A program made the translations under genes and the position numbers. From Phycisphaerales bacterium (GTDB taxonomy: Bacteria; Planctomycetota; Phycisphaerae; Phycisphaerales; UBA1924): a stretch of 64,000 nt of DNA. The notes beneath the pieces were generated by a model, which was given only the letters and a program-made list of their open reading frames with translations, searched no databases and was not told the DNA's origin. Of this stretch, positions 1-64,000 are shown piece by piece (position 1 is the stretch's first letter; each line of letters starts with the position of its first letter). Location: the NCBI GenBank assembly GCA_017642965.1, contig JAEPOJ010000001.1, positions 1 to 64,000 of the forward strand, given 5' to 3'.

Positions 1-156
1 GGCAACCGCTCCGGCTGGTTCACCAACATCGATATCGGCGGCGGCATCAACGTCGACGACGTGACACTCAACGTCGTCCCGCTCCCGCCGGCCGCACTCG
101 CTGGACTCGGCATGCTCGCCGGCTTCGCGGGTGTGCGCAAGCTTCGTCAACGCTGA
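1..156 (+). CDS. C-terminus of a PEP-CTERM-type secreted protein (5' partial)
   Basis: The frame is open from the first base of the window and stops at 154-156. The last 25 residues have the sorting-tail layout: a V-P-L-P-P start, about 18 hydrophobic residues rich in Ala, Gly and Leu, and a basic end (RKLRQR). In the PEP-CTERM family this tail is recognised by an exosortase-type membrane transpeptidase and removed at the cell surface. The visible part before the tail is Gly/Asp/Asn-rich beta-type sequence with no recognisable domain. A hairpin terminator follows at 184-213. The function of the main body lies outside the window. Confidence 0.75.
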   Translation, partial: GNRSGWFTNIDIGGGINVDDVTLNVVPLPPAALAGLGMLAGFAGVRKLRQR

Positions 157-183
157 TCCGGATCTGCGATCACTCATCATCAA

Positions 184-213
184 GGGACCGCTCCGAGAGG
201 GGGCGGTCCTTTT
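184..213 (+). terminator. Rho-independent terminator
   Basis: GGACCGC and GCGGTCC form a 7-bp stem (185-191 with 203-209) followed by a T run at 210-213. It lies 28 bp after the PEP-CTERM gene and just before the convergent hpt stop, so it may serve both strands. Confidence 0.7.
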
Positions 214-242
214 CAATGCGCAAGATTCATTCGATGACTCCC

Positions 243-821
243 TCAGCGGGAGGGGATCAGGTCGGGCTTGAGCACCGCGATCTCGGGGTAGTTGCGGTAG
301 TAGCCGTTGAAATCGAGCCCGTACCCCACCACAAACTCATCGGGGATCTCGAAGCCAACGTAATCGACGTGGACATCCACCGTCCGGTTCGTCTTCTTGT
401 CCAGCATGACCCCCATACGCAGCGAGGCGGGGTGCTGCTCCTCAATGAGCCCCTTCACCGTCGCCAGCGTCTGCCCGGAGTCGAGGATGTCGTCGAGCAC
501 GATGATGTGCTTGCCCTCAAGGTCTTCCGGCAGCTCGGACGCCAGGTGCGCCCCCTTGCTGGTCACCGATTCGCCGGGGTAGCTCGATACCGCGACCAAC
601 CCCAGCGAGAGCTTCATCGGCAGCTCACGCACTAAATCGGCGACGAAGATCATCGCACCGGTCATGATGGGGATGATCACGATCCGGTCTTCATCGAGCT
701 CGGTATGACCATCCTTGGCGAGATCTGCCTTCAGATCACGCACGATCTCACCAGCCATCGCCTGCACGCGCTGTGCGATCTGCTCTCGGGTCACCAGGAT
801 GCGATCGATCTCGGGAAACAC
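243..821 (-). CDS. hpt: Hypoxanthine phosphoribosyltransferase
   Basis: Purine-salvage enzyme that joins hypoxanthine or guanine to PRPP, giving IMP or GMP in the cytoplasm. The 192-residue length is normal for the family. The PRPP-binding signature is IIVLDDILDSGQT at about residues 98-110. The segments ITGAMIFVADLVREL (near residue 53) and GFEIPDEFVVGYGLDFN (near residue 155, purine-binding region) are typical. The start is GTG at 821. No Shine-Dalgarno is visible; TATCAT lies 5 nt upstream on the minus strand (832-827), which fits a leaderless transcript. The gene is single, with no purine-gene neighbours. Confidence 0.93.
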   Translation of the reverse strand: MFPEIDRILVTREQIAQRVQAMAGEIVRDLKADLAKDGHTELDEDRIVIIPIMTGAMIFVADLVRELPMKLSLGLVAVSSYPGESVTSKGAHLASELPEDLEGKHIIVLDDILDSGQTLATVKGLIEEQHPASLRMGVMLDKKTNRTVDVHVDYVGFEIPDEFVVGYGLDFNGYYRNYPEIAVLKPDLIPSR

Positions 822-826
822 GGATC

Positions 827-832
827 ATGATA
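827..832 (-). promoter_or_regulatory. Putative -10 element of leaderless hpt mRNA
   Basis: TATCAT on the minus strand ends 5 nt before the GTG start of hpt. There is no Shine-Dalgarno. The same geometry occurs at ppa, pgi, nnrE, dnaB and others in this window. Confidence 0.35.
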
Positions 833-1057
833 GCCCCGTCCCGGTTCTGGGGATTCACCACACGATTCCCGCCCCTAGGTGGATAACTCGCAACCGGATC
901 AGGGGGAGCCGCATCTTCTATGTGGTTATCCATACACATTTTTGCGCGACATTCCCCAACTCTGTGGCCGCCCCAGCAAATAGCACAACGCTCACATTCC
1001 GAGGCAACGATCGCAGTTACGTTCGTCGGACATGCCATACATTGAAAGGAGAATGAC

Positions 1058-3571
1058 ATGGACATGATGAACAGTTCCCGCCTCGCCCTGATCGCCGCCT
1101 GCGCGGGGAGCACAATTGCCCAGACATCATCTTATGATCAAGGTACGATCGATCGGCAACGACTCCGTCTTGACGACAGCACTATCGCCCCAAGCACTGG
1201 GGGCTGGCTCAACAACAAGAAACCGAACCACTTCTGGGCGTGGGAAATCAATGATGCAAGTGTTGATCCGTATGACAAAATTCACTCGGACATGCAGCTT
1301 TGGATCCACCAATCCTTTTGGGGCAGCTCCATATCGATCAGTGGTGGCGTCGTCTCGATCAACTACACGTCGCTTGATAGCCAAGCCGCACAACTTGCAG
1401 ACCGGATTGTAGATCGTATCGAGTCCACCGGCAGTGACAAGATCACTTCTGGTGACTATGGGATCTTTTTCTTTAATGTGAAGCTCATTGATCTCCATGA
1501 TCACATTGATGACAATCTCGACGACACCGTACATATTTGGGACACTTCGATATTCTCTTGTACCCCGCCGTATTCCACAGGCACTTGCGACGACTGGGCA
1601 AACCTCCCACCGCTCTCAGAATCACCTGCTCGAGCATCAGTTTGGCGTGAGAATGGCGTTACTCTTGGAGACACAATCGTCGAGTACCTCACAGATCAAA
1701 CTGTTGCGGAAGTGCTCGCACACCCTGATTTCACGGGAACTACTTTTCCCTACCCGCTCAGAATTTTCTTTGATGAAGAGCGAGGCAGACAGTATGGCCT
1801 GAACCACACCGACAACCTTGCTGCCATCGAGTCCATCACCAGTGATTCACGTTGGAACACGGAGGTCCTGTACGGCAACTTTGACCTGTGGGACAGCACG
1901 CCGGCCACGTCATACGCAAGCGAAGTGCTCACCAATACATCTCTGCTTGCGAGCATCGATGGCTGGAACAGCGCGTGCACCGAGTTTACACCAAATGCAC
2001 CGATTAACGCGTACACAGCGTGCAACTCGAGCCACCAGAACCCCCAGTTCGATGTTGAGTACTATGCCATTTCAAATCAGCTCACAGGGATCTACAAATC
2101 CCTCATTGATGGCGCGATAGGGGCCGCGTTCGATCACCCGATCAATGACACCGACTGGGGCGGATTCCGATGGTCGAACTACAACACTTCTCTTTACTAC
2201 ACACAAGAGTATCCGAACATATCTACCTCCCGGCATGGAGCCACCAACCCGAACTGGCATATCCACGAGGGCTTTGGCTTCGCCCAATCGGCCTCTATGG
2301 GCAGCAGCGACATGCAGTCGCCTGTCCTATACCCGCCATCAGACTATCAAACCGAAGAACTGGAAAGTGACGGCGTGATCAGCTTTGATGAGGGCGATCC
2401 AGCGGAGTACTTCATCCAGGAATCTCGCGCATGGACAAGGCAAGCACGTACTGATCTTGACCACATCATTTTCTCATTTCCAGTATTCGAAGATGACGGA
2501 ATTGATAGTAAACCACATATTGCGCCATGGGTCACCCGAGTAGGAACCACCGTTCACCGGCCGAGCGTTGGATACGACAATGATATCACGACCAAGTACA
2601 ATGTACGCAACATTGTCGCGCTCTGCAAAGCGAAAGGGATCAACGAGATACTCTTCTGGGGCGATCCGGGGAATCATGCAAACGGCAAGCAGTGCGACGG
2701 GACGACGAACGCGACATACCAGTACAACTGGGACGCGACAAACGACATCCTGAGTCAGGTCTATGAGTACAAGCTGACCGATGTGCTTGTCGACGGCGTC
2801 TCAATCGGCACAGAGAAGAAGGATCTCGAGTTCAGTGAAGAGCACACCTACAACTTCTCGCCCGACTACTCCGGCTCTTGGAAATCCACATTCGAGTCCG
2901 AGTTCGACATAGGTAAGATCACAACCTTGGGGGACAACTATACCTTTGTCTCTGAAGTACTCGATGGCGGTGGTCCTTGGGAAAACGGCACGTACAAACT
3001 GGCCATTTACAACTACACGACCAGCTCATACGAGACCATACCTGATACGCCTGAACAGTGGTATAGCAAGTCTACCCGACGAGCTGTATTCACAGATACG
3101 GATACGATCCCTGACGACTATGCCAACACATGGACACACACATTCGACGACGACATCGCGAACGTGTCTGATGTGTATGACCGCAAAACGATCAAGGTCT
3201 GGGACCAGTTCGAACTCCCCGTGACAGGCTCCGGATCATCACTCGGCGACTACACTTCAGGCTCAAAGATGAAACTGAAGCTCACCGTGTCTCATAACTC
3301 GCTCCTGTCTATCGGAGACACGGCCGACCCCCTCCGCGTCGACCTAGTCCAGCTTTACGAGTCGGAATGTGCAAACGACAATATCGCATCAATGACACTT
3401 CGCGCTGGTGACCTTACAGGAGATGGCACGGTGGATTTCATGGATGTGAAATCTTTCGTAGACCGCATGCTTCGCGGCGATCACTCAGAGATCGACCTGA
3501 ACGGAGATGGCCAGGTCAACCAGAGCGATCTGGATGAGCTCAACAAACTTATCCAAGAAAACAAGAGCTAA
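1058..3571 (+). CDS. Large secreted protein with C-terminal dockerin/EF-hand-type repeat
   Basis: 837 residues. The start at 1058 follows a good ribosome-binding site (AAAGGAG at 1045-1051, 6-nt spacing). Residues 1-22 form a signal peptide (hydrophobic SRLALIAACAGSTIA, then QTSS). The C-terminal 55 residues hold two calcium-loop repeats, DLTGDGTVDFMDVKSF and DLNGDGQVNQSDLDELN, as in dockerin modules. They end in a charged tail rather than the GCP ending of the other dockerin proteins here. The middle is rich in Trp, Tyr, Asp and Asn, as in secreted polysaccharide-active proteins, but I recognise no catalytic domain. Base composition is visibly AT-richer than most neighbours. The gene is monocistronic with its own terminator. 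Confidence 0.8.
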   Translation: MDMMNSSRLALIAACAGSTIAQTSSYDQGTIDRQRLRLDDSTIAPSTGGWLNNKKPNHFWAWEINDASVDPYDKIHSDMQLWIHQSFWGSSISISGGVVSINYTSLDSQAAQLADRIVDRIESTGSDKITSGDYGIFFFNVKLIDLHDHIDDNLDDTVHIWDTSIFSCTPPYSTGTCDDWANLPPLSESPARASVWRENGVTLGDTIVEYLTDQTVAEVLAHPDFTGTTFPYPLRIFFDEERGRQYGLNHTDNLAAIESITSDSRWNTEVLYGNFDLWDSTPATSYASEVLTNTSLLASIDGWNSACTEFTPNAPINAYTACNSSHQNPQFDVEYYAISNQLTGIYKSLIDGAIGAAFDHPINDTDWGGFRWSNYNTSLYYTQEYPNISTSRHGATNPNWHIHEGFGFAQSASMGSSDMQSPVLYPPSDYQTEELESDGVISFDEGDPAEYFIQESRAWTRQARTDLDHIIFSFPVFEDDGIDSKPHIAPWVTRVGTTVHRPSVGYDNDITTKYNVRNIVALCKAKGINEILFWGDPGNHANGKQCDGTTNATYQYNWDATNDILSQVYEYKLTDVLVDGVSIGTEKKDLEFSEEHTYNFSPDYSGSWKSTFESEFDIGKITTLGDNYTFVSEVLDGGGPWENGTYKLAIYNYTTSSYETIPDTPEQWYSKSTRRAVFTDTDTIPDDYANTWTHTFDDDIANVSDVYDRKTIKVWDQFELPVTGSGSSLGDYTSGSKMKLKLTVSHNSLLSIGDTADPLRVDLVQLYESECANDNIASMTLRAGDLTGDGTVDFMDVKSFVDRMLRGDHSEIDLNGDGQVNQSDLDELNKLIQENKS

Positions 3572-3597
3572 ATCAGGCACTGCCAAACGATCAGACC

Positions 3598-3622
3598 AGC
3601 CGCCCGAAAGGGCGGCTTTTTT
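3598..3622 (+). terminator. Rho-independent terminator
   Basis: AGCCGCCC-GAAA-GGGCGGCT makes an 8-bp stem with a GNRA tetraloop (3598-3617), followed by TTTTTT through 3622. It ends the secreted-protein gene and abuts the convergent ppa stop. Confidence 0.85.
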
Positions 3623-4173
3623 CATAGCTCGCCCGACTGGCGTGCCTCAGAATACCGAACCAGCGACGCGTCGATGATCTCGTGCGCCAGCGCGGCCGGC
3701 TGGATCTCGTCCACCTCAACGCTTTTGCCCTCGAGCTGCTTGTAGTCCTCGAAGAAACGCTTGAGCATCTTGAAGGTGTGCTTCGGGAAGTCCTGGATGG
3801 TCTGGTAGTCCTCGAACTCGTGATCGTTAATCAGCACCGAGATGATCTTGTGGTCCGGAGCCCCGTCGTCGATCATCGTCATCACGCCGATCGCGCGGGC
3901 CTCGCAGATGCACATCGTCGGCACCTTCTCGGTGCAGAACACCAGCACGTCCAGCGGGTCGTCGTCCTCCGCGAGCGTCTGGGGGATGAAGCCGTAGTTC
4001 GCGGGGTAGTAGACGGCACTGCTCAGCACGCGATCAAGGCGGAGCATGCCCGTGGGCTTGTCAAGCTCGTACTTGTTGCTTGAGCCCTTCGGGATCTCGA
4101 TGATCGCACGGAAGTGAGCAGGAAGCGATTTTTCTTTCAGGCCAGGTCGTACGTCGTGCCAGGGATGGATCAT
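3622..4173 (-). CDS. ppa: Inorganic pyrophosphatase, family I
   Basis: Soluble enzyme that hydrolyses pyrophosphate to phosphate and drives biosynthetic reactions. It has 183 residues from the ATG at 4173. The family I active-site signature DDDPLDVLV lies near residues 67-75, preceded by EIPKGSSNKYELDK near residue 21 and YYPANYGFIPQT near residue 51. The frame is open further upstream, but those residues are unlike the family, so I start at MIHPWHD. No Shine-Dalgarno precedes it; TACCCT lies 5 nt upstream (4184-4179). A second, membrane-bound pyrophosphatase begins at the far end of the window. Confidence 0.93.
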   Translation of the reverse strand: MIHPWHDVRPGLKEKSLPAHFRAIIEIPKGSSNKYELDKPTGMLRLDRVLSSAVYYPANYGFIPQTLAEDDDPLDVLVFCTEKVPTMCICEARAIGVMTMIDDGAPDHKIISVLINDHEFEDYQTIQDFPKHTFKMLKRFFEDYKQLEGKSVEVDEIQPAALAHEIIDASLVRYSEARQSGEL

Positions 4174-4178
4174 GGTTG

Positions 4179-4184
4179 AGGGTA
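4179..4184 (-). promoter_or_regulatory. Putative -10 element of leaderless ppa mRNA
   Basis: TACCCT on the minus strand with a 5-nt gap to the ATG at 4173. It is weak on its own and is supported mainly by the repeated pattern at other genes in the window. Confidence 0.25.
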
Positions 4185-4276
4185 GTCCGCCAGCCGGGGA
4201 TCTCCACATTTCACCCCGTCCTTGACAAACGATTCTTCTTTCCGGCGTCAGATTCCGGATATCGGAACACCCGGCA

Positions 4277-4282
4277 TATCCT
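4277..4282 (+). promoter_or_regulatory. Putative -10 element of leaderless pgi mRNA
   Basis: TATCCT is followed by TGGGC and then the ATG at 4288, with no Shine-Dalgarno. pdxH has the same TATCCT followed by TGG before its start. Confidence 0.35.
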
Positions 4283-4287
4283 TGGGC

Positions 4288-5688
4288 ATGCTGACGATCG
4301 ACTACGCAAACTGCCTCCGTTCCCGTGTTGGTGAGCACGGGCTCGCCGACGACACCATCACGACCAGCGCCGAGCAACTCACGGGGCTGACCCAAGCCCT
4401 CAACGCCTCACGCGGGACGGGCTGGGAACGGTGGCGAGAACTCTGGAACAACCCGATGCGGGATGAGCACCTCAACAGGGTGCAGGCGATCGCCAACGAA
4501 TGCGAAGGTCGGTTCGAGAACATGATCGTGCTGGGCATCGGAGGCTCCGCGCTGGGCAACATCGCCATCCAGGCCGCCCTCAACCCGCCGAGCTACAACC
4601 TGCTCCCCCACGCCGATCGCCCTGGGCCGCGCGTGTTCGTGGTGGACAACGTCGATCCGGCGAATCTCAACGCGATCCTCAGCATCTGCGACCCAAGGGA
4701 GACGCTGTACAACGTCATCTCCAAGTCCGGCGAGACCGCCGAGACCGCGTCGCAGTTCATGATCATCCGCCAGATGCTCCAAGACAGCGTCGGCTCGCGC
4801 TGGGCCGACCACGTTGTTGCGATCACCGACCCCGAGAAGGGCACCATGCGCACGATCTGCGACGACGCGGGCATCACCACCCTCCCCGTCCCCGAGGGCG
4901 TGGGCGGGCGCTTCAGCGTGCTCTCCCCCGTCGGGCTCTTCTCCGCGGCCGTCGCGGGCATCGACATCGAGGCCCTCCTCGACGGCGCCAAGGCCATGGA
5001 CGAGCGGTGCAGCAACGAGGACGCGAGCAAGAACCCCGCTGCCGTCCTGGCCCACCTGCTCGTGCGCCTGGGTGTCGATCAGGGCAAGACCAACCACGTC
5101 ATGATGCCCTACGCCAACGCCCTCAAGCTCATGGGCGACTGGTACGCCCAGCTCTGGGCCGAGTCGCTGGGCAAGAAGTTTGACACCAACGGCGCCGAGG
5201 TCTTCGCCGGCTTCACCCCCATCAGCGCCCTGGGCACCACCGACCAGCACTCCCAGGTCCAGCTCTACCGCGAGGGCCCTAATGACAAGGTCATCGGCTT
5301 CTGCGAGGTCGAGGACTTCGGCCACGACCAGTCCCTCACCATCCCCACCGGCATGGGCGTGGAGGCGATCGAGTACCTCGAGGGCAAGCGGATGGTCGAC
5401 CTGCTTAACGCCGAGAAGCGGGCCACCGAGTACGCCCTCGTGGAGTCGGTACGACCAAACTACACGATCCGGTTCCCGAAGATCGACGCCCACCACGTGG
5501 GCGAGTTCATCGCCCTCTGGGAGATCGCGACCGCCTACGCCGGGCTGATGCTCAATATCGACGCCTACGACCAGCCAGCGGTGGAGACGGGGAAGAAAGC
5601 GACATTCGGGCTCATGGGGCGCGAGGGGTACAGCGACTGGCTGGGAAAGGTGAACAATGCGCTGAGTGTAACTGCATTCACAAGCTGA
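4288..5688 (+). CDS. pgi: Glucose-6-phosphate isomerase
   Basis: Interconverts glucose 6-phosphate and fructose 6-phosphate in glycolysis and gluconeogenesis. It has 466 residues, the short bacterial type. Visible motifs are VLGIGGSALGN (about 78-88), SKSGETAET in the sugar-phosphate loop (about 145-153), GGRFSVLSPVGLFSAA, and GTTDQHSQVQLYREGPNDK. I start at ATG 4288; a TTG at 4222 would add 22 residues unlike the family. The last 20 or so codons matter: a diverged, decayed copy of this 3' end lies 3.5 kb downstream at 9123-9224. This suggests that the present 3' end replaced or duplicated an older one. Confidence 0.95.
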   Translation: MLTIDYANCLRSRVGEHGLADDTITTSAEQLTGLTQALNASRGTGWERWRELWNNPMRDEHLNRVQAIANECEGRFENMIVLGIGGSALGNIAIQAALNPPSYNLLPHADRPGPRVFVVDNVDPANLNAILSICDPRETLYNVISKSGETAETASQFMIIRQMLQDSVGSRWADHVVAITDPEKGTMRTICDDAGITTLPVPEGVGGRFSVLSPVGLFSAAVAGIDIEALLDGAKAMDERCSNEDASKNPAAVLAHLLVRLGVDQGKTNHVMMPYANALKLMGDWYAQLWAESLGKKFDTNGAEVFAGFTPISALGTTDQHSQVQLYREGPNDKVIGFCEVEDFGHDQSLTIPTGMGVEAIEYLEGKRMVDLLNAEKRATEYALVESVRPNYTIRFPKIDAHHVGEFIALWEIATAYAGLMLNIDAYDQPAVETGKKATFGLMGREGYSDWLGKVNNALSVTAFTS

Positions 5689-5702
5689 GCTTATGAGTAT
5701 CT

Positions 5703-6422
5703 CTACTGCGAAAGAAGTACTTTTAGGAGTTCCTCTGATCCTTGAAATTCTGATTCACGAATGGGTGAAATCAGTAATGTCTCACGATCATTAATAGACA
5801 ATTCAGATCCAATATCAGCAAGTACACGAGAAACTCGTCTCACAAACCGGCTGTACGCTTGCTGGATCGCAACTGCTCTATTGTTCTGTACTGCGCGATT
5901 CCTGCCCTCGCGAATAGCCTGCTCATACTCAGCTCTTAGAGCAGGATCCTCAATGGCTGATGGGTCAACTCCGCTAGGGTACTTTCCACCGGGAACTTGC
6001 GAATTAATCGATACCGGAGATGCTGATTGTGAATTAATCTCAGCCTCGGTTTCTAGTTGTTGCCAAACCCTGAAAAGCAGATCGATGACCAGTTCGTTGG
6101 AATCGTCTACTATTTTTGTCATTGAGTCTCGCACAGCTCTAGGATGGAACTCGTTCGCGAGCATAACAGGATCGGTTTGTGTAACAAGTTTGTCTCGCCA
6201 TGCCAACACATCCGGATGATTCGCATCAGCGACAGCTATGCCATCGATGTAGGCCGCTAAGATCGTATGTACATACGCTTTATCAAGAGCATTAACATCG
6301 GCTTGTATGGATGCGAAGGTCCGCACGGCACGATCCTTTTCTGGGTTTGCTATTGCTGAAAAGACACCAACAGTACCAAGTAGCATACCAGCTAAAACTG
6401 TATTTACAAATTTCATTTTCAT
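5703..6422 (-). CDS. Secreted protein of unknown function
   Basis: 239 residues from the ATG at 6422, which has GAGG 7 nt upstream; a TTG at 6428 would add two residues. Residues 1-25 are a signal peptide (MKMKF, then a hydrophobic stretch ending AIANPEK). The rest is Ala/Asp/Glu-rich and probably helical, with no recognised domain. The start codon overlaps the stop of the upstream broken gene as ATGA, so the two were probably co-transcribed. Base composition is clearly AT-richer than the flanking housekeeping genes, and it sits in the segment bounded by the two pgi 3' ends. It is likely acquired DNA. Confidence 0.7.
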   Translation of the reverse strand: MKMKFVNTVLAGMLLGTVGVFSAIANPEKDRAVRTFASIQADVNALDKAYVHTILAAYIDGIAVADANHPDVLAWRDKLVTQTDPVMLANEFHPRAVRDSMTKIVDDSNELVIDLLFRVWQQLETEAEINSQSASPVSINSQVPGGKYPSGVDPSAIEDPALRAEYEQAIREGRNRAVQNNRAVAIQQAYSRFVRRVSRVLADIGSELSINDRETLLISPIRESEFQGSEELLKVLLSQ

Positions 6423-7126
6423 GGACAATCCTCGTCAGGGTCAGAGACTTGGTGTTCTGACCACGCCCCCCCCTTTATTGTAGTGACTTTACCGCTTGCG
6501 TCTATGCCCGCTTGATGTTCGATGACCGCAAACTCTTTCCATTGCGCCGAACCGCACTTAAATTCCCAAGGAATCGCCCACAAAAAAACACCTGGAGTGT
6601 AGCCATTAGGGTTTGGATTTGGATCACCTGCAGGCGTATAAACCGTGTCTGAAGCGCCATACGCACGATTTTCAGGGCCTATGCTAATCGGAATGCCTAC
6701 CGCGTGTGGGAGTCCATTGAAACTAGCAAAGCTGCCAGTAGCGAAGGCATCTACTGCGCCCTCACGCACTTGGATACTCATAAAACTGACAGAAGTGGGT
6801 AGCACTTGAATACTCGCGCAAAAACCGGAGCCAGCTATCCCTTGATGATGCTTGTACTCAAAAGCTGTTAATCTTACATCATTCGGCTCAATCACATCAA
6901 AAACAATCTCTTCATGACAGAGAGACCCAGTAGCCTTAATTATCGTTGTGGTTGCTGTTGGCGGAGCTATGAAGCAGATTGAAGCACCGTAAACCGATGT
7001 GATAGTCCCTTCTCCACTGACAATTTCCCAGTCAACCTGCATGCCTTCGACTACATTAATTTCTGTTACTTCGCAGACGCCAACTGTCGTGCGGTTTTTA
7101 TTCGCAGGAAAATTTGCCTCGTTCAC
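6419..7126 (-). CDS. C-terminal piece of the broken gene
   Basis: 235 residues counted from a GTG at 7126. The frame is open back to 7345, directly behind the TAA of the preceding piece, and those extra 73 codons look coding (Cys/Trp/Pro-containing, for example ICWAKPSGPCVPDPAW). There is no signal peptide and no convincing start site, so independent translation is doubtful. The domain is unknown; beta-rich sequence such as VEGMQVDWEIVSGEGTITSV suggests an Ig-like fold. It ends with ATGA overlapping the start of the downstream gene. Confidence 0.5.
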   Translation of the reverse strand: MNEANFPANKNRTTVGVCEVTEINVVEGMQVDWEIVSGEGTITSVYGASICFIAPPTATTTIIKATGSLCHEEIVFDVIEPNDVRLTAFEYKHHQGIAGSGFCASIQVLPTSVSFMSIQVREGAVDAFATGSFASFNGLPHAVGIPISIGPENRAYGASDTVYTPAGDPNPNPNGYTPGVFLWAIPWEFKCGSAQWKEFAVIEHQAGIDASGKVTTIKGGAWSEHQVSDPDEDCP

Positions 7127-7345
7127 AACTTCAAGCGTGAACTCTTTAAAATCGACTTCCTTTTCACTAATCCTTGTCCATGCTGGATCGGGGACGCAAG
7201 GCCCACTTGGCTTTGCCCAGCATATTGCTTTAACAGAGACACATGCTGATTGACTTGTAACTACAGTGTCCCCTGATGGCCAGCCGAGATGTCCATCATT
7301 AGGATCCTGCTCTTCTGGCCATCCATCTTCGCCTTCAACTAAAAT

Positions 7346-8602
7346 TTACCACACGTATGAAGGGTCGCCAAGTGGAGTGGGCTCTGTAGCACCATCGCTA
7401 CCACAGGTAGAATTATCAATACACTTTAGTTGCCCAGGAACTTCTGAAACTCCTACTATATTGAAAACAGCATAACTCGGTGGAATTGGATTATTCGGAA
7501 AAACCTGTATACTACCACCGCTAACTGATTTATCCGATTCACACACATAGCAAGATGGGCTGTCTTCATAAGCAGGGCATTCGCTACAACTCCTCTCGAC
7601 ATCCTCTCGGAGGAGCGTCGGAATGAGACTGGCAGTAATATGCCCTGGAGCAACAATCATTGGTGGGCAATCGTCCGTTGGCCGACGCCCCCCACCCCAC
7701 TGTGTACCTCCGAGCCCGCCGCCGGTGAGACCCGCGGTGCTCCCAAACCCGGAAGCGCCCGCTGCGATGGAGAGCAGTCGCGAGCCATCCCACAAACCTT
7801 CATAAATATCTGTAGCGCCCCCATACCCATCCATCACGACTTGAACATCCAGCATGTCGATGATGCCGTCTTTGTTCGAGTCCGCGATCGGCATGACACC
7901 GATCGCCTGCGGGTCCGTCCCAAGTTGGCTGATAGATTCCTGCAGATCCGAGGCGTCGACTTTGCCGTCGAGATTAATGTCGCCCGCGAGTTGCAATGAG
8001 CTCCGAGTGCCCTTTGTACCGCTGACAGTGCCGTCGGCCTTGAGGATATCGATCGCGATTGGTGCCTGGTTGGCCCCACCGTTTCCCGGCACGGTCATGC
8101 TGATAATCTGGAGCGTCGGCTCATCGAGCCAGAGATCGGGGTGCATGACATCGACCTGGGCCGCAAAGACTCGCGTACCTGAATCCGAGTTCGAGATCGT
8201 TCTATATGCATCGGTTAGGTCGTATGAACCCGCGGTCGAACTGCCCTCAAAGATGTAGAGTTGCCCAGGCGTACCCGAGCCTGGTATAAGCTCCGCGTGC
8301 GGGTCGGAGATCGCAATGTCCGCCTTACCGTCACCGGTGATATCCCCGAGCCCGAACACTGAATACCCGAACGCAGCGGTCGCGGTCGGTTCAGCGATCT
8401 CGGTCAGCAATGCTCCATTTACGCCCGAATAGATATACACCATGCCGATCGCGTCGTCGCCGATGCCATCGCCGTCAGTGTCCGCGATGTCCCATCCCGA
8501 CGCGGCGATATCACCTGTGCCATCCCCATCCCAATCGCCGATACCGGCAACATACCGACCAAGCCCGGTATCGACATACCCTCCAGTGATCGTGAGCAGC
8601 AC
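7346..8602 (-). CDS. Middle piece of the broken FG-GAP gene, with dockerin pair
   Basis: 418 residues. It opens in mid-repeat (LLTITGGYVDTGLGRYVAGIGDWDGDGTGD), so its apparent start is not a real N-terminus. Two FG-GAP repeats with D-x-D-x-D/N-G loops come first, then a dockerin-type pair near residues 205-260, a Gly-rich stretch and a Cys-rich segment (ERSCSECPAYEDSPSCYVC). It stops at TAA 7346-7348, and the same frame continues downstream without another stop. Confidence 0.6.
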   Translation of the reverse strand: MLLTITGGYVDTGLGRYVAGIGDWDGDGTGDIAASGWDIADTDGDGIGDDAIGMVYIYSGVNGALLTEIAEPTATAAFGYSVFGLGDITGDGKADIAISDPHAELIPGSGTPGQLYIFEGSSTAGSYDLTDAYRTISNSDSGTRVFAAQVDVMHPDLWLDEPTLQIISMTVPGNGGANQAPIAIDILKADGTVSGTKGTRSSLQLAGDINLDGKVDASDLQESISQLGTDPQAIGVMPIADSNKDGIIDMLDVQVVMDGYGGATDIYEGLWDGSRLLSIAAGASGFGSTAGLTGGGLGGTQWGGGRRPTDDCPPMIVAPGHITASLIPTLLREDVERSCSECPAYEDSPSCYVCESDKSVSGGSIQVFPNNPIPPSYAVFNIVGVSEVPGQLKCIDNSTCGSDGATEPTPLGDPSYVW

Positions 8603-8970
8603 GCTCGCGTCAGCGCCGCGAAGACTTGGATCCGCCCCTCATAGTTTGTGGACGCCGACCAGAGCGGCTCACCAACGATGAGATCGTCAAACCCATCGCC
8701 ATTCAGATCGCCGGCAGAGCCGGTGCTCCACCCGAAGAGCGTGTTCGTCCCTGCGGATTCGATAGTGTGAATGATGGACTTTGAGGCACCGGACCAGACT
8801 CTTGCCGCACCGACTGCAGGCGTCGACGCGTCGTAACCCACCACAGATACAGGGTAATCTGAAGAGCCGTCGTTATTGAAATCGTAGCTGACAGGCTGTC
8901 CGGCCACATTCGTTGCAGTGCTTGCTGCGATGATTGTCCCCGCAACCAGCCCGAAATCTCTTTTGATCAT
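8419..8970 (-). CDS. N-terminal piece of the broken FG-GAP gene
   Basis: 183 residues as read. A signal peptide (MIKRDFGLVAGTIIAASTATNVAGQ) is followed by a first FG-GAP repeat with the calcium loop DLNGDGFDDLIVGEP near residue 90. After RIQVFAA (about residue 117) the sequence turns into Ser/Arg/Met-rich nonsense, because the true frame continues in the overlapping piece 7346-8602. Only about the first 117 residues are meaningful. Confidence 0.55.
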   Translation of the reverse strand: MIKRDFGLVAGTIIAASTATNVAGQPVSYDFNNDGSSDYPVSVVGYDASTPAVGAARVWSGASKSIIHTIESAGTNTLFGWSTGSAGDLNGDGFDDLIVGEPLWSASTNYEGRIQVFAALTRACCSRSLEGMSIPGLVGMLPVSAIGMGMAQVISPRRDGTSRTLTAMASATTRSAWCISIRA

Positions 8971-9122
8971 ACTTCAACTCTCCCAAACAATCACAACTCC
9001 AATGATGTGCCGTGACAGCATAACGAAAAAGCATGAGTACATAGGTGGGCTTTTGTATTTTCTTAAACTTTCGTGCTGGTGACACAGGTAGTGTGTCTAT
9101 ATGGATACTCAGTGCGCTTGGA

Positions 9123-9224
9123 GGTGGAATAGAAGGCGACTTTCGGGCTCATGGGGCGCTAGGGTACAGCGATTGGCTGGGCAAGGTGAATGACACGCTG
9201 GGTGATCACTCACACACCGTGTGA
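9123..9224 (+). pseudogene. Decayed copy of the pgi 3' end
   Basis: About 100 bp align with the last codons of pgi (5581-5688). Shared blocks include CGGGCTCATGGGGCGC and TGGCTGGG, and the end reads GKVNDTLGDHSHTV-stop against GKVNNALSVTAFTS-stop in the intact gene. The copy has a 6-bp gap, a one-base deletion and internal stop codons (TAG at 9160), so it is non-functional. It forms a direct repeat with the pgi end, and the two enclose the AT-richer island 5690-9120. Confidence 0.8.
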
Positions 9225-9295
9225 GGCGATCTGAATGAATCAAGAATGAAGCGGAACTCACTGGAGTCGAGCGTGTGCATCTCTATGTTTGAGGT

Positions 9296-10186
9296 ATGAA
9301 CACCGCACCACGCCGCACGCTCATCTTCTCCGCCCTGATCGCTGGTCTCGCGACGAACCCCGCCCTCGCACTCCCACCGATCTGGGAAATCCAGACCGGG
9401 AACGTGCTGACCCAGCTGGATGACGACGACGAGTCCGGGCGGATAAGCATCAGCCTGCCGTTCAGCTTCTCATTCGACGGCACTTCATACAACACCATCT
9501 GGGTGTACGTCGGTGGCGTCTTGACCCTTGGAAGCGAGCAGGAGCTGCCCTCCTCGCCGGATCCTGATGACCTGTCCGACCTTGAGCAACCAACCTTCGC
9601 CCCGTTCTGGAGCGATATCGAGACGAATGAACGCGGCGAAGTTCGCTACAACGCCTTCGCAGATCGGGCCGTCATTACGTGGGACGGCGTACACGCGGAT
9701 TCGAACGAAGATTCCACATACACCTTCCAGGTGCAGCTGCTCGCGGACGGCACCATTATCTACGGCTACGCGGGCAACCAACCCCTCGGCGACGACGACC
9801 TGAACGCGGACTTGATCGTCGGCATGTCCGATGCCTCACCGGGACCGTCTGTCCGCTTTGCCCTGGACATCCCGTTGACCTCCGACGACACCACGATCTA
9901 CCAGTTCTTCCCCGAAGATTCACCGTTCCTCTTCCCGCTCGCGGAGAGCAATCTCGTGTTCACCCCGTTGAGCCAGAGCGGGTTCTCGGTCACCGATTCG
10001 TTGCCCAGCGGGAACTGTGATGTGGACTTCGCCGAGCCCTTTGGCGAACTGGATTTCTTTGATGTGAGCACGTTTATCACGCTGTACAACGCCCAAGACC
10101 CTGCCGCAGATCTGAACCAAGATGGAAACAACAGCTTCTTTGATGTGAGTCTCTTTATCCAGGCATTCAACGCCGGCTGCCCGTAA
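9296..10186 (+). CDS. Secreted NIDO-like protein with GC-type dockerin
   Basis: 296 residues. The signal peptide spans residues 1-25 (TLIFSALIAGLATNPALA). Residues 30-210 resemble the nidogen-like (NIDO) extracellular domain: a thin-film beta start (FSFSFDGTSYNTIWVYVGG), FAPFWSDIETN, then AVITWDGV and YTFQVQLLADGTIIYGY. The last 50 residues are the GC-type dockerin: two copies of (L)DFFDVS-x-FI...YNAQDPAADLNQDG, ending FNAGCP. Proteins of this type are exported and surface-associated. GAGG sits almost against the ATG, so the exact start is uncertain. The similar module in the next gene suggests a shared sorting or attachment route. Confidence 0.8.
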   Translation: MNTAPRRTLIFSALIAGLATNPALALPPIWEIQTGNVLTQLDDDDESGRISISLPFSFSFDGTSYNTIWVYVGGVLTLGSEQELPSSPDPDDLSDLEQPTFAPFWSDIETNERGEVRYNAFADRAVITWDGVHADSNEDSTYTFQVQLLADGTIIYGYAGNQPLGDDDLNADLIVGMSDASPGPSVRFALDIPLTSDDTTIYQFFPEDSPFLFPLAESNLVFTPLSQSGFSVTDSLPSGNCDVDFAEPFGELDFFDVSTFITLYNAQDPAADLNQDGNNSFFDVSLFIQAFNAGCP

Positions 10187-10282
10187 CGTGCGAACCGTGT
10201 GAAAGCCCGGGTATTTCGCGGTTGATTCGTGCCACGATCTGGTATCCTCTCAGAACACACGCCGTGCAATGGGAGGGAGACC

Positions 10283-11593
10283 ATGCGCCAGTCGATCGTA
10301 AGCTATCTTGCAACTGTTGCGACTTTTTCTGTGTTGCACGCAGGCCCCTGCGACCCGGCAACCCTGCTCGGACCAGCAACCACACGATTCCTCGGCTCGA
10401 CCAGCGAGCCAGCCCGTGTGACCAGCGCCGATCTTGATGCCGACGGCGACGTCGATTTGATCGTTGCCGAGAAGTTCGCGGATCGGGTTTCTGTTCATCT
10501 GGGTAACGGCGATGGAACATTCTCACCCGCAAACCACTACAGCACCGGCGACCAGCCCGTCGGGCTCGCCGTCGCAGACTTCAACGCCGATTCCCACCTC
10601 GATATCGCGACCGGCAACCAGAACGACTCATCGGTCACCATCCTGCTGGGCGACGGGATGGGTGGCTTTGTTTCAGGCGGCGACTTCGATGCGGGTTTCT
10701 TTGTCACCCCGGATGATCTGGCCGTGGACGACTTCGACGCCGACGGCGATATCGATATCGTGACCAGCAGCCAGGGAAACTCCGTGCGGGTCTTGCTCAA
10801 CAACGGCAATGGCACATTCGCACCCCCGGTCTTTGTGAACATCCTTTCCAGCATCAGCTCGGTCGCCGTCGCCGATCTCAACAATGACTCGATCCCGGAC
10901 ATCGCCGCCACAGGGCTGACGAACAACGAGGTCTATGTGCTTCTGGGTCAGGGCAGCGGCTCGTTCGGCCCACCCAACCCGTTCGTGACGAGCAACGGCC
11001 CCCGCGATGTGCAGATCGCGGACGTCGATAACGACGGCGACAATGATCTCATCGTCGCTCATATCTTCGATGATCTCATCGGCGTGCATCTCGGGAACAA
11101 CACGGGTGCGTTCGCGCCACAGATCACGACCCTGGTGAGCGACGGGCTGATCGAGACGCAGCTCGCCGACCTGGATGGTGATGGCCAGCTCGATCTGGTC
11201 ACTGCGACCTTTGGTACGTCTCCGCAATCAATCGCGATCTCGCTCGGCAACGGGGACGGCACATTCGCGCCCCAGCACAACTTCCCCTCCGGCAACGGGC
11301 CAGTATCGGTCGCGATCGCGGATTTCAATGGCGATGGTGCTCCTGACGTCGCCTCAGTTCACTCGGCGAGCAACGACTTGTATGTGTACCTCAATCAATG
11401 CGGCCAGTCGACCTGCTCGTGCAACCCGGCGGATCTCGCGGACCCATGCGGCGTGCTCAACTTCTTCGATGTCAGCGCTTTCCTCGTCGCCTACAACGCC
11501 CAGGACCCCATCGCGGACTTCAACAATGACGGCATGGTCAACTTCTTTGATGTCAGCGCGTTCCTCACAGCATTCAACAACGGCTGCCCCTGA
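10283..11593 (+). CDS. Secreted FG-GAP (VCBS) repeat protein with GC-type dockerin
   Basis: 436 residues from the ATG at 10283, chosen because GGGAGGGA lies just upstream and a signal peptide follows (SIVSYLATVATFSVLHAGPC). About seven FG-GAP/VCBS repeats cover residues 35-370, each with a D-x-(D/N)-x-D-G-D calcium loop and an 'LGNGDGTF' strand, so a beta-propeller is likely. A Cys-rich linker (CGQSTCSCNPADLADPCG) leads into a GC-type dockerin with two NFFDVSAFL copies ending FNNGCP. It follows the NIDO-like gene on the same strand. The role is probably extracellular binding; no enzyme motif is visible. Confidence 0.85.
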   Translation: MRQSIVSYLATVATFSVLHAGPCDPATLLGPATTRFLGSTSEPARVTSADLDADGDVDLIVAEKFADRVSVHLGNGDGTFSPANHYSTGDQPVGLAVADFNADSHLDIATGNQNDSSVTILLGDGMGGFVSGGDFDAGFFVTPDDLAVDDFDADGDIDIVTSSQGNSVRVLLNNGNGTFAPPVFVNILSSISSVAVADLNNDSIPDIAATGLTNNEVYVLLGQGSGSFGPPNPFVTSNGPRDVQIADVDNDGDNDLIVAHIFDDLIGVHLGNNTGAFAPQITTLVSDGLIETQLADLDGDGQLDLVTATFGTSPQSIAISLGNGDGTFAPQHNFPSGNGPVSVAIADFNGDGAPDVASVHSASNDLYVYLNQCGQSTCSCNPADLADPCGVLNFFDVSAFLVAYNAQDPIADFNNDGMVNFFDVSAFLTAFNNGCP

Positions 11594-11605
11594 GCTCGAT
11601 CACTT

Positions 11606-11622
11606 TGGCACGCCGTTTGTGC
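11606..11622 (+). promoter_or_regulatory. Putative sigma-54 promoter of the flgFGAH unit
   Basis: TGGCACG-CCGT-TTGTG matches the -24/-12 consensus TGGCACG-N4-TTGCW except C to T in the -12 GC. The -24 GG is at 11607-11608 and the spacing is exact. The same 11-base core TGGCACGCCGT recurs at 15129 before flgI. The predicted start of transcription is about 60 nt before flgF. Confidence 0.6.
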
Positions 11623-11692
11623 ATACCCAGCGACGGGTGGCTGCTGTTCACGGATGAACAGGGCCACACCGGTCTTCCGCCGGGGTACTGCC

Positions 11693-12460
11693 ATGGACTA
11701 CGGTCTTCAAATCTCCGCATCGGGCGCACTCGCCAACCTGCACGCCCAAGATACGATCACCAATAACCTTGCGAACATCAACACCACCGGTTTCAAGCCT
11801 CTGATGACCGGCACGATGTTCCGCGAGGCCGCACGGATCGAGGACAACCTCCCTCAGCTGAGCTCGAACTCGCTGCTCGAACGCCTCGGATCCGGTGTGC
11901 TTTCTGCGCACGACATGATCAACTTTGCGCAAGGAGCGCTGGAATCGTCATCGTCTGAGTATGACCTCGCGATCGAGGGGGATGGGTTCTTCCTCGTCGG
12001 CGACCCCGAGAACCCGGCGCTCACACGCGATGGACGCTTCACACTCAACGCAGACAACAAGCTCGTGCTGACGAGCACAGGCACACCCGTCCTCTCCAGC
12101 AAGCAGCAGGAGATCGAGATCGATCCCAATCTGGGCCCGATCGAGGTCGCCGGGAACGGGCTCATCCAGCAGAACGGCGAGGCGATCGCCCAGCTCGGAC
12201 TCAGCGATGTCCCCAACCGAGGCGCCCTCCGCCCGATCGGGGGAGGGCAGTACGCCCGCATCGACGGCTCGCCGCTTCAACTCCTTGATGCCACAGGGGT
12301 TGTACGCCAGTACCACCTGGAAATGTCAGGCTCCAACGAGATCGACTCACTCATGAAGATCCAGAGCGCCTCGCGGAGTGCCCAGAGCAACATCGGGATG
12401 ATCGATCTGCAGAACCGGCTGATCTCACGCGCCATCAATACCTTCGGCCGACTCAGCTAA
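11693..12460 (+). CDS. flgF: Flagellar basal-body rod protein FlgF
   Basis: Proximal rod component, 255 residues from the ATG at 11693; an upstream in-frame ATG at 11654 adds 13 non-family residues. The N-terminal rod signature (QISASGALANLHAQDTITNNLANINTTGFK) and the FlgE/F/G core (YDLAIEGDGFFLVG...LTRDGRFTLNADNKLV) are clear. The C-terminal helix IGMIDLQNRLISRAINTFGRLS is also typical. The order flgF then flgG is the usual one. It is the first gene behind the sigma-54-like promoter at 11606. Confidence 0.9.
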   Translation: MDYGLQISASGALANLHAQDTITNNLANINTTGFKPLMTGTMFREAARIEDNLPQLSSNSLLERLGSGVLSAHDMINFAQGALESSSSEYDLAIEGDGFFLVGDPENPALTRDGRFTLNADNKLVLTSTGTPVLSSKQQEIEIDPNLGPIEVAGNGLIQQNGEAIAQLGLSDVPNRGALRPIGGGQYARIDGSPLQLLDATGVVRQYHLEMSGSNEIDSLMKIQSASRSAQSNIGMIDLQNRLISRAINTFGRLS

Positions 12461-12486
12461 GCCCGTTAATTACAAGGATTAAGACC

Positions 12487-13296
12487 ATGGCCATCATCGC
12501 AATGCAATCCGCCGCTTCTGGGCTCCGTGCGCTCGACACCCGTCTCGACGTCATCGCCAACAACCTGGCGAACGTCAATACCGAGGGGTTCAAATCGTCG
12601 AGAGCAAACTTCGAAGACCTTCTGTATCTCGAGCGGGCCCAGCCGGGCGTCGAGAACGCGATCGGCGATGAACGCCCCACCGGGCTGTATGTTGGACTTG
12701 GCGTCGACGTGAGCGGGACCCAGCAGGATTTCACGCAGGGCACCCCCATCGCCACGTCATCATCCACAGACATGATGATCGAGGGGCGCGGCTTCTTCAA
12801 GGTTCGTGTCGAAGACTCACTCGGGGCGGGCGGTGTGGCGTACACCCGCAACGGCAACTTCGTCCGCAACTCCGAGGGCGACCTCGTGCTGGCGAACTCG
12901 GACGGTCGCTACCTCGACCCCGCGATCAACATCCCCGTGGACGCGCTCGAGGTCTTTGTAAACCCTGACGGGCGGGTAATGTACACCCAGACCGGCCAGG
13001 CCGAGGCGCAGGAAGCTGGCCAGATCCAGCTCTCCGTGTTTGTGAATCCGCAGGGGCTCAGCTCGGTTGGATCGAACCTTTGGGTTGAATCCGGGGCCTC
13101 GGGCCCGCCGATCGACGGCGAGCCTGGCACCGAGAACTTCGGATCGATCCGAGGCAGCGCGTTGGAGGGCTCCAACGTCGACCCGTCGCGTGAGCTGATT
13201 GAGCTGATCCGCACCCAGCGTGCCTTCGAGATGAACTCGCAAGCGATCCGTGCCGCCGACGAGACGCTGCAGTCGGTCGCACAGCTCCGCCGGTAA
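12487..13296 (+). CDS. flgG: Flagellar basal-body rod protein FlgG
   Basis: Distal rod protein, 269 residues, normal length. The N-terminus MQSAASGLRALDTRLDVIANNLANVNTEGFK is nearly the family consensus. The core has MMIEGRGFFKV and YTRNGNFVRNSEGDLV. The C-terminal SNVDPSRELIELIRTQRAFEMNSQAIRAADETLQ is diagnostic of FlgG. It lies 26 bp after flgF and 23 bp before flgA, consistent with one transcript. Confidence 0.95.
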   Translation: MAIIAMQSAASGLRALDTRLDVIANNLANVNTEGFKSSRANFEDLLYLERAQPGVENAIGDERPTGLYVGLGVDVSGTQQDFTQGTPIATSSSTDMMIEGRGFFKVRVEDSLGAGGVAYTRNGNFVRNSEGDLVLANSDGRYLDPAINIPVDALEVFVNPDGRVMYTQTGQAEAQEAGQIQLSVFVNPQGLSSVGSNLWVESGASGPPIDGEPGTENFGSIRGSALEGSNVDPSRELIELIRTQRAFEMNSQAIRAADETLQSVAQLRR

Positions 13297-13319
13297 ACCG
13301 TAAACCACTGAGATTTCAC

Positions 13320-14372
13320 ATGTTCCGCTTCACGCTCATCCTGATCATGCTCCTCACCAGCTCCTGCCTGGGAGGGGATGCTGAATCCGCAATAACGCGC
13401 GTCGATCTGCGAGCCACCGTACGACTGCCGGCGGATCAGTCGGCCCCGTTGCTGGGCGACCTCGCCCGCATCGAGGGGGCGCAGCGCTCGGATCTCGCCT
13501 CACTGCGTATCGAACTGCCAGAACCGCTTGCGACCGGTTCCTGGTCGCAGATCGAGATGACCACGATCCGTGAACAGATCAAGCAGGCCCCGGGGATCAA
13601 CTTCGGCGCGGTCATCGTCTCGGGCTGCGATGTCCGCCTCACCAGGCTCGCCCAGCGCGACACCGCCGCGAGTAGACCACTGCCAGAACACCCAACCCAG
13701 CTCAAGAAGGCCCAGCACACGCTGCGTCAGCAGGTCGAACGCTGGACGCGTGCCCGACTGGATATCGACGCGGATCAGTCCCGGTTCCGCTTCAGCGATC
13801 GGGACCAGGAAGCACTCAACACCACGGTCGAAGGCAGGGTTGTCGAGATCCGGGAGATCGGCCGCTCCGAGCGGATGGTGCTGGGCGTAGTCGTCTATGA
13901 ACAGGAGCGCGTCGTGCTCGATCGAACCCTCCAGTTCGAGCTGCACGTGGAGCGGGCGGTCCGGGTGGCCACGACGCAGATCAAGCGTTCGAGCATGATC
14001 AGCAACGAGAACTCAAAGATCGAACACCGCTGGCTGGGCATCACCGAGCCCATCGCGGAGCCAGACCGCTCGATCGGAATGATCACGACCGGGACCATCG
14101 ATCCCGGGAGCATGATCTACGCATCGAATCTGGAAGCCCCGATTCTCGTCGAGCGCGGCCAAGTGGTCAACGCACGCTCGATCGCGGGGAGCGTGTCCGT
14201 GTCGCTGCTCGTGCGTGCCAAGGAGAGCGGGCGCCTGGGCGACATCATCAAGCTCGAATCACGCGACCGCTCGCAGCAGTTCCAGGCCCGGGTCGCCGGC
14301 CCTGGACGCGTCGTCATCATGCACACCCCCACCGCCGCCACGCGGACCCAGCCGAACAGGAATCCATCATGA
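13320..14372 (+). CDS. flgA: Flagellar P-ring assembly chaperone FlgA
   Basis: Periplasmic helper for polymerisation of FlgI into the P ring. It has 350 residues, longer than typical FlgA (about 220), with a signal peptide (FTLILIMLLTSSCLGG; the Cys could be a lipidation site but the lipobox is weak). The C-terminal 130 residues form the SAF domain (AEPDRSIGMITTGTIDPGSMIYASNLEAPILVERGQVVNARS...GRLGDIIKLESRDRSQQFQARVAGPGRVVI). The N-terminal part has no recognised domain. Its stop overlaps the start of flgH as ATGA. Confidence 0.85.
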   Translation: MFRFTLILIMLLTSSCLGGDAESAITRVDLRATVRLPADQSAPLLGDLARIEGAQRSDLASLRIELPEPLATGSWSQIEMTTIREQIKQAPGINFGAVIVSGCDVRLTRLAQRDTAASRPLPEHPTQLKKAQHTLRQQVERWTRARLDIDADQSRFRFSDRDQEALNTTVEGRVVEIREIGRSERMVLGVVVYEQERVVLDRTLQFELHVERAVRVATTQIKRSSMISNENSKIEHRWLGITEPIAEPDRSIGMITTGTIDPGSMIYASNLEAPILVERGQVVNARSIAGSVSVSLLVRAKESGRLGDIIKLESRDRSQQFQARVAGPGRVVIMHTPTAATRTQPNRNPS

Positions 14373-15037
14373 AACACCTCATTCCGACCCTTTTCGCGCT
14401 TTCCACCGTGGCGTCAACGCTCAGCGCCCAGAGCCTGTTCCTGGCTGATGCGGACCGAGGCGATGCGCAGCCGGTCATCCTATTGAACGATGTTTCGATG
14501 CATTTCATCGCCGAGCCCGAGACGCGCGTGATCCAGAAGCACGACATCATCACGATCATCATCGATGAGAACTCCAGCACCACGAGCTCACAGAAGCTGG
14601 AAACCGAGAAGGAATCGAGCTCATCGGCGAACATCGATGCGATGATCAGCTGGCTCAAGCTCCTCGAGCTTCGCGTCGAGCAGGGCGATATCAACAACGT
14701 GGATCTCATCGATCTCGCCACATCCCGCGAGTTCTCCGGCGAGGGTGACTATGAACGCAAAGACCGCTTCACGGCCAGGATCAGCGCCATCGTCCGTGAA
14801 GTGAAGCCAAACGGCACGATGCTCGTCGAAGCCCGCAAGACGATCGCTCGCGACAGTGAGATCTCTGAGCTCGTTCTCTCGGGCCTGGTCCGCGAAGAGG
14901 ACATCACGCAGCAGAACACGGTGCTCTCCAGCCAGATGGCGGACCTGCGCATCATCCTTGAGAATCAGGGTGATCTGAAGGAAGCCGCAGAGAAGGGGCT
15001 GATCACACGCGTGCTCGACGCGGTGTTCGCCTTCTGA
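14369..15037 (+). CDS. flgH: Flagellar L-ring protein FlgH
   Basis: Outer-membrane L-ring subunit, 222 residues. A signal peptide (residues 1-20, ending STLSAQ) is without a classical lipobox Cys. The core is typical: VIQKHDIITIIIDENSSTTSSQKLETEKES, then FSGEGDYERKDRFTARISAIVREVKPNGTMLVEARK and LVLSGLVREEDITQQNTVLSSQMADLRI. The presence of an L ring implies an outer membrane. A terminator follows at 15068, so flgFGAH forms a transcription unit. Confidence 0.92.
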   Translation: MKHLIPTLFALSTVASTLSAQSLFLADADRGDAQPVILLNDVSMHFIAEPETRVIQKHDIITIIIDENSSTTSSQKLETEKESSSSANIDAMISWLKLLELRVEQGDINNVDLIDLATSREFSGEGDYERKDRFTARISAIVREVKPNGTMLVEARKTIARDSEISELVLSGLVREEDITQQNTVLSSQMADLRIILENQGDLKEAAEKGLITRVLDAVFAF

Positions 15038-15067
15038 GCACCACTGCACTTCACTTACCCACCACCG

Positions 15068-15102
15068 GCACGCGTGCGGCACCAATCGCACGCGTGCTTT
15101 TT
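15068..15102 (+). terminator. Terminator after flgH
   Basis: Two copies of the self-complementary decamer GCACGCGTGC (15068-15077 and 15088-15097) are separated by 10 nt and followed by TTTTT. They pair as a 10-bp stem. Confidence 0.75.
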
Positions 15103-15128
15103 CGTAAGTGAGCGACGCCATGGAAGTT

Positions 15129-15144
15129 TGGCACGCCGTTCGCG
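15129..15144 (+). promoter_or_regulatory. Putative sigma-54 promoter of flgI and downstream genes
   Basis: TGGCACG-CCGT-TCGCG has the -24 GG (15130-15131) and -12 GC (15142-15143) exactly 10 bp apart. It lies between the flgH terminator and flgI. Transcription would start near 15155, just before the ribosome-binding site AAGGA at 15158-15162. Confidence 0.65.
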
Positions 15145-15170
15145 TAAGTGAGACCGGAAGGAATCCACTT

Positions 15171-16262
15171 ATGCGACGACGGATCGTCAACATCGTGCTC
15201 ATCATCACCCTCGGGCTGCTCACGCACGAGACTCAGGCGGGCAAGACCCTGCTGGAGATCTCACGCGTGAAGGGCCAGGGCGCCTCGGTCGTGCAGGGCC
15301 TGGGGCTGGTCGTCGGGCTCAACGGCACGGGCGATTCCGCGTCCGAGCTCGTCATGGCCCGCCCGCTGGCCGAAACACTCCGCAACATGGGCAACCCCGT
15401 CCCGGTTGAGGACCTTGGCAAGGGCAAATCGGTCGCGCTGGTCATGGTGAGCTGCCGCATCCCGCGAGACGGGGCAAAGGCCGACGACGCCTACGACGTG
15501 ACCGTCTCCGTGCTCAACTCGGCCAAGAGCCTCGAGGGCGGACGCCTGCTGATCACGCCGCTCATCGGGCCCAGGCGCGAGCGCGTCGTGTACGCGATCG
15601 CGGAGGGCGATCTGACGCTCCCGGACGAGGAGATCCCGACCAGTGCGCGGGTTGTGCGTGGTGCGCAGATGGTGCGCGACATCAACACGACCCCTGCCAT
15701 CAACGGCTCGTTCGACATCATCATCGACCAGAGCTTCTCGGGCATGGGCGCGGCTTCCGCGATCAGCGCCGAGATCAATCAGCAGTACCTCCTCTCCGCA
15801 TCGAGCCTGAACAACTCTGTCGCCACAGCGGTCGACGGGCGCACCATCCGCGTGGTTGTCCCGGTCACCGAGCGTGCCCGACCGGCGGCGTTCTTCGGCG
15901 ACATCATGCAGACGGACATCTCCAGCGCCCTGCGGAAGCTCCCGGCGCAGGTCAGGTGCGACACCAGCTCGGGCATCATCGTCATCACCGGCGACGTGCA
16001 GGTCTCGCCCACCGTCATCACCCACAAGGACCTGAGCATCACCACCACGCTCCCCCCGCTACCGGGCGATGAAGTAGAGCAGACCAGCGAGTTCGCGGCC
16101 GTCTACGCCGGGGATGAGCAGGTCGACATGATGCGCCTGCAGGACCTGATCACGGCGTTCGACCAGCTCGACATCCCGCCGGTGGAGCAGATCAACATCC
16201 TCAAGATGCTCCACGAGTCCGGGCACCTGCACGCCAAGCTCGTCATCGACGGACGCGAGTAA
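15171..16262 (+). CDS. flgI: Flagellar P-ring protein FlgI
   Basis: Periplasmic P-ring subunit, 363 residues from the ATG at 15171 (AAGGA 8 nt upstream). The in-frame ATG at 15108 lies upstream of the promoter and is rejected. A signal peptide spans residues 1-24. Family motifs are plain: RVKGQGASVVQGLGLVVGLNGTGDS, VALVMVSCRIPRDG, GGRLLITPLIG, ARVVRGAQMVRDI, and a C-terminal LQDLITAFDQLDIPPVEQINILKMLHESGHLHAKLV. It heads the second flagellar transcription unit. Confidence 0.95.
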   Translation: MRRRIVNIVLIITLGLLTHETQAGKTLLEISRVKGQGASVVQGLGLVVGLNGTGDSASELVMARPLAETLRNMGNPVPVEDLGKGKSVALVMVSCRIPRDGAKADDAYDVTVSVLNSAKSLEGGRLLITPLIGPRRERVVYAIAEGDLTLPDEEIPTSARVVRGAQMVRDINTTPAINGSFDIIIDQSFSGMGAASAISAEINQQYLLSASSLNNSVATAVDGRTIRVVVPVTERARPAAFFGDIMQTDISSALRKLPAQVRCDTSSGIIVITGDVQVSPTVITHKDLSITTTLPPLPGDEVEQTSEFAAVYAGDEQVDMMRLQDLITAFDQLDIPPVEQINILKMLHESGHLHAKLVIDGRE

Positions 16263-16278
16263 AGGAAGGAACGAGGCC

Positions 16279-16668
16279 ATGAGCACCATTAATACATCAT
16301 GGAACCCATCGTCGCTCTCCATGCTCGCGAGGCCATCGCAAACGATCGGTCCGCGCTTTGGGCTAGAGGATGCCGATGCGAAGGGCATCGAAGCCAAGCG
16401 GGACGAAGCACGGGCGGCGGCGGAAGGGCTCGTGGCAACGAGCTTCATCAAGCCCATCCTCTCCCAGATCCGAGAGAGCAACAACGCCGCGCCTCCGTTC
16501 GGCCCCACCCAGGCGGAGAAACAGTTCGGCTCCCTGCTCGACAACCAGCTCGCCGATGAGATCGCCCGCGCAGCGCAGTTCCCCATCGTTGACCGCCTCG
16601 TCGAACAGTTCACCCGCCACCTACCACCTGCGGAGTCCAGCGCGCAGCCACTGGACCTGAACGCCTGA
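16279..16668 (+). CDS. flgJ: FlgJ-type rod-binding protein (no muramidase domain)
   Basis: 129 residues. Residues 45-115 match the rod-binding part of FlgJ (AAEGLVATSFIKPILSQIRESN...FGSLLDNQLADEIARAAQFPIVDRLVEQF). The peptidoglycan-hydrolase half of enterobacterial FlgJ is absent, as in many non-proteobacterial flagellar systems. A good site (AAGGAAGGA) sits in front. The position directly after flgI is the standard order flgI-flgJ. It probably caps rod assembly in the periplasm. Confidence 0.8.
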   Translation: MSTINTSWNPSSLSMLARPSQTIGPRFGLEDADAKGIEAKRDEARAAAEGLVATSFIKPILSQIRESNNAAPPFGPTQAEKQFGSLLDNQLADEIARAAQFPIVDRLVEQFTRHLPPAESSAQPLDLNA

Positions 16669-16684
16669 GATGGAGCAGCACGCC

Positions 16685-17212
16685 ATGAACACCAGCTCCG
16701 CCATGATGAACAACACCTCCACAAGAGGCTCGGTCGACGCGGATCGCCTCGACGCCATCCTCGCACAGCTCGAAGACGAGCACGGCGTGCTCTTGGGCCT
16801 GGCGCAGGAGCACAAGGAAGCACTGACCCACGCGGACGTGCAGTCGCTCCAGCGGATCACGATGCGGACAAGCGAGACGCTGATGCGGATCGCCCGCATC
16901 GAGCAGGAACGCCAGGCGATGATCGCCAGGCGGGGCGAGCCGATCGACACGCTCGACGAGCTGCTCAAGCGGTTTGGGGACGACGAACGCAGCAAGATCA
17001 ACGAGCGCCGCACGCGCCTGCGTGAGCTCATCCAGCGCGTGCGCGACGAGCAGCAGGCCGTCAAGCAGGCCTCCGAGCAGCTCGCCATGCACATGAAGGG
17101 GCTCATGAAGCAGGTCAGCGCATCGCTCTCGCACGCGGGAACCTATTCGCGTGGCGGGGCGGTCGAGGCGGGACGCACGCAGGTCATGAGCGGTCTGGAC
17201 ACGGTGAGCTAA
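16685..17212 (+). CDS. flgN: FlgN-like flagellar export chaperone
   Basis: 175 residues from the ATG at 16685, which has GGAG 9 nt upstream; an ATG at 16670 would add five residues. The protein is almost entirely helical, charged and without membrane segments (LAQLEDEHGVLLGLAQEHKEALTHADVQSLQRI...RIARIEQERQAMI). This fits FlgN, the cytoplasmic chaperone for FlgK and FlgL, both encoded directly downstream. The assignment rests on helical pattern, size and gene order, because FlgN sequences are poorly conserved. Confidence 0.7.
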   Translation: MNTSSAMMNNTSTRGSVDADRLDAILAQLEDEHGVLLGLAQEHKEALTHADVQSLQRITMRTSETLMRIARIEQERQAMIARRGEPIDTLDELLKRFGDDERSKINERRTRLRELIQRVRDEQQAVKQASEQLAMHMKGLMKQVSASLSHAGTYSRGGAVEAGRTQVMSGLDTVS

Positions 17213-17228
17213 GCGAAGGAGCAATGCG

Positions 17229-18947
17229 ATGAGTCTGACATCAAGCATCAACATTGCCCGCTCGGCGCTCACGACGTCTCAGCTGGGGCTGCAGGTCTCG
17301 TCCATGAACATGGCGAACGCCGCCAACCCGGCGTACACACGCCAGATCGCGATGCTCCAGGCGATCCGTGGGCGGGTCAGCGATCCGTACCAGATCGGGC
17401 AGGGCGTCGCGGTCACCGAGGTTCGTCGCCAGATCGACGAGGCGCTCCAGCGGCGCCTCTGGGCGGGCAACTCCGCGGAGCACGCCAGCGCTCAGCAGTA
17501 CGGCATCCTCTCTCAGCTCGAGACCATACTCAACGAGGGCACCGAGTTCGACATGTCATCGCAGCTCTCGGGCTTCTTCAACACGTGGACCGAGGCCACG
17601 ACCCTGCTGGATTCCGAGGCCACCATCCGCAATCAGGGCGAGGCCATCGCCTCCTTTATACGCAACATGCGGAGCGACCTGACCACCCAGCGCCGCCAGC
17701 TCGAGGACCAGATCGACGCCCAGGTGCTCCGCGCAGATTCGATCCTCGACGAGATCGCGTCGATCAACCGCACGATTACGGAGAGCGAGATCGGCGACGC
17801 GGAGGCGAGCGGGCTGCGGGATCAGCGGGACGCGCTCGTCACAGAACTGGCGCAGCTGATGGACGTGACCGTCGTCGAAACCAACTCAGGCGCGTACGAC
17901 GTCTACTCCGGCTCCACCCCGATCATCCAGGGCGCGCGAAACCGCGGCATCGAGATCAACCGCGTCACAGACGATAACGGCGAGCTGAGCGTTCGGGTGG
18001 AGGTTGCCGCGGATTCCACGCCGCTGCCTGTCAACGGCGGCTCGATCGGCGGCCTGCTCGCATCGCGCGATGGCGCGATCGACGCGACGCTCGAAAAACT
18101 GGACACGCTCGCGTCGCAGCTGATCTTCGAGGTCAACAAGCTGCACTCGACGGGCATCAACCAGAACTGGCTCCGAAGCAGCAGCGCGACGCTGCAGATC
18201 CCGACGGGCGACCAGACGCTCGCCCTCAATGATCCCAACAACGATACCTTCGCGGACCTCCCCTTCGCGGCGGTCAACGGCGGGTTCAAGATCACCGTCC
18301 GCAATGAGAACGGATCCATCGAGACGCGCCGTATCGACATCGATCTCGACGGCATCGACAGCACCGGGGCCGCTGGGTATGGCGACGACACGAGCGCCGA
18401 GGATATCCGGGCACAGCTCGACGCGATCGACGGTATCAACGCGAGCTTTGACTCAACAGGGAAGCTGCAGATCACCGCGGACGCGGGCTATTCCTTTGGA
18501 TTCAGCGAGGACACCTCGGGCGCGCTGGCCGTGATGGGCGTCAACTCATTCTTCACCGGCGACAACGCCGCGGACATCGCTGTCCGTGAGGACGTCGAGG
18601 TCATGCTCGGGCGCCTCGAAGGCGATCAGTTTGTCGCCAACGGCACGGCCAAGCTCATCGGTGCGCTCGGAGACGAGGCGGTGAGCGGGCTCAACGAGAT
18701 CTCGCTCAAGAAGTTCTGGTCCCAGCACGCGACGGACATCGCGACACAGAGCGCCACATCGCGCAACAAGGCAAACGCGGACACGCTGATCCGCGAATCA
18801 CTCGACGCCCAGCGCGCCAGCGTCTCGGGCGTGAGCATCGACGAGGAGTCGATCAACCTGCTCAGCTATCAGCGGCAGTACCAGGGCGCGGCCCAGGTCA
18901 TCACCACGGCTCAGGAAATGTTCGACACCCTGCTGGCGCTGGTGTGA
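17229..18947 (+). CDS. flgK: Hook-associated protein 1 (FlgK)
   Basis: Hook-filament junction protein, 572 residues. The N-terminus SINIARSALTTSQLGLQVSSMNMANAANPAYTRQ and the segment GVAVTEVRRQIDEALQRRLWAGNS are family-typical. So are the SGFFNTWTEATTLLDSEATIRNQGEAIA helix and the C-terminus VSGVSIDEESINLLSYQRQYQGAAQVITTAQEMFDTLLALV. A central insert around residues 310-440 may be surface-exposed. AAGGAG precedes the start, and flgL follows after 19 bp. Confidence 0.93.
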   Translation: MSLTSSINIARSALTTSQLGLQVSSMNMANAANPAYTRQIAMLQAIRGRVSDPYQIGQGVAVTEVRRQIDEALQRRLWAGNSAEHASAQQYGILSQLETILNEGTEFDMSSQLSGFFNTWTEATTLLDSEATIRNQGEAIASFIRNMRSDLTTQRRQLEDQIDAQVLRADSILDEIASINRTITESEIGDAEASGLRDQRDALVTELAQLMDVTVVETNSGAYDVYSGSTPIIQGARNRGIEINRVTDDNGELSVRVEVAADSTPLPVNGGSIGGLLASRDGAIDATLEKLDTLASQLIFEVNKLHSTGINQNWLRSSSATLQIPTGDQTLALNDPNNDTFADLPFAAVNGGFKITVRNENGSIETRRIDIDLDGIDSTGAAGYGDDTSAEDIRAQLDAIDGINASFDSTGKLQITADAGYSFGFSEDTSGALAVMGVNSFFTGDNAADIAVREDVEVMLGRLEGDQFVANGTAKLIGALGDEAVSGLNEISLKKFWSQHATDIATQSATSRNKANADTLIRESLDAQRASVSGVSIDEESINLLSYQRQYQGAAQVITTAQEMFDTLLALV

Positions 18948-18966
18948 AGAAGACGGAGGCTTTGAT

Positions 18967-21003
18967 ATGACGAGTTTCCCGACCAGTTACTCACGGGCAC
19001 CAACCCTGATCTTCTCGCAGGGCTCGATGAACGCGCTGGGGCGCACGAGCTACTCGCTCTCTCGTCTCAACGAGCAGCTCGCGACCGGCCTGAGCATCCT
19101 GCGCCCGAGCGACGACCCCGTCCGCAGCGCCACGGTATCGATCCTCGATGCCCGCCTCGAGCACTCGGGGCAGATCCTCAAGAACCTCGAGTTCGCCGGC
19201 AACTCGTTGGGTGTGATCGATAACGCCCTGGGTGACGCGAAATCGCTGATCGATGAGGCCCTCTCGATCGCCAGCGAGCAGCTCTCGAGCCCGTCGGACG
19301 CCGAGTCACGCTCCGGGCAGGCGACCATCATCGATTCGCTGATCAGCTCATTGTTCAACATCTCCAACACCGAATCGCTCGTCGGCTACGTCTTCGGGGG
19401 TACCAACCCGACCAGCCCACCCGTGAGCGAGTTCGGTGGCGGCTACCGCTTCACCGGAGAGCGTGGCGGCCTGACCGCGATACTCGGCGCGATCTCGGAC
19501 ATCCCGATCACGCTCGGCGCCGACAACGCCATCGGTGCACTGAGCAATCGGATCGAGGGCATGGTGGATCTCGACCCGGACCTCACCCTCAACACCCAGC
19601 TGAGCGATCTCAACGGCGCACGCGACCTGGGGATCGCGCTGGGCACGATCGAGTTCAGCTACGCCGGCGGCCCGACAGCCCAGGTCGATCTCAGCGGGGC
19701 GGACACGATCGGCGATATCGCCGACGCGCTCGAAGCCGCACTCATCGAGTACGAGACAGACAACGGCGTCACCATCCTCGGGCCCGGTGGTGTTGGGATC
19801 AGCGGCGGATCGCTGAGCTTTGATATCGCGGGCGGCGGGAATCTGGATTTCACAGATCAGCAGGGCTCCTACATCGGCGCGGATCTCGGGCTCGTGCAGG
19901 ACCCCGCGGTGTCGTTCACCACCGCAAGCAACACCGGGCTCGACCTGGACGCGAACCTGACCTGGACCACGCCGATCACCGCCCTGCAGGGATTGGGCGG
20001 CGCGGCCCTCGATGAGATCCAGCTGAGCAACAACGGACAAACCTTTACGATCGATCTCTCGGGCGCGACGACGCTCGGCGACATCAAGAGCGCAATCGAG
20101 GCCGCGAGCGAAGGGATCCGGGTCAAGATCAGCGACGACGGCACGGCCCTGAACATCTTCACAGAAACCGCGGGGACGCGGGACCTGGCGCTCTCGATCG
20201 GCGAGGTCGCCGGCGGCAACGACACGGCGACGCTTCTGGGTATCCGCTCCTACGCGCTGGATACGCCCCTGAGCGTCTTCAACGATGGGCGTGGGATCGA
20301 TATCGCCGAGGGCAGCGGGGTCGCCACAGAGAACGAGGATTTCTCGATCACCCTGGGCGACGGCTTCGAGATCACCATCGACCTGAGCTCGGACGACATC
20401 GCGACGGTGGGAACACTCATCACCGCAATCAACACGCAGGCCAATGCGCAACTCACCGCGGCTGGGCGACCGACCACCGATTTCAGCGTGGCGCTGTCCG
20501 CGACCAGCAACGGGCTGGAGTTCACGCAGGACGCGGCCCTCGGGGCCTCGGGCCCGATCACGATCTCCCCGGAGCAGTCCGCGGCCGCCGAGCAGCTCGG
20601 CCTGCTGGACGGGGACCTGAGCCCGGGCGGGAACACCCTGACCTCGAGCGACCGGGCGAGCGTGCGTGTGAACAACCTTTTTACGCATCTGATGGATCTT
20701 GCCCAGGCTTTGCGGAGCGACGACACGATTGGCATCCAGATTGCGTCCGAGAACATGAAGGAATCCCTCGACGAGCTGATCCAGTCACAGGCGTTGGTCG
20801 GGGGGTACGCGAGAAGGGTCGACGAAGAGGTTCTTCGTCAAGAGGACAAGAGCGTGCTCGATGAGGCGATGCGATCACAGCTGCGGGACCTGGACTATGC
20901 GCAAGCATCGTCGCGGTTCGCGCAACTTCAGCTACAGATGCAGGCCACGATGAGCGTGATCGCGCAGACGCAGACCAGGACACTCCTGGACTTCCTGGGG
21001 TAG
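18967..21003 (+). CDS. flgL: Hook-associated protein 3 (FlgL), greatly enlarged
   Basis: 678 residues against about 300 in the usual FlgL. The N-terminal D0/D1 region (NALGRTSYSLSRLNEQLATGLSILRPSDDPVRSATVSILDARLEHSGQ) and the C-terminal coil (VNNLFTHLMDLAQALRSDD...YAQASSRFAQLQLQMQATMSVIAQTQTRTLLDFLG) are canonical. The middle (about residues 165-590) holds repeated units of the flagellin hook-IN type, such as 'IDLSGATTLGDIKSAIEAA...VKISDDGTALNI'. The insert should project from the junction zone. A ribosome-binding site (CGGAGG) precedes the ATG. Confidence 0.88.
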   Translation: MTSFPTSYSRAPTLIFSQGSMNALGRTSYSLSRLNEQLATGLSILRPSDDPVRSATVSILDARLEHSGQILKNLEFAGNSLGVIDNALGDAKSLIDEALSIASEQLSSPSDAESRSGQATIIDSLISSLFNISNTESLVGYVFGGTNPTSPPVSEFGGGYRFTGERGGLTAILGAISDIPITLGADNAIGALSNRIEGMVDLDPDLTLNTQLSDLNGARDLGIALGTIEFSYAGGPTAQVDLSGADTIGDIADALEAALIEYETDNGVTILGPGGVGISGGSLSFDIAGGGNLDFTDQQGSYIGADLGLVQDPAVSFTTASNTGLDLDANLTWTTPITALQGLGGAALDEIQLSNNGQTFTIDLSGATTLGDIKSAIEAASEGIRVKISDDGTALNIFTETAGTRDLALSIGEVAGGNDTATLLGIRSYALDTPLSVFNDGRGIDIAEGSGVATENEDFSITLGDGFEITIDLSSDDIATVGTLITAINTQANAQLTAAGRPTTDFSVALSATSNGLEFTQDAALGASGPITISPEQSAAAEQLGLLDGDLSPGGNTLTSSDRASVRVNNLFTHLMDLAQALRSDDTIGIQIASENMKESLDELIQSQALVGGYARRVDEEVLRQEDKSVLDEAMRSQLRDLDYAQASSRFAQLQLQMQATMSVIAQTQTRTLLDFLG

Positions 21004-21159
21004 CCCGGGGCAAGGCGCGTCGGGTGAGAGCCCGGCGACGCGGATTGGATCGAGATCCCCCGCTGTTTCGGCCAAGCGGGGTGTCAAGACAGGATGTCGC
21101 CCGGCGAGGACGCCGGCGTCGATCTGAACTGGACCGGCCGGAATGATCGGAGCGCACAC

Positions 21160-21609
21160 ATGGAAGTGCGGACCACACGATTTGGGGTGATCGAGATCGC
21201 GGAGGACCGCGTGATCACCTTCCCTGAAGGGTTGCTCGGGTTTGGCGACAGGAAGCGATTCTGTCTGCTCCAGCCCGGCGACGACGCCTGTTTCTTCTGG
21301 CTCCAGTGCGTTGAAGACGCGGACCTGGCCTTCGTGGTCACGGACCCCACGTTCTTCGAGCAGGACTACTCCGTTCCGATCCGCCCAGAGCAGATGCAGG
21401 AGCTGAGTCTTGAGAAGCTCGACGACGCGCAGGTGTTCGTGATTGTCAACAAGATCGGTGATCAGCTCACGGGCAACTTCCAGGGCCCGCTGCTGATCAA
21501 CACGCTGACCAAGGTCGGGCAGCAGATCGTCATGGCAGAGAAGCGCTGGACCACCCGTCACCCGCTGATGCGGGTCGCGACGGAGTCGACCCAGACCGCC
21601 TCGGCCTGA
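21160..21609 (+). CDS. fliW: Flagellar assembly factor FliW
   Basis: 149 residues starting MEVRTTRFGVIEIAEDRVITFPEGLLGFGDRKRF, which is the FliW consensus opening; upstream in-frame codons from 21094 are rejected. The hydrophobic FFWLQCVEDADLAFVV and the later NFQGPLLINTLTKVGQQIV are also typical. In Bacillus and Campylobacter FliW binds CsrA allosterically and is displaced by flagellin, linking flagellin synthesis to export. Here it sits directly before csrA and two flagellin genes, the arrangement expected for that three-part switch. Confidence 0.93.
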   Translation: MEVRTTRFGVIEIAEDRVITFPEGLLGFGDRKRFCLLQPGDDACFFWLQCVEDADLAFVVTDPTFFEQDYSVPIRPEQMQELSLEKLDDAQVFVIVNKIGDQLTGNFQGPLLINTLTKVGQQIVMAEKRWTTRHPLMRVATESTQTASA

Positions 21610-21792
21610 TCTGACTGCCTGCGAGAGGGAAGACCGCGCGACTCGTTCGTGTGTACGCGCCAGGACGGCGCGGCGCGGTCGCTATGCCCTCAAGACGTCG
21701 TCCCGTTGAACGAGCGGGGCGAGCCGATGAACGGAAACCCACCGCGCCGCGTGAGCACACACGCGACGCGGCAGAGAGCAAGGAGTCAACGC

Positions 21793-22137
21793 ATGCTTGT
21801 GCTCTCAAGGCAGCGTGATGAGACCATCATGATCGGGGACGAGATCGAGATCTCGGTCGTCGATATCCGGGGCGACAAGGTCCGCCTCGGGATCAACGCC
21901 CCCACACGGATCGCGGTGCACCGCAAAGAGGTGTACGACTCGATCAAGCGAGAAAACACCCAGGCCGCCAGACTGGGTGCGAGCGACCTCGATTCGCTGG
22001 CGCAGACGATCAAGCCCGGGCCCGCACGCAGGATCGTGCGGGAACAGGAGGGCCCCGAGTCCACGCTCGGCGCAACACGCGTCAAGCCGGGAATCGGCGC
22101 CACGACCGTCACGAACCAGGACAAGGACACCGCGTAA
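21793..22137 (+). CDS. csrA: Carbon storage regulator CsrA with C-terminal extension
   Basis: Dimeric RNA-binding translational regulator. The start at ATG 21793 gives [34 protein letters not shown], the CsrA consensus, with AAGGAG 8 nt upstream. Upstream in-frame codons do not resemble the family. Residues 1-60 are the whole conserved fold, including [12 protein letters not shown]-like sequence ([15 protein letters not shown]). Residues 61-114 are an extra Gly/Arg/Thr-rich tail of unknown role; most CsrA proteins end near residue 60-75. Candidate target sites lie over the ribosome-binding sites of both following flagellin genes. Confidence 0.93.
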
Positions 22138-22180
22138 CCCACAGCGTTTCCCGAACACACACGGGGATCCAACTCGCAAT

Positions 22181-22188
22181 CACGGAGG
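22181..22188 (+). promoter_or_regulatory. Putative CsrA site over the fliC1 ribosome-binding site
   Basis: CACGGAGG fits the CsrA core CANGGANG and contains the GGAGG that serves the ATG at 22195. The identical octamer overlaps the ribosome-binding site of the second flagellin. Confidence 0.5.
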
Positions 22189-22194
22189 ATTGCC

Positions 22195-23754
22195 ATGACA
22201 CGCATCAACTCGAACATCCCGAGCCTCATCGCGCAGCAGCGGCTCAACAGATCGGGCGCCGATCTGCAGGTCCGCCTCGAGCGCCTCTCGACCGGTCTAC
22301 GGATCAACCGAGGCAAGGACGACCCGGCCGGGCTCATCATCTCGGAAAGACTCGGAACCGACATCTCGAACATCGAGCAGGCGATCAAGAACGGCGAACG
22401 CGCCAGCGCGGTCATCTCGACCACGGAGGGGGCGCTCACCGAGATCACGGACCTGCTCAACTCGATCAAGGCGCTCGCCGTCGAGGCGGCCAACACCGGT
22501 GCGCTCTCCGACGAGGAACGCGCGGCAAACCAGCTGCAGATCGACTCGGCCATCCAGTCCATCACACGCATCAGCAACACCGCCACGTTCGGTGGCCTCA
22601 AGCTGCTCGACGGCTCGCTGGACTACATCACGTCCGGGATCTCGAACACCGAGATCAGCAACGCACGCATCACCAGCGCCAGCTTCGTTGGGGCAACGAA
22701 CATCAACGTCGATGTCGATGTGATCTCTTCGGCCCAGCGCGGCAACCTGTACCTCAGCGGTGACCACAGCGCGGTCGGCGGGACCGACGGCACGATCCTC
22801 TCACGCACCACGATCCAGATCCGTGGTTCGGAGGGGGTGCGAGAGCTGGTGCTCGAGTCCGGCTCGACTTACGCATCCGTCGTCAACTCGATCAACCAGC
22901 TCTCCGAGCTGACCGGGGTCGAGGCAGCCCTCATCAACGGCGATGCCAACTCGGGCATCGTGTTCCGATCGACCGAGTACGGCTCGGACGCGTTCGTGAG
23001 TGTCGAGCGGATCGACGGACCGACCACGCCGGCGAACGACAACTGGACGCTCTACAAGCTCGATTCCAACGCGGGCATCCCCGCCAACGGCGTGCCCTGG
23101 GGCGATGCGAGCCTGCTTTCGGATGTGACCCGGGACGAAGGAGCGGACGTCTCCGCGCTGATCAACGGCATCCTCGCGACCGGCGACGGGCTCAACGTCT
23201 CGATCAACTCGCCCTCGCTGGGGATGGAGCTACTGCTCAACGAGACGTTTGCGACGGACCCCTCCGCGACCGCGGCGACGTTCGATATCACCGGCGGGGG
23301 CTCGCTCTTCCAGCTTGGTCCGGATATCTCGGCGTTGCAGCAGGCGAACATCGGTGTCCAGTCGACGGCCTCCGAGTCGCTCGGCGGCACGCTCGTCAAT
23401 GGCGACCTGCAGTTCCTTTCATCGCTGACCAAGGGCCAGACGAACTCGCTGGACAACGCGGCCGACCGGAACGATTTCTCCGCCATCGAGGATATCGTGG
23501 ACGCGGCGATCGACGAGGTCTCCATCCTGCGTGGGCGCCTCGGTGCGTTCGAGCGGAACGTGCTCGACACGAACAACCGCTCGTTGCAGGCCGCGTACGA
23601 GAACCTCAACGCGAGCCGATCGATTATCCGCGACGCCGATTTCGCGAAGGAGACGAGCGAGCTGACGCGAGCCCAGATCCTTCAGAGCGCTGGCACGAGC
23701 GTGCTGTCGCTGGCGAACCAGCAATCGCAGCAGGTCCTCCAGCTCCTGGGCTAA
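22195..23754 (+). CDS. fliC: Flagellin (first copy)
   Basis: Filament subunit, 519 residues. The N-terminal D0/D1 (MTRINSNIPSLIAQQRL...LERLSTGLRINRGKDDPAGLIISERL) and C-terminal D1/D0 (AIDEVSILRGRLGAFERNVLDTN...ANQQSQQVLQLLG) are conserved. The variable centre (about residues 150-400) contains hook-IN-like beta units. It lies 57 bp after csrA and is probably also read from that operon. A terminator follows. It shares terminal domains with the second flagellin, but the centres differ. Confidence 0.95.
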   Translation: MTRINSNIPSLIAQQRLNRSGADLQVRLERLSTGLRINRGKDDPAGLIISERLGTDISNIEQAIKNGERASAVISTTEGALTEITDLLNSIKALAVEAANTGALSDEERAANQLQIDSAIQSITRISNTATFGGLKLLDGSLDYITSGISNTEISNARITSASFVGATNINVDVDVISSAQRGNLYLSGDHSAVGGTDGTILSRTTIQIRGSEGVRELVLESGSTYASVVNSINQLSELTGVEAALINGDANSGIVFRSTEYGSDAFVSVERIDGPTTPANDNWTLYKLDSNAGIPANGVPWGDASLLSDVTRDEGADVSALINGILATGDGLNVSINSPSLGMELLLNETFATDPSATAATFDITGGGSLFQLGPDISALQQANIGVQSTASESLGGTLVNGDLQFLSSLTKGQTNSLDNAADRNDFSAIEDIVDAAIDEVSILRGRLGAFERNVLDTNNRSLQAAYENLNASRSIIRDADFAKETSELTRAQILQSAGTSVLSLANQQSQQVLQLLG

Positions 23755-23783
23755 ACTACCCAGACATCTCGGCTTAGCCACCA

Positions 23784-23809
23784 AAGCCCCCATGACCGGG
23801 GGCTTTTTT
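23784..23809 (+). terminator. Terminator after the first flagellin
   Basis: AAGCCCCC pairs with GGGGGCTT across a 6-nt loop (23784-23805), followed by a run of T to 23809. Confidence 0.85.
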
Positions 23810-23851
23810 CTGCACGCTCACCCCGGAATCAGCCACGACCCGAAGGTCCAG

Positions 23852-24057
23852 ATAAATTCAGGTTGAAAAAGTCGGTTGAAAAACCGGTGTGTGACTTCAT
23901 TCGCCTCCCGAGCACGACGATTGCCAGAGCGTCCGCCAGAGTTCAGGCGGGCCAAGCCTCGTGCGATGGAGCAGCGAGGCGGGTGCCCAGGGTCGAAACC
24001 CGGTGCACCGGCGGGGAATGACTTACTCCCCGGCAGATACACGGAGGTTGTCAGCAA
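23852..24057 (+). promoter_or_regulatory. Structured leader of the second flagellin with candidate CsrA sites
   Basis: This 5' region holds several elements. TAAA at 23852 is followed 15 nt later by TCGGTTGA, a weak sigma-28-like match. GGTTGAAAAA occurs twice with 13-bp period (23861 and 23874). Hairpin GCCTCG/CGAGGC (23956-23980) carries GATGGAG in its loop. Nested stems lie at 23982-24009 and 24013-24031. Last comes ATACACGGAGGT at 24037-24048, matching 10 of 12 positions of the CsrA SELEX consensus and containing the Shine-Dalgarno. A GGA in a hairpin loop plus one on the ribosome-binding site is the usual layout of CsrA-repressed leaders. Confidence 0.5.
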
Positions 24058-25575
24058 ATGAGTCGCATCAACACCAATGTTTCGTCGTTGACCGCACAGC
24101 GCGTGCTCGGTCAGAACAACAACTCCCTCAGCCAGTCGCTCTCGCGTCTGTCGACGGGTCTTCGCATCAACCGTGGTAAGGATGACCCCGCGGGTCTGAT
24201 CGCCAGCGAGAACCTGCGTTCGGAGAAGGCCGGCATCAACGCCGCACTCAAGAACGCAGAGCGTGCCGATCAGGTCGTGAACATTGCCGAGGGCGGTCTC
24301 CAGGAAGTCTCGAACCTCCTGACCGAACTCCAGGGCCTCCTCACCACCTCGGCCAACGAGGCCGGCCTGAGCGAGTCGGAGAAGGAAGCAAACCAGCTCC
24401 AGATCGACTCGATCCTCCAGACCATCGACCGCGTCGCCGGCGCAACCTCGTTCCAGGGCACCAAGCTCCTGAACGGTAACTTCGACTACCAGGTCACCTC
24501 GGTCAACGCCGGTGTCAGCGACATCAACGTTCGCGGTGCCAAGTTCGACACCGCGAGCCAGGCCGTCGAAGCCATCATCACCCAGTCCGCCCAGCAGGGT
24601 GGCGTCCTCCTCTCGTTCGGCGGCACCTCGCTCGACCTGAACGACACCAACGGCACATTCACCATCGAGATCGAGGGCTCCAAGGGCAACCGCGAGCTCC
24701 AGTTCGCTTCGGGCAACACCGTTGCTCAGATCGAAGCTGCGATCGACGCGGTCACCGACGTGACCGGCGTCACCGCGACCGTCTCGGGTAACGTCGTCAA
24801 GCTCATCAGCGAAGACTTCGGTGACTCCGAGTACGTCTCCGTCGACGTCATCGACGACGGCGGCCAGGCAGCGGGCGGCGGCGGCAGCATCGCGACCTAC
24901 GCCGGTGACTTCGGCGACGCGACGAGCCTCACCACCGAAGGCACCTTCGACTCGACCGCGGCGGCCAACGGCATCCGCGACGACGGTCAGGACATCGGCG
25001 GTACCATCAACGGCCTCCAGGCCGTCGGTAACGGCAAGACCCTCTCGGTCACCTCCGACTTCCTCGATCTCGAGTTCACCGCGAGCACCACCGCTTCGCA
25101 GACACTCGGCGGTATCTCGGCGTTCACCATCACCGGTGGCGGTGCTGACTTCCAGCTCGCCTCGAACATCGACATCGCCGGCAAGACCTCGCTGGGCATC
25201 CAGGACATCTCGACCCGCAAGCTCGGCACGAGCTCGCTCGGGTACCTCGATGACCTCGCGTCCGGCAAGTCCTTCAACGTTGTCGATGGCAACAACCTCG
25301 ACGACGCTCAGAAGATCGTCGCCGAAGCGATCGATCAGGTCTCCTCGACCCGTGGTCGCCTGGGTGCGTTCCAGAAGAACACCGTCGGCGCGACCATCCG
25401 CTCGCTCGGTGTTGCACTCGAGAACACCACCGCGGCTGAGTCCATCATCCGCGACACCGACTTCGCATCAGAGACCGCGTCGCTGACCCGGAACCAGATC
25501 CTGGTCCAGGCATCGACCAACACCCTCTCGCTCGCGAACTCGCAGCCTCAGCAGGTCCTCGCCCTCCTCGGGTAA
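24058..25575 (+). CDS. fliC: Flagellin (second copy)
   Basis: Filament subunit, 505 residues, with the same N-terminal (MSRINTNVSSLTAQRVLGQNNNSLSQSLSRLSTGLRINRGKDDPAGLIASENL) and C-terminal (STRGRLGAFQKNTVGATIRSL...ANSQPQQVLALLG) domains as the first copy. GGAGG lies 10 nt before the ATG. Codon choice leans more to CGT/GGT and C-ending codons than its neighbours, which would suit high expression. It has its own long leader and its own terminator, so it is probably the major, separately controlled flagellin. That is an inference. Confidence 0.95.
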   Translation: MSRINTNVSSLTAQRVLGQNNNSLSQSLSRLSTGLRINRGKDDPAGLIASENLRSEKAGINAALKNAERADQVVNIAEGGLQEVSNLLTELQGLLTTSANEAGLSESEKEANQLQIDSILQTIDRVAGATSFQGTKLLNGNFDYQVTSVNAGVSDINVRGAKFDTASQAVEAIITQSAQQGGVLLSFGGTSLDLNDTNGTFTIEIEGSKGNRELQFASGNTVAQIEAAIDAVTDVTGVTATVSGNVVKLISEDFGDSEYVSVDVIDDGGQAAGGGGSIATYAGDFGDATSLTTEGTFDSTAAANGIRDDGQDIGGTINGLQAVGNGKTLSVTSDFLDLEFTASTTASQTLGGISAFTITGGGADFQLASNIDIAGKTSLGIQDISTRKLGTSSLGYLDDLASGKSFNVVDGNNLDDAQKIVAEAIDQVSSTRGRLGAFQKNTVGATIRSLGVALENTTAAESIIRDTDFASETASLTRNQILVQASTNTLSLANSQPQQVLALLG

Positions 25576-25608
25576 TAGGAAACGCTGAAATCAAGAGCTG
25601 ACACTCCG

Positions 25609-25638
25609 CGCCCCAGGCTGACTCGGCCTGGGGCGTTT
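25609..25638 (+). terminator. Terminator after the second flagellin
   Basis: CGCCCCAGGC pairs with GCCTGGGGCG (10 bp, 7-nt loop, 25609-25635), followed by TTT. Confidence 0.75.
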
Positions 25639-25675
25639 GTGTGCGCGCTGCGTTCACCGTGACGATACACGATGT

Positions 25676-26647
25676 GTGAAGAGCGCTTCCGAGCAACGCG
25701 TCGAGTCCCTCAGCGAGCCCATGCAGCGGGCCCGGCGGGGGTTCATCAACTACCTGCGCATCGAGTGCGGGCTGCTCCCCGCGACGATCGAGGCGTACGC
25801 GCGGGATCTGGAGCACCTGATGCTCGATCTCCAGGGCGCGGCCATCGAAGACCCGTGCGCGGCGCTCCCGGAGCAGCTCATCGGGCACGTGCGGACGATG
25901 TCCAGCGAGCGGGGCTACAACGCCTCCACGATCTCACGCCACCTGGCCACGATCAAGGTGTTCTTCCGCTGGCTGCTGGCAACCGGGCAGATCGACGACA
26001 ACCCCGCCGACCACCTCGATCAGCCGACCAAGTGGAAGCGCCTGCCGGGCGTGCTCACGCCCTCGCAGGTGCGCCGCCTTCTGGAAGCCCCCACCCCACC
26101 CGAAGAACCGACCAAGGACGCGCCCCCCCTGTGGCTGCGCGACCGGGCGATCCTGGAGATGATGTACGCCTCGGGCCTGCGCGCAAGCGAGGTTGGCCAG
26201 ATCGGGTTGATCGACATCATGGAGAAGATCGGCGTGGTCCGCGTGCTGGGCAAGGGCGACAAGCAGCGCCTCGTGCCGATGGGCCAGCCCGCCCAGCGTG
26301 CACTGGAACAGTATCTCAAAGAGTGCCGACCACTGCTCATCACCGCGGAGCGAGCCGCCGAGCGGCGTGACAAGGGCAAGCTCTTCCTATCACGCACCGG
26401 CCGCCCCATCGAGCGCGTGCGTGTGTGGCAGATCGTCAAGCACTGGGCCAAGCAGGCGGACCTGCCCAAGACCTACCCGCACATGCTGCGACACAGCTTC
26501 GCGACCCACCTGCTCGCCGGCGGGGCGGACCTGCGCATCGTGCAGGAACTGCTGGGGCACTCGGACATCACCACGACGCAGATCTACACGCACGTCGATC
26601 GGTCGAGCCTGCACAAGACGGTACGCTCACTCCACCCCCGGGGTTAA
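25676..26647 (+). CDS. Xer-type tyrosine recombinase
   Basis: 323 residues from a GTG at 25676; a GTG-type codon at 25637 or an ATG at 25721 are alternatives. The N-terminal SAM-like core-binding domain ([30 protein letters not shown]) is followed by the catalytic domain. It has the full set of residues: Arg in [10 protein letters not shown], Lys in [12 protein letters not shown], His-x-x-Arg in [12 protein letters not shown], His in [10 protein letters not shown] and Tyr in IYTHV. Length and motifs fit XerC/XerD chromosome-dimer resolvases, though I cannot tell which one. It lies next to two flagellin genes but no invertible segment was found. Confidence 0.88.
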
Positions 26648-26814
26648 ACTGGGTAAACCTACGTTCGTTTCGCAACATATTTCAAAGATCATCATTGAGT
26701 GTGATCGCAGCATCACATAGGATAAATCCCCCATACTGAATGAGTTGGGAGTGGATATCGATCGTGTTCTTCGATCGAATCGGATGAGAGAAACAGAGAG
26801 AGAAAGGCATCAAC

Positions 26815-27564
26815 ATGAAGACTGTGATTGCAACCAGCGCGATCGCGCTGACCGCGATGAGTGCCCTCGGTGGCGATGTGCACCCGGGCATCATCTTCGG
26901 CTCAGGCAACGCGAACGGCTCGTTCACCCTCGGCACCGGCGGCGGTGTTGAACTCGGGCTCCGCGCCAAGACCCGCTACAACAGCTCCGGCATCCCGGAA
27001 AACACGTTCAACTGGGACGGCGGCAGCACCTACTCGTTCGATCCGGCCAACGGCAACCCGCCCGCCGACCGCGCGATGTGGAACTTCGAATGGTCGATCA
27101 ACTCCGACGTGGACGACACCACGGGCAACGACCTCAACGACTTCGTGTACGAGCTCGCGCTGTTCCGTGTGAACGCCGACGGCACGGACCTCGCGGACGC
27201 GTTCGTGTTTGATCCCATCAACACGCTGTACGGCGATCACTCGATCGGCGACAACCTGACGACCGCCGCGACCGACAGCATCGCTGGCGACGCGAGCGAG
27301 TACGCTTCGCTCATCAGCAGCAACAACGTCGCACAGAACTCGTGGAACTACGGGTTCTTCAACGGCTCGGGCACCGGCGTCCTCGAGGGCATCAACCCGA
27401 GCGCCGGAGGCACCTACATCATCCGCCTGACGGCGCTCGACGGCACCGACATCGTCGCGAGCAGCGAGATCACCGTCAACGTGGTCCCCGTCCCGACGGC
27501 CGCGTTCGCGGGCCTGGGCCTCCTCGGCGTGCTCGGTGGCGCTCGCGTCATCCGTCGCCGCTGA
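26815..27564 (+). CDS. Secreted PEP-CTERM-type protein
   Basis: 249 residues. GAGAAAGG precedes the ATG. A short signal peptide (TVIATSAIALTAMSALGGD) is followed by an Asn/Gly/Asp-rich beta region with no recognised domain. The C-terminus is a sorting tail: V-V-P-V-P, the hydrophobic stretch TAAFAGLGLLGVLGGA, then RVIRRR. This implies export and exosortase-type processing. It is like the partial protein at the left edge; no exosortase gene is in the window. The upstream gap 26648-26814 is AT-rich and probably carries the promoter, but I see no confident -35/-10 pair. Confidence 0.8.
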   Translation: MKTVIATSAIALTAMSALGGDVHPGIIFGSGNANGSFTLGTGGGVELGLRAKTRYNSSGIPENTFNWDGGSTYSFDPANGNPPADRAMWNFEWSINSDVDDTTGNDLNDFVYELALFRVNADGTDLADAFVFDPINTLYGDHSIGDNLTTAATDSIAGDASEYASLISSNNVAQNSWNYGFFNGSGTGVLEGINPSAGGTYIIRLTALDGTDIVASSEITVNVVPVPTAAFAGLGLLGVLGGARVIRRR

Positions 27565-27595
27565 TCGCCGGCAACACGCACTCATTCACCACAGA

Positions 27596-27618
27596 CCGTC
27601 GCGATGCGGCGGTTTTTT
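27596..27618 (+). terminator. Rho-independent terminator
   Basis: CCGTCGC-GAT-GCGGCGG forms a 7-bp stem with one G-T pair, followed by TTTTTT. Confidence 0.7.
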
Positions 27619-27709
27619 CGTGCTCAAACGCACCGGTTGCGGATCCGGGGTGATCGCGGGTATGGTGTAGGACACACAACGGAGGTGCACCATCGATACC
27701 GACTCGCTC

Positions 27710-29335
27710 ATGAAAATCCTCGCGATCGCGTTATACGCGGGCATCCTGCTCGCGATCGGCTACTTCGCTTCCAAGAAGATGCACGACATCCGCGACTACT
27801 TCGCGTCAGGCAAAAACCTGGGCTTCTTCCATGTCGCGTTCAGCGCACGCGCAACCGGCGAGAGCGCGTGGCTGCTCATCGGCCTCACCGGGATGGGCTA
27901 CGCCCTGGGCGCGAAGGCGTTCTGGGTGGTGCTTGGCGAGATGATCGGCGTGGGCGGGGCGTGGCTGATTATGTCGCGCCGCTTTAAGCGACTGACAGAC
28001 CGCTACGACTCGATCACCGTTCCGGACTACCTCGAATCACGCTTCCGCGACAGCGGGCACTGGCTCCGCCTGATTGCGGCTGGCTCGCTGGTCATCTTCG
28101 TTCCGATCTATGCCGGCGCGCAGGTCTTCGCGACCGGCGATGCATTCAACAGCTTCCTCGGGTGGGATCACATCCTTGGTGCAACGATCGGCTTCGCCGT
28201 CGTGATGCTCTACATCACACAAGGCGGATTCACGGCGGTGGTCTGGTCCGATGTCTTCCAGGGCTCGCTGATGTTCCTCGGGCTCGTCGGGCTGCCGATC
28301 GTGATCCTGCTCGAAGCGGGCGGGTACACAAACATCATGGAGTCGCTCCGATCGATCGATCCGCACCTGCTCACGCTGCACGGGCCCGGCGAGGCGGATG
28401 CCGCGGGTGTTGTGGCGCCGAGCACCGGGGGCTGGACCACCGCGACGATCGTCTCGATCGTTGGGCTCGCGGCGATCGGGATCGGGTTCTGGGGATCGCC
28501 GCAGGTCTTTGTCCGCTACATCTCGATGAAAAACGAGCAGCAGATCGCGCCCGGCGCGACGATGGCGCTCGTCTGGACGCTGCTGGCGGACTCGGGCGCG
28601 GTCTTGGTGGGCCTGTTTGGTCGCGCCGTTTTCGCACCGGAATCGCTCGGCGGCGACCACGAAGCGATCCTCCCCCACGCGTCGCTCGAGCTGCTGCCCG
28701 CGTTCTTCTCCGGCGTGTTCATCGCGATGGTCCTGTCCGCGATCATGTCCACGATCGACTCGCTGCTCGTCGTGGCCTCGTCCGCGGGCGTGCGTGACTA
28801 CTGGCAGAAGACCCGCCACCCGGACATGAGCGACGAAACGCTCGTGTCGCTCTCTCGCAAGGTGACGATCGCGCTGTCGCTCGTCGCGTTTGCGATCGGC
28901 ATCGGGCTGCTCTTGCGGGATCGCGAGAAGCCGCTGTTCTGGATTATCATCTTCGGCTGGTCCGGCATCGCCGCGACCTTCTGCCCCACCATGATCCTGT
29001 CGCTGTTCTGGAGCAAGCTGACCTCAATGGGATCGAAGTGCGCGATGGTCGCGGGCTTCCTGGGCGTGCCCCTGTTCAGCTTCGTGATCCCGCCGGTCCT
29101 CAAGAGCCTCGATCCGCCCGCGCCGACGCCGGAGGAACTCGCGGCGGGCGCCGAGATGAGTTCGACCTTCTTCACGGATATCGCGGGCTATCTCGGAGCA
29201 CTGGATGTGCTTCTGCCGAGCTTCGTGATCGGGTTCATCGTCGCGGTGGTCGTTTCCTTGGTTGATAAGAAAGGACAGGCGAAGCTCGAAGGGGTCGAGG
29301 ATGATCTGCGGTTTGCGAAAACGGGTCAGGACTGA
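27710..29335 (+). CDS. Sodium:solute symporter family protein
   Basis: 541 residues with about 13-14 membrane segments, in the SSS family (PutP/SGLT fold). Typical features are the first helix with AIGYFASKKMHDIRDYFASGKNLGF, ARATGESAWLLIGLTGMGYALGAKAFWVV, the RFRDSGHWLRL loop and GFWGSPQVFVRYISMKNEQQIAPG. SAIMSTIDSLLVVASSAGVRDYW is also typical and includes the sodium-site Ser/Thr. The substrate cannot be told. A strong GGAGGTG lies at 27681-27687, far from the ATG at 27710 but 4 nt before an in-frame ATC at 27692. The true start may therefore be upstream. The 3' end overlaps the convergent ATP-grasp gene by 10 bp. Confidence 0.9.
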   Translation: MKILAIALYAGILLAIGYFASKKMHDIRDYFASGKNLGFFHVAFSARATGESAWLLIGLTGMGYALGAKAFWVVLGEMIGVGGAWLIMSRRFKRLTDRYDSITVPDYLESRFRDSGHWLRLIAAGSLVIFVPIYAGAQVFATGDAFNSFLGWDHILGATIGFAVVMLYITQGGFTAVVWSDVFQGSLMFLGLVGLPIVILLEAGGYTNIMESLRSIDPHLLTLHGPGEADAAGVVAPSTGGWTTATIVSIVGLAAIGIGFWGSPQVFVRYISMKNEQQIAPGATMALVWTLLADSGAVLVGLFGRAVFAPESLGGDHEAILPHASLELLPAFFSGVFIAMVLSAIMSTIDSLLVVASSAGVRDYWQKTRHPDMSDETLVSLSRKVTIALSLVAFAIGIGLLLRDREKPLFWIIIFGWSGIAATFCPTMILSLFWSKLTSMGSKCAMVAGFLGVPLFSFVIPPVLKSLDPPAPTPEELAAGAEMSSTFFTDIAGYLGALDVLLPSFVIGFIVAVVVSLVDKKGQAKLEGVEDDLRFAKTGQD

Positions 29336-30189
29336 ACAGTCGACATCCGCTTCTCCACACCCCGCACGAACACCTCCACCGCTCGTTCGCAATACGGGAA
29401 GAACAGCGACGGCTCGAGCATCTCAAGCTCGGAGAGCATAAGCGATCCATCCTCATCAGGGATCACATCGACGCGGGCGTAGAGGTGGTCCTTATTCGCT
29501 GCATCGATTACTTTGGTCGCGATCTCGCGCATCTCATCGGAGATCGACTCACGGAGGAACACCTGCTCGTCCTGATCGTCGAATCGCGGGCGTTTCTCGA
29601 TCGCGTGGGTCAGCTCGCCGCCGATGACGATGAGGGCGGTCTCGCCGACGGTGTCGACGCTGGGGATGTAGCGCTGGACCATCATCTCGCGCTGGGCCAC
29701 CATCTCGTCGAAGAACGCCTGCGCGGCACCGACCTCGCCTTTGCACAGGTCGAACGCGCGCGTCCCGAACGATCCAGCGGAAACCGTCGGCTTGATCACG
29801 ATCCGGGCCCAGCCACGCGATTCGCACAGCTCGATCACCGACGCGGAGGCGCCCTGATCAAAGAACGCGGTCGGGATGATCGGGATGCCCGCGTCTTGCA
29901 TTTCAGTCAGGTAGCCCTTGTGTAGGTTCCACTCCAGCGTCTCGATCGGGTTGATGAGGGTGGTCTGCTCGTTGACGCGGGTGATCCACGCGCAGAACGC
30001 GTCGAGGTGCTGCGCGTAGTCCCACGTCGCGCGGATCAGAATCGCGTCGAACCGGGACCAATCGACCGATTCATCGTCCCACCCGGCGACGGTAGCGTCG
30101 TGCCCCGCGGATCGGAGCCCCTCGACCAGCGGGATCTCGTCGATGTCGGGCTCGGGCAGGTTCTTGCAACTCACGTACGCGATCTTCAT
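29326..30189 (-). CDS. ATP-grasp domain protein
   Basis: 287 residues from the ATG at 30189, with GGAGAAG correctly spaced upstream; longer in-frame extension is rejected. An N-terminal Rossmann-like pre-ATP-grasp domain (MKIAYVSCKNLPEPDIDEIPLVEGLRSAGHDATVAGWDD) is followed by the ATP-grasp fold: RIVIKPTVSAGSFGTRAF, MVQRYIPSVDTVGETALIVIGGELTHAIEKRP, YARVDVIPDEDGSLMLSELEMLEPSLFF. The closing motif resembles the family's RxDxx...ExN/EPS metal-binding end. These proteins form amide or peptide-like bonds using ATP, but the substrates are unknown here. No pathway neighbours help. Confidence 0.82.
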   Translation of the reverse strand: MKIAYVSCKNLPEPDIDEIPLVEGLRSAGHDATVAGWDDESVDWSRFDAILIRATWDYAQHLDAFCAWITRVNEQTTLINPIETLEWNLHKGYLTEMQDAGIPIIPTAFFDQGASASVIELCESRGWARIVIKPTVSAGSFGTRAFDLCKGEVGAAQAFFDEMVAQREMMVQRYIPSVDTVGETALIVIGGELTHAIEKRPRFDDQDEQVFLRESISDEMREIATKVIDAANKDHLYARVDVIPDEDGSLMLSELEMLEPSLFFPYCERAVEVFVRGVEKRMSTVQS

Positions 30190-30324
30190 GGCACTTCTCC
30201 TCATTCTCCCCAGCGTAGACACGATCCAAAGCACTGTCTTGAACAGGCGTGGTGGATTGAAGAAACGGATTCGGGACGCTATGATTTCAGAGATTCTTGA
30301 AAGTACGCAGGACGCGAGGTCCCC

Positions 30325-31788
30325 ATGAGCACGATTTATCAGCCGTTGCCCGAGTTCGCCCACCTGGACGCCCAGGACCCGGGGCTGCTCCGCGCCGTGT
30401 CCGAGGGGCAGGCACGCCTCACGCCCGAGCAGGGCCTGGACCTGCTGACCAACGCGCCGCTGCACACGCTGGGCCGCTATGCCGATGCCCGCTGCCGCTC
30501 GATCCACGGCGACCGCGTCCGCACCTTCATCATCGATCGCAACATCAACTACACCAACATCTGCACCGCCAAGTGCATCTTCTGCGCCTTCAAACGCAAG
30601 GGCGACGAGCACGACGCCTACACCCTCGAGCACGAGGAGCTCTACCAGAAGGTGCAGGAACTCAGCGATATCGGCGGCACGCAGATACTCATGCAGGGCG
30701 GCATGAATCCGAACCTGCCGCTGGATTGGTACCTCGAGCTGCTCAACGGCATCCGCGAGCGATTCCCCCATGTCAAGATCCACGCGTTCTCGCCGCCTGA
30801 ACTGATCGAGTTCGTCCACTTCTTCAACCCGCCCGGCAAGACGCTGGTCGAGAAAGTCCAGTGGGTGCTCATCCGCCTCAAGGAGGCCGGCATGGGCTCG
30901 CTCCCGGGGGGCGGCGGCGAGATCTTTGCCCCCGCGGTCCGAACCAAGATCGGGCTGGGCAAGTGCGACATGGACGCGTGGCTACAGGTGATGTACGCCG
31001 CGCACTCGCTGGGCATGTTCACCAGCGCCTCGATGATGTACGGCCACATCGAGGGGTACGCCGACCGCGTGCACCACATGCGCTCCGTGCGCCACTGGCA
31101 GGACAAGGCCATCCGCGACTTCGGGACCGGCGAGGTCCCGACGCAGGTCGCCAGCGACCCGACGGTCAAGAACCCTGAAACGGGCGGGCACTACCTTGGC
31201 TTCATCTCCTGGCCCTTCCAGCCAGACAACACGGCCCTGGGACGACTGCCCCACTGGCCGACCGCCGACGACATCGACCCCGAGACGGGCGAGACCCTGC
31301 CCTTCCCGGGCGACGTGGTCGCCAAGCTCGACGGCAGCGGCACCAAGGACCTGGACAGCCGCTTCGGTCGTCGCCTGCGCCTCGCGGGCTCGACCGAGTA
31401 CCTGCGGACGCAGGCCGTCTCGCGCCTGATGATGGACAACATCTACTCCATCGGCTCCAGCTGGGTGACGATGGGTCCGCATATCGGGCAGGTCGCGTTG
31501 CGCTACGGCGCCAACGACATGGGCTCGGTGATGATGGAGGAGAACGTCGTCTCGTCCGCCGGCACGACCTATTGCCTTGACGAGGCGGTGCTGTGCCGAC
31601 TGATCCGCAACGCGGGATTCATCCCGGCCCAGCGCGACACGGTGTACGACGTCATCAAGACCCACACCGGCCCAGAATCGCCCGACCTGAAGGTCAAGGA
31701 CTGGTCCGAGCACCGGACCAAGCGCCTGCACATCGAGAGCGAGGCGGAGGCGTCGCCGACGGTTTCGGTCACCATCGGCGAGAGCTGA
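30325..31788 (+). CDS. mqnC: Cyclic dehypoxanthinyl futalosine synthase (MqnC)
   Basis: Radical-SAM enzyme that cyclises dehypoxanthine futalosine in the futalosine route to menaquinone. The CX3CX2C cluster motif lies in RNINYTNICTAKCIFCAFKR (about residues 72-91). Family hallmarks are GGTQILMQGGMNPNLPLDWY, HAFSPPEL, GMGSLPGGGGEIF, SMMYGHIEGYADRVHH, the tail SWVTMGPHIGQVALRYGANDMGSVMMEENVVSSAG and LIRNAGFIPAQRDT. At 487 residues it is about 110 longer than usual. The excess is an insert around residues 275-360 plus a C-terminal extension. The gene stands alone here. Confidence 0.9.
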   Translation: MSTIYQPLPEFAHLDAQDPGLLRAVSEGQARLTPEQGLDLLTNAPLHTLGRYADARCRSIHGDRVRTFIIDRNINYTNICTAKCIFCAFKRKGDEHDAYTLEHEELYQKVQELSDIGGTQILMQGGMNPNLPLDWYLELLNGIRERFPHVKIHAFSPPELIEFVHFFNPPGKTLVEKVQWVLIRLKEAGMGSLPGGGGEIFAPAVRTKIGLGKCDMDAWLQVMYAAHSLGMFTSASMMYGHIEGYADRVHHMRSVRHWQDKAIRDFGTGEVPTQVASDPTVKNPETGGHYLGFISWPFQPDNTALGRLPHWPTADDIDPETGETLPFPGDVVAKLDGSGTKDLDSRFGRRLRLAGSTEYLRTQAVSRLMMDNIYSIGSSWVTMGPHIGQVALRYGANDMGSVMMEENVVSSAGTTYCLDEAVLCRLIRNAGFIPAQRDTVYDVIKTHTGPESPDLKVKDWSEHRTKRLHIESEAEASPTVSVTIGES

Positions 31789-31821
31789 GCCCCCTTTCAT
31801 ACACGCTCGACAGCGCTGAGT

Positions 31822-31834
31822 TATACTCTTCGCT
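31822..31834 (+). promoter_or_regulatory. Putative -10 element of leaderless DUF389 mRNA
   Basis: TATACT, then 7 nt (CTTCGCT), then GTG. dnaB has TATACT, 7 nt (CGACGCT), then GTG at its own start. There is no Shine-Dalgarno at either gene. Confidence 0.45.
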
Positions 31835-32854
31835 GTGTCCATGCGCCTGCTCCAGATCGTCGTCCCCCACAGTGACCATGATTCGCTGATGGACCTGCTC
31901 GAGGAAGCCAGCCCGCCTTCGCGCTGGCACACCGAGCTCAACGATGATCAGGTGCTGACATCGGTCTTGCTGCGGATGGAGCTCGTCGAGCCGGTGAGCG
32001 ATGCCGTGCAGGATAAGTTCGGCGAGTGCGACGGCTTCCGCATGCTGCTGCTCCCGGTGGAGGCGACGCACCCGCCCCTGCCCGAGCCGGAGAAGGAAGA
32101 GGACCCGAATCTTCAGGCTGAGAAATCGTGGTCGCCAAAGTTCGGGCGTGTTTCGCGCGAGGAGCTGATCGAGGACATCGAGGGGTCATCGAAAACCAGC
32201 CCGGTGTTCATGATCATGGTCGGCATCGCGACGATCGTCTCCAGCGTTGGGCTCATCAAGGACTCACCCGCGATCATCATCGGCGCGATGGTCATCGCCC
32301 CGCTCCTCGGGCCCAACATGGCGCTCGCGCTGGGCACAACACTGGGCGATATCAAGATGGTCCGCCGCGCTATACGCTCGAATCTCGTGGGCCTGAGCAT
32401 CGCGATCGTCTCATCCGCGGCCTTCGGCTACTTCGTGCAGATGGACAACCTGGGCGATGAGCTCACCGCACGCACCGTGGTCGACCTCGGCGACATCCTC
32501 GTCGCGCTCGCGTCCGGCGCCGCGGGTGCCATCGCGTTCACGTCCGGCGCGCCAGCGACCGTGGTCGGCGTGATGGTCGCCGTAGCCCTGCTCCCGCCCA
32601 CCGCCGCGTGCGGCATGCTCGCGGGTGCGGGGGGCTGGCTGAAAGCCGGCGAGGCCGCGACACTCGCCGCGACAAACATCGTCTGCATCAACCTCAGCGC
32701 CACAGGCGTCTTCTTTATTCAGGGTGTGCGTCCCAGCAGCAGCGCCTGGACCGACAAGGATAAGGCCAGAAAGGCAAGCATCAAGGCGTTGGCCATGTGG
32801 ACATTCGCCCTACTCGCCCTCGCGGCGCTGATCGTGTTCGCGTGGAGCGATTGA
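31835..32854 (+). CDS. DUF389 family membrane protein
   Basis: 339 residues from the GTG at 31835 (an ATG at 31841 loses two residues). The N-terminal 110 residues are a soluble ferredoxin-like region, followed by a linker of acidic/Pro residues. Six or so membrane helices begin at SSKTSPVFMIMVGIATIVSSVGLIKDSPAIIIGAMVIAPLLGPNMALALGTTLGD, which is the DUF389 (TIGR00341-like) signature. GAPATVVGVMVAVALLPPTAACGMLAG is also typical. The molecular function of the family is unknown. A small zinc-ribbon-like gene follows in the same direction. Confidence 0.85.
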   Translation: MSMRLLQIVVPHSDHDSLMDLLEEASPPSRWHTELNDDQVLTSVLLRMELVEPVSDAVQDKFGECDGFRMLLLPVEATHPPLPEPEKEEDPNLQAEKSWSPKFGRVSREELIEDIEGSSKTSPVFMIMVGIATIVSSVGLIKDSPAIIIGAMVIAPLLGPNMALALGTTLGDIKMVRRAIRSNLVGLSIAIVSSAAFGYFVQMDNLGDELTARTVVDLGDILVALASGAAGAIAFTSGAPATVVGVMVAVALLPPTAACGMLAGAGGWLKAGEAATLAATNIVCINLSATGVFFIQGVRPSSSAWTDKDKARKASIKALAMWTFALLALAALIVFAWSD

Positions 32855-32876
32855 AACACAGTTTGCGTTTCTCCGA

Positions 32877-33458
32877 ATGTATGAGCGTATGAAATCCCCA
32901 AGAGACCAGAACGCGACGCTCGTGCAAACCCAGATCCTGCCGGGGCTCGATGCGCACATCTGCCCGACCAGCGGCGGCGTCTGGATCGATGTGATCCAGT
33001 ACTGGGACTGGTTCCGCACACAGCCGGGCTTCCCCGAACCCCTTGCATCGTTCGAGTCGCCGCGACCGGTCGATATCGACGATGATCACAACGGCCCGGT
33101 GCTCTCACCACGCACGGGGCGGCTGATGCGTAAGTGCCGCGTCGGGTCAGGCCTGGGCTTCCGAATCGACTTCGAGCCCCAGAGCGGGTTCTGGCTCGAT
33201 CGAGGCGAGTACGAATCGCTCAAGGAACACAACCTGCACGATGAGTTGCACCTGATCTGCTCGCCCGAGTATCAGCTCGCGCTCGTGCGGATGCAGACGA
33301 GCGAGTCAGAGCAATCCCGATTTGAACGCAAGCTCGGCACAGAGAACAGCGATCGGATCAGCAGCTTCGCCAAGTGGTTTGCCCGCCTCGGTGATCACCC
33401 CGTCGCGATGGCGTACCTGATGTCGTGCATCGAACATGAGCAAGGCGATGCCAACTGA
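32877..33458 (+). CDS. Small protein with degenerate TFIIB-type zinc-ribbon motifs
   Basis: 193 residues. Two segments resemble the zf-TFIIB family pattern C-P-x-C-G-G-x-W-(L/I)-D: HICPTSGGVWIDV near residue 29 and EPQSGFWLDRGEYESL near residue 108. Most of the metal-binding Cys residues are missing, so zinc binding is doubtful. There is no signal peptide or membrane helix. The start at 32877 lacks a clear ribosome-binding site; an ATG at 32889 is an alternative. It ends 1 bp before the convergent TonB-like gene. Function unknown. Confidence 0.6.
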   Translation: MYERMKSPRDQNATLVQTQILPGLDAHICPTSGGVWIDVIQYWDWFRTQPGFPEPLASFESPRPVDIDDDHNGPVLSPRTGRLMRKCRVGSGLGFRIDFEPQSGFWLDRGEYESLKEHNLHDELHLICSPEYQLALVRMQTSESEQSRFERKLGTENSDRISSFAKWFARLGDHPVAMAYLMSCIEHEQGDAN

Positions 33459-33459
33459 T

Positions 33460-34671
33460 TCAGGGGCCTCGTTCCTCGCGGAAAATGATCTTCATCGTGA
33501 TCTCGATGTACGACTTCGGGTCTGCTGGATCGAGCTTCTTGAGCGGCTCACCCTCCGCACGCCATTTATAGATCGCGCTGAGTAGCGGCTCGTCCACCGC
33601 CCGGCTCCCCGTGTCGTACACCTTCTTCTTCTCCTGATCACGAATGAAATCCGTCAAGATCACCCTGCCCTCCGCGTTGAATCGGATCAGCACGATCGGA
33701 TTACGGGGGAGCTGTGTGAACCGCACCGCGGCGGGGAAGCGGGGCTCGACGGGCTTGATCTCCAGCCCGGAGGAGGAGAGCGGGCGATTCAGATCGGTTG
33801 CCCGCTGCGTATCGGCTCGCTCGATCATCGAAGCGACCGACTCACGATCATCCTTTTCACCCGCCTTGCCCTGCTGGGTCGGTGAAGAAGGCTCCATCTG
33901 CTCAGCAGGCCGCGGCGAGGTAGGTGGCAGCACCGCCGTGATGTCCGTATTCTCGCTCGCTTCCTCGACCTCGGTCGGCTCCGCCTCAAGCTCCGACTCG
34001 CTCTCCTGCGGCTGCTCGGGTGTTGGCTCAACCTGCTCCGCCTGCTCCACCACCTCCGCCTGGGCCGCCTCGGGCGATTCCTGAGAATCATTCGCCTCGA
34101 CACTGGGCTCCGCCGTAGGCTCGGTTGGCTGCATGGGCGTTGATTGCTCCGGCTGCGGCACCGCTTCCGGCTCAGCTTGCGGAACTGCTACCGGCTCTTC
34201 CTTGATGGGCTCGTTGACCGCAGTCGGCTCTGGCGGCACATCGACTTCGACCGGCTCCTGGATGGGCTCGACCGCCTGGGTCATCACCGGCTGCTGCGAT
34301 TCATTCGCCTCGGGCTGGGACATCTCCAAGTCGCCCGAATCGATCGCCAGCTCGGCCTGTTCGACTTCCGACTCCGGGGCTTCTCCATCGAGCGGGTTCT
34401 CAAGTACACCGAGCCAGGTGATCGAGGCCGTCTTGGATTCCTGACGCCCCAGACGGATGGGTGGATCCTCCTGCTGATCGGGCGTGGGCATGTCCGGGAT
34501 CGAGATCTCCGGTGCACTCTGGGCGTGATTCGCTGGACGGGTCCGGACGTACTCTCCGAAGCCCCCGGCCGTGATGATGTGCACCAGCACGCTGAGCACG
34601 AGGCACACGATCAGCACGGACGCGGATGCGCCCGCGCTCGTCGATCGGATTGGGCTCGCGGTCGAGGCCAT
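33460..34671 (-). CDS. TonB-like energy-transducer protein
   Basis: 403 residues. There is one N-terminal membrane helix (ASVLIVCLVLSVLVHIITAGGF, about residues 17-38). A long periplasmic spacer extremely rich in Glu, Pro, Gln and Val follows (about 45-290). The C-terminal globular part (IKPVEPRFPAAVRFTQLPRNPIVLIRFNAEGRVILTDFI...YIEITMKIIFREERGP) has the general TonB C-terminal character. exbD lies directly upstream, 8 bp away. Together they should couple the proton gradient to outer-membrane transport or envelope work. The family match is by architecture, so another ExbD-partner protein is possible. Confidence 0.65.
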   Translation of the reverse strand: MASTASPIRSTSAGASASVLIVCLVLSVLVHIITAGGFGEYVRTRPANHAQSAPEISIPDMPTPDQQEDPPIRLGRQESKTASITWLGVLENPLDGEAPESEVEQAELAIDSGDLEMSQPEANESQQPVMTQAVEPIQEPVEVDVPPEPTAVNEPIKEEPVAVPQAEPEAVPQPEQSTPMQPTEPTAEPSVEANDSQESPEAAQAEVVEQAEQVEPTPEQPQESESELEAEPTEVEEASENTDITAVLPPTSPRPAEQMEPSSPTQQGKAGEKDDRESVASMIERADTQRATDLNRPLSSSGLEIKPVEPRFPAAVRFTQLPRNPIVLIRFNAEGRVILTDFIRDQEKKKVYDTGSRAVDEPLLSAIYKWRAEGEPLKKLDPADPKSYIEITMKIIFREERGP

Positions 34672-34679
34672 ATCTGGTT

Positions 34680-35147
34680 CTACGGCGATTCGCCCGGGTC
34701 GGGTTCAGAATCCGCGGTCCCGGAATCTTCAGAACGGCGCCCGACAATCGAAAAATCCCTTAAATCGGCGGCGACAAGGGCATCCATGAGCTCCACGAGC
34801 ACCCCGACCTCCGACTGCACATCGACCGCGAGCAGGATCGGCGAGTCCGGCGACTCAATACGCAACGCCCCTGCCTGAACGACCGCGTCCTCGACCGTGG
34901 TTTCCTCAGAGTTCAGGAAAATCTCGCCATCCTCGCGGACCGTGATCGTGATCGGCGTCACCCGCTCGGCGTTCTGCCCCGCGGTCAGGTCGGGCAGATT
35001 CACGTCCAGCACGTCGGCGCGGATCATCAGCACGATCGAGAAGACAAAGAACGTGAGCAGCAGGAAGACCACGTCGATCATCGGTGTCAGCTCAACGCGC
35101 ACGTCATCCCCGGTGCGACGCACGCGTCTGCTGAATCGAGAGCCCAT
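34680..35147 (-). CDS. exbD: ExbD/TolR family biopolymer transport protein
   Basis: 155 residues from the ATG at 35147; a GTG at 35153 also has a usable ribosome-binding site. The short cytoplasmic N-terminus is basic. A single helix with the functional Asp follows (ELTPMIDVVFLLLTFFVFSIVLM; the Asp of MIDVVF is the proton-path residue in ExbD/TolR). The periplasmic domain (PDLTAGQNAERVTPITITVREDGEIFLNSEE...ILLAVDVQSEVGVLVELMDALVAADLRDFSIV) is typical. The usual partner exbB is not in this operon; a glycosyltransferase precedes it instead. Confidence 0.9.
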   Translation of the reverse strand: MGSRFSRRVRRTGDDVRVELTPMIDVVFLLLTFFVFSIVLMIRADVLDVNLPDLTAGQNAERVTPITITVREDGEIFLNSEETTVEDAVVQAGALRIESPDSPILLAVDVQSEVGVLVELMDALVAADLRDFSIVGRRSEDSGTADSEPDPGESP

Positions 35148-35156
35148 GCGCACGCC

Positions 35157-36362
35157 TCAGCCCTCCGCCTTCCGTACGTAGCTCCGCCCACCCCACTGCG
35201 TCGGTCTGCCAGATGCCAGATCAGACGCGGCATCCCAGAAGATCCGCCCGGTCAGCAGCGCCCCGAGAATCGACATCGGGAGATCACGCAGCGGGGCGTG
35301 GCTCATCCTGTACACCGATGACAGCCCGATCGCCCAGCTGACGAGAGCGATGATGCTCACGACCACGCCCGGCACATCGGTCTGCTCGATCACCGACAGC
35401 GCCAGAAGGATCAGCGACAACATCGGGAAGACCGCCGTTACCACCGGCGTTCGCAGCGCATACCGGCGCAGCCGCTTGATCTCCCGGTTGGCGGACTCTG
35501 TATAGATCCGCTTCCAGCCGCGGGTGTACTCGTTCCAGTTGTCATACATTCGGCAACGGAGCATGTTGTCCGCCATCAGGAGCCCGCCCAGGTGGTTGTT
35601 CGCCTTGATCTGACGGGCGAACGCGATGTCCTCGAGGATCGCATGCTTGACCTGCTCATGCCCCCCGATCGAGTCATAGACCGATCGGTCGAACATCATG
35701 AACTGGCCGTTCGCGAACGCCCGGCGTCGCTCGTCGTCGCGGTTCACACGCAGGAGCGGAAACTGCCTCGCGAGCTCGAACGCGGTTACCGGCTGTACGA
35801 CGCGCTCGTACCAGGTGTCCGTCGTGAGTGTTGAGAGCAGGCTGAGGAACCCCAGCCGGCGATCACGCAACAGCGCGATGCACGCACGAACGCACGCGGG
35901 GTCCAACGCGGTGTCCGCGTCGGTGAAAATCAGGATGTCCGACTTCCTCGCGTGCGCGGAACGCGTGTAGCCCACGTACGCCGCGTGGACCTTGCCCGCC
36001 CAGTCCTCCGGGCAGCTGGTGATCTCGATGACCTCGAACCGCTCGTCATCCCCGATCGCACGCGTCGCAACGCCCAGCGTGTCGTCAGTGCACCGGTCGA
36101 GGGCCAGAACCACACGCAGGCGGTCGTAATCCTGCTCCTTGAGCGAGGCGATCAGGGTCGCGATGTTCCCCGCCTCATTGTGGCACGGCACGATGATGCA
36201 GGCCCGCTGGGTCGGCGGCTCACGCTCAGCGAGGCGGATCCCATCACGCGCGGTCGGGAGCGTCCGCCGTGTCAGGCGGACCTGATACGCGACCGTAAGC
36301 CAATACATCGCACTCAGGATCGAGAACGCAACCAGAATCGCCATGAGGGTGTCGAACACCAT
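35157..36362 (-). CDS. Membrane glycosyltransferase, family 2
   Basis: 401 residues from the ATG at 36362. An N-terminal helix (TLMAILVAFSILSAMYWLTVAYQV) anchors a GT2 catalytic domain: CIIVPCHNEAGNIATLIASL, VVLALDRCTDDT, a DxD-type motif in DILIFTDADTALD, a GQFMMFDRSVYDSIGGHEQVKHAILEDIAFARQIK acceptor segment with the Glu-Asp base, and a WNEYTRGWKRIY motif. Two or three C-terminal helices follow. It probably glycosylates a lipid carrier or membrane lipid. TAGAAT lies 5 nt before the ATG and the divergent nnrE start mirrors it. exbD starts within 10 bp of its end. Confidence 0.82.
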   Translation of the reverse strand: MVFDTLMAILVAFSILSAMYWLTVAYQVRLTRRTLPTARDGIRLAEREPPTQRACIIVPCHNEAGNIATLIASLKEQDYDRLRVVLALDRCTDDTLGVATRAIGDDERFEVIEITSCPEDWAGKVHAAYVGYTRSAHARKSDILIFTDADTALDPACVRACIALLRDRRLGFLSLLSTLTTDTWYERVVQPVTAFELARQFPLLRVNRDDERRRAFANGQFMMFDRSVYDSIGGHEQVKHAILEDIAFARQIKANNHLGGLLMADNMLRCRMYDNWNEYTRGWKRIYTESANREIKRLRRYALRTPVVTAVFPMLSLILLALSVIEQTDVPGVVVSIIALVSWAIGLSSVYRMSHAPLRDLPMSILGALLTGRIFWDAASDLASGRPTQWGGRSYVRKAEG

Positions 36363-36407
36363 ACCCGATTCTATGCCCCACGCCCCCAACACCTATGATC
36401 GGGTATG
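36360..36407. promoter_or_regulatory. Divergent start region with perfect inverted repeat
   Basis: CATACCCGAT (36360-36369) and ATCGGGTATG (36398-36407) are exact reverse complements and contain the two divergent ATG codons. Each arm has a -10-like hexamer 5 nt before its start: TAGAAT on the minus strand and TATGAT on the plus strand. Both transcripts would be leaderless, and the repeat could also bind a dimeric regulator. Confidence 0.4.
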
Positions 36408-37184
36408 ACAGAGCGCGAACCGCATCGATTCCGCATGCAGGGCCCCCGTAGCCCGAGGTTCGAGCGTGCGCTGCCCGGTATGTACGAGCTGAGCGTGGAG
36501 CATTCGAGAGAGCTCGACCGCCGGGCCGTCGAAGAATACGGGATGGACTCCATCGTTTTGATGGAGAACGCCGCGATCGGGCTCTGGAAACACGCCATGC
36601 AGATGCTCGACGGGATCCCCGATCCACGAGTCTTGATCTGCTGCGGCCCCGGGAACAACGGCGGCGATGGCTTCGCGGTGGCCAGGCACCTGCACAACAG
36701 CCGCATTCCTGTGCGGATCGTGCGCACAAAGCACGCGGATTCATACACGGGGGACGCGGCGAAAAACCTGCGAATCATCCAGCGGATGGGGATCGAGACG
36801 CTGGAAGTCCAAGACTTCCTAAGCCAACCCGCGAGCGACGCCGCCCCGCTGCTGCTTGACGCCCTCTTCGGAACCGGCCTGAGCCGCCCCATTGAGGGCG
36901 ATGCCAGCGAGCTGATCTCATGGATCAACCGGGCACGGGTGCGCAGCGCCTCGCGCGTTCTCGCCGTCGATACACCCAGCGGGCTCGACGCGCAGAGCGG
37001 TAAGCCGCTCAGTCACTGCGTGATCAAAGCGGACCGGACCGTGACATTCGCCGGAATCAAGCCCGGGATGTCGCGCGTCGAAGCACTCGAGTATCTGGGC
37101 GATGTGCACGTGGTGCCCATCAGCGTGCCAATCGACCTACTCGAAGAACTCGGCACGCTGATCGAGCCGAGAAGCAGAGAATAA
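36405..37184 (+). CDS. nnrE: NAD(P)H-hydrate epimerase
   Basis: 259 residues, the YjeF N-terminal domain on its own. It epimerises damaged R-NAD(P)HX so that the partner dehydratase can repair it. Motifs: YGMDSIVLMENAAIGLW, CCGPGNNGGDGFAVARHL, LLLDALFGTGLSRPIEG, VLAVDTPSGLDAQSGKPL and VTFAGIKPGM. The ADP-dependent dehydratase domain often fused to it is absent and not seen elsewhere in the window. The first 25 residues are outside the conserved domain, so a start at ATG 36480 is also possible, but TATGAT at 36394 favours 36405. Confidence 0.9.
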   Translation: MTEREPHRFRMQGPRSPRFERALPGMYELSVEHSRELDRRAVEEYGMDSIVLMENAAIGLWKHAMQMLDGIPDPRVLICCGPGNNGGDGFAVARHLHNSRIPVRIVRTKHADSYTGDAAKNLRIIQRMGIETLEVQDFLSQPASDAAPLLLDALFGTGLSRPIEGDASELISWINRARVRSASRVLAVDTPSGLDAQSGKPLSHCVIKADRTVTFAGIKPGMSRVEALEYLGDVHVVPISVPIDLLEELGTLIEPRSRE

Positions 37185-37192
37185 CCTCAGAA

Positions 37193-37930
37193 TCACTTGG
37201 GGCGAGCGGTCGCCATGCCGCCATCGACCCCGATCACCTGCCCAGTAATCCACGCACCCTCCGGATCGATGAGCGTCCGAATCATGCGGGCGATCTCCTC
37301 CGGCTGTCCGATTCGCTTGAGCGGGTGCATAGCTTCGCTGGCCTTGCGTGCCGGCTCACTGGCGAGGATGCCCGACGCGAGCGGCGTATCGACCAGCCCG
37401 GGTGCGATCGCATTAAAACGCAGGTTGCTCGATGCGTAGCTGGCGGCGGCGGACCTCGTCAGCCCCTCGACCCCTGCCTTGGCCGCGCTGATTGCCTCGT
37501 GATTGCTCAGCCCCACCTGAGCGGCACAGCTCGACATCAGCAGCACGCTGCCGCCATGCTTCCGCATGTGCTTGCCGGCCGCCCGCACGCAGGCGAAGGC
37601 GCTTGTCAGGTTCTGGGCGATCGTCTGCTCGAAGTCATCGCGGCTCGTGGACGCGGCCGGCTTAAGAAGGATCGACCCCGCCAGATTCACCAACGCCGTC
37701 GCGTCCGCATGCTCACCGAGCAGCTGATCGACCGCGTCAAAGTCTGTCGCATCAACGCTGTGTACCGCATCGACGCACTGACCGAGCGTTCGTTGCTGCG
37801 CTTCAAGCTCGTCGGTCTTCCTCGCCGCAAGCACAAGCCTCCAGCCGTGCTCTCGGAGCTGCTCGCAGAGCTGCGATCCGATCCCGCCGCTGGAACCGAT
37901 GATAACTGCTTTCTTTGTGGTCTCGTTCAT
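37193..37930 (-). CDS. SDR-family protein lacking the catalytic tyrosine
   Basis: 245 residues from the ATG at 37930, which has GGAGG upstream. The Rossmann motif GSSGGIGSQLCEQL and the NLAGS motif of classical short-chain dehydrogenases are present. The Ser of SVLLMSSCAAQVG is in place. The YxxxK motif reads EAISAAK, with Ile in place of the catalytic Tyr while the Lys is kept. The C-terminal GWITGQVIGVDGGMA-type end (GAWITGQVIGVDGGMATARPK) is normal. It may be a non-catalytic or altered-mechanism subfamily. Convergent with nnrE. Confidence 0.82.
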   Translation of the reverse strand: MNETTKKAVIIGSSGGIGSQLCEQLREHGWRLVLAARKTDELEAQQRTLGQCVDAVHSVDATDFDAVDQLLGEHADATALVNLAGSILLKPAASTSRDDFEQTIAQNLTSAFACVRAAGKHMRKHGGSVLLMSSCAAQVGLSNHEAISAAKAGVEGLTRSAAASYASSNLRFNAIAPGLVDTPLASGILASEPARKASEAMHPLKRIGQPEEIARMIRTLIDPEGAWITGQVIGVDGGMATARPK

Positions 37931-38042
37931 GCCACCTCCGGATGAGTTCGGCACGGATTCGTACCGCCCCGGTGCCTAGATCCGAATTCTGCAGGAGAAC
38001 ACCGCGCTACAGTTATGCATGTCCACCCACGGGAGCCCAGGC

Positions 38043-38474
38043 ATGCTGATCGAGATGCATCTCGCACGGATACTGATCCGGGAATCATCGAGTGCGCAGC
38101 TGATCGAGTTGCGTGAGTCGCACCCGCTGCACGGCGAGCCGCGCTCCTTCCCGATAGTCATCGGGAGCTCCGAAGCCATCGCCATCGATCGGCGCCTCTC
38201 AGGGTTCGAAATCGGGCGTCCCATGACCCATGACCTGCTCGCGCAGACCATCGAGTCGCTCGGCGCCACCCTCGAATCGATCGCGATCACCGACATCGTC
38301 GAGGGCACCTTCTACGCGACACTCGTGCTGACCGACCGAGACGGTCAACGCGTCGAGATCGACGCACGCCCCAGCGATGCCATCGCGCTGGGGGTCGCGG
38401 GTGACGCACCGATCTACGTGAGCGATGAGGTCATCGAGAACGCGATCATGCCCCCGCTCGATGGCTTCGAGTAA
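38043..38474 (+). CDS. Bifunctional nuclease family protein (DUF151)
   Basis: 143 residues from the ATG at 38043 (GGGAG 8 nt upstream); ATG 38019 is the alternative. Family features: LPIVIGSSEA-like strand (SFPIVIGSSEAIAIDRRL), RPMTHDLLAQTIESLGATLESIAITDIVEGTFYATLVL, and IDARPSDAIALGVAGDAPIYVSDEVIE. Members are reported as dual RNase/DNase proteins, but the in vivo role is unclear in most bacteria. truD begins 5 bp after its stop and is probably co-transcribed. Confidence 0.88.
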   Translation: MLIEMHLARILIRESSSAQLIELRESHPLHGEPRSFPIVIGSSEAIAIDRRLSGFEIGRPMTHDLLAQTIESLGATLESIAITDIVEGTFYATLVLTDRDGQRVEIDARPSDAIALGVAGDAPIYVSDEVIENAIMPPLDGFE

Positions 38475-38479
38475 TCACC

Positions 38480-39805
38480 ATGAGTTCCGAACACTCCGAT
38501 CTGAGCGCCTTCACGCCGGGCGTCGCCTCCCCCCGTTACCTCACGCATGAAATCGCCGGCACAGGCGGGACCCTGAAGCAACGCCCGGATGATTTCCTCG
38601 TGGAGGAAATCCCCCTCTACCTGCCTTCGGGCGAGGGCGAGCACATCTACCTCTTCGTTGAGAAGCGGGGTCTCTCGACCCTCCAGCTCCGCGATCTGCT
38701 CGCTCGACACTTCGGGGTCAAACGCAACGCTGTGGGCCACGCGGGGCTCAAGGACAAGCACGCCGTCACCAGACAGGTGATCTCCGTTCACGCACCGGGA
38801 CGAACACCTGAGGACATCCCCAGCTTCCAGCACGATCGGGCGCGGGTGCTCTGGGTCGACCTGCACCCCAACAAGCTTCAGCGCGGCCACCTGGCCGGAA
38901 ACCGCTTCTCCATCAAGGTCCGCAATGTCGATCCGCTCGCGGTCCGCGATGCCAAGCGTTCGCTTGATCTGCTGGCCAGGATCGGCGTGCCCAACCGTTT
39001 CGGCACGCAGCGGTTCGGCAACCAGCTCAACAACCACCTCATCGGCCGCGCCCTGATCCTGGGCGACTACGACTCCGCGATCGACCTGCTGCTCTCCCCG
39101 CACCCGCTCGCCCCAGAGGGGAGCAGGGACGCGCGGGAAGCGTATAGGCGAGGCCAGTTCGAGAGCGCCGCGAAACTGATGCCCAAGGTATTCAAGGGCG
39201 AGTACCACACACTGAAGGCACTGGCGCGGGGGGATTCACCCCATAAAGCCATCCGAGCCATCGATCCGACCGCCGCCGGCTTCTTTGTTTCTGCGTTCCA
39301 ATCCGCGGTCTTCAACCAGATCCTCAACAACCGGGTTCAAGCCGGAACGCTCGACCGGTTGGAACCGGGCGATGTGGCCTTTGTGCATAAGAACCGCTCA
39401 TCTTTCCAGATCACCCAGGAGATACTGGAAACCGAGTCGGACGCGCTCAGAACCCGCATGGAGCGGTTCGAGATCGGGCCATCGGGCCCGATGTGGGGCA
39501 CCACGATGCCAAGGGCGGGCGGGGAAGTTGCTGAACGTGAGCTCCGCGCCCTTGCCCAGGCGGGTATGTCGCCGAAAGATATGGAGTTGTGCGAGCAGCG
39601 CGATGCCTACCCCATGATCGGGGGTGATCGTCGCCCGCTGCGGATCCCGGTCATCGACCCAGAGGTCGAGGGCGGGATCGACGAGCACGGGGCCTACATC
39701 CGTTGTGCCTTTGAGCTCCCACGCGGTTCGTTCGCCACGACGGTGATGGACGAGGTGATGAAGACCTCGGCGATGCAGGACTTGGAGAACGCCCATGGAT
39801 CATGA
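38480..39805 (+). CDS. truD: tRNA pseudouridine(13) synthase TruD
   Basis: 441 residues. It converts U13 of certain tRNAs to pseudouridine. The catalytic Asp is in VGHAGLKDKHAVTRQ (about residue 94). Other family blocks are KQRPDDFLVEEIPLY at the N-terminus, the NRFSIKVRN strand, IGVPNRFGTQRFG with the conserved GxQRFG, and AFQSAVFNQILNNRV. The C-terminal RCAFELPRGSFATTVMDEVMK is normal. It overlaps the HAD gene by 11 bp, which implies translational coupling. Confidence 0.93.
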   Translation: MSSEHSDLSAFTPGVASPRYLTHEIAGTGGTLKQRPDDFLVEEIPLYLPSGEGEHIYLFVEKRGLSTLQLRDLLARHFGVKRNAVGHAGLKDKHAVTRQVISVHAPGRTPEDIPSFQHDRARVLWVDLHPNKLQRGHLAGNRFSIKVRNVDPLAVRDAKRSLDLLARIGVPNRFGTQRFGNQLNNHLIGRALILGDYDSAIDLLLSPHPLAPEGSRDAREAYRRGQFESAAKLMPKVFKGEYHTLKALARGDSPHKAIRAIDPTAAGFFVSAFQSAVFNQILNNRVQAGTLDRLEPGDVAFVHKNRSSFQITQEILETESDALRTRMERFEIGPSGPMWGTTMPRAGGEVAERELRALAQAGMSPKDMELCEQRDAYPMIGGDRRPLRIPVIDPEVEGGIDEHGAYIRCAFELPRGSFATTVMDEVMKTSAMQDLENAHGS

Positions 39806-40430
39806 CATTCGACTCGTCTGCTTCGATTGGGGCGGCGTGATCCTCAGGATCTGTCGATCGTGGGAAGAAGGATGCAAAGCAGCAGGGCTCAAAGCGCCCA
39901 GCAAGAAGGTCGCGTCCAAGTGCCTCGCAAAGCAGGAGTCGCTCGCGACACGCTTCCAGACGGGTCAGATGAGCGACAAGGCGTTCTTCCGCGCGATCGC
40001 GAAGGAGTCCGAGGACTTCCACACGATCGACGATGTCGCCGCGGTCCACCACGCGTGGCTGCTTGAGGAATACCCCGGCGTCGATGAGATCATCAACGAG
40101 CTCAACAACTTCGCCGACCTCTCCACCGCGTTGTTCTCGAACACCAACGCCTCGCACTGGGCGAGGATGGAAGAAGATTTCCCTGCCGCCTCCCTCATCG
40201 AGCACAAGCACGCCAGCCACCTGTTCGGGCTCGCCAAGCCCGATGAAAAAGCGTTCGCGGCCTTTGAGCGACGCGTCGGTGCCGCGGGCAACCAGATCCT
40301 GTTCCTCGACGACACCCCGCTCAATGTTCAGGGCGCAAAGGACTTCGGCTGGTGCGCCGAGCAGATCGATCACAAGCGCGATACCGCGACGCAGATCACG
40401 AAAATCCTTGAGCGATACGAGATCTTCTGA
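39795..40430 (+). CDS. HAD-superfamily hydrolase
   Basis: 211 residues. Motif I is CFDWGGVIL, with Gly in the second-Asp position as in the YihX-like HAD-IA group. Motif II is ALFSNTNASHW, motif III the Lys of GLAKPDEKAF, and motif IV ILFLDDTPLNVQGAK. These predict a small phosphatase of unknown substrate. It starts inside the end of truD and finishes 4 bp before the convergent operon end. Its role next to truD is unknown. Confidence 0.87.
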   Translation: MDHDIRLVCFDWGGVILRICRSWEEGCKAAGLKAPSKKVASKCLAKQESLATRFQTGQMSDKAFFRAIAKESEDFHTIDDVAAVHHAWLLEEYPGVDEIINELNNFADLSTALFSNTNASHWARMEEDFPAASLIEHKHASHLFGLAKPDEKAFAAFERRVGAAGNQILFLDDTPLNVQGAKDFGWCAEQIDHKRDTATQITKILERYEIF

Positions 40431-40434
40431 ACCG

Positions 40435-41673
40435 TCATTCCCCGGCCAGCACGCGTGGATGATGCATGATGACCCGGTCTTGTATCGGCCCGTGTTCTCC
40501 CGGATCGATCTCGATGATGATCGAATCCACCCCCTGAGGCAACGACGTGTTGATGCTCGCGGTTGAAGCGTCCAAGCGCATCCGCTGCTCGAAGATCTGC
40601 CGCTCACGCCCCGAGCCGACGGTGATCACCCGCAGCACACAATCCGTCCATTCCTCGATCGGAACCTCGATCGAGCAGGCAAACCGTGAGGCCCCCTCGG
40701 GCAACGGGTACGAAACACGGGCCGGCGATCGAAAATCGATGCTGCGAAGGGCCTCGTGCGTCGCGTTCTCATTCAAGACAATCGGGGTCGGCACCCAGGC
40801 CCGCCCCCCGACGGGCTCGATGTCTTCGGGCTCGATGGAAGCCAGAGACACGACCCGCTGCCCAGGCGCGGATACCCATAGCGAGTCGAGCGAGCCCGAA
40901 TTCAGGCGCCACTCGGTGTGCCCGGTCTCCAGCATTCCCAACGAGACCGGATCAACACTGATCTCGATCGGGCTCTGAGCGCTGTACCTGAACCCGAGCA
41001 CGCGGATCACCTCACGGTCCGCAAACCGCAGATATATACCATCCAGCGGGGCGGACTCGTTCGCGATGTGGATCTGCTGGATGCGTGCGGATTCAAGCTC
41101 GATGGCCGTGTCATCCAGCGCGACTCGCACGACAGGCCCGATTGATTCCACAAACCCCGACACACGATCACCGTTGCGCAGAACGACCAGATCATCGAGA
41201 AGTTCTGCCGGGGGATGCGGGTCGCGAACGTCCTGATCAACGATACGCAGAACGCGCTCGAGCGAAACATGAGCGTCGCCGTGCATCTTCATACCGGCGA
41301 TCAGGTTGATGCCCAAATACTCTGGCAAATCGGATTCGATGATACTGCCACGCACCGTCTGCCCGTCCGTAAGCGTGATCAGGCGGACCGGGCTGGGCTC
41401 CGGGCTCGGTACACCGACAATCTCTCCCGGGATCGCGGGCTGATCGGGCGCTGTTTTTACGACGAAGAGCACCTCGTCCATCGGCATCACCGAGCGGATG
41501 CCGTAGCTGTTCATGAGCGTCAACTCGCGCTCGTTGGCTCGCTCGATCAGCGTCTCACGCAGGCGAAGATCGCGCGTGCAGATCGTCCAGCCGCCCTTGA
41601 TCGTCTGGGCTCCGGCCCCCGCGATACAGGCGGCGAGGGTCATCATCGGAATGAGTGGGCTTCGTCTCATCAT
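40435..41673 (-). CDS. Secreted protein with NPCBM-like C-terminal domain
   Basis: 412 residues. The signal peptide covers residues 1-23 (LIPMMTLAACIAGAGAQ). A middle region has two similar beta segments (ITLTDGQTVRGSIIESD and VVLRNGDRVSGFVESIG), an SH3-like pattern. The last 120 residues resemble an NPCBM domain: HEALRSIDFRSPARVSYPLPEGASRFACSIEVP, then VLRVITVGSGRERQIFEQ and VDSIIIEIDPGEHGPIQDRVIMHHPRVL. Such domains bind carbohydrate in other proteins. It is the last gene of the long minus-strand operon, and its start overlaps the preceding stop as ATGA. Confidence 0.7.
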   Translation of the reverse strand: MMRRSPLIPMMTLAACIAGAGAQTIKGGWTICTRDLRLRETLIERANERELTLMNSYGIRSVMPMDEVLFVVKTAPDQPAIPGEIVGVPSPEPSPVRLITLTDGQTVRGSIIESDLPEYLGINLIAGMKMHGDAHVSLERVLRIVDQDVRDPHPPAELLDDLVVLRNGDRVSGFVESIGPVVRVALDDTAIELESARIQQIHIANESAPLDGIYLRFADREVIRVLGFRYSAQSPIEISVDPVSLGMLETGHTEWRLNSGSLDSLWVSAPGQRVVSLASIEPEDIEPVGGRAWVPTPIVLNENATHEALRSIDFRSPARVSYPLPEGASRFACSIEVPIEEWTDCVLRVITVGSGRERQIFEQRMRLDASTASINTSLPQGVDSIIIEIDPGEHGPIQDRVIMHHPRVLAGE

Positions 41674-42722
41674 TTCTGAAAAATCGGCAGGTAGCGTTTG
41701 GGCATCTGAAGCACAATCAGCGCCATCGCGGTCCCATACGGCGGACCGACGGAGCGATCATCCCATGAACCATCATCGTTCTGTGACGCGAGCAGTTCCT
41801 GGCGCACGGCCGGCCACCAGATCTCCCAGAACCGTCCCCCAGCGAGGTACATGGACTGCACGGCGTAGTACTGACCGTAGAAATAGTGAGACCGGGACGG
41901 GCTGGACTTGCCGGGCAGCGCGTTCGTCTCCAGATACCCGAGCCCCTTTTCGATCGCGTCATCCTCATAGATTCCCGCATAGAACAGCGAGGCAACGCCC
42001 GCGGCGGTGCGGGGCCAGGCGCTGTTGCCCGACCCGAGCTGATACTTGAATCCCCCGTCCGAGTTCTGGCACATCCGCACATACTCAACGGCCCGGTCGA
42101 TCACCTGCGCGTTGACCTCGATGCCCGCGTTCCGTGCGCTGCGCAGCGCCATGATCTGGCAGATCGTCACCGACACGTCCGCATCGTATGGGACCGGGTT
42201 GTATCGCCATCCCCCCTCGTCGTTCTGGGTCTGCTCGATCAGTCGAACCGCCTTGACAAGCGCCTCATGGACACGGTCGGAACGCGGGTTGTCGCCGCCG
42301 GGCGTCATGCCGTAGACCTCACCGAGGAAGAGGGTCGCGAAGCCGTGACCGTACATCGGGCCGTTGTTGGCCTCCGACGTGATCAGCCCGGATTCCTTGG
42401 ACGTGCTGAGGATGAAGTCGACTCCACGATCCACGACATCGCCCAGCTCACCGCGCCCCGGCATGTGCCCATCGCTCATCAGCGCGAGGCACGCGAGCGA
42501 TGTGATCGCCACGTTCTTGCCGTATCGCCCGGACTCCCACGCGCCATCGGGCTGCTGCGTCTCCGCGAGGTAGGCGATCCCAGCGCTGACCGCCGCATCG
42601 AGCTCAGGCGTGATCTCCTGCTCGAGCGGGTTGTTCTGAGCGCCCGGAGCGGGCGTATCAGCCGGCTGCGCGCCAACCGTTGATGCCGCAAACACGATGG
42701 CCGCGATACCGGTTCGCATCAT
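41670..42722 (-). CDS. Squalene-cyclase/prenyltransferase-repeat secreted protein
   Basis: 350 residues with a signal peptide (TGIAAIVFAASTVGAQPAD). At least five QW-type alpha/alpha repeats follow: IAYLAETQQPDGAWESGRYG, AITSLACLALMSDG, TQNDEGGWRYNPVPYDADVSVTICQIMAL, CQNSDGGFKYQLGSG and ASQNDDGSWDDRSVG. This is the toroid fold of terpene cyclases and prenyltransferases. The DxDD acid motif of squalene-hopene cyclase is not evident; DADVS is the closest. It is more likely a binding or structural toroid than a cyclase. Both ends overlap neighbours as ATGA. Confidence 0.8.
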   Translation of the reverse strand: MMRTGIAAIVFAASTVGAQPADTPAPGAQNNPLEQEITPELDAAVSAGIAYLAETQQPDGAWESGRYGKNVAITSLACLALMSDGHMPGRGELGDVVDRGVDFILSTSKESGLITSEANNGPMYGHGFATLFLGEVYGMTPGGDNPRSDRVHEALVKAVRLIEQTQNDEGGWRYNPVPYDADVSVTICQIMALRSARNAGIEVNAQVIDRAVEYVRMCQNSDGGFKYQLGSGNSAWPRTAAGVASLFYAGIYEDDAIEKGLGYLETNALPGKSSPSRSHYFYGQYYAVQSMYLAGGRFWEIWWPAVRQELLASQNDDGSWDDRSVGPPYGTAMALIVLQMPKRYLPIFQK

Positions 42723-43390
42723 GGGTTCTCATCCTCCGCCAGTGCCCGGTAGTACTCCTCGGTGAGCGTGCGGTACAGCTCAGAGTACCGGTCCGAGAAC
42801 CCCTGTGACAACGCATCGCGGATGCGCTGCGGCAGCGCGCCCCAGCTCACGCCGTCGGGCGCGAGCGCATCGCCGGGGCTGGCGGCGGAAGACCCGCCGG
42901 GCATCGCTTCCTGCCCCGCCTCGTTGCCCGGCGCATTCTGCTGCTGATCGCCCTGACCCTGCTGTTGCTGCTGATCGGGTTGCTGCTGGTTCTCTGATGA
43001 CGATGACTGCGAGCTCGAAGACCCACCACCGCTGCCCAGCTGGTTGTTCTGCGCGGATTCGATGACCTGATCGAGCTTGCGGAGAATGTCTTCCTGCAGG
43101 CGCTGCGTCGCGATCGATACATCCGCGTCCGTACCGATCCGCTGCGCGACCTGGTCCATCAGCTTGACCGCCTGACCGAGCGCCTCACCCGCCTCCCGCG
43201 GTGAGAGAACCTCACGCAGCGCCGCCTCGTTCGGGTCCGTGCCGTCCGCCTGCTCTTCGAGCCCGAGGAGCTCATCCAGAGACGGGAGCGTCGCCGCACC
43301 GCCCGGTTCTTCCGCTGGCTGCGCAGCAATCCCCGGAGCAAACAAGCCCACGGACAAGGCGAACAGAATGGTTCGGTGCAACGGCGTCAT
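42719..43390 (-). CDS. Secreted Gln/Ser-rich protein of unknown function
   Basis: 223 residues. The signal peptide ends at GIAAQ (about residue 23). A helical segment (about 65-120, LGQAVKLMDQVAQRIGTDADVSIATQRLQEDILRKLDQVIESAQNN) precedes a low-complexity region of Ser and Gln (about 122-160). The C-terminal helix (ALPQRIRDALSQGFSDRYSELYRTLTEEYYRALAEDENP) resembles the ends of other proteins in this operon type. Junctions on both sides are ATGA overlaps. No domain recognised. Confidence 0.7.
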   Translation of the reverse strand: MTPLHRTILFALSVGLFAPGIAAQPAEEPGGAATLPSLDELLGLEEQADGTDPNEAALREVLSPREAGEALGQAVKLMDQVAQRIGTDADVSIATQRLQEDILRKLDQVIESAQNNQLGSGGGSSSSQSSSSENQQQPDQQQQQGQGDQQQNAPGNEAGQEAMPGGSSAASPGDALAPDGVSWGALPQRIRDALSQGFSDRYSELYRTLTEEYYRALAEDENP

Positions 43391-46300
43391 GGCTGGGTTC
43401 CATCCATATCTACCGGTTCGATCGGTTCCGAGTTCCCCGTTTCTCCACCTTCGCTCGGTGATTGGGGCTGCGCGGGGGAGGGATTCATTTTCTCGATCAG
43501 CGCCGCCCCCTGCTCGAAGAGCTGCTTCTGCAGACGCCCGAGCGATTCTGCGCGGGACCTGTCCGATTCACCCGACTCCGCCAGCGATCTGGTCTGCTCC
43601 ATGACGAGCTCCTGCATCGAACGCAGCAGCTTGAGCTCGGAGACCGGCGGGATAAGCGGCTCGTCGCCACCACTCTGCGATCCTCCCGAGTTGGAACCCT
43701 GCGAGCTCGAACCGTCCTCGAAGTCTTCCTGCTGCTGTTGCTGTTCCTTGAGCACATCGATCAGGGACGCGAGCACACGCATCGCCTGTGTTTGATTCGA
43801 TCGGGTCAGCGGCTCAATTCTCCGTTCTCCAAGCCCCCGCGCACTCTGCTCCATCAGCCGATCGAGCTGCTCGTGCGCGAGGGTGAAGATCGGGGCATCG
43901 CGGAGACCCTCGTGCGTATCCGGCATCTCGCCCAGCGTCTTCGAGAGCGATTCCTGTTCCGCGCCGAGCGCCCGAGCACGAGAACGCTCACGGCGATCGA
44001 GGTTCTCCTGCCCCAGCGCGAGCGTCTCCTCATGAATCCGTGATTGCGTGTCCAGCGCCTCCTCGTACTGCTTGCGCAGCTCGTCACGCGCACGCTGCAT
44101 CTGCCGCTGCGCCGCCTGATCATCCAGCCGCTGCGCCTCCTCGAGCGCGTTGCGAAGATGGTTCAGGGCCGTGTTCTGGCCGAGCTGCGCCTGCTCCGGA
44201 TCTGCCGGATCGGAGCGCAACGCGTTGATGGCGCTGCTCTGCGCACCGCCTGCCCGCGTGATATGGTCCGCGATCGATCGCGTCTCGGGGAACGCGCCGA
44301 GCGCTTCGTCACGCACGCTCAGCGTGTTGCGGACCAACGCGATCAGCCGCTCGTCCATACCCTCGAACTGCTGATCGAGCATCATCGCATCCAGGCGGAC
44401 GATCTCCCGCTCCTGCGCATCGATGAGCCGCTTGAGCGAATCCATGATCGAAGCCAGCTCTCGGCGCAGGGCGTTGTCCCGGTTCTGGATCGTGTTCTCA
44501 AGCTCCTCAAGCAGCTCCTCAAGTTCCTCGAGCACCTCTTCCTGGGTCTGGGCCGCGCTGCTCGTCTGGTTCTGCTCGATCTGCGCGCCCGCCTCTCGCA
44601 GCTGCTGCTCCAGCTGCGCCGCACGCGCCTGGCGCGCCGCACGCCGGAGCGCCTCGGCCTGCGTCGGATCATCTTCCTCAAGCTCTTCCGCCCGCTCGTC
44701 GAGCGCATTGATCGCGTTCCGTGCGTCCGCGGCGTTCTCGAGCTGACGCTGCAGCACCTGCTCCAGATCGCTGCGATCCTCCGGGCTCATCTCCTGCAAC
44801 GATTGGCCAGCCGTACGCTGCGCAAGCTCCTCGGTCTGCTCTTGAATCGACCTGAGCTCCTCACGCAGCTGCTGCACGTTCCGAAGCGCGAGCCACGCGT
44901 CCTGACCCTGATCGAGCAACGCGAGCAGATCTCCCAGGCGGTTGCGGACCTGGCGCTGACTCCGCTGGGCATTGTCCTCTTCACCGCGGCGGATCTGATC
45001 GTCCGCCTGCTCGCTCTGGCGGGACGCCTCCTCAATCACGCTCGCCGCGTCCTCGATCGTCGTTCGGAGCGCTTCGTCACCGATCGCGTTCCGCCTGAGC
45101 GTATCCGCAAGCTGATCCAACGCGTTCTGGTTCGCACGCAGACGCTCGCTCAGCGAGCGTTGCTCGTCCGCGGCCCTGGTGCTCCCGTCCTCAAGCAGGC
45201 CCTGAACCTCGCCCTGACGCTCGTCGAGCGCGCGGAGGTTGTTGCGCAGCGGGTCGAGCGCCCGCCGGACCTGTTCGATGAGCTCTTCCTCAGCAACGAT
45301 CCGAAGCACACGCACGCCAGAACGGGCGTAGCCAAGCCCCTGCTGCCCGGTTGGGGTACGAAGGTCATGAGCGTCCGACCAAACGTGGACCTCATCTCCC
45401 GGCTCGAGCTGAGCATCCGCAAAGCTGATCGACTCTTGAATACGCGCTTCCGTCGTGTGTTCCAGCGTGAACGTGCCGATCTCCACCGGTTCTCCCGCCG
45501 GCTCAGGCGGAGCGCCACTCGAACCCGCAGGCGAGGTGTGCCTCTGGAACCAGACGCCCGCCCGCGTCAGACCGAGGTCATCCCCAATCTCCGCGATGAC
45601 CTCGATCGTCGCGCTCGCCGTGAGGTTCTCATCACGCCTCGGCTCGACCAGTCGAACGCTGGGCACCAGGTCCTCGATCACCTCCAGCGTCAGCGAGATC
45701 GATTCACGCACCGGCACACCGCTCTTGTCCGAGATCGCCGGCTCGATGAGCAGCGACTCGCGGGCATCGAGCACGAGCTCAAGCCGCCGGTCATCCGGTC
45801 GCGTGTAGGACTCAACCCGCGCGTGCTCGAGCACACGCTCAATCCAAGCTGGCGGCGCATCGTCGTCAGCGATCGCCTTCGAGAACGTCCAGCTGATGCG
45901 TACACGGGTATCCTGAAGAACCGGCCCGATGATGTACTCCGCTTGATCGGTCACGCGGTCCCCGGACTCGACAACGCCGGCACCCGCGATCGGCTCGGCG
46001 TACGCCGGGAGCTCGAGCCCGATCCGCGTCTCAACGAGCTCAGGCGGCCGCACCAGCCGGATCTTCTTCGTCGAGGTCCGATCGTCGCGCGTCGATATCC
46101 GGTATTCCAGCGTGAACCGTTGATCCTCTGGGCGACGGGAGGCGCGATCCCGTGGATCGATCAGCTGCTCATACACCGGGATCCCACGCTGGGAATCCCG
46201 CCGGCGCTGCGGCATCAGCAGCGTCTGGGTCCAGTCACCAATCGCACGCCCATCCTCATCAAGCACACGCCAGTTGACCAGGGCCCGCGCCGGGCTCTCA

Positions 46301-46989
46301 AGCGAGCTCGTTTCGTTGCCGATCAGCGCACGCAGCGGGACCGGGACATCGACCGCGCGAGACGCAGCTGGCGTCGTGTCCCAGATCGCAAACCGCACCG
46401 GCCATCGTGCGTCCTGCCAAGGCATGAGCACACGCTGGGCACCGACCTCCAGCAGGCTCAGATTCAGGATCCCCACCAACGCGATGACCGAGAGCACCGC
46501 GAACAGCCCCGCCGCGGGCCGAGCGAGCACCGCTGGGCGCAGCACCGACGGCAGGCGCTGACGTTCCAGGCGATGGTCCGCGGTCCGCAGGACGGCCTCC
46601 CGCAGCTCGGAAGCGTACTCCTCCTCATCCGTCGACCGCCGGTCCAAATCGATCGCACTCGCGAGCACGCCACGCATCGCCGGCTCGTGTCGCTCGATCA
46701 GCAGCGCAACGTCCGTCTCACCCATCCGCGAGCGAATCGCGGGGAAAACACGACGCAGGATCAGCCGCGCCAGCAGCGCCCCCAGCGCGAGCAGCAGCAC
46801 CACGCGGACGCTCCCCGGCAGCCGCAGCAGGTAATCCGCGCCAGCGAGAACCAGCACGCACAGCGCCATCAGCGAGAGCGTGACCATGAGCGACCGCGCA
46901 ATCAGCAACGCTCGAACGCGCGAAGCGATCGACCGCAGCCTGCGGCGCAGACGCCGGATGGTGCTCGGGATGGCTTGCGTCTCGTTCAT
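43387..46989 (-). CDS. Very large membrane-anchored coiled-coil protein (DUF4175-like)
   Basis: 1200 residues from the ATG at 46989, chosen because it overlaps the upstream stop as ATGA. Two or three N-terminal helices are visible (SLMVTLSLMALCVLVLAGADYLL and VRVVLLLALGALLARLIL), and another near residue 160 (AAGLFAVLSVIALVGILNLSLLEVG). A beta-rich middle lies at about 190-560. From about 590 to 1100 there is a long Gln/Glu/Arg/Leu coiled coil, then a Ser/Gly/Gln segment and a helical C-terminus. This architecture is that of DUF4175-type proteins found with VWA/BatA genes. It probably acts as an envelope scaffold. Confidence 0.75.
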   Translation of the reverse strand: MNETQAIPSTIRRLRRRLRSIASRVRALLIARSLMVTLSLMALCVLVLAGADYLLRLPGSVRVVLLLALGALLARLILRRVFPAIRSRMGETDVALLIERHEPAMRGVLASAIDLDRRSTDEEEYASELREAVLRTADHRLERQRLPSVLRPAVLARPAAGLFAVLSVIALVGILNLSLLEVGAQRVLMPWQDARWPVRFAIWDTTPAASRAVDVPVPLRALIGNETSSLESPARALVNWRVLDEDGRAIGDWTQTLLMPQRRRDSQRGIPVYEQLIDPRDRASRRPEDQRFTLEYRISTRDDRTSTKKIRLVRPPELVETRIGLELPAYAEPIAGAGVVESGDRVTDQAEYIIGPVLQDTRVRISWTFSKAIADDDAPPAWIERVLEHARVESYTRPDDRRLELVLDARESLLIEPAISDKSGVPVRESISLTLEVIEDLVPSVRLVEPRRDENLTASATIEVIAEIGDDLGLTRAGVWFQRHTSPAGSSGAPPEPAGEPVEIGTFTLEHTTEARIQESISFADAQLEPGDEVHVWSDAHDLRTPTGQQGLGYARSGVRVLRIVAEEELIEQVRRALDPLRNNLRALDERQGEVQGLLEDGSTRAADEQRSLSERLRANQNALDQLADTLRRNAIGDEALRTTIEDAASVIEEASRQSEQADDQIRRGEEDNAQRSQRQVRNRLGDLLALLDQGQDAWLALRNVQQLREELRSIQEQTEELAQRTAGQSLQEMSPEDRSDLEQVLQRQLENAADARNAINALDERAEELEEDDPTQAEALRRAARQARAAQLEQQLREAGAQIEQNQTSSAAQTQEEVLEELEELLEELENTIQNRDNALRRELASIMDSLKRLIDAQEREIVRLDAMMLDQQFEGMDERLIALVRNTLSVRDEALGAFPETRSIADHITRAGGAQSSAINALRSDPADPEQAQLGQNTALNHLRNALEEAQRLDDQAAQRQMQRARDELRKQYEEALDTQSRIHEETLALGQENLDRRERSRARALGAEQESLSKTLGEMPDTHEGLRDAPIFTLAHEQLDRLMEQSARGLGERRIEPLTRSNQTQAMRVLASLIDVLKEQQQQQEDFEDGSSSQGSNSGGSQSGGDEPLIPPVSELKLLRSMQELVMEQTRSLAESGESDRSRAESLGRLQKQLFEQGAALIEKMNPSPAQPQSPSEGGETGNSEPIEPVDMDGTQP

Positions 46990-49349
46990 GCGAGTCTCAG
47001 GGCACGCCGCCCGATCCATTCAAAGGTTAAAAGGGAGATCAGCACGATCAGCACGATGGGTCGATCCCAGAGCGAAGCACGCCGGGGTGGAGAAACCACG
47101 GTCCGCGCACGGTTCGGCAGCGAGTCCGGGATCTCCGCGAACGTATCGGGCTGCGCAACCCATCCGCCCGAACTCGACGCGAGCGTCATCAGCGAATCGT
47201 GATCCGTGTTCAGCACCCGCCCCTCATCGGCCCGATCGAACACACGCACACGCTGAGCGATCGAAACCATCTCCGCATCGAGCCCGAGCGGGCGGACCTC
47301 GAAGGTCCCGGCTCGGGAAGGGAGCCACACGCCCGTGCGGGTGTCATTGATGCCGCTGAGCTCGATTTCCACGGGCTCCCCGCGGTCCGCCAGCGATGAC
47401 ACACGCACCCGCACACGTTCCGGCAGCAGATCGATCCGCTGCTGGTCGAACACGCGCAACGTGATCTGCGTCGCCTGACCCGCGGAGGGCTCACTCGGCG
47501 TCACGAGCAGCTCCGCAGGCGCAGCACGCCGCGCAACCGTGCCACGCCCCAGCGCACGCACAAGCGGGAGCCAGAACCGCTCCGGGAGGTCTTCTCCACG
47601 CCCGTACCGCCACCGCCAGATCTCATCGGTCGCGACATACGCGCTCATGCCCGCACCGTATCGCATCATGGTCACGACGGGCGCCTGCTCGGCAGAATCA
47701 GCCGCGTACGCATGCGCGAGCACGCTCACACCCGGCTTGAAGCTCGTTTTATCCAGCGCCTGCGCCCAGCGAAGCCTGGACCAGCCGGTGCCAGCATCAC
47801 TCAGCCGATCAAGCCAGCCCTCCCCGTCCTCGCTCAGCCGCAGAACCCCGAGCCGCGTCGCCTCCGCAGTTGCTCCCATCGTGACATCCTGACCCCAGGG
47901 ACGAGTGATCGACTGCGACCCGCCCGCGTCCGCACGCATCGGCAGCAGCGCGGAGATCGGGGAGGTCAGGTACGCGTCCGGCACGGCGCTGGGGCCGGCG
48001 ATCCAGAGCAGCCCCGCTCCACGCGTCAGCACATGATCCCGCAGCGTCTCGAGCTGCTGCGTAGAAAACAGCTCAGCACGAACATCGCCGAGGATGATCA
48101 CATCGAATGGCTCCCACTCCTCGAGCGTGGTCGGTATCCGCGCGATCAGCTCGTCACCCTCCTGGATATACCGCCGGGTAGCGGAGAGCAGCATCGACGA
48201 ACTCACGATGGACTGCTCACGCAGGAGCATGAACTTGAGATAGCGGTGTTCCCACCGGGGATAGCCATCCACATACAGCACACGCAGCGGCCGCTCGACC
48301 ACACGCATCGCGATGCTCTGCGCGTTGTTCCCCGGGTTGAGATCGTCGCTCCCGACCCGAGACACAACGCGGACCTCGAGGCGGCGTTCGCCGTCACCCT
48401 CAGGGGTATGCATCAGCGTCACGGGCGAAGGGTCCCCATCCTCTGCGTTAACCATCTCCGCCGTGATCGCGACCCGCTCGAGCACCTCGTTGCGTTCCGG
48501 ATCGAAGAGCTCGACCCAGGCCGGGTTGCGAGCGAGCTCTTCACGCCCGTACCCCTGCCCCTCGATGTGCACGCGTATCGGCGCCAGGTCATCGCTGAAG
48601 ACCGCGTCCGGGTGCTCGACCCGCGCGATCGCGAGGTCCCGGATCGGCTCTCGCCCACCGAGGGGAACGGTGATCAGCGGGATCTGCCGCTCCGCCAGCG
48701 ATTCGATCAGCTCAGGATCGATACCACGCGTCGACCGCCCGTCGCTCACAATCACGATCGCAGAAATAGGGCGCGCGGCCGCGCGACGCAGCGCGGTCCG
48801 GATCGCGAGATCGATATCCGTGCCCTGCCCCTGCGGAGCGTCAAGGTCCGCGGGGTCGATCGCACCGGACTCGCCCAGCACACGCAGCTGCTCGTCGAAC
48901 CCCATCCACAGCACACGCTTGTTCTCGCCAAGCTCCGTCCAGGCCTCTGAACCCGACGCGAGCATCGACCGAAGCTGCGCATCCCGGGTCATACCCGCGT
49001 CGGTCGCATCCGCCACAGCCAGCGAGCCAGACCGGTCCAGCAGCACAAGAACCCAGTCGGACTCAGCCTCGATGATGGTCTGCTCGATGCGAGGACCAAG
49101 CGCGAGCAGGAACAGCCCAACCAGCACAACGAAGCGCGAGAACGCCAACGCCGCACGCAGCCCCTTCCGCCCCGGCAGCGCGCGGTACGACCACAGCACC
49201 ACGATCAGGATCAGGATCATCACCAGGACGATCATCCACGCGGGGAGATGGTGCACGAAGCCCGGCGAGGCGTCGGGCGTGCCAAAGCCCAGCGACTGCC
49301 CATCGCCGGAGGCACCGAGCCCGAAGAGCGCGTTCAGCAGATCGTTCAT
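46986..49349 (-). CDS. VWA/amidotransferase-like membrane protein
   Basis: 787 residues. Two N-terminal helices (WMIVLVMILILIVVLWSY and FVVLVGLFLLALG) precede a VWA-type domain with a MIDAS-like motif in LVLLDRSGSLAVADA (about residue 104) and IVIVSDGRSTRG. A central part (RVLYVDGYPRWEHRYLKFMLLRE...DVIILGDVRAELFSTQQLETLRDHV) is the class I glutamine-amidotransferase-like fold. The catalytic Cys is not evident. There is a C-terminal helix (IVLIVLISLLTF). It is the partner of the BatA-like gene upstream; both junctions are ATGA overlaps. Confidence 0.8.
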   Translation of the reverse strand: MNDLLNALFGLGASGDGQSLGFGTPDASPGFVHHLPAWMIVLVMILILIVVLWSYRALPGRKGLRAALAFSRFVVLVGLFLLALGPRIEQTIIEAESDWVLVLLDRSGSLAVADATDAGMTRDAQLRSMLASGSEAWTELGENKRVLWMGFDEQLRVLGESGAIDPADLDAPQGQGTDIDLAIRTALRRAAARPISAIVIVSDGRSTRGIDPELIESLAERQIPLITVPLGGREPIRDLAIARVEHPDAVFSDDLAPIRVHIEGQGYGREELARNPAWVELFDPERNEVLERVAITAEMVNAEDGDPSPVTLMHTPEGDGERRLEVRVVSRVGSDDLNPGNNAQSIAMRVVERPLRVLYVDGYPRWEHRYLKFMLLREQSIVSSSMLLSATRRYIQEGDELIARIPTTLEEWEPFDVIILGDVRAELFSTQQLETLRDHVLTRGAGLLWIAGPSAVPDAYLTSPISALLPMRADAGGSQSITRPWGQDVTMGATAEATRLGVLRLSEDGEGWLDRLSDAGTGWSRLRWAQALDKTSFKPGVSVLAHAYAADSAEQAPVVTMMRYGAGMSAYVATDEIWRWRYGRGEDLPERFWLPLVRALGRGTVARRAAPAELLVTPSEPSAGQATQITLRVFDQQRIDLLPERVRVRVSSLADRGEPVEIELSGINDTRTGVWLPSRAGTFEVRPLGLDAEMVSIAQRVRVFDRADEGRVLNTDHDSLMTLASSSGGWVAQPDTFAEIPDSLPNRARTVVSPPRRASLWDRPIVLIVLISLLTFEWIGRRALRLA

Positions 49350-51526
49350 GCCCGAACCCCCCTTCCCTCGGCGCCCATCGCCCGCTCACTCGCGAGCAAA
49401 CGCTGCGTAAAGAGTCGGGCCAGCAGGAACTCGAGCACGCCGCAAGCGAGCGCCCACCAGAGCGCCCACAGCGCCAGCCGGTTCCGCTCACCCTCGAAGA
49501 CCTCATCCATCACACTCCGCGATTCGCTTGTGTCCTGCGCACCGATCCACCGCAGCTCGGGCGCCTCAACAAATCGCTCAATCTGCTCCGCGACCTGCGC
49601 CTCCTCCACAGCGTCAGCAACCGCGCCTTCCGCGTCGGCCCACACGACCTGCGCCGCGCGCGTCAGCCCCTGCGCGTCGCGCAGGGCGAGCACGCCCGCC
49701 GAGGCGTTCAGCCCCAGCGCCGGATCGGTCGCAGACTCATCCGCCTGCAACTCAACCACACGGACACTCTCCACCCAGCTCGGGCGTGGCAGCGGATCGC
49801 CTGCAATGACCGCCTGATACAGCTCGCTCAGCCCGACGCCCTGTCGCACGAGCTCCTGCACCATTGCTACAAACAGCGGCCGCGCGGGAAGATTGCTCCA
49901 CCCGAGATCGAACGCCACCGAGAGCACGACCAGCATCCCCTCGCCTTCGCGACCCCGAACCTGAACACCGAGAAGCGAACCGTCAGACATGCTCGCGATC
50001 GGCTGCCCGCCAGATCCGAGATCCAGCGATCGAAACACAGAGACGCCACTGATCAGCTGCTCAAACTCGCTCCCGATGCCCACGAGCAGACTGGCGGATT
50101 CGATCCGTGGATCAAGATTCAGGGCGGGCTCATGTGCCCGCGCATCAACGACCTGGCCGAACGCGCCTGGTTCCATCCCCCGCACCCGCTCAATCCACGC
50201 GAGCGATTCGCTCTGGGTATCCGGTGCAACCACAACCATGACACCCTGATCACGCAACCGCTCGACACGATCCCACGCGGCGTCGTTGAGCTCCGCCGGC
50301 GAGAGGACGAACACAACGTCAACTCCCTGAACGAGGCGCGCAGCGGCCTGGCTCGCATCAACGCTGGTGATCTGCACGCCCATGTCACCACGCGGCGCGA
50401 GCGCCGCACGCAGCCAGCGGGCGGGAGGGATCGCCCCGCCTCCCCCGATCGCCGCGTCCCGGGGCCGGTCAACGATCGAAACCCGCAGCGCGTTGCGGAT
50501 CGGCAGGGGCACGTACGCGCCGTTGTCACGCGGGTTCACGTCCTCACTCAGCTGCACGCGGAGCAACGCGCTCGACGCCGCATCCGCCTGCAACCCATCC
50601 GTACGGATCGCGATGCCGACCGTGCGCGACCGCTCCCCGGTCCGCCACGTGATCACGCCAGTGCCACGCGTCTGCCCCCGTGTATCGATGACCCTGATCT
50701 GCGTGCTGTTCTCGCTGCCGACCTCACCCGATCGGACAAGCTCGATCTGGATCGACTCCGGCATGGACAGCCCGTCCCTGACCAGCAGCGTGCGTGTCGG
50801 TTTCGCCGAGCGGATCCCAACATTGAGCGCAGGCGTCGGTTCAGGCGAAGGCAGCAGCACCGAGTCAAAAGCCTGGCGGACCGGCTCATCCCGCATCCCG
50901 GATACGGCATGCTCGAACGATCGTGCATCGCTCGCGATCATCAGCTGCCTGCCGCCCTCACGATCTGCACCGTCATCAACACGAGCGACATGCCCAAGCA
51001 CCCCCCCGAGGTCGAACGCGGCATCCGTCGACTCCGCCTGCTCGATCAGCGTGCGGACCGCCCCGAGATCATCGCTCGCGGGGAGCACGATCGGGCGGGC
51101 AGGGCTCGAAGCGGAGATCAGCGCCACGCGATCGCCCATCACCGGATCGAGCGTGTCGAGCTCAGCGATCGCGCTCTCCTTGCTCAGCTCCAGCACCGTC
51201 GAATCACCGACGGTCCGCGCGGACGAAATGGAATCGTCCAGCACCAGGACCAACGTGCGTGCCTGACGCGTGCCCGCCCCACGCCCCAGCACGATCGAGC
51301 CCACACCCAGCGCGATAAACAGCACCAGGAGACACCGCAGCGAGAGCAGCACGAGCTGCTCGAGCGTGATGATGCGACGACGCTTGCGATACGCCTCCTC
51401 GAGAAACCGCATAGCCCCCCAGGAGACGACCCGCCGACGGCGCTTAAGCAGGTGGATGATGATCGGGATCGACACGCAAGCGGCCCCGATCGCAAACAGC
51501 AGCGGATGAAGAAACGAGAAGGGCAT
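49346..51526 (-). CDS. BatA-like VWA membrane protein
   Basis: 726 residues. The N-terminus is the BatA signature (FLHPLLFAIGAACVSIPIIIHLLKRRRRVVSWGAMRFLEEAYRKRRRI), followed by a second helix (LVLLSLRCLLVLFIALGVG). The VWA-like domain starts LVLVLDDSISSARTVGDS and keeps a DxSxS metal site. A large beta-rich periplasmic part and a C-terminal helix (LALWALWWALACGVLEFLLARLF) complete it. In other bacteria BatA-type proteins work with MoxR ATPases and DUF58 proteins in envelope stress tolerance. DUF58 is directly upstream here. Confidence 0.85.
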   Translation of the reverse strand: MPFSFLHPLLFAIGAACVSIPIIIHLLKRRRRVVSWGAMRFLEEAYRKRRRIITLEQLVLLSLRCLLVLFIALGVGSIVLGRGAGTRQARTLVLVLDDSISSARTVGDSTVLELSKESAIAELDTLDPVMGDRVALISASSPARPIVLPASDDLGAVRTLIEQAESTDAAFDLGGVLGHVARVDDGADREGGRQLMIASDARSFEHAVSGMRDEPVRQAFDSVLLPSPEPTPALNVGIRSAKPTRTLLVRDGLSMPESIQIELVRSGEVGSENSTQIRVIDTRGQTRGTGVITWRTGERSRTVGIAIRTDGLQADAASSALLRVQLSEDVNPRDNGAYVPLPIRNALRVSIVDRPRDAAIGGGGAIPPARWLRAALAPRGDMGVQITSVDASQAAARLVQGVDVVFVLSPAELNDAAWDRVERLRDQGVMVVVAPDTQSESLAWIERVRGMEPGAFGQVVDARAHEPALNLDPRIESASLLVGIGSEFEQLISGVSVFRSLDLGSGGQPIASMSDGSLLGVQVRGREGEGMLVVLSVAFDLGWSNLPARPLFVAMVQELVRQGVGLSELYQAVIAGDPLPRPSWVESVRVVELQADESATDPALGLNASAGVLALRDAQGLTRAAQVVWADAEGAVADAVEEAQVAEQIERFVEAPELRWIGAQDTSESRSVMDEVFEGERNRLALWALWWALACGVLEFLLARLFTQRLLASERAMGAEGRGVRA

Positions 51527-51529
51527 CGC

Positions 51530-52555
51530 TCAAGACCCCCTCAGCGTCGAAGCCGCGTTCCGACGGGCAACAAACTTCGCCAGCGTCGGCCCCAGCCACT
51601 TGTGCGTGGACACAACCTTGTGGTCGAACCCGAACGATCGTGCGTGGTGCGAAACCAGATCAATATGATTGTTGATCGACTCCAGATACGCCTTCCGCAG
51701 CGCCCGCGGGTCGATGCGGATCGTCGCCTCAGACTCGAGCCCCTCAAACGCGGCGGGGTCCTCAAACTCAAAGCTCAGCTCCGCCTGATCCAGCACCTGC
51801 AACGCGATCAGATCGTGGCCGCGGTGCTTGACCTTGGCGAACGCGGAGCGGATGTGCTCAGGGTCCTCGAAGAAATCCGAGATGATCACGATCAGGCACT
51901 TGTTCGAGATCTTCGCGAGCGTCTGGTCGATCGCCCGCAGAATATCAGTCTCACAGTCGATCGGATGCGTCGCGAGCGCATCCACGATCTGCTTCCAGCT
52001 CGACTTCCGCGCAGACCGCTCCACCATCGCCCGCAGCTCGTCGGCATAGACCGCCAGCCCAACCCGATCGCCCTGGTTGATCGTGATGTACGCCATCGCC
52101 GCCGCCGTCGCCGTCGCGTGATCGAACTTCGACCAGTTCGGACGCCCATCCGGAGCCACATCCCGCGCCGAACCCGAGGCATCTGAGAACAATCGCGACC
52201 CGAACCGCATCGACCCCGAGGAGTCCACCAGCAGCACCAGGTCCAGCGTCGTCTCCTGCTGATACTGCTTCACCTGCAGCTTGTCCGTCCGCGCATAGAC
52301 CTTCCAGTCCAGATGGCGGATGTCATCACCCGCCACATACGGGCGGTGCTGAGCAAACTCAACCGAAACCCCCGTGTAGGGAGACCGGTGCTGCCCCGCC
52401 ATCACCCCCTCCACGATCATCTTCGCCCGCAGTTCCATCGTCGAGAGCCGCGACAGCGTCTGGGGATGCAGATACAGGTGCGGATCGAACCGCTCAGACG
52501 CCGCGACAGGCGGCATGGCATTGGGCTCGGCAGGTTGTGCTGGGTGCTCATCCAT
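51530..52555 (-). CDS. DUF58 domain protein
   Basis: 341 residues, cytoplasmic. The DUF58 block FAQHRPYVAGDDIRHLDWKVYARTDKLQVKQYQQE (about residues 66-100) is unmistakable. It is followed by a VWA-like metal motif in LVLLVDSSGSMRFG. The later CLIVIISDFFEDPEHIRSAF is also typical. It is the first gene of the minus-strand operon, 3 bp before the BatA-like gene. In most genomes a moxR ATPase precedes DUF58; here the upstream neighbour is the divergent pfk, so the ATPase must be elsewhere or absent. Confidence 0.92.
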   Translation of the reverse strand: MDEHPAQPAEPNAMPPVAASERFDPHLYLHPQTLSRLSTMELRAKMIVEGVMAGQHRSPYTGVSVEFAQHRPYVAGDDIRHLDWKVYARTDKLQVKQYQQETTLDLVLLVDSSGSMRFGSRLFSDASGSARDVAPDGRPNWSKFDHATATAAAMAYITINQGDRVGLAVYADELRAMVERSARKSSWKQIVDALATHPIDCETDILRAIDQTLAKISNKCLIVIISDFFEDPEHIRSAFAKVKHRGHDLIALQVLDQAELSFEFEDPAAFEGLESEATIRIDPRALRKAYLESINNHIDLVSHHARSFGFDHKVVSTHKWLGPTLAKFVARRNAASTLRGS

Positions 52556-52693
52556 GAACGCTCTTTATCGTACCGGAACGGGCCGAGCCGGCTGCTCGAA
52601 TCGTCCCAGAACTCGGGACGAAATATGGATCTTCATATCCCAGCGATGCATTCCACAAGGCATAACACCTCTGCAACCGATAGCATTTCACAT

Positions 52694-53815
52694 ATGGCCA
52701 CAATCAACGACCGCGTCCCCGTCTCCCAAATCAAACGAATCGCCGTCCTCACCGGCGGCGGCGACTGCCCAGGGCTCAACGCCGTCATCCGCGCCGTCGT
52801 CAAGGACGCCATCAACTGCGGCATGGAGGTCTACGGCATCGAGGACGGCTTCCTCGGCCTCATCGAGGACCGCATCCGCCGCCTCGAGCTCGACGACGTC
52901 TCCAATATCCTCACCATGGGCGGCACCATCCTCGGCTCCAACAACAAATCCGACCCCCAGCGCTACCCCATGGGCACCGACGAGCACGGCAACACCATCT
53001 TCAAGGACCTCACCGACGTCTGCGTCACCCACCTCAAGATCCGCAAGATAGAGGCCCTCGTCGTCATCGGCGGCGACGGCACCATGTCCGTCGCTGAGCC
53101 ATTCTCGCACCAGGGCATCAACTGCATCGGCGTCCCCAAGACCATCGACAACGACCTCCACGGCACCGACATCACCTTCGGCTTCCAGTCCGCCGTCCAC
53201 GTCGCCACCGAGGCCCTCGACCGTGTCCACTCCACCGCCGCCTCCCACCACCGCGTGATGGCCGTCGAGTGCATGGGACGCAACGCCGGCTGGATCACCC
53301 TCCACGCCGGCATCGCCTCGGGCGCGGACGTCATCCTCATCCCCGAGATCGAGTTCGACCTCGACGTCATCTGCGAGCAGTGCATCAAGCGCTCACAGCG
53401 CGGCAAGCGCTTCACCATCATCGCCGTCTCCGAGGGCGCCAAGCCCAAGGGCGGCCAGCAGATCGTCGACCGCGTCGTCGAGGACTCGCCCGAGGCCATC
53501 CGCCTGGGCGGCATCGCCAAGTGGCTCACCGACGAGATCGAGAAACGCACCGAGATCGAGTCGCGCTACGTCGTCCTCGGCCACACCCAGCGCGGCGGCA
53601 CCCCCGTCGCCGGCGACCGCGTCCTCGCCACCCAGTTCGGTCACCACGCCATGCAGCTGCTCAAGATGGGCAAGGTAAACCGCCTCGTCGTCATGCAGGG
53701 CGGCGTGCTCGGCGATGTCGACATCCAATCCGCCGCCAACAAACAGCGCCTCGTCCCCAAAGACCACCCCCTCATCGCCGCGGGGCGAAGCGTGTACACC
53801 TGCTTCGGCGATTAA
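52694..53815 (+). CDS. pfkA: 6-Phosphofructokinase
   Basis: 373 residues from the ATG at 52694. Phosphorylates fructose 6-phosphate in glycolysis. Motifs: VLTGGGDCPGLNAVIRAVVKDA, GTILGSNNKSDP, VIGGDGTMSVAEPF and GVPKTIDNDLHGTD. The combination GGDG (Gly as in ATP-using enzymes) with PKTIDND (Lys as in PPi-using enzymes) is that of the plant-type/group III ATP enzymes, so ATP is the likelier donor. There is no clear Shine-Dalgarno; a weak TAGCAT lies 7 nt before the ATG. The strong bias to C-ending codons suggests high expression. Confidence 0.92.
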   Translation: MATINDRVPVSQIKRIAVLTGGGDCPGLNAVIRAVVKDAINCGMEVYGIEDGFLGLIEDRIRRLELDDVSNILTMGGTILGSNNKSDPQRYPMGTDEHGNTIFKDLTDVCVTHLKIRKIEALVVIGGDGTMSVAEPFSHQGINCIGVPKTIDNDLHGTDITFGFQSAVHVATEALDRVHSTAASHHRVMAVECMGRNAGWITLHAGIASGADVILIPEIEFDLDVICEQCIKRSQRGKRFTIIAVSEGAKPKGGQQIVDRVVEDSPEAIRLGGIAKWLTDEIEKRTEIESRYVVLGHTQRGGTPVAGDRVLATQFGHHAMQLLKMGKVNRLVVMQGGVLGDVDIQSAANKQRLVPKDHPLIAAGRSVYTCFGD

Positions 53816-53847
53816 CACACAGGCGACCTGACTCCCAATAATCAAGC

Positions 53848-54807
53848 ATGCGATTGCCGTGGTGGCCGATCTATTCCGATGCACACCTCAAGGAACGGGG
53901 TGTCTCCTTCAGTCACCCGCGGTTCTCGATCGACTTTGTCCCCTGGCACCTTGTCGGGGTTCGGGGGCAGAATCTCGTCTGCTTTGAAGCCAACGGCACA
54001 CTCATCCGTTCAAAGAAGGCGCGGCTTCATCTGCGAGTCGATCGTGCCTCAATGAAAGAAGCAATCTCGCTCCAGAAGAGATTCATCAACAACCCTGCCA
54101 GCTCATACACGTGCAGCATCAAACTCGACGTATACAAACGGAGTGTACTTGCTGGCCTCGTACTGCTGTTCGCCTATACCACCCTGTTCCCAATGATCTT
54201 CATAGCATTGATGATCCAAGGGTACCGAACAGCCCCATTGAACGACCCGGGTGAACGATACCAGCATGCGATCATCTTTGGAGGCACACTGCTTGTATTG
54301 GCCGTGGTGTTCATCCACTGGCGTGTGTGGCGTTCATACCGATCCTATCGCCGAGCCAAGAAGGTGATCTCCCTCGACCAGAACGGCCTCACCGCAACTG
54401 GTGGCGATACCACACAGGCCCACTATACATGGAACGATATTCATCGCTTCAAGCCCGGCTTCCTCTGGTATCTCATCACCATGCGATCCGGCGAGCAGTT
54501 GGTCATCCCACAGAAGGCTCACGCGTGGACGATCGTACAGCAAAGATCGCGAGTAGCACCAACGCCAATCAGGAGCAGCATCCTTTACGCATCACTGATC
54601 CTCGCGATATGTTCAGGTCCATTGATGTGGGGATGGTTCAAATACCTCCTGCCCGAAGACCCACTCCCACCACATACACCCTGGGCTGTTTCTGCCGTCG
54701 CTATCTTCCAAGTGCTCTTCTTCGCAAGCATCGTCCGTTTTTCGGCCTACTTCGAGAAACGAAAGCTCGCCAAATCCGAAGAACAAACCGGAGGTCTTAC
54801 ACCATGA
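53848..54807 (+). CDS. Membrane protein of unknown function
   Basis: 319 residues. A soluble N-terminal 90 residues is followed by two helices (VLAGLVLLFAYTTLFPMIFIALMI and HAIIFGGTLLVLAVVFIHW), a cytoplasmic PH-like stretch (VISLDQNGLTATGGDTTQAHYTWNDIHRFKPG...LVIPQKA), and two more helices. The arrangement resembles YcxB-type/DUF proteins that sense membranes, but I do not recognise a named family. Composition is a little AT-richer than pfk. Its stop overlaps the TM2 gene start as ATGA. Confidence 0.7.
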   Translation: MRLPWWPIYSDAHLKERGVSFSHPRFSIDFVPWHLVGVRGQNLVCFEANGTLIRSKKARLHLRVDRASMKEAISLQKRFINNPASSYTCSIKLDVYKRSVLAGLVLLFAYTTLFPMIFIALMIQGYRTAPLNDPGERYQHAIIFGGTLLVLAVVFIHWRVWRSYRSYRRAKKVISLDQNGLTATGGDTTQAHYTWNDIHRFKPGFLWYLITMRSGEQLVIPQKAHAWTIVQQRSRVAPTPIRSSILYASLILAICSGPLMWGWFKYLLPEDPLPPHTPWAVSAVAIFQVLFFASIVRFSAYFEKRKLAKSEEQTGGLTP

Positions 54808-55049
54808 AATCAACCGGCATCGCATACCTGCTCTGGTGCTTCTGCCTCATCGGCTTCTGCGGCATCCACCGCTTCTACAACGGCAAGTGGATCACCGGGC
54901 TCATCTGGCTCTTCACCGGCGGCCTGCTGCTCATCGGCCAGATCATCGACCTGTTCCTGATCCCATCCATGACCGAACGCGCCGAGTACCGCGACCAGAT
55001 GCGCCACGCACGCGTCAACGACCGCGTAGCGCGGGACTTAAGGCATTGA
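54804..55049 (+). CDS. TM2 domain protein
   Basis: 81 residues from the ATG at 54804 with GGAGG upstream. It has the TM2 pattern: first helix GIAYLLWCFCLIGFCGIHRFYNGKWITGLIWLFTGGLLLIGQIIDLFLIP, including the G-x-H-R-F-Y-x-G-K turn and the D-L-F/W-L-I end. These small proteins have two helices and no agreed function in bacteria. Translationally coupled to the preceding membrane protein. Confidence 0.88.
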   Translation: MKSTGIAYLLWCFCLIGFCGIHRFYNGKWITGLIWLFTGGLLLIGQIIDLFLIPSMTERAEYRDQMRHARVNDRVARDLRH

Positions 55050-55058
55050 ATCATCGCT

Positions 55059-55916
55059 TCAAGGACAGCCGCTGCCGTACGCACTCAGGAACGCGCTGAC
55101 ATCGAAGAAGTCGAACACACCATCGTCGGTGAAGTCCGCGATCGGGTCCAACGAGTTGAACGCGGTCAAAAACGCGCTGACATCAAAGAAATCAACCAGC
55201 CCGTCCCCAGTCAGGTCGGCAGGGCAGGGATCAATGACGCTGATGCTGAAGTTCGAAACCAGAGAGGCGGCAACCTCAACCTGATCGCGCTGCCCAACGC
55301 CGCTGTGCGAGAGGAGGATCCGCATCCGGTAGCTCCCCGATGGCGCGGTCAGCGGGATCGACCGAGAAAAGAACTCCGAACCTGTAGCCGACGTGTCGAT
55401 GATGTTCTCATCGAAAAAGAACCCCACGAAACCGCCGCCGACGACAGACTCGCTGCTCATGCTCAGGCGCACGAAGGAACGAAAGGACGTGCCGCTGTTC
55501 CCGAGCAGACCGTCGATCTCGATTTCACCCTCGCCATCGATGATAAACTGGTACTCGTACACACTCGAGAGCGTGTGCGCGAACGATCCCATCGCACCGG
55601 GCAACCCCGAATCCGAACCCATGAACGATGAGCCCGCGAAGAACGCCCCGCTCGATGCATTGAGCCGAGGCGCATAACCATTCACCGATCCGTCAAAGGT
55701 GCCATTGGCGTTGCTGAATCCCGCAACCGCGTCGGCAATGAGCGGATCAATCATCGCGCCCTGATCGTCGATGACCTCTTCAGCATCCGATCCGTTGCCA
55801 CCGGTGAGCGACAGACTGACATTGCTCGTAATGCTCGAATAGACCGGGTCCACCTGCGCAAGGACAGTGGGACACACGCACGCAACCAAAGCGGTGGCTG
55901 CCAGATAGTTCTTCAT
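55059..55916 (-). CDS. Secreted protein with GC-type dockerin
   Basis: 285 residues. Signal peptide residues 1-21 (YLAATALVACVCPTVLAQ). The body (about 25-225) is Ser/Gly-rich and beta-type (PYSS-like repeats, SFRSFVRLSMSSESVVGGGFVGFFFDE) with no named domain. The C-terminal 55 residues are the GC-type dockerin: CPADLTGDGLVDFFDVSAFLTAFNSLDPIADFTDDGVFDFFDVSAFLSAYGSGCP-like, with two DFFDVSAFL units. GAGGGA precedes the ATG. Convergent with the TM2 gene. Confidence 0.8.
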   Translation of the reverse strand: MKNYLAATALVACVCPTVLAQVDPVYSSITSNVSLSLTGGNGSDAEEVIDDQGAMIDPLIADAVAGFSNANGTFDGSVNGYAPRLNASSGAFFAGSSFMGSDSGLPGAMGSFAHTLSSVYEYQFIIDGEGEIEIDGLLGNSGTSFRSFVRLSMSSESVVGGGFVGFFFDENIIDTSATGSEFFSRSIPLTAPSGSYRMRILLSHSGVGQRDQVEVAASLVSNFSISVIDPCPADLTGDGLVDFFDVSAFLTAFNSLDPIADFTDDGVFDFFDVSAFLSAYGSGCP

Positions 55917-56085
55917 GGTTCATTCCCTCTCTTCGAATACTCGAAGCACGAATGTACCAGAAATCCTGCTCAGAGTAAACCCTCAGACAGGCGACAGTTC
56001 TTCATCATCAAGGATGACTTCGGTTCCCCAGAAATCGCTTGCGTCACGAATGCGTCAATCCGCAAGTCGCGCTGATTCGATCGCA

Positions 56086-58272
56086 TCACATGCAGCCGTT
56101 CGAATACACCATCAGGAAGAGCGAAACATCGTGGAAATCAACCCCAAGGTCTCCGTTGAAATCCACGCTCGGGTCTGAAACCAGGTACGCCTGCAGCATC
56201 GCCGCGACATCGAAGAAGTTGAGTTCCCCGTCGTCGTTCACGTCTGCGATACACCCCGAGACGCAACGGTTGTTGAGATTGACCGAGTAGGTTTCATACT
56301 CGGTCACGAGCATCATGACCCCGCCTTGGTATCCGAAGTTAAACCACCCGGTCATGCTCGGAAGCATTCCCTCGATTTGAGGCGAGTACGGGTCTGAGAT
56401 ATCGAGCACCAGCATGCGCTCAAAGTCCGAGTTCCAAAAGGCGTACTCTCCAATGACCTGCAGATTCCGTCCCCGCCCAAAGCTTGTCACAGATCCATAG
56501 TCCACGAGATCATCAGTGGGCGAGGTGTAGATAATGTCATCCGAGTCGTTGATCCCGTAGAGCACACCATCGTGGATACTGATCTCGTCGAAAATGTCGG
56601 GTGCGGGATGATCGACTCGGATTGGGCGCAAAGGGTCACCCAGATCCACGACAGACAGTCGCTCGAAGGGTTCATCATCGATCTCCACGATCGCGCTGAG
56701 GTACAGCAATCCGTTCGCGAACATCGCGCCATCCGTTTGATCCGCGTGGTGCTTGTAATACGCTTTGAAGCTGATGTTGTTGATGTCCGCGATATCCAAA
56801 AGAACATGCTCTTCGTGATCAACCCGCATCCAGAGCGTATCCCCATCGATGCCCATCTCCTGGATCTCAGGGAACGCGGTGAAGTGAAGGATCCGCTCAG
56901 GGACTGAAGGATTGCGGAAGTCGACGATCTCTAATCCCTCGCCGTCGCGTCCGATGAACAGGATCCCATCCTTCACCTCGATGTGCTCGATCCAATCCAG
57001 GTCCGTGATATAGCTCGAGATCAGTTCTGGTTCCGCCGGGTCATCGATGTTGATCGCGGCGAGCGCGATACCCTCGACCTCTTTCATGTAATCATCGAAG
57101 TAATACGGCGCATAGAGCACGCCATTCTCGAGGCGGATGTCCGTGTCCAGAAAGTAGTGAAACCACTCGATCTCTCTGAATCCGGACCAATCGTCACTCA
57201 GAGGGAGCACCGTCTCGGCGCGTTCGAAGTCAAACCGAATCAGACCCTGTTCGTATCCAACGACGAGCGTGGCACCGTTGCTCGTCACACCCACGCCGCC
57301 GATAGAGGGCGCAGGAACACCTGTGTGCGCGATCAGGCGGGGCTTCTCGGGTTGCTCGACCGAAGCACGCAGCAAACTCCCGTTGTCTGCGCTGATCGTC
57401 AAGACCCCGTCCTGAAGATCAATCCCACTGCGACGGTTCACGCCGTACCCTTCTGCGAGATCATACGACGCGTAGTTCGACAGCAGCGTGAGCTCGTCCC
57501 CGCCCGGATCGAGTCTGAGCAGTTCAAATCGCGCGATCGGGCCATGCAGCAACATCAGGTCACCGTCGGTCCACACAGATGCAGCGCTCGTAACGTCCGT
57601 TGGGTGAGTTGCGACCACGATGGGATCGTTCAGATCCGAGATGTCATACGCATAAAGGACCTCACTACCGAGTGAGGCATAGACGCGATCGCCGCGAACA
57701 TCAAAGTCGCGCAGATCGAGTTCGGGTGTGCCGATGTGTCCCAACTCGATCGCGTTCGCAGGGTCCGCGATATCCAGCACCCTGATCACGCGGTCCGAGT
57801 CAAGGTAGTACAACCGCTCCCCTCGCACATGAAACTCCAGAGAATCATCGCCCAATCCGATGATCGCAACCTGATCGATCGCATTGGGATGCGACACATC
57901 CAAGATCAGGATCTGGTGATCATCGTCCGAATAGAGATAGAGGCGATCACCGTCCTTTCGCATCTTGTAAGAACTGTCGACTACAACCGAGTCGAGTGGC
58001 TGGGGGTACTCCGGGTCAGAGTAGCCCAACGCCATCAGCAATGACTGATCCTCTATCTCATCAAAGTGGATGACGTACGCGATGTTGCCGTCCACGAGAA
58101 GGCCATACGTCTCCCCCTCAGGTGTCGGCATATACGCGCCCAGGTATCCCTGCACCGCACACCCCAGCCCGCCCGGTTCGGTCTGCGCGGATGCGACAAC
58201 AGTGAACTGCATCGCCATGAATACAGCACAAAGACACCAACCCCGTAAAAGCCCGTACAATCTATTGATCAT
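56086..58272 (-). CDS. LVIVD-repeat secreted protein with GC-type dockerin (GCM ending)
   Basis: 728 residues from the ATG at 58272, where a signal peptide begins (RLYGLLRGWCLCAVFMAMQFTVVASAQ); upstream in-frame codons are rejected. About ten beta-propeller repeats of the LVIVD type follow, such as ILDVSHPNAIDQVAIIGLGDD, VLDIADPANAIELGHIG, YDISDLNDPIVVATHP and VLDISDPYSPQIEGML. The end is a GC-type dockerin (CIADVNDDGELNFFDVAAMLQAYL and FHDVSLFLMVYSNGCM) that finishes in GCM rather than GCP. It is an exported, surface-associated protein of unknown binding target. Confidence 0.82.
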   Translation of the reverse strand: MINRLYGLLRGWCLCAVFMAMQFTVVASAQTEPGGLGCAVQGYLGAYMPTPEGETYGLLVDGNIAYVIHFDEIEDQSLLMALGYSDPEYPQPLDSVVVDSSYKMRKDGDRLYLYSDDDHQILILDVSHPNAIDQVAIIGLGDDSLEFHVRGERLYYLDSDRVIRVLDIADPANAIELGHIGTPELDLRDFDVRGDRVYASLGSEVLYAYDISDLNDPIVVATHPTDVTSAASVWTDGDLMLLHGPIARFELLRLDPGGDELTLLSNYASYDLAEGYGVNRRSGIDLQDGVLTISADNGSLLRASVEQPEKPRLIAHTGVPAPSIGGVGVTSNGATLVVGYEQGLIRFDFERAETVLPLSDDWSGFREIEWFHYFLDTDIRLENGVLYAPYYFDDYMKEVEGIALAAINIDDPAEPELISSYITDLDWIEHIEVKDGILFIGRDGEGLEIVDFRNPSVPERILHFTAFPEIQEMGIDGDTLWMRVDHEEHVLLDIADINNISFKAYYKHHADQTDGAMFANGLLYLSAIVEIDDEPFERLSVVDLGDPLRPIRVDHPAPDIFDEISIHDGVLYGINDSDDIIYTSPTDDLVDYGSVTSFGRGRNLQVIGEYAFWNSDFERMLVLDISDPYSPQIEGMLPSMTGWFNFGYQGGVMMLVTEYETYSVNLNNRCVSGCIADVNDDGELNFFDVAAMLQAYLVSDPSVDFNGDLGVDFHDVSLFLMVYSNGCM

Positions 58273-58416
58273 GATGTCATCCCCATACCTGAGCCAGATT
58301 CCCTCCCGATCGAGCGCTAAGCGCGCGGAAGTCATCGGCTGGATCATGCAAGCAGATACGAGGGAGTACACCCAGTGGTTGTGGAGAACTGGTAAATTCA
58401 GATGAGATCAGGCCGC

Positions 58417-60135
58417 TTAAAACGGCGGCAGCTCTTCATCATCAAAGCTGACATCATTCCCCGACCCATCCCGGAAATCGGCCTCCGGCCCGGTCTTCTT
58501 CCCGGGCGCGAAGGTGTGCTTGGGCACCGGCGGCGGCTCGCCGAAATCCGGGCCGCCCTGCGCGGGCGCCGGATCGAAGTCCGGGCCATCGAACCCGTAC
58601 GACCCGCCCTCCATCTCCTTCGCGAACCCGTAAGACCCGCCGGTATGCATCCCGTCGTGCGTCTTGAACCGCACCGTGCCAGAATCCCACGTCAGCTTCA
58701 CGGTCCCGGTCGGGCCGTTACGCTGCTTCGCGATGATCAGCTCCGTCAGGTTCAGCTTCTCGCGGTTGTCCTCATCAAACTCCGGACTCGTGGGGTCCCA
58801 CGCCGGCTCGCCGCGGTGGTAATAGCTCTCGCGGTGCAGCAGCATCACCACGTCCGCGTCCTGCTCGATCGAGCCCGACTCACGCAGGTCCGACATCTTT
58901 GGACGGTTCCCTTCTCGCTGCTCCGCGCCACGGTTGAGCTGCGCCAGACAGATCACCGGCACCTTCAGCTCACGCGCAAGAGACTTCACCGATCGCGAGA
59001 TCTCACCCACCTCCGCCTGCCGCGACTCACGCGCACTGCTCGGCGACGACAGCAGCTGCAGGTAGTCAATCACGATGCAGCCGATGTTGTGGCGCTGCTT
59101 CATCCGCCGCGCCTTGGCCCGCAACGTCAGCACCGTCATGCCCGGCGTGTCATCGATATAGATCGGCGCCTCCGCCAGCTCAGCGCTCGCACGGTGCAGC
59201 TTGTCCCACTCCGCGTCGCTCACACGACCGGTCCGCAGCTGGCTCGAATCCACGCCCGAGCGAGCAGAAAGCAGTCGCTGCACCAGCGACCCGCGCGCCA
59301 TTTCCAGCGAGAACACCCCCACCGCCACCGGATTATTGATCTGCTTCGGAGACCAGGGCGTCGCGCCACCAAACGCGATCTGCTCCGCGATATTCAGCGC
59401 AATCGCCGTCTTCCCCATCGAGGGACGCGCCGCAAGGATCACCATCTCCTCGGGCTGCAAACCCGAGAGCATCTCATCGAGATCGCTGAACCCCGTCGAG
59501 ATCCCCGAGACCGACTTGCCGTCCGCCTGCTCGATCCGCTCCATCTCAGCCAGCAGCAGCTCGCGCAGCGTCTCCGGCTCGGCGTTCACGTCCTCGGACG
59601 CGATATCAAAGATCCGCTTCTCCGCCAGATCGATCACACCCTTGGCCGCGTCCACCCCGCCGCCGCCCTGGTTGTACGCGTCGTACAGGATCTGACCAGC
59701 CGCATCAATCAGCTTCCGCAGACGCGCACTGTCCGCGATCCGCTTCGCGTAATACACCGCGTTGGCAGCACTCGGGACCGCCTCCGCGAGCTCCATCAGG
59801 TACGTCGCCCCCCCGACCTGATCGAACACCCCCTTGGCCCGCAGCGACTCGGTCAGCTGCACCAGATCACCCGTCTGGTGCGCCTCGTAGGTCTCCACAA
59901 GCGTCTGATAGATCGTCCCGTGCGATTCCTGATAGAACATCTCCCCATTCGGAATCAGCTCCACCACATCGTTGAGCACCGCCGGATCCAGCAGAATCGA
60001 ACCGATCAACGACCGCTCAGCATCGATATGATGCGGCGGCGTGCGATCAAACAAACGACCCATATCGAGGGTCTGCGGGCGCTGATCGCCCCGGCGCTTG
60101 CCGGCTTTGGGTTCGAACATCGTGGAATCGCTCAC
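58417..60135 (-). CDS. dnaB: Replicative DNA helicase DnaB
   Basis: 572 residues, longer than the usual 450-470. The DnaB N-terminal domain (PPHHIDAERSLIGSILLDPAVLNDVVELI) spans about 33-135. The RecA-like C-terminal domain has Walker A in LAARPSMGKTAIALNIAE (about 240), Walker B in GCIVIDYLQLLS, and AQLNRGAEQREGNRPKMSDLRESGSIEQDADVVMLLHRE. The extra 95 or so residues are a Gly/Pro-rich tail ending SFDDEELPPF, which resembles the acidic tip of SSB proteins. The start is GTG at 60135, preceded by TATACT and 7 nt; an ATG at 60120 is an alternative. Confidence 0.94.
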   Translation of the reverse strand: MSDSTMFEPKAGKRRGDQRPQTLDMGRLFDRTPPHHIDAERSLIGSILLDPAVLNDVVELIPNGEMFYQESHGTIYQTLVETYEAHQTGDLVQLTESLRAKGVFDQVGGATYLMELAEAVPSAANAVYYAKRIADSARLRKLIDAAGQILYDAYNQGGGGVDAAKGVIDLAEKRIFDIASEDVNAEPETLRELLLAEMERIEQADGKSVSGISTGFSDLDEMLSGLQPEEMVILAARPSMGKTAIALNIAEQIAFGGATPWSPKQINNPVAVGVFSLEMARGSLVQRLLSARSGVDSSQLRTGRVSDAEWDKLHRASAELAEAPIYIDDTPGMTVLTLRAKARRMKQRHNIGCIVIDYLQLLSSPSSARESRQAEVGEISRSVKSLARELKVPVICLAQLNRGAEQREGNRPKMSDLRESGSIEQDADVVMLLHRESYYHRGEPAWDPTSPEFDEDNREKLNLTELIIAKQRNGPTGTVKLTWDSGTVRFKTHDGMHTGGSYGFAKEMEGGSYGFDGPDFDPAPAQGGPDFGEPPPVPKHTFAPGKKTGPEADFRDGSGNDVSFDDEELPPF

Positions 60136-60148
60136 AGCGTCGAGTATA
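60136..60148 (-). promoter_or_regulatory. Putative -10 element of leaderless dnaB mRNA
   Basis: TATACT (minus strand 60148-60143) is followed by 7 nt and the GTG start. The spacing and much of the sequence are the same as at the DUF389 gene. Confidence 0.45.
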
Positions 60149-60216
60149 TACGGCGAAAATTGAAGCCCTCACGTAGCAACAAGCTATCCACAAGAGATTC
60201 GAGAACTCTTTCCATC

Positions 60217-60222
60217 TATCCT
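60217..60222 (+). promoter_or_regulatory. Putative -10 element of leaderless pdxH mRNA
   Basis: TATCCT is followed by TGGTTT and the ATG at 60229. There is no Shine-Dalgarno. Confidence 0.35.
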
Positions 60223-60228
60223 TGGTTT

Positions 60229-60951
60229 ATGCCCAACGAATCCCAATCAGTTGACTTCTACGACGCCGAGGGAGGGCTCCCAGAGTCACTCCCCGAGTCG
60301 CCATTCCCCATCTTCAAGTCCTGGTTCGACAAGGCGTGGGAAGAGCGCAAAACCCCCAACACCAACGCCATGACCCTGTGCACCCTCCATCCGGACGGCT
60401 ACCCAGATGCACGCATCGTCCTGTGCAAGGCCATCGAGCCCGACGAAGGCAACATCCTCTTCTACACCAACTACAACGGCGCCAAGGGCCAGCAGATCGA
60501 CAAGCACCCCTTCGCCAGCGTCGTCTTCCACTGGGACCACGACGAACGCCAGGTCCGAATCCGAGGCCCCATCACCCACGCGACCGAGTCCGAGTCCAAC
60601 GCCTACTTCGCCTCCCGCCGCCTCGAATCCCGCCTTGGCGCCTGGGTCAGCGATCAGTCCGAGCCCATCGAATCTCGCGAAGCCCTGCTCGAAAAAGTCA
60701 GCGACGTCATGGACAAGCTCGGGCTCACACCCGCCGACCTCATGGGCGAACGCGAGGTCGACATCCCCCGCCCACCCTACTGGGGCGGCTTCCGCATCCA
60801 CGCCCAATCCGTCGAGCTCTGGAACGGCGGCGTCGGCCGCATCCACGACCGAGCCCGTTGGGAACGAGCGTTGACCCGGAACAACTCAACCGCACGCGGC
60901 CCAAACGCGTACACCCCCGCCGCATGGGCCGCCACACGCCTCCAGCCCTGA
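60229..60951 (+). CDS. pdxH: Pyridoxamine 5'-phosphate oxidase
   Basis: 240 residues. FMN enzyme that oxidises pyridoxine/pyridoxamine phosphate to pyridoxal phosphate. Blocks seen: DAEGGLPESLPESPFPIFKSWFDKAWEER, NAMTLCTLHPDGYPDARIVLCK, NILFYTNYNGAKGQQIDKHPFASVVFHW, RQVRIRGPITHATESESNAYFASRRLESRLGAWVSDQSE and the C-terminal WGGFRIHAQSVELWNGGVGRIHDRARWER. The start at 60229 gives a family-normal N-terminus; in-frame codons upstream run antisense through dnaB and are rejected. It diverges from dnaB across 93 bp. Confidence 0.93.
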   Translation: MPNESQSVDFYDAEGGLPESLPESPFPIFKSWFDKAWEERKTPNTNAMTLCTLHPDGYPDARIVLCKAIEPDEGNILFYTNYNGAKGQQIDKHPFASVVFHWDHDERQVRIRGPITHATESESNAYFASRRLESRLGAWVSDQSEPIESREALLEKVSDVMDKLGLTPADLMGEREVDIPRPPYWGGFRIHAQSVELWNGGVGRIHDRARWERALTRNNSTARGPNAYTPAAWAATRLQP

Positions 60952-61069
60952 GCGAGATCGGGATGTGGATGAATCGCTCGATTTCACCCGGTTTATCGCG
61001 ATATCTCGCATCCGCTGTTGCAAACCGCCCGAAAATGTCGATCATGGAACCATCGCGGAAACGCGAACG

Positions 61070-61234
61070 ATGAAGACGGGCGTGAAAACCATGCCCAGAA
61101 CCATCGAAACGCACCGCGACGAGCGTCGGCGGCAGCCGACGAGCGTTGAGCCCCGAGCGACGGCGCGGGGAAAGAAACTCCGGCGGCGGCGATACACCGC
61201 GACGGCTGGGCTGGCATTTTCTTCAAGGAGGTGA
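61070..61234 (+). CDS. Possible small basic protein (54 residues)
   Basis: An ATG at 61070 opens 54 codons very rich in Arg, Lys and Thr (MKTGVKTMPRTIETHRDERR to KKLRRRRYTATAGLAFSSRR). Its TGA at 61232-61234 lies inside the strong Shine-Dalgarno of the next 12-codon frame, as in coupled translation. The ribosome-binding site is weak and there is no family match, so it could be chance in GC-rich DNA. Confidence 0.2.
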   Translation: MKTGVKTMPRTIETHRDERRRQPTSVEPRATARGKKLRRRRYTATAGLAFSSRR

Positions 61235-61238
61235 TTCA

Positions 61239-61277
61239 GTGACTAAGTATGACTGTATGAAGGGGTTGCACCCGTAA
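61239..61277 (+). CDS. 12-codon ORF behind a perfect Shine-Dalgarno
   Basis: AAGGAGGTGAT (61225-61235) is the full complement of the 16S rRNA 3' end. It is followed 7 nt after GGAGG by GTG and the frame VTKYDCMKGLHP-stop. The stop lies within the bulge side of the long hairpin, so ribosomes on this frame would unfold the hairpin. Such a strong site is rare in this window, which argues for real translation or ribosome binding. Confidence 0.35.
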   Translation: MTKYDCMKGLHP

Positions 61278-61345
61278 GAGCGGCAGCTCGACGGTGTTGC
61301 CGTTGGTGCAACCCGATCAAAAACAGATGCAATCTGCATCCTACG

Positions 61346-61376
61346 GCTGCCTCCAAACCCTGGAGGCAGCTTTTTT
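61346..61376 (+). terminator. Strong rho-independent terminator
   Basis: GCTGCCTCCA and TGGAGGCAGC form a perfect 10-bp stem with a 5-nt loop, followed by TTTTTT (61371-61376). Confidence 0.9.
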
Positions 61377-61402
61377 ATGCGCCCAACCAACCCACCTCTC
61401 AC

Positions 61403-63229
61403 TCAGCGACCAAGCTCCTGACGAACACGGCGCGCATCATTCGAACGCCCGGCATCCTCGTACGCATCCGCAAGCATCTTGTGAATCCGGTAGTAGTTCG
61501 ACTGCACCGCAAACTGCGTGCTCATATCACCCGGCTTACGCACCCGCCTGGCCGCGTGCTCAAGCACCGGGATGATCTCCGATCCCTTGCCCGCGTCCTC
61601 AAGCATCTCACGCATCGAATCCAGCGCGCTGACCACCATCTGCCCCTCGTTGATGAACTTGTCCACCACATCGTTGTACGCCAGCCACGCGTATTCCAGA
61701 TTGTTGTTGCGCGCCCAGAGCTCGCCCTGCCGGAACCGCACGCCCGCCGCGAGGTCCGGGCGAGCGCGGAACTGACCGAACGCCCACTCCCACATCTCGT
61801 GCTGACGCTCCGCCTCGTCCACCGTCGCGATCAGATCAACCAGAAAGTCATACGCGAAGTCCTGATGCTGACGACCCGCAAGCTGCATCACCGCGCGGGC
61901 CCACACGTCCATCGCCTTCTCATCCATCTCACCAGCCGCCGCAAGCTCCACAACCAAATCCCACGCAGCAGGCACACCCGCCGACCGGCTCAGCGCAGCC
62001 CTGAGCAGGTCGAGCCGATCCTCGATGTCGCTGGTTCTCGTGGTGCGGTGGTTCCCACGCGTATCGAGCTCGATCTCCTCATCGGTCCGCCACGAGCCCG
62101 CGCTCATCCGCTCGACCACCCGGGCCGCCGCCATCGAAGCCAGCACATCCTCATTGCCCGAGCTCATCGCGTTGCCCAGCACACCCGCGCGTCCATCGCT
62201 GATCCACGCACGCGTCTGCGGGTCCAGCAGGTTCCCCCGCAGCTGCTGATACTCATCGTACCGCCCCGCATCAAAGTTCCACGCCGCGCGACGCCCGCGC
62301 TTCTCGACAAACCCCACCCACGCGTGGCTCCCATCCGTCCCCCGCGCACGCACATACGCCGATGGGATGCCGCACGCCTTCGCGACGCTCATCGCGTAGT
62401 ACGCCTGATCCGCGCACACGCCGCCGTACTGATTGATCTTCTGGATGTTGTAATCGCCCGGCGCAGCCGTCACCCGCTTCGGCTTGTTCTGCTGAAAATG
62501 GAGATAGTCGTACTCGATCTCAAAGAAACGAGCGCTGATATTCGGATTCGTCCGGAATCGTCCCAGCGCCCACTGCATCTGCTCAGGCGTCTCGGTCGTG
62601 TCGACAACGTACACCAACGCGAGCGCGGGCAGCTCGCCCGGATTGATCGCGAGCATCCGCGCGTTGCCCACGAAGTAATCGAAGATCGCAACCGGATCCG
62701 ACGACCCCGGGTTGTGCTCGTTGATCCTGCGCGTAAACTCTTCGCCACGCTGCATGTCATGCACCACGCACACCGCCGCCGCCAGCGAAGGGAACGCCCG
62801 GACCTGCTCCGACCGCTCTTCCATAAGCCGCGAGGCAAGATCGGCGACACCACGCGTGTCGTCCTCCCGATGCAGCAGCAGCCCGAGCTCGGCCATGAAC
62901 GCCGGGTGCGCCCTGAACCGCTCGATCAGCTCCCCCGCATCGCCCGGGTTCGCGCCAACCACCAGCTCCAGCATGCCCAGCGCGCCCTCGCACCGCACCA
63001 CCGCGCTCATCTGACGAGCACCAGCACGAGAAGCGACGGTGTTGGCCAGCGTGACCAACTCGCCGTACCGCTTCTCGATCTCCCTCCTCCCCACACCGTC
63101 CTCAAACGTCAGCAGCTCCTCGACCCGCGCATCAACCTGCGCCTCAAAGGAGGCCCGCTGCGCCGCCACAGGCCCAGCCAGCAGCAGGAAGAACGCGATC
63201 AGCACCATACTCAGCCAGTGTGTCTTCAT
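61403..63229 (-). CDS. Secreted transglutaminase-like protein
   Basis: 608 residues from the ATG at 63229 with GGAG upstream; the frame is open further up without family-like sequence. The signal peptide is at residues 1-26 (WLSMVLIAFFLLLAGPVAAQ). A helical repeat region surrounds a transglutaminase-like core (about 255-370). The Cys is in INQYGGVCADQAYYAMSVAKACGIPSAYVRARG, the His in DGSHAWVGFVEKRG, and the Asp in AAWNFDAGRYDEY, a complete Cys-His-Asp triad. The C-terminal half is TPR-like helices. It probably acts in the periplasm as a protease or amidase-type enzyme on an unknown substrate. Confidence 0.8.
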   Translation of the reverse strand: MKTHWLSMVLIAFFLLLAGPVAAQRASFEAQVDARVEELLTFEDGVGRREIEKRYGELVTLANTVASRAGARQMSAVVRCEGALGMLELVVGANPGDAGELIERFRAHPAFMAELGLLLHREDDTRGVADLASRLMEERSEQVRAFPSLAAAVCVVHDMQRGEEFTRRINEHNPGSSDPVAIFDYFVGNARMLAINPGELPALALVYVVDTTETPEQMQWALGRFRTNPNISARFFEIEYDYLHFQQNKPKRVTAAPGDYNIQKINQYGGVCADQAYYAMSVAKACGIPSAYVRARGTDGSHAWVGFVEKRGRRAAWNFDAGRYDEYQQLRGNLLDPQTRAWISDGRAGVLGNAMSSGNEDVLASMAAARVVERMSAGSWRTDEEIELDTRGNHRTTRTSDIEDRLDLLRAALSRSAGVPAAWDLVVELAAAGEMDEKAMDVWARAVMQLAGRQHQDFAYDFLVDLIATVDEAERQHEMWEWAFGQFRARPDLAAGVRFRQGELWARNNNLEYAWLAYNDVVDKFINEGQMVVSALDSMREMLEDAGKGSEIIPVLEHAARRVRKPGDMSTQFAVQSNYYRIHKMLADAYEDAGRSNDARRVRQELGR

Positions 63230-63311
63230 CTTGGAGTCTCCGGGTGAAGTGTACGGGTCCGAACCCGATCCGCAACACTTGTGAACCGGTTGCGACCGAT
63301 CTTCCCGGCCC

Positions 63312-63345
63312 AAAGAAAACCGGCCCCGGGAGAGCCCGGGGCCGG
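63312..63345 (-). terminator. Terminator of the membrane pyrophosphatase gene
   Basis: Read on the minus strand, CCGGCCCCGGG and CCCGGGGCCGG form an 11-bp stem with a 4-nt loop (63345-63320), followed by TTTTCTTT. Confidence 0.85.
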
Positions 63346-63385
63346 CCGATCAACTCACATTTCAAGCCAGGTCAGAACCCAAGGG

Positions 63386-64000
63386 TCAGAAGCCCAGGAT
63401 GCCGCCGAGGATATCGCCGTACGCGACGATCAGCCCCGCGAACACGACCGAGACGATCGAGATCAGCTTGATGAGGATGTTCAGCGCCGGGCCGGAGGTG
63501 TCCTTGAACGGGTCACCGACGGTGTCACCGACGACGGTCGCCTTGTGGTCGTCCGAGCCCTTGCCGTAGACGATCTCGTCGCCGCGACCAGCCGCGACGG
63601 CCTCCTGCGCACGAGCCATGATCGCATCACGAACCGCAGCAGGGATCTTGGTCGAGTTGCCGGTGCCCGCGACCATCTCGTCCGCGGTGGTCTTGCCGTA
63701 CGACTCGAGGAGCTTCTTGGCGTTGTCCCACGCACCGCCCGCGTTGGCCATGAAGACCGCCACCGCGAAGCCCGAGGTCAGGCCGCCAGCCAGCAGACCC
63801 ATCACGCCGGGGACCGACAGCGTCAGACCGACGACGATCGGGATGACAATGGCGAGCACAGAGGGCACAACCATCTCTTTCTGTGCGCCAGCGGTCGAGA
63901 TCGCGACACAGTTGGCATAATCCGGGTAGTGGTGACCGTCAAGGTCCACACCCTTCATCGGCCAGTTGTCGGGGTTCGCGAGGTCCTCCTCGCTCATCCC
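63386..64000 (-). CDS. hppA: Membrane-bound pyrophosphatase, C-terminal part (5' partial)
   Basis: The last 204 residues of an ion-pumping pyrophosphatase; the frame is open to the window edge. Conserved blocks are GLLAGGLTSGFAVAVFMANAGGAWDNAKKLLE and DHKATVVGDTVGDPFKDTSGPALNILIKLISIVSVVFAGLIV, which include pyrophosphate-binding Asp/Lys residues and the last two or three membrane helices. An insert between them (TTADEMVAGTGNSTKIPAAVRDAIMARAQEAVAAGRGDEIVYGKGSD) is longer than in most members. Whether it pumps H+ or Na+ depends on residues outside the window. Confidence 0.93.
   Translation of the reverse strand, partial: GMSEEDLANPDNWPMKGVDLDGHHYPDYANCVAISTAGAQKEMVVPSVLAIVIPIVVGLTLSVPGVMGLLAGGLTSGFAVAVFMANAGGAWDNAKKLLESYGKTTADEMVAGTGNSTKIPAAVRDAIMARAQEAVAAGRGDEIVYGKGSDDHKATVVGDTVGDPFKDTSGPALNILIKLISIVSVVFAGLIVAYGDILGGILGF

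Follow-up and report, generated by a model that had tools for sequence, protein, structure and literature searches.

The seven genes described here probably form the main part of a conserved MoxR-VWA envelope system of Phycisphaerales, whose genes lie at two sites in the genus of the source organism and whose MoxR serves in trans. These genes, which we call A to G, are minus-strand open reading frames arranged in a single run at 40435-52555 of the window, the whole stretch of 64,000 nucleotides that was analysed, which belongs to the genome labelled G000. The run and its divergent neighbour are as follows:

Gene A, 51530-52555, minus strand: DUF58 protein, 341 aa.
Gene B, 49346-51526, minus strand: BatA-like protein, 726 aa.
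Gene C, 46986-49349, minus strand: VWA protein with a GATase1/DUF7408-like domain, 787 aa.
Gene D, 43387-46989, minus strand: 1200 aa counted from the ATGA start at 46989; an alternative start at 47019 is possible.
Gene E, 42719-43390, minus strand: small exported protein, 223 aa.
Gene F, 41670-42722, minus strand: exported single alpha-alpha toroid, squalene-cyclase-like, 350 aa.
Gene G, 40435-41673, minus strand: exported protein with a CBM51-like C-terminal domain, 412 aa.
pfk, 52694-53815, plus strand: divergent neighbour of gene A, starting 138 bp from it.

The conservation of this gene set provided insights into how its parts belong together. Genes A to G occur in the same order throughout the genus of the window and in other families of Phycisphaerales, as judged from loci that were fetched by name and derive mostly from Phycisphaerales/Phycisphaerae MAGs. 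The initial annotation had suggested checking gene order in relatives, and it is conserved across the order. The arrangement in relatives of five families is dnaA...moxR-A-B-C-D-E-F-G, with moxR directly upstream of gene A in families f1-f4 and f6, and dnaA beyond it in most cases. Meanwhile, in the genus of the window A-G adjoin pfk and moxR remains near dnaA. Family f5 is a second family with such a split, having moxR at dnaA (G032:C14, G036:C50) and A-G elsewhere. The MoxRs of f5 group apart from those of f1 in the tree, and the simplest reading is that moxR and A-G were separated a second time in f5. Some loci of these relatives deviate from the common plan. In two f5 genomes, B and C are separated by an additional gene of about 1520-1550 codons (L070 10956-15527; L072 3281-7927), and G032, also of f5, holds two adjacent, diverged copies of the operon (L075) plus a third at C17 (L058). 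The G024 locus displays A-B-C followed directly by a same-strand pfk, with D-G not found within the fetched stretch (L074 7872-14894).

The survey of the family, which covered 136 genomes at least 85% complete, found both pieces in 123 of them. The distance between moxR and gene C was within about 6 kb in nine genomes and within 11 kb in G120, while in sixteen genomes at least 33 kb of the same contig separated the two pieces. At the level of the phylum, homologues of C were present in 100 of the 118 sampled genomes of Planctomycetota.

The initial annotation had stated that the operon lacks MoxR. This is true locally, as no moxR lies next to gene A within the window, but the search for the nearest one recovered an orthologue elsewhere. 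The genome encodes five strong moxR genes outside the run (on contigs C4, C31, C23, C14, and C81). The C4 gene (G000:C4:11051-12187) is located near dnaA, in the order dnaA, three opposed genes, ECF sigma, anti-sigma, PDZ, moxR, rrf2, lysS. Its product falls together with all operon-linked and dnaA-side MoxRs in one clade (SH-aLRT 97), outside of which are placed the products of C31, C23, C14, and C81. MoxR orthologues within the genus are 72-91% identical, whereas the closest paralogues reach about 50%; because of this identity and the clade, we consider the C4 gene to be the orthologue. Hence, of the features that define MoxR-DUF58-VWA (MRP-type) loci, adjacency of moxR is lacking here and an orthologous MoxR in the genome is present. 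The notion that a divergent pfk had taken the place of moxR did not hold: pfk merely adjoins the A-G site and is absent there from genomes with moxR-linked operons, so it is A-G that lie elsewhere, beside pfk.

The surroundings of these moxR genes differ. ECF sigma factor, anti-sigma-like, and PDZ genes stand between dnaA and moxR in genomes with the unlinked arrangement (L063 10420-13166, G000:C4), and this set was not seen beside moxR in the linked genomes checked. Two further members of the genus, G003 and G016, keep the set without moxR. G000 has other MoxR-VWA loci as well: contig C14 carries a Bat-like MoxR-DUF58-VWA-VWA locus (L064), C31 carries a C-like/MoxR/DUF58/BatA-like set (L061) of a type that G003 and G016 have retained, and at C23 moxR is accompanied by a BatA-like gene (L062).

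The evidence that carries our reading is the joint absence of both pieces from G003 and G016. Gene C was present in 128 of the 136 family genomes. Six of the eight genomes without it (G063, G071, G101, G117, G119, and G154) still hold A and/or F orthologues, and operon loss was rejected for them. In G003 and G016, the searches detected neither C nor F, no DUF58 protein exceeded 32% identity, and the MoxRs that remain are paralogues of about 50% identity, none above about 53%. The assembled dnaA loci of both genomes read PDZ-rrf2-lysS, moxR having been excised from between the PDZ and rrf2 genes. For G016, a blastn comparison with its sister G013, which retains A-G and moxR, resolved the losses as clean deletions at both sites: 12.5 kb holding A-G at the pfk locus is reduced to 211 bp, and 1,237 bp holding moxR at the dnaA locus is reduced to 244 bp. 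In G003, pfk is on a short contig (6.2 kb), and the absence of the operon was concluded from searches of this genome, which is 91% complete. In the genus tree these two genomes are not sisters, G003 being placed on another branch, so both pieces were probably lost jointly on two occasions. Over the whole survey, the operon and the MoxR orthologue were associated (Fisher P 0.004, a rough value because the genomes are related and the drafts have gaps).

Because both separated pieces were lost jointly in G003 and G016, we infer that MoxR still works with A-G in trans. The same losses in two lineages indicate that the system is dispensable. A common cause such as genome streamlining, and not a functional bond, could also lie behind the two co-losses.

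The gene content of the run is consistent with an envelope complex. The product of gene A matches DUF58 (Pfam, E 6.5e-43), retains an intact MIDAS motif (DSSGS) in its VWA domain, displayed 0 transmembrane (TM) segments in a hydropathy scan, and is predicted to be cytoplasmic. Meanwhile, gene B encodes a protein with the N-terminal double-TM domain of BatA (PF07584, E 1.2e-10; TIGR02226, E 6e-13, 48.8 bits against a cut-off of 23.05). The hydropathy scan and motif inspection identified in it three TM segments (9-27, 58-76, and 684-702) and a VWA domain with DDSIS. Gene C displayed a comparable layout, with TM segments at 35-53, 66-84, and 758-776 and a VWA domain with DRSGS, followed by a GATase1/DUF7408-like domain. 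Among the 16 members of its family, VWA was detected in four and DUF7408 in three, and structure comparison returned weak GATase1-like and BatB matches. In both B and C, the loop between TM1 and TM2 reads as positively charged, which suggests that their VWA domains are located in the periplasm.

Gene D had been described as a coiled coil of 1200 residues. The AlphaFold model (mean pLDDT 84.4) instead predicts three N-terminal TM helices, an Ig-like beta region (200-565), and helical bundles (567-1168), and a plain coiled coil was rejected on these grounds. Big_7 was found in 6 of the 17 members of the D family and DUF4175 in one (E 0.008), short of the cut-off, while the protein of the window itself had no Pfam match. 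Structural matches of D to vinculin and catenin were not accepted as kinship, as their Z of 10-12 lies in the usual range for helical bundles.

The last three genes encode exported proteins. The product of gene E has a hydrophobic N-terminus that would fit a signal peptide and a Gln/Ser-rich linker, and the position of the gene is conserved. Gene F also has a signal-like N-terminus, and its family is strongly conserved (61% mean column identity in the alignment). Gene G displays N-terminal beta repeats and a C-terminal domain (271-412) that adopts the CBM51/NPCBM fold in the AlphaFold model (mean pLDDT 84.1). Residues 272-409 superpose on the CBM51 structure 2vmi with Z 14.9 and an rmsd of 2.4 over 122 residues, which identifies the CBM51 beta-sandwich fold. 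NPCBM was matched in 4 of the 14 members of the G family (best E 2.7e-6). No Pfam match was obtained for the G protein itself, but the fold supports its designation as NPCBM-like. We regard G as sugar-binding-like by fold, although a shared fold shows no ligand. Insect-toxin structures among the top Foldseek rows for G were set aside as generic beta-sandwich matches in favour of the better-aligned CBM51 rows. Collectively, the hydropathy scan and the D model agree with the proposed chain from cytoplasm through membrane to exported proteins.

The junctions of the run point in a similar direction. As the initial annotation had it for the seven-gene run, five consecutive junctions carry ATGA, and both the positions and the letters were verified by reading the sequence at 49349, 46989, 43390, 42722, and 41673 (B>C CATGAACG, C>D CATGAACG, D>E CATGACG, E>F CATGATG, F>G AATGATG). 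The A>B junction is a 3-nt gap, and 4-bp overlaps are found at five of the six junctions. Such overlaps occur at 15 of 89 other same-strand neighbour pairs of the same genome (gap up to 300, from about 90 gene pairs delimited by a crude gene caller), and at least five out of six would arise by chance with P ~9e-4. Among up to 28 loci, that of the window included, the overlap was kept at D>E in 20/23, E>F in 17/21, B>C in 21/28, F>G in 11/20, and A>B in 10/27. The C>D overlap, nearly private to the source genome, was kept in only 3 of 26. The ATGA overlaps suggest translational coupling and probably help membrane and exported parts to be co-translated. Fixed stoichiometry, the stronger claim originally attached to them, does not follow from overlaps, and the one at C>D is not conserved. 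A sigma-70 promoter scan over 52400-52800 returned no match, and no terminator was detected downstream of gene G. Elsewhere in the window, at 55059-55916 and 56086-58371, two exported-looking proteins have common C-terminal repeats (DLTGDGLVDFFDVSAFLTAFN) with a dockerin/EF-hand-type look.

Other explanations of the two-site arrangement were weighed. A-G might be independent of MoxR in this genus and have no dedicated AAA+ ATPase, the dnaA-side moxR having another job. Such independence would fit the distance between the pieces, the position of moxR between the ECF sigma/anti-sigma/PDZ set and rrf2-lysS, and the operon genes of seven draft genomes (87-92% complete: G053, G059, G067, G071, G077, G086, and G119) in which no MoxR orthologue was found, a lack that assembly gaps may explain. 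We nonetheless hold it to be unlikely given the absence of both pieces from two separate lineages, with clean deletions in G016, their co-occurrence in most of the family, and the conservation of the unlinked MoxR in the genus. It is more improbable still that another MoxR of the genome (C31, C23, C14, or C81) drives A-G. In favour of this idea, these genes are present, and three of the four have linked VWA or DUF58 genes. Against it, all four fall outside the clade of operon-linked MoxRs, and the C31 type, which is paired with DUF58 and BatA-like proteins at its own locus, was kept in G003 and G016 despite the absence of A-G.

The nature of the operon leaves room for further readings. DUF58, the BatA N-terminus, and VWA domains do make up a Bat/MoxR set, and MoxR-VWA gene sets are widespread (PMC3893208, PMC5700661), so the run could simply be one more Bat-like operon for aerotolerance or stress, in which D-G are lineage-specific passengers and the genome position is uninformative. 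We find this improbable, since the order and position of D-G are conserved across families, F is strongly conserved, and the genome has its separate Bat-like locus at C14. The least credible proposal, to which we give hardly any weight, is that gene F is a terpene cyclase and that the operon makes or uses hopanoid-like lipids. Squalene-cyclase Pfam matches (PF13243, E 1.3e-15) and distant matches to squalene-hopene cyclase (SHC) structures (E 2e-12) speak in its favour. However, squalene-hopene cyclases have two domains, about 630 aa, and scores above the family cut-off of 431.1 bits, whereas F has a single toroid of 350 aa and scores 38.7 bits. The DXDD catalytic motif is absent from F, and the aligned family shows [DE]AD[VIL]SVT in its place; the N-terminus is of the exported kind, and the run contains no other terpenoid gene. 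A terpene cyclase was thus rejected. A role in anti-phage defence was also rejected, as PADLOC returned no match for the seven proteins and MoxR.

We therefore return to a MoxR-VWA envelope system divided between two sites. Extrapolating from established MoxR-VWA biology (PMC3893208), a MoxR hexamer and the DUF58 protein would act from the cytoplasm on a complex that B, C, and D form in the inner membrane, assembling or switching it at the expense of ATP. The VWA, GATase-like, Ig-like, and helical parts of these three proteins would project into the periplasm, where the exported E, the toroid F, and the sugar-binding-like G would probably cooperate with the complex on an envelope glycan or cell-wall target. 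We further entertain, with considerable doubt, that the separation, which left moxR behind the ECF sigma/anti-sigma/PDZ genes, may have placed the ATPase under envelope-stress control, with the membrane machine expressed apart beside pfk and the whole lost as a unit from two sites.

These findings have implications for the assignment of MoxR partners, for which gene neighbourhood is usually the sole guide. Although that neighbourhood is broken here, the joint disappearance of two unlinked loci from two lineages still points to the partner, and in one lineage (G016) comparison with a close sister shows the losses as clean deletions. This makes the pairing of MoxR with DUF58 directly testable. 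The toroid F, the CBM51-like G, and the Ig/helical-bundle D become candidates for the end parts of an envelope machine that MoxR would drive in Planctomycetota. In the openly licensed literature searched, we found no description of this gene set, in agreement with the initial remark that the role of the toroid and the NPCBM-like protein is undescribed, nor of the D-E-F-G extension, the separation of moxR, or the two-locus joint loss.

MoxR-VWA pairs are associated with chaperone-like maturation of complexes (PMC3893208). RavA-ViaA of E. coli shares with the present system a MoxR ATPase and a VWA partner acting as a chaperone-like pair, but it is cytoplasmic, linked to respiratory complexes, and devoid of exported proteins (PMC3893208). 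The predicted archaeal arCOG01314 secretion or surface system combines a MoxR-type AAA+ protein, VWA, and membrane proteins with extracellular flavodoxin-like and Ig-like domains; it is archaeal, known from prediction alone, and the passages on it consulted in PMC5898192 mention no toroid or CBM51-like protein. The Bat operon of Bacteroides and Leptospira (PMC3557215) has in common with A-G the BatA N-terminal double TM and a VWA domain with MIDAS. In that operon MoxR is nearby, and a membrane/periplasm complex has been proposed for Bat. A-G differ in having D-G instead of the BatB/BatD/TPR set, and profile matches of the Pfam/TIGRFAM type detected no BatB/BatC TPR or BatD family in the seven proteins. 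Deletion of bat in L. biflexa gave no oxidative-stress phenotype, so that the name predicts little (PMC3557215). For the RL3499-RL3502 locus of Rhizobium leguminosarum, mutation is described as affecting cell morphology and membrane or envelope integrity (Vanderlinde et al. 2011, as cited in PMC5700661), and the passage on RL3499 in PMC3893208 likewise calls it important for membrane integrity and cell morphology. Its moxR lies inside the operon, unlike that of A-G in G000, and the likeness is one of description. The MoxR-DUF58-VWA kind of operon is thus already known, with RavA-ViaA, Bat, and RL3499-RL3502 as its closest examples, and we read A-G together with MoxR as a MoxR-driven envelope complex related to the Bat and RL3499-RL3502 loci.
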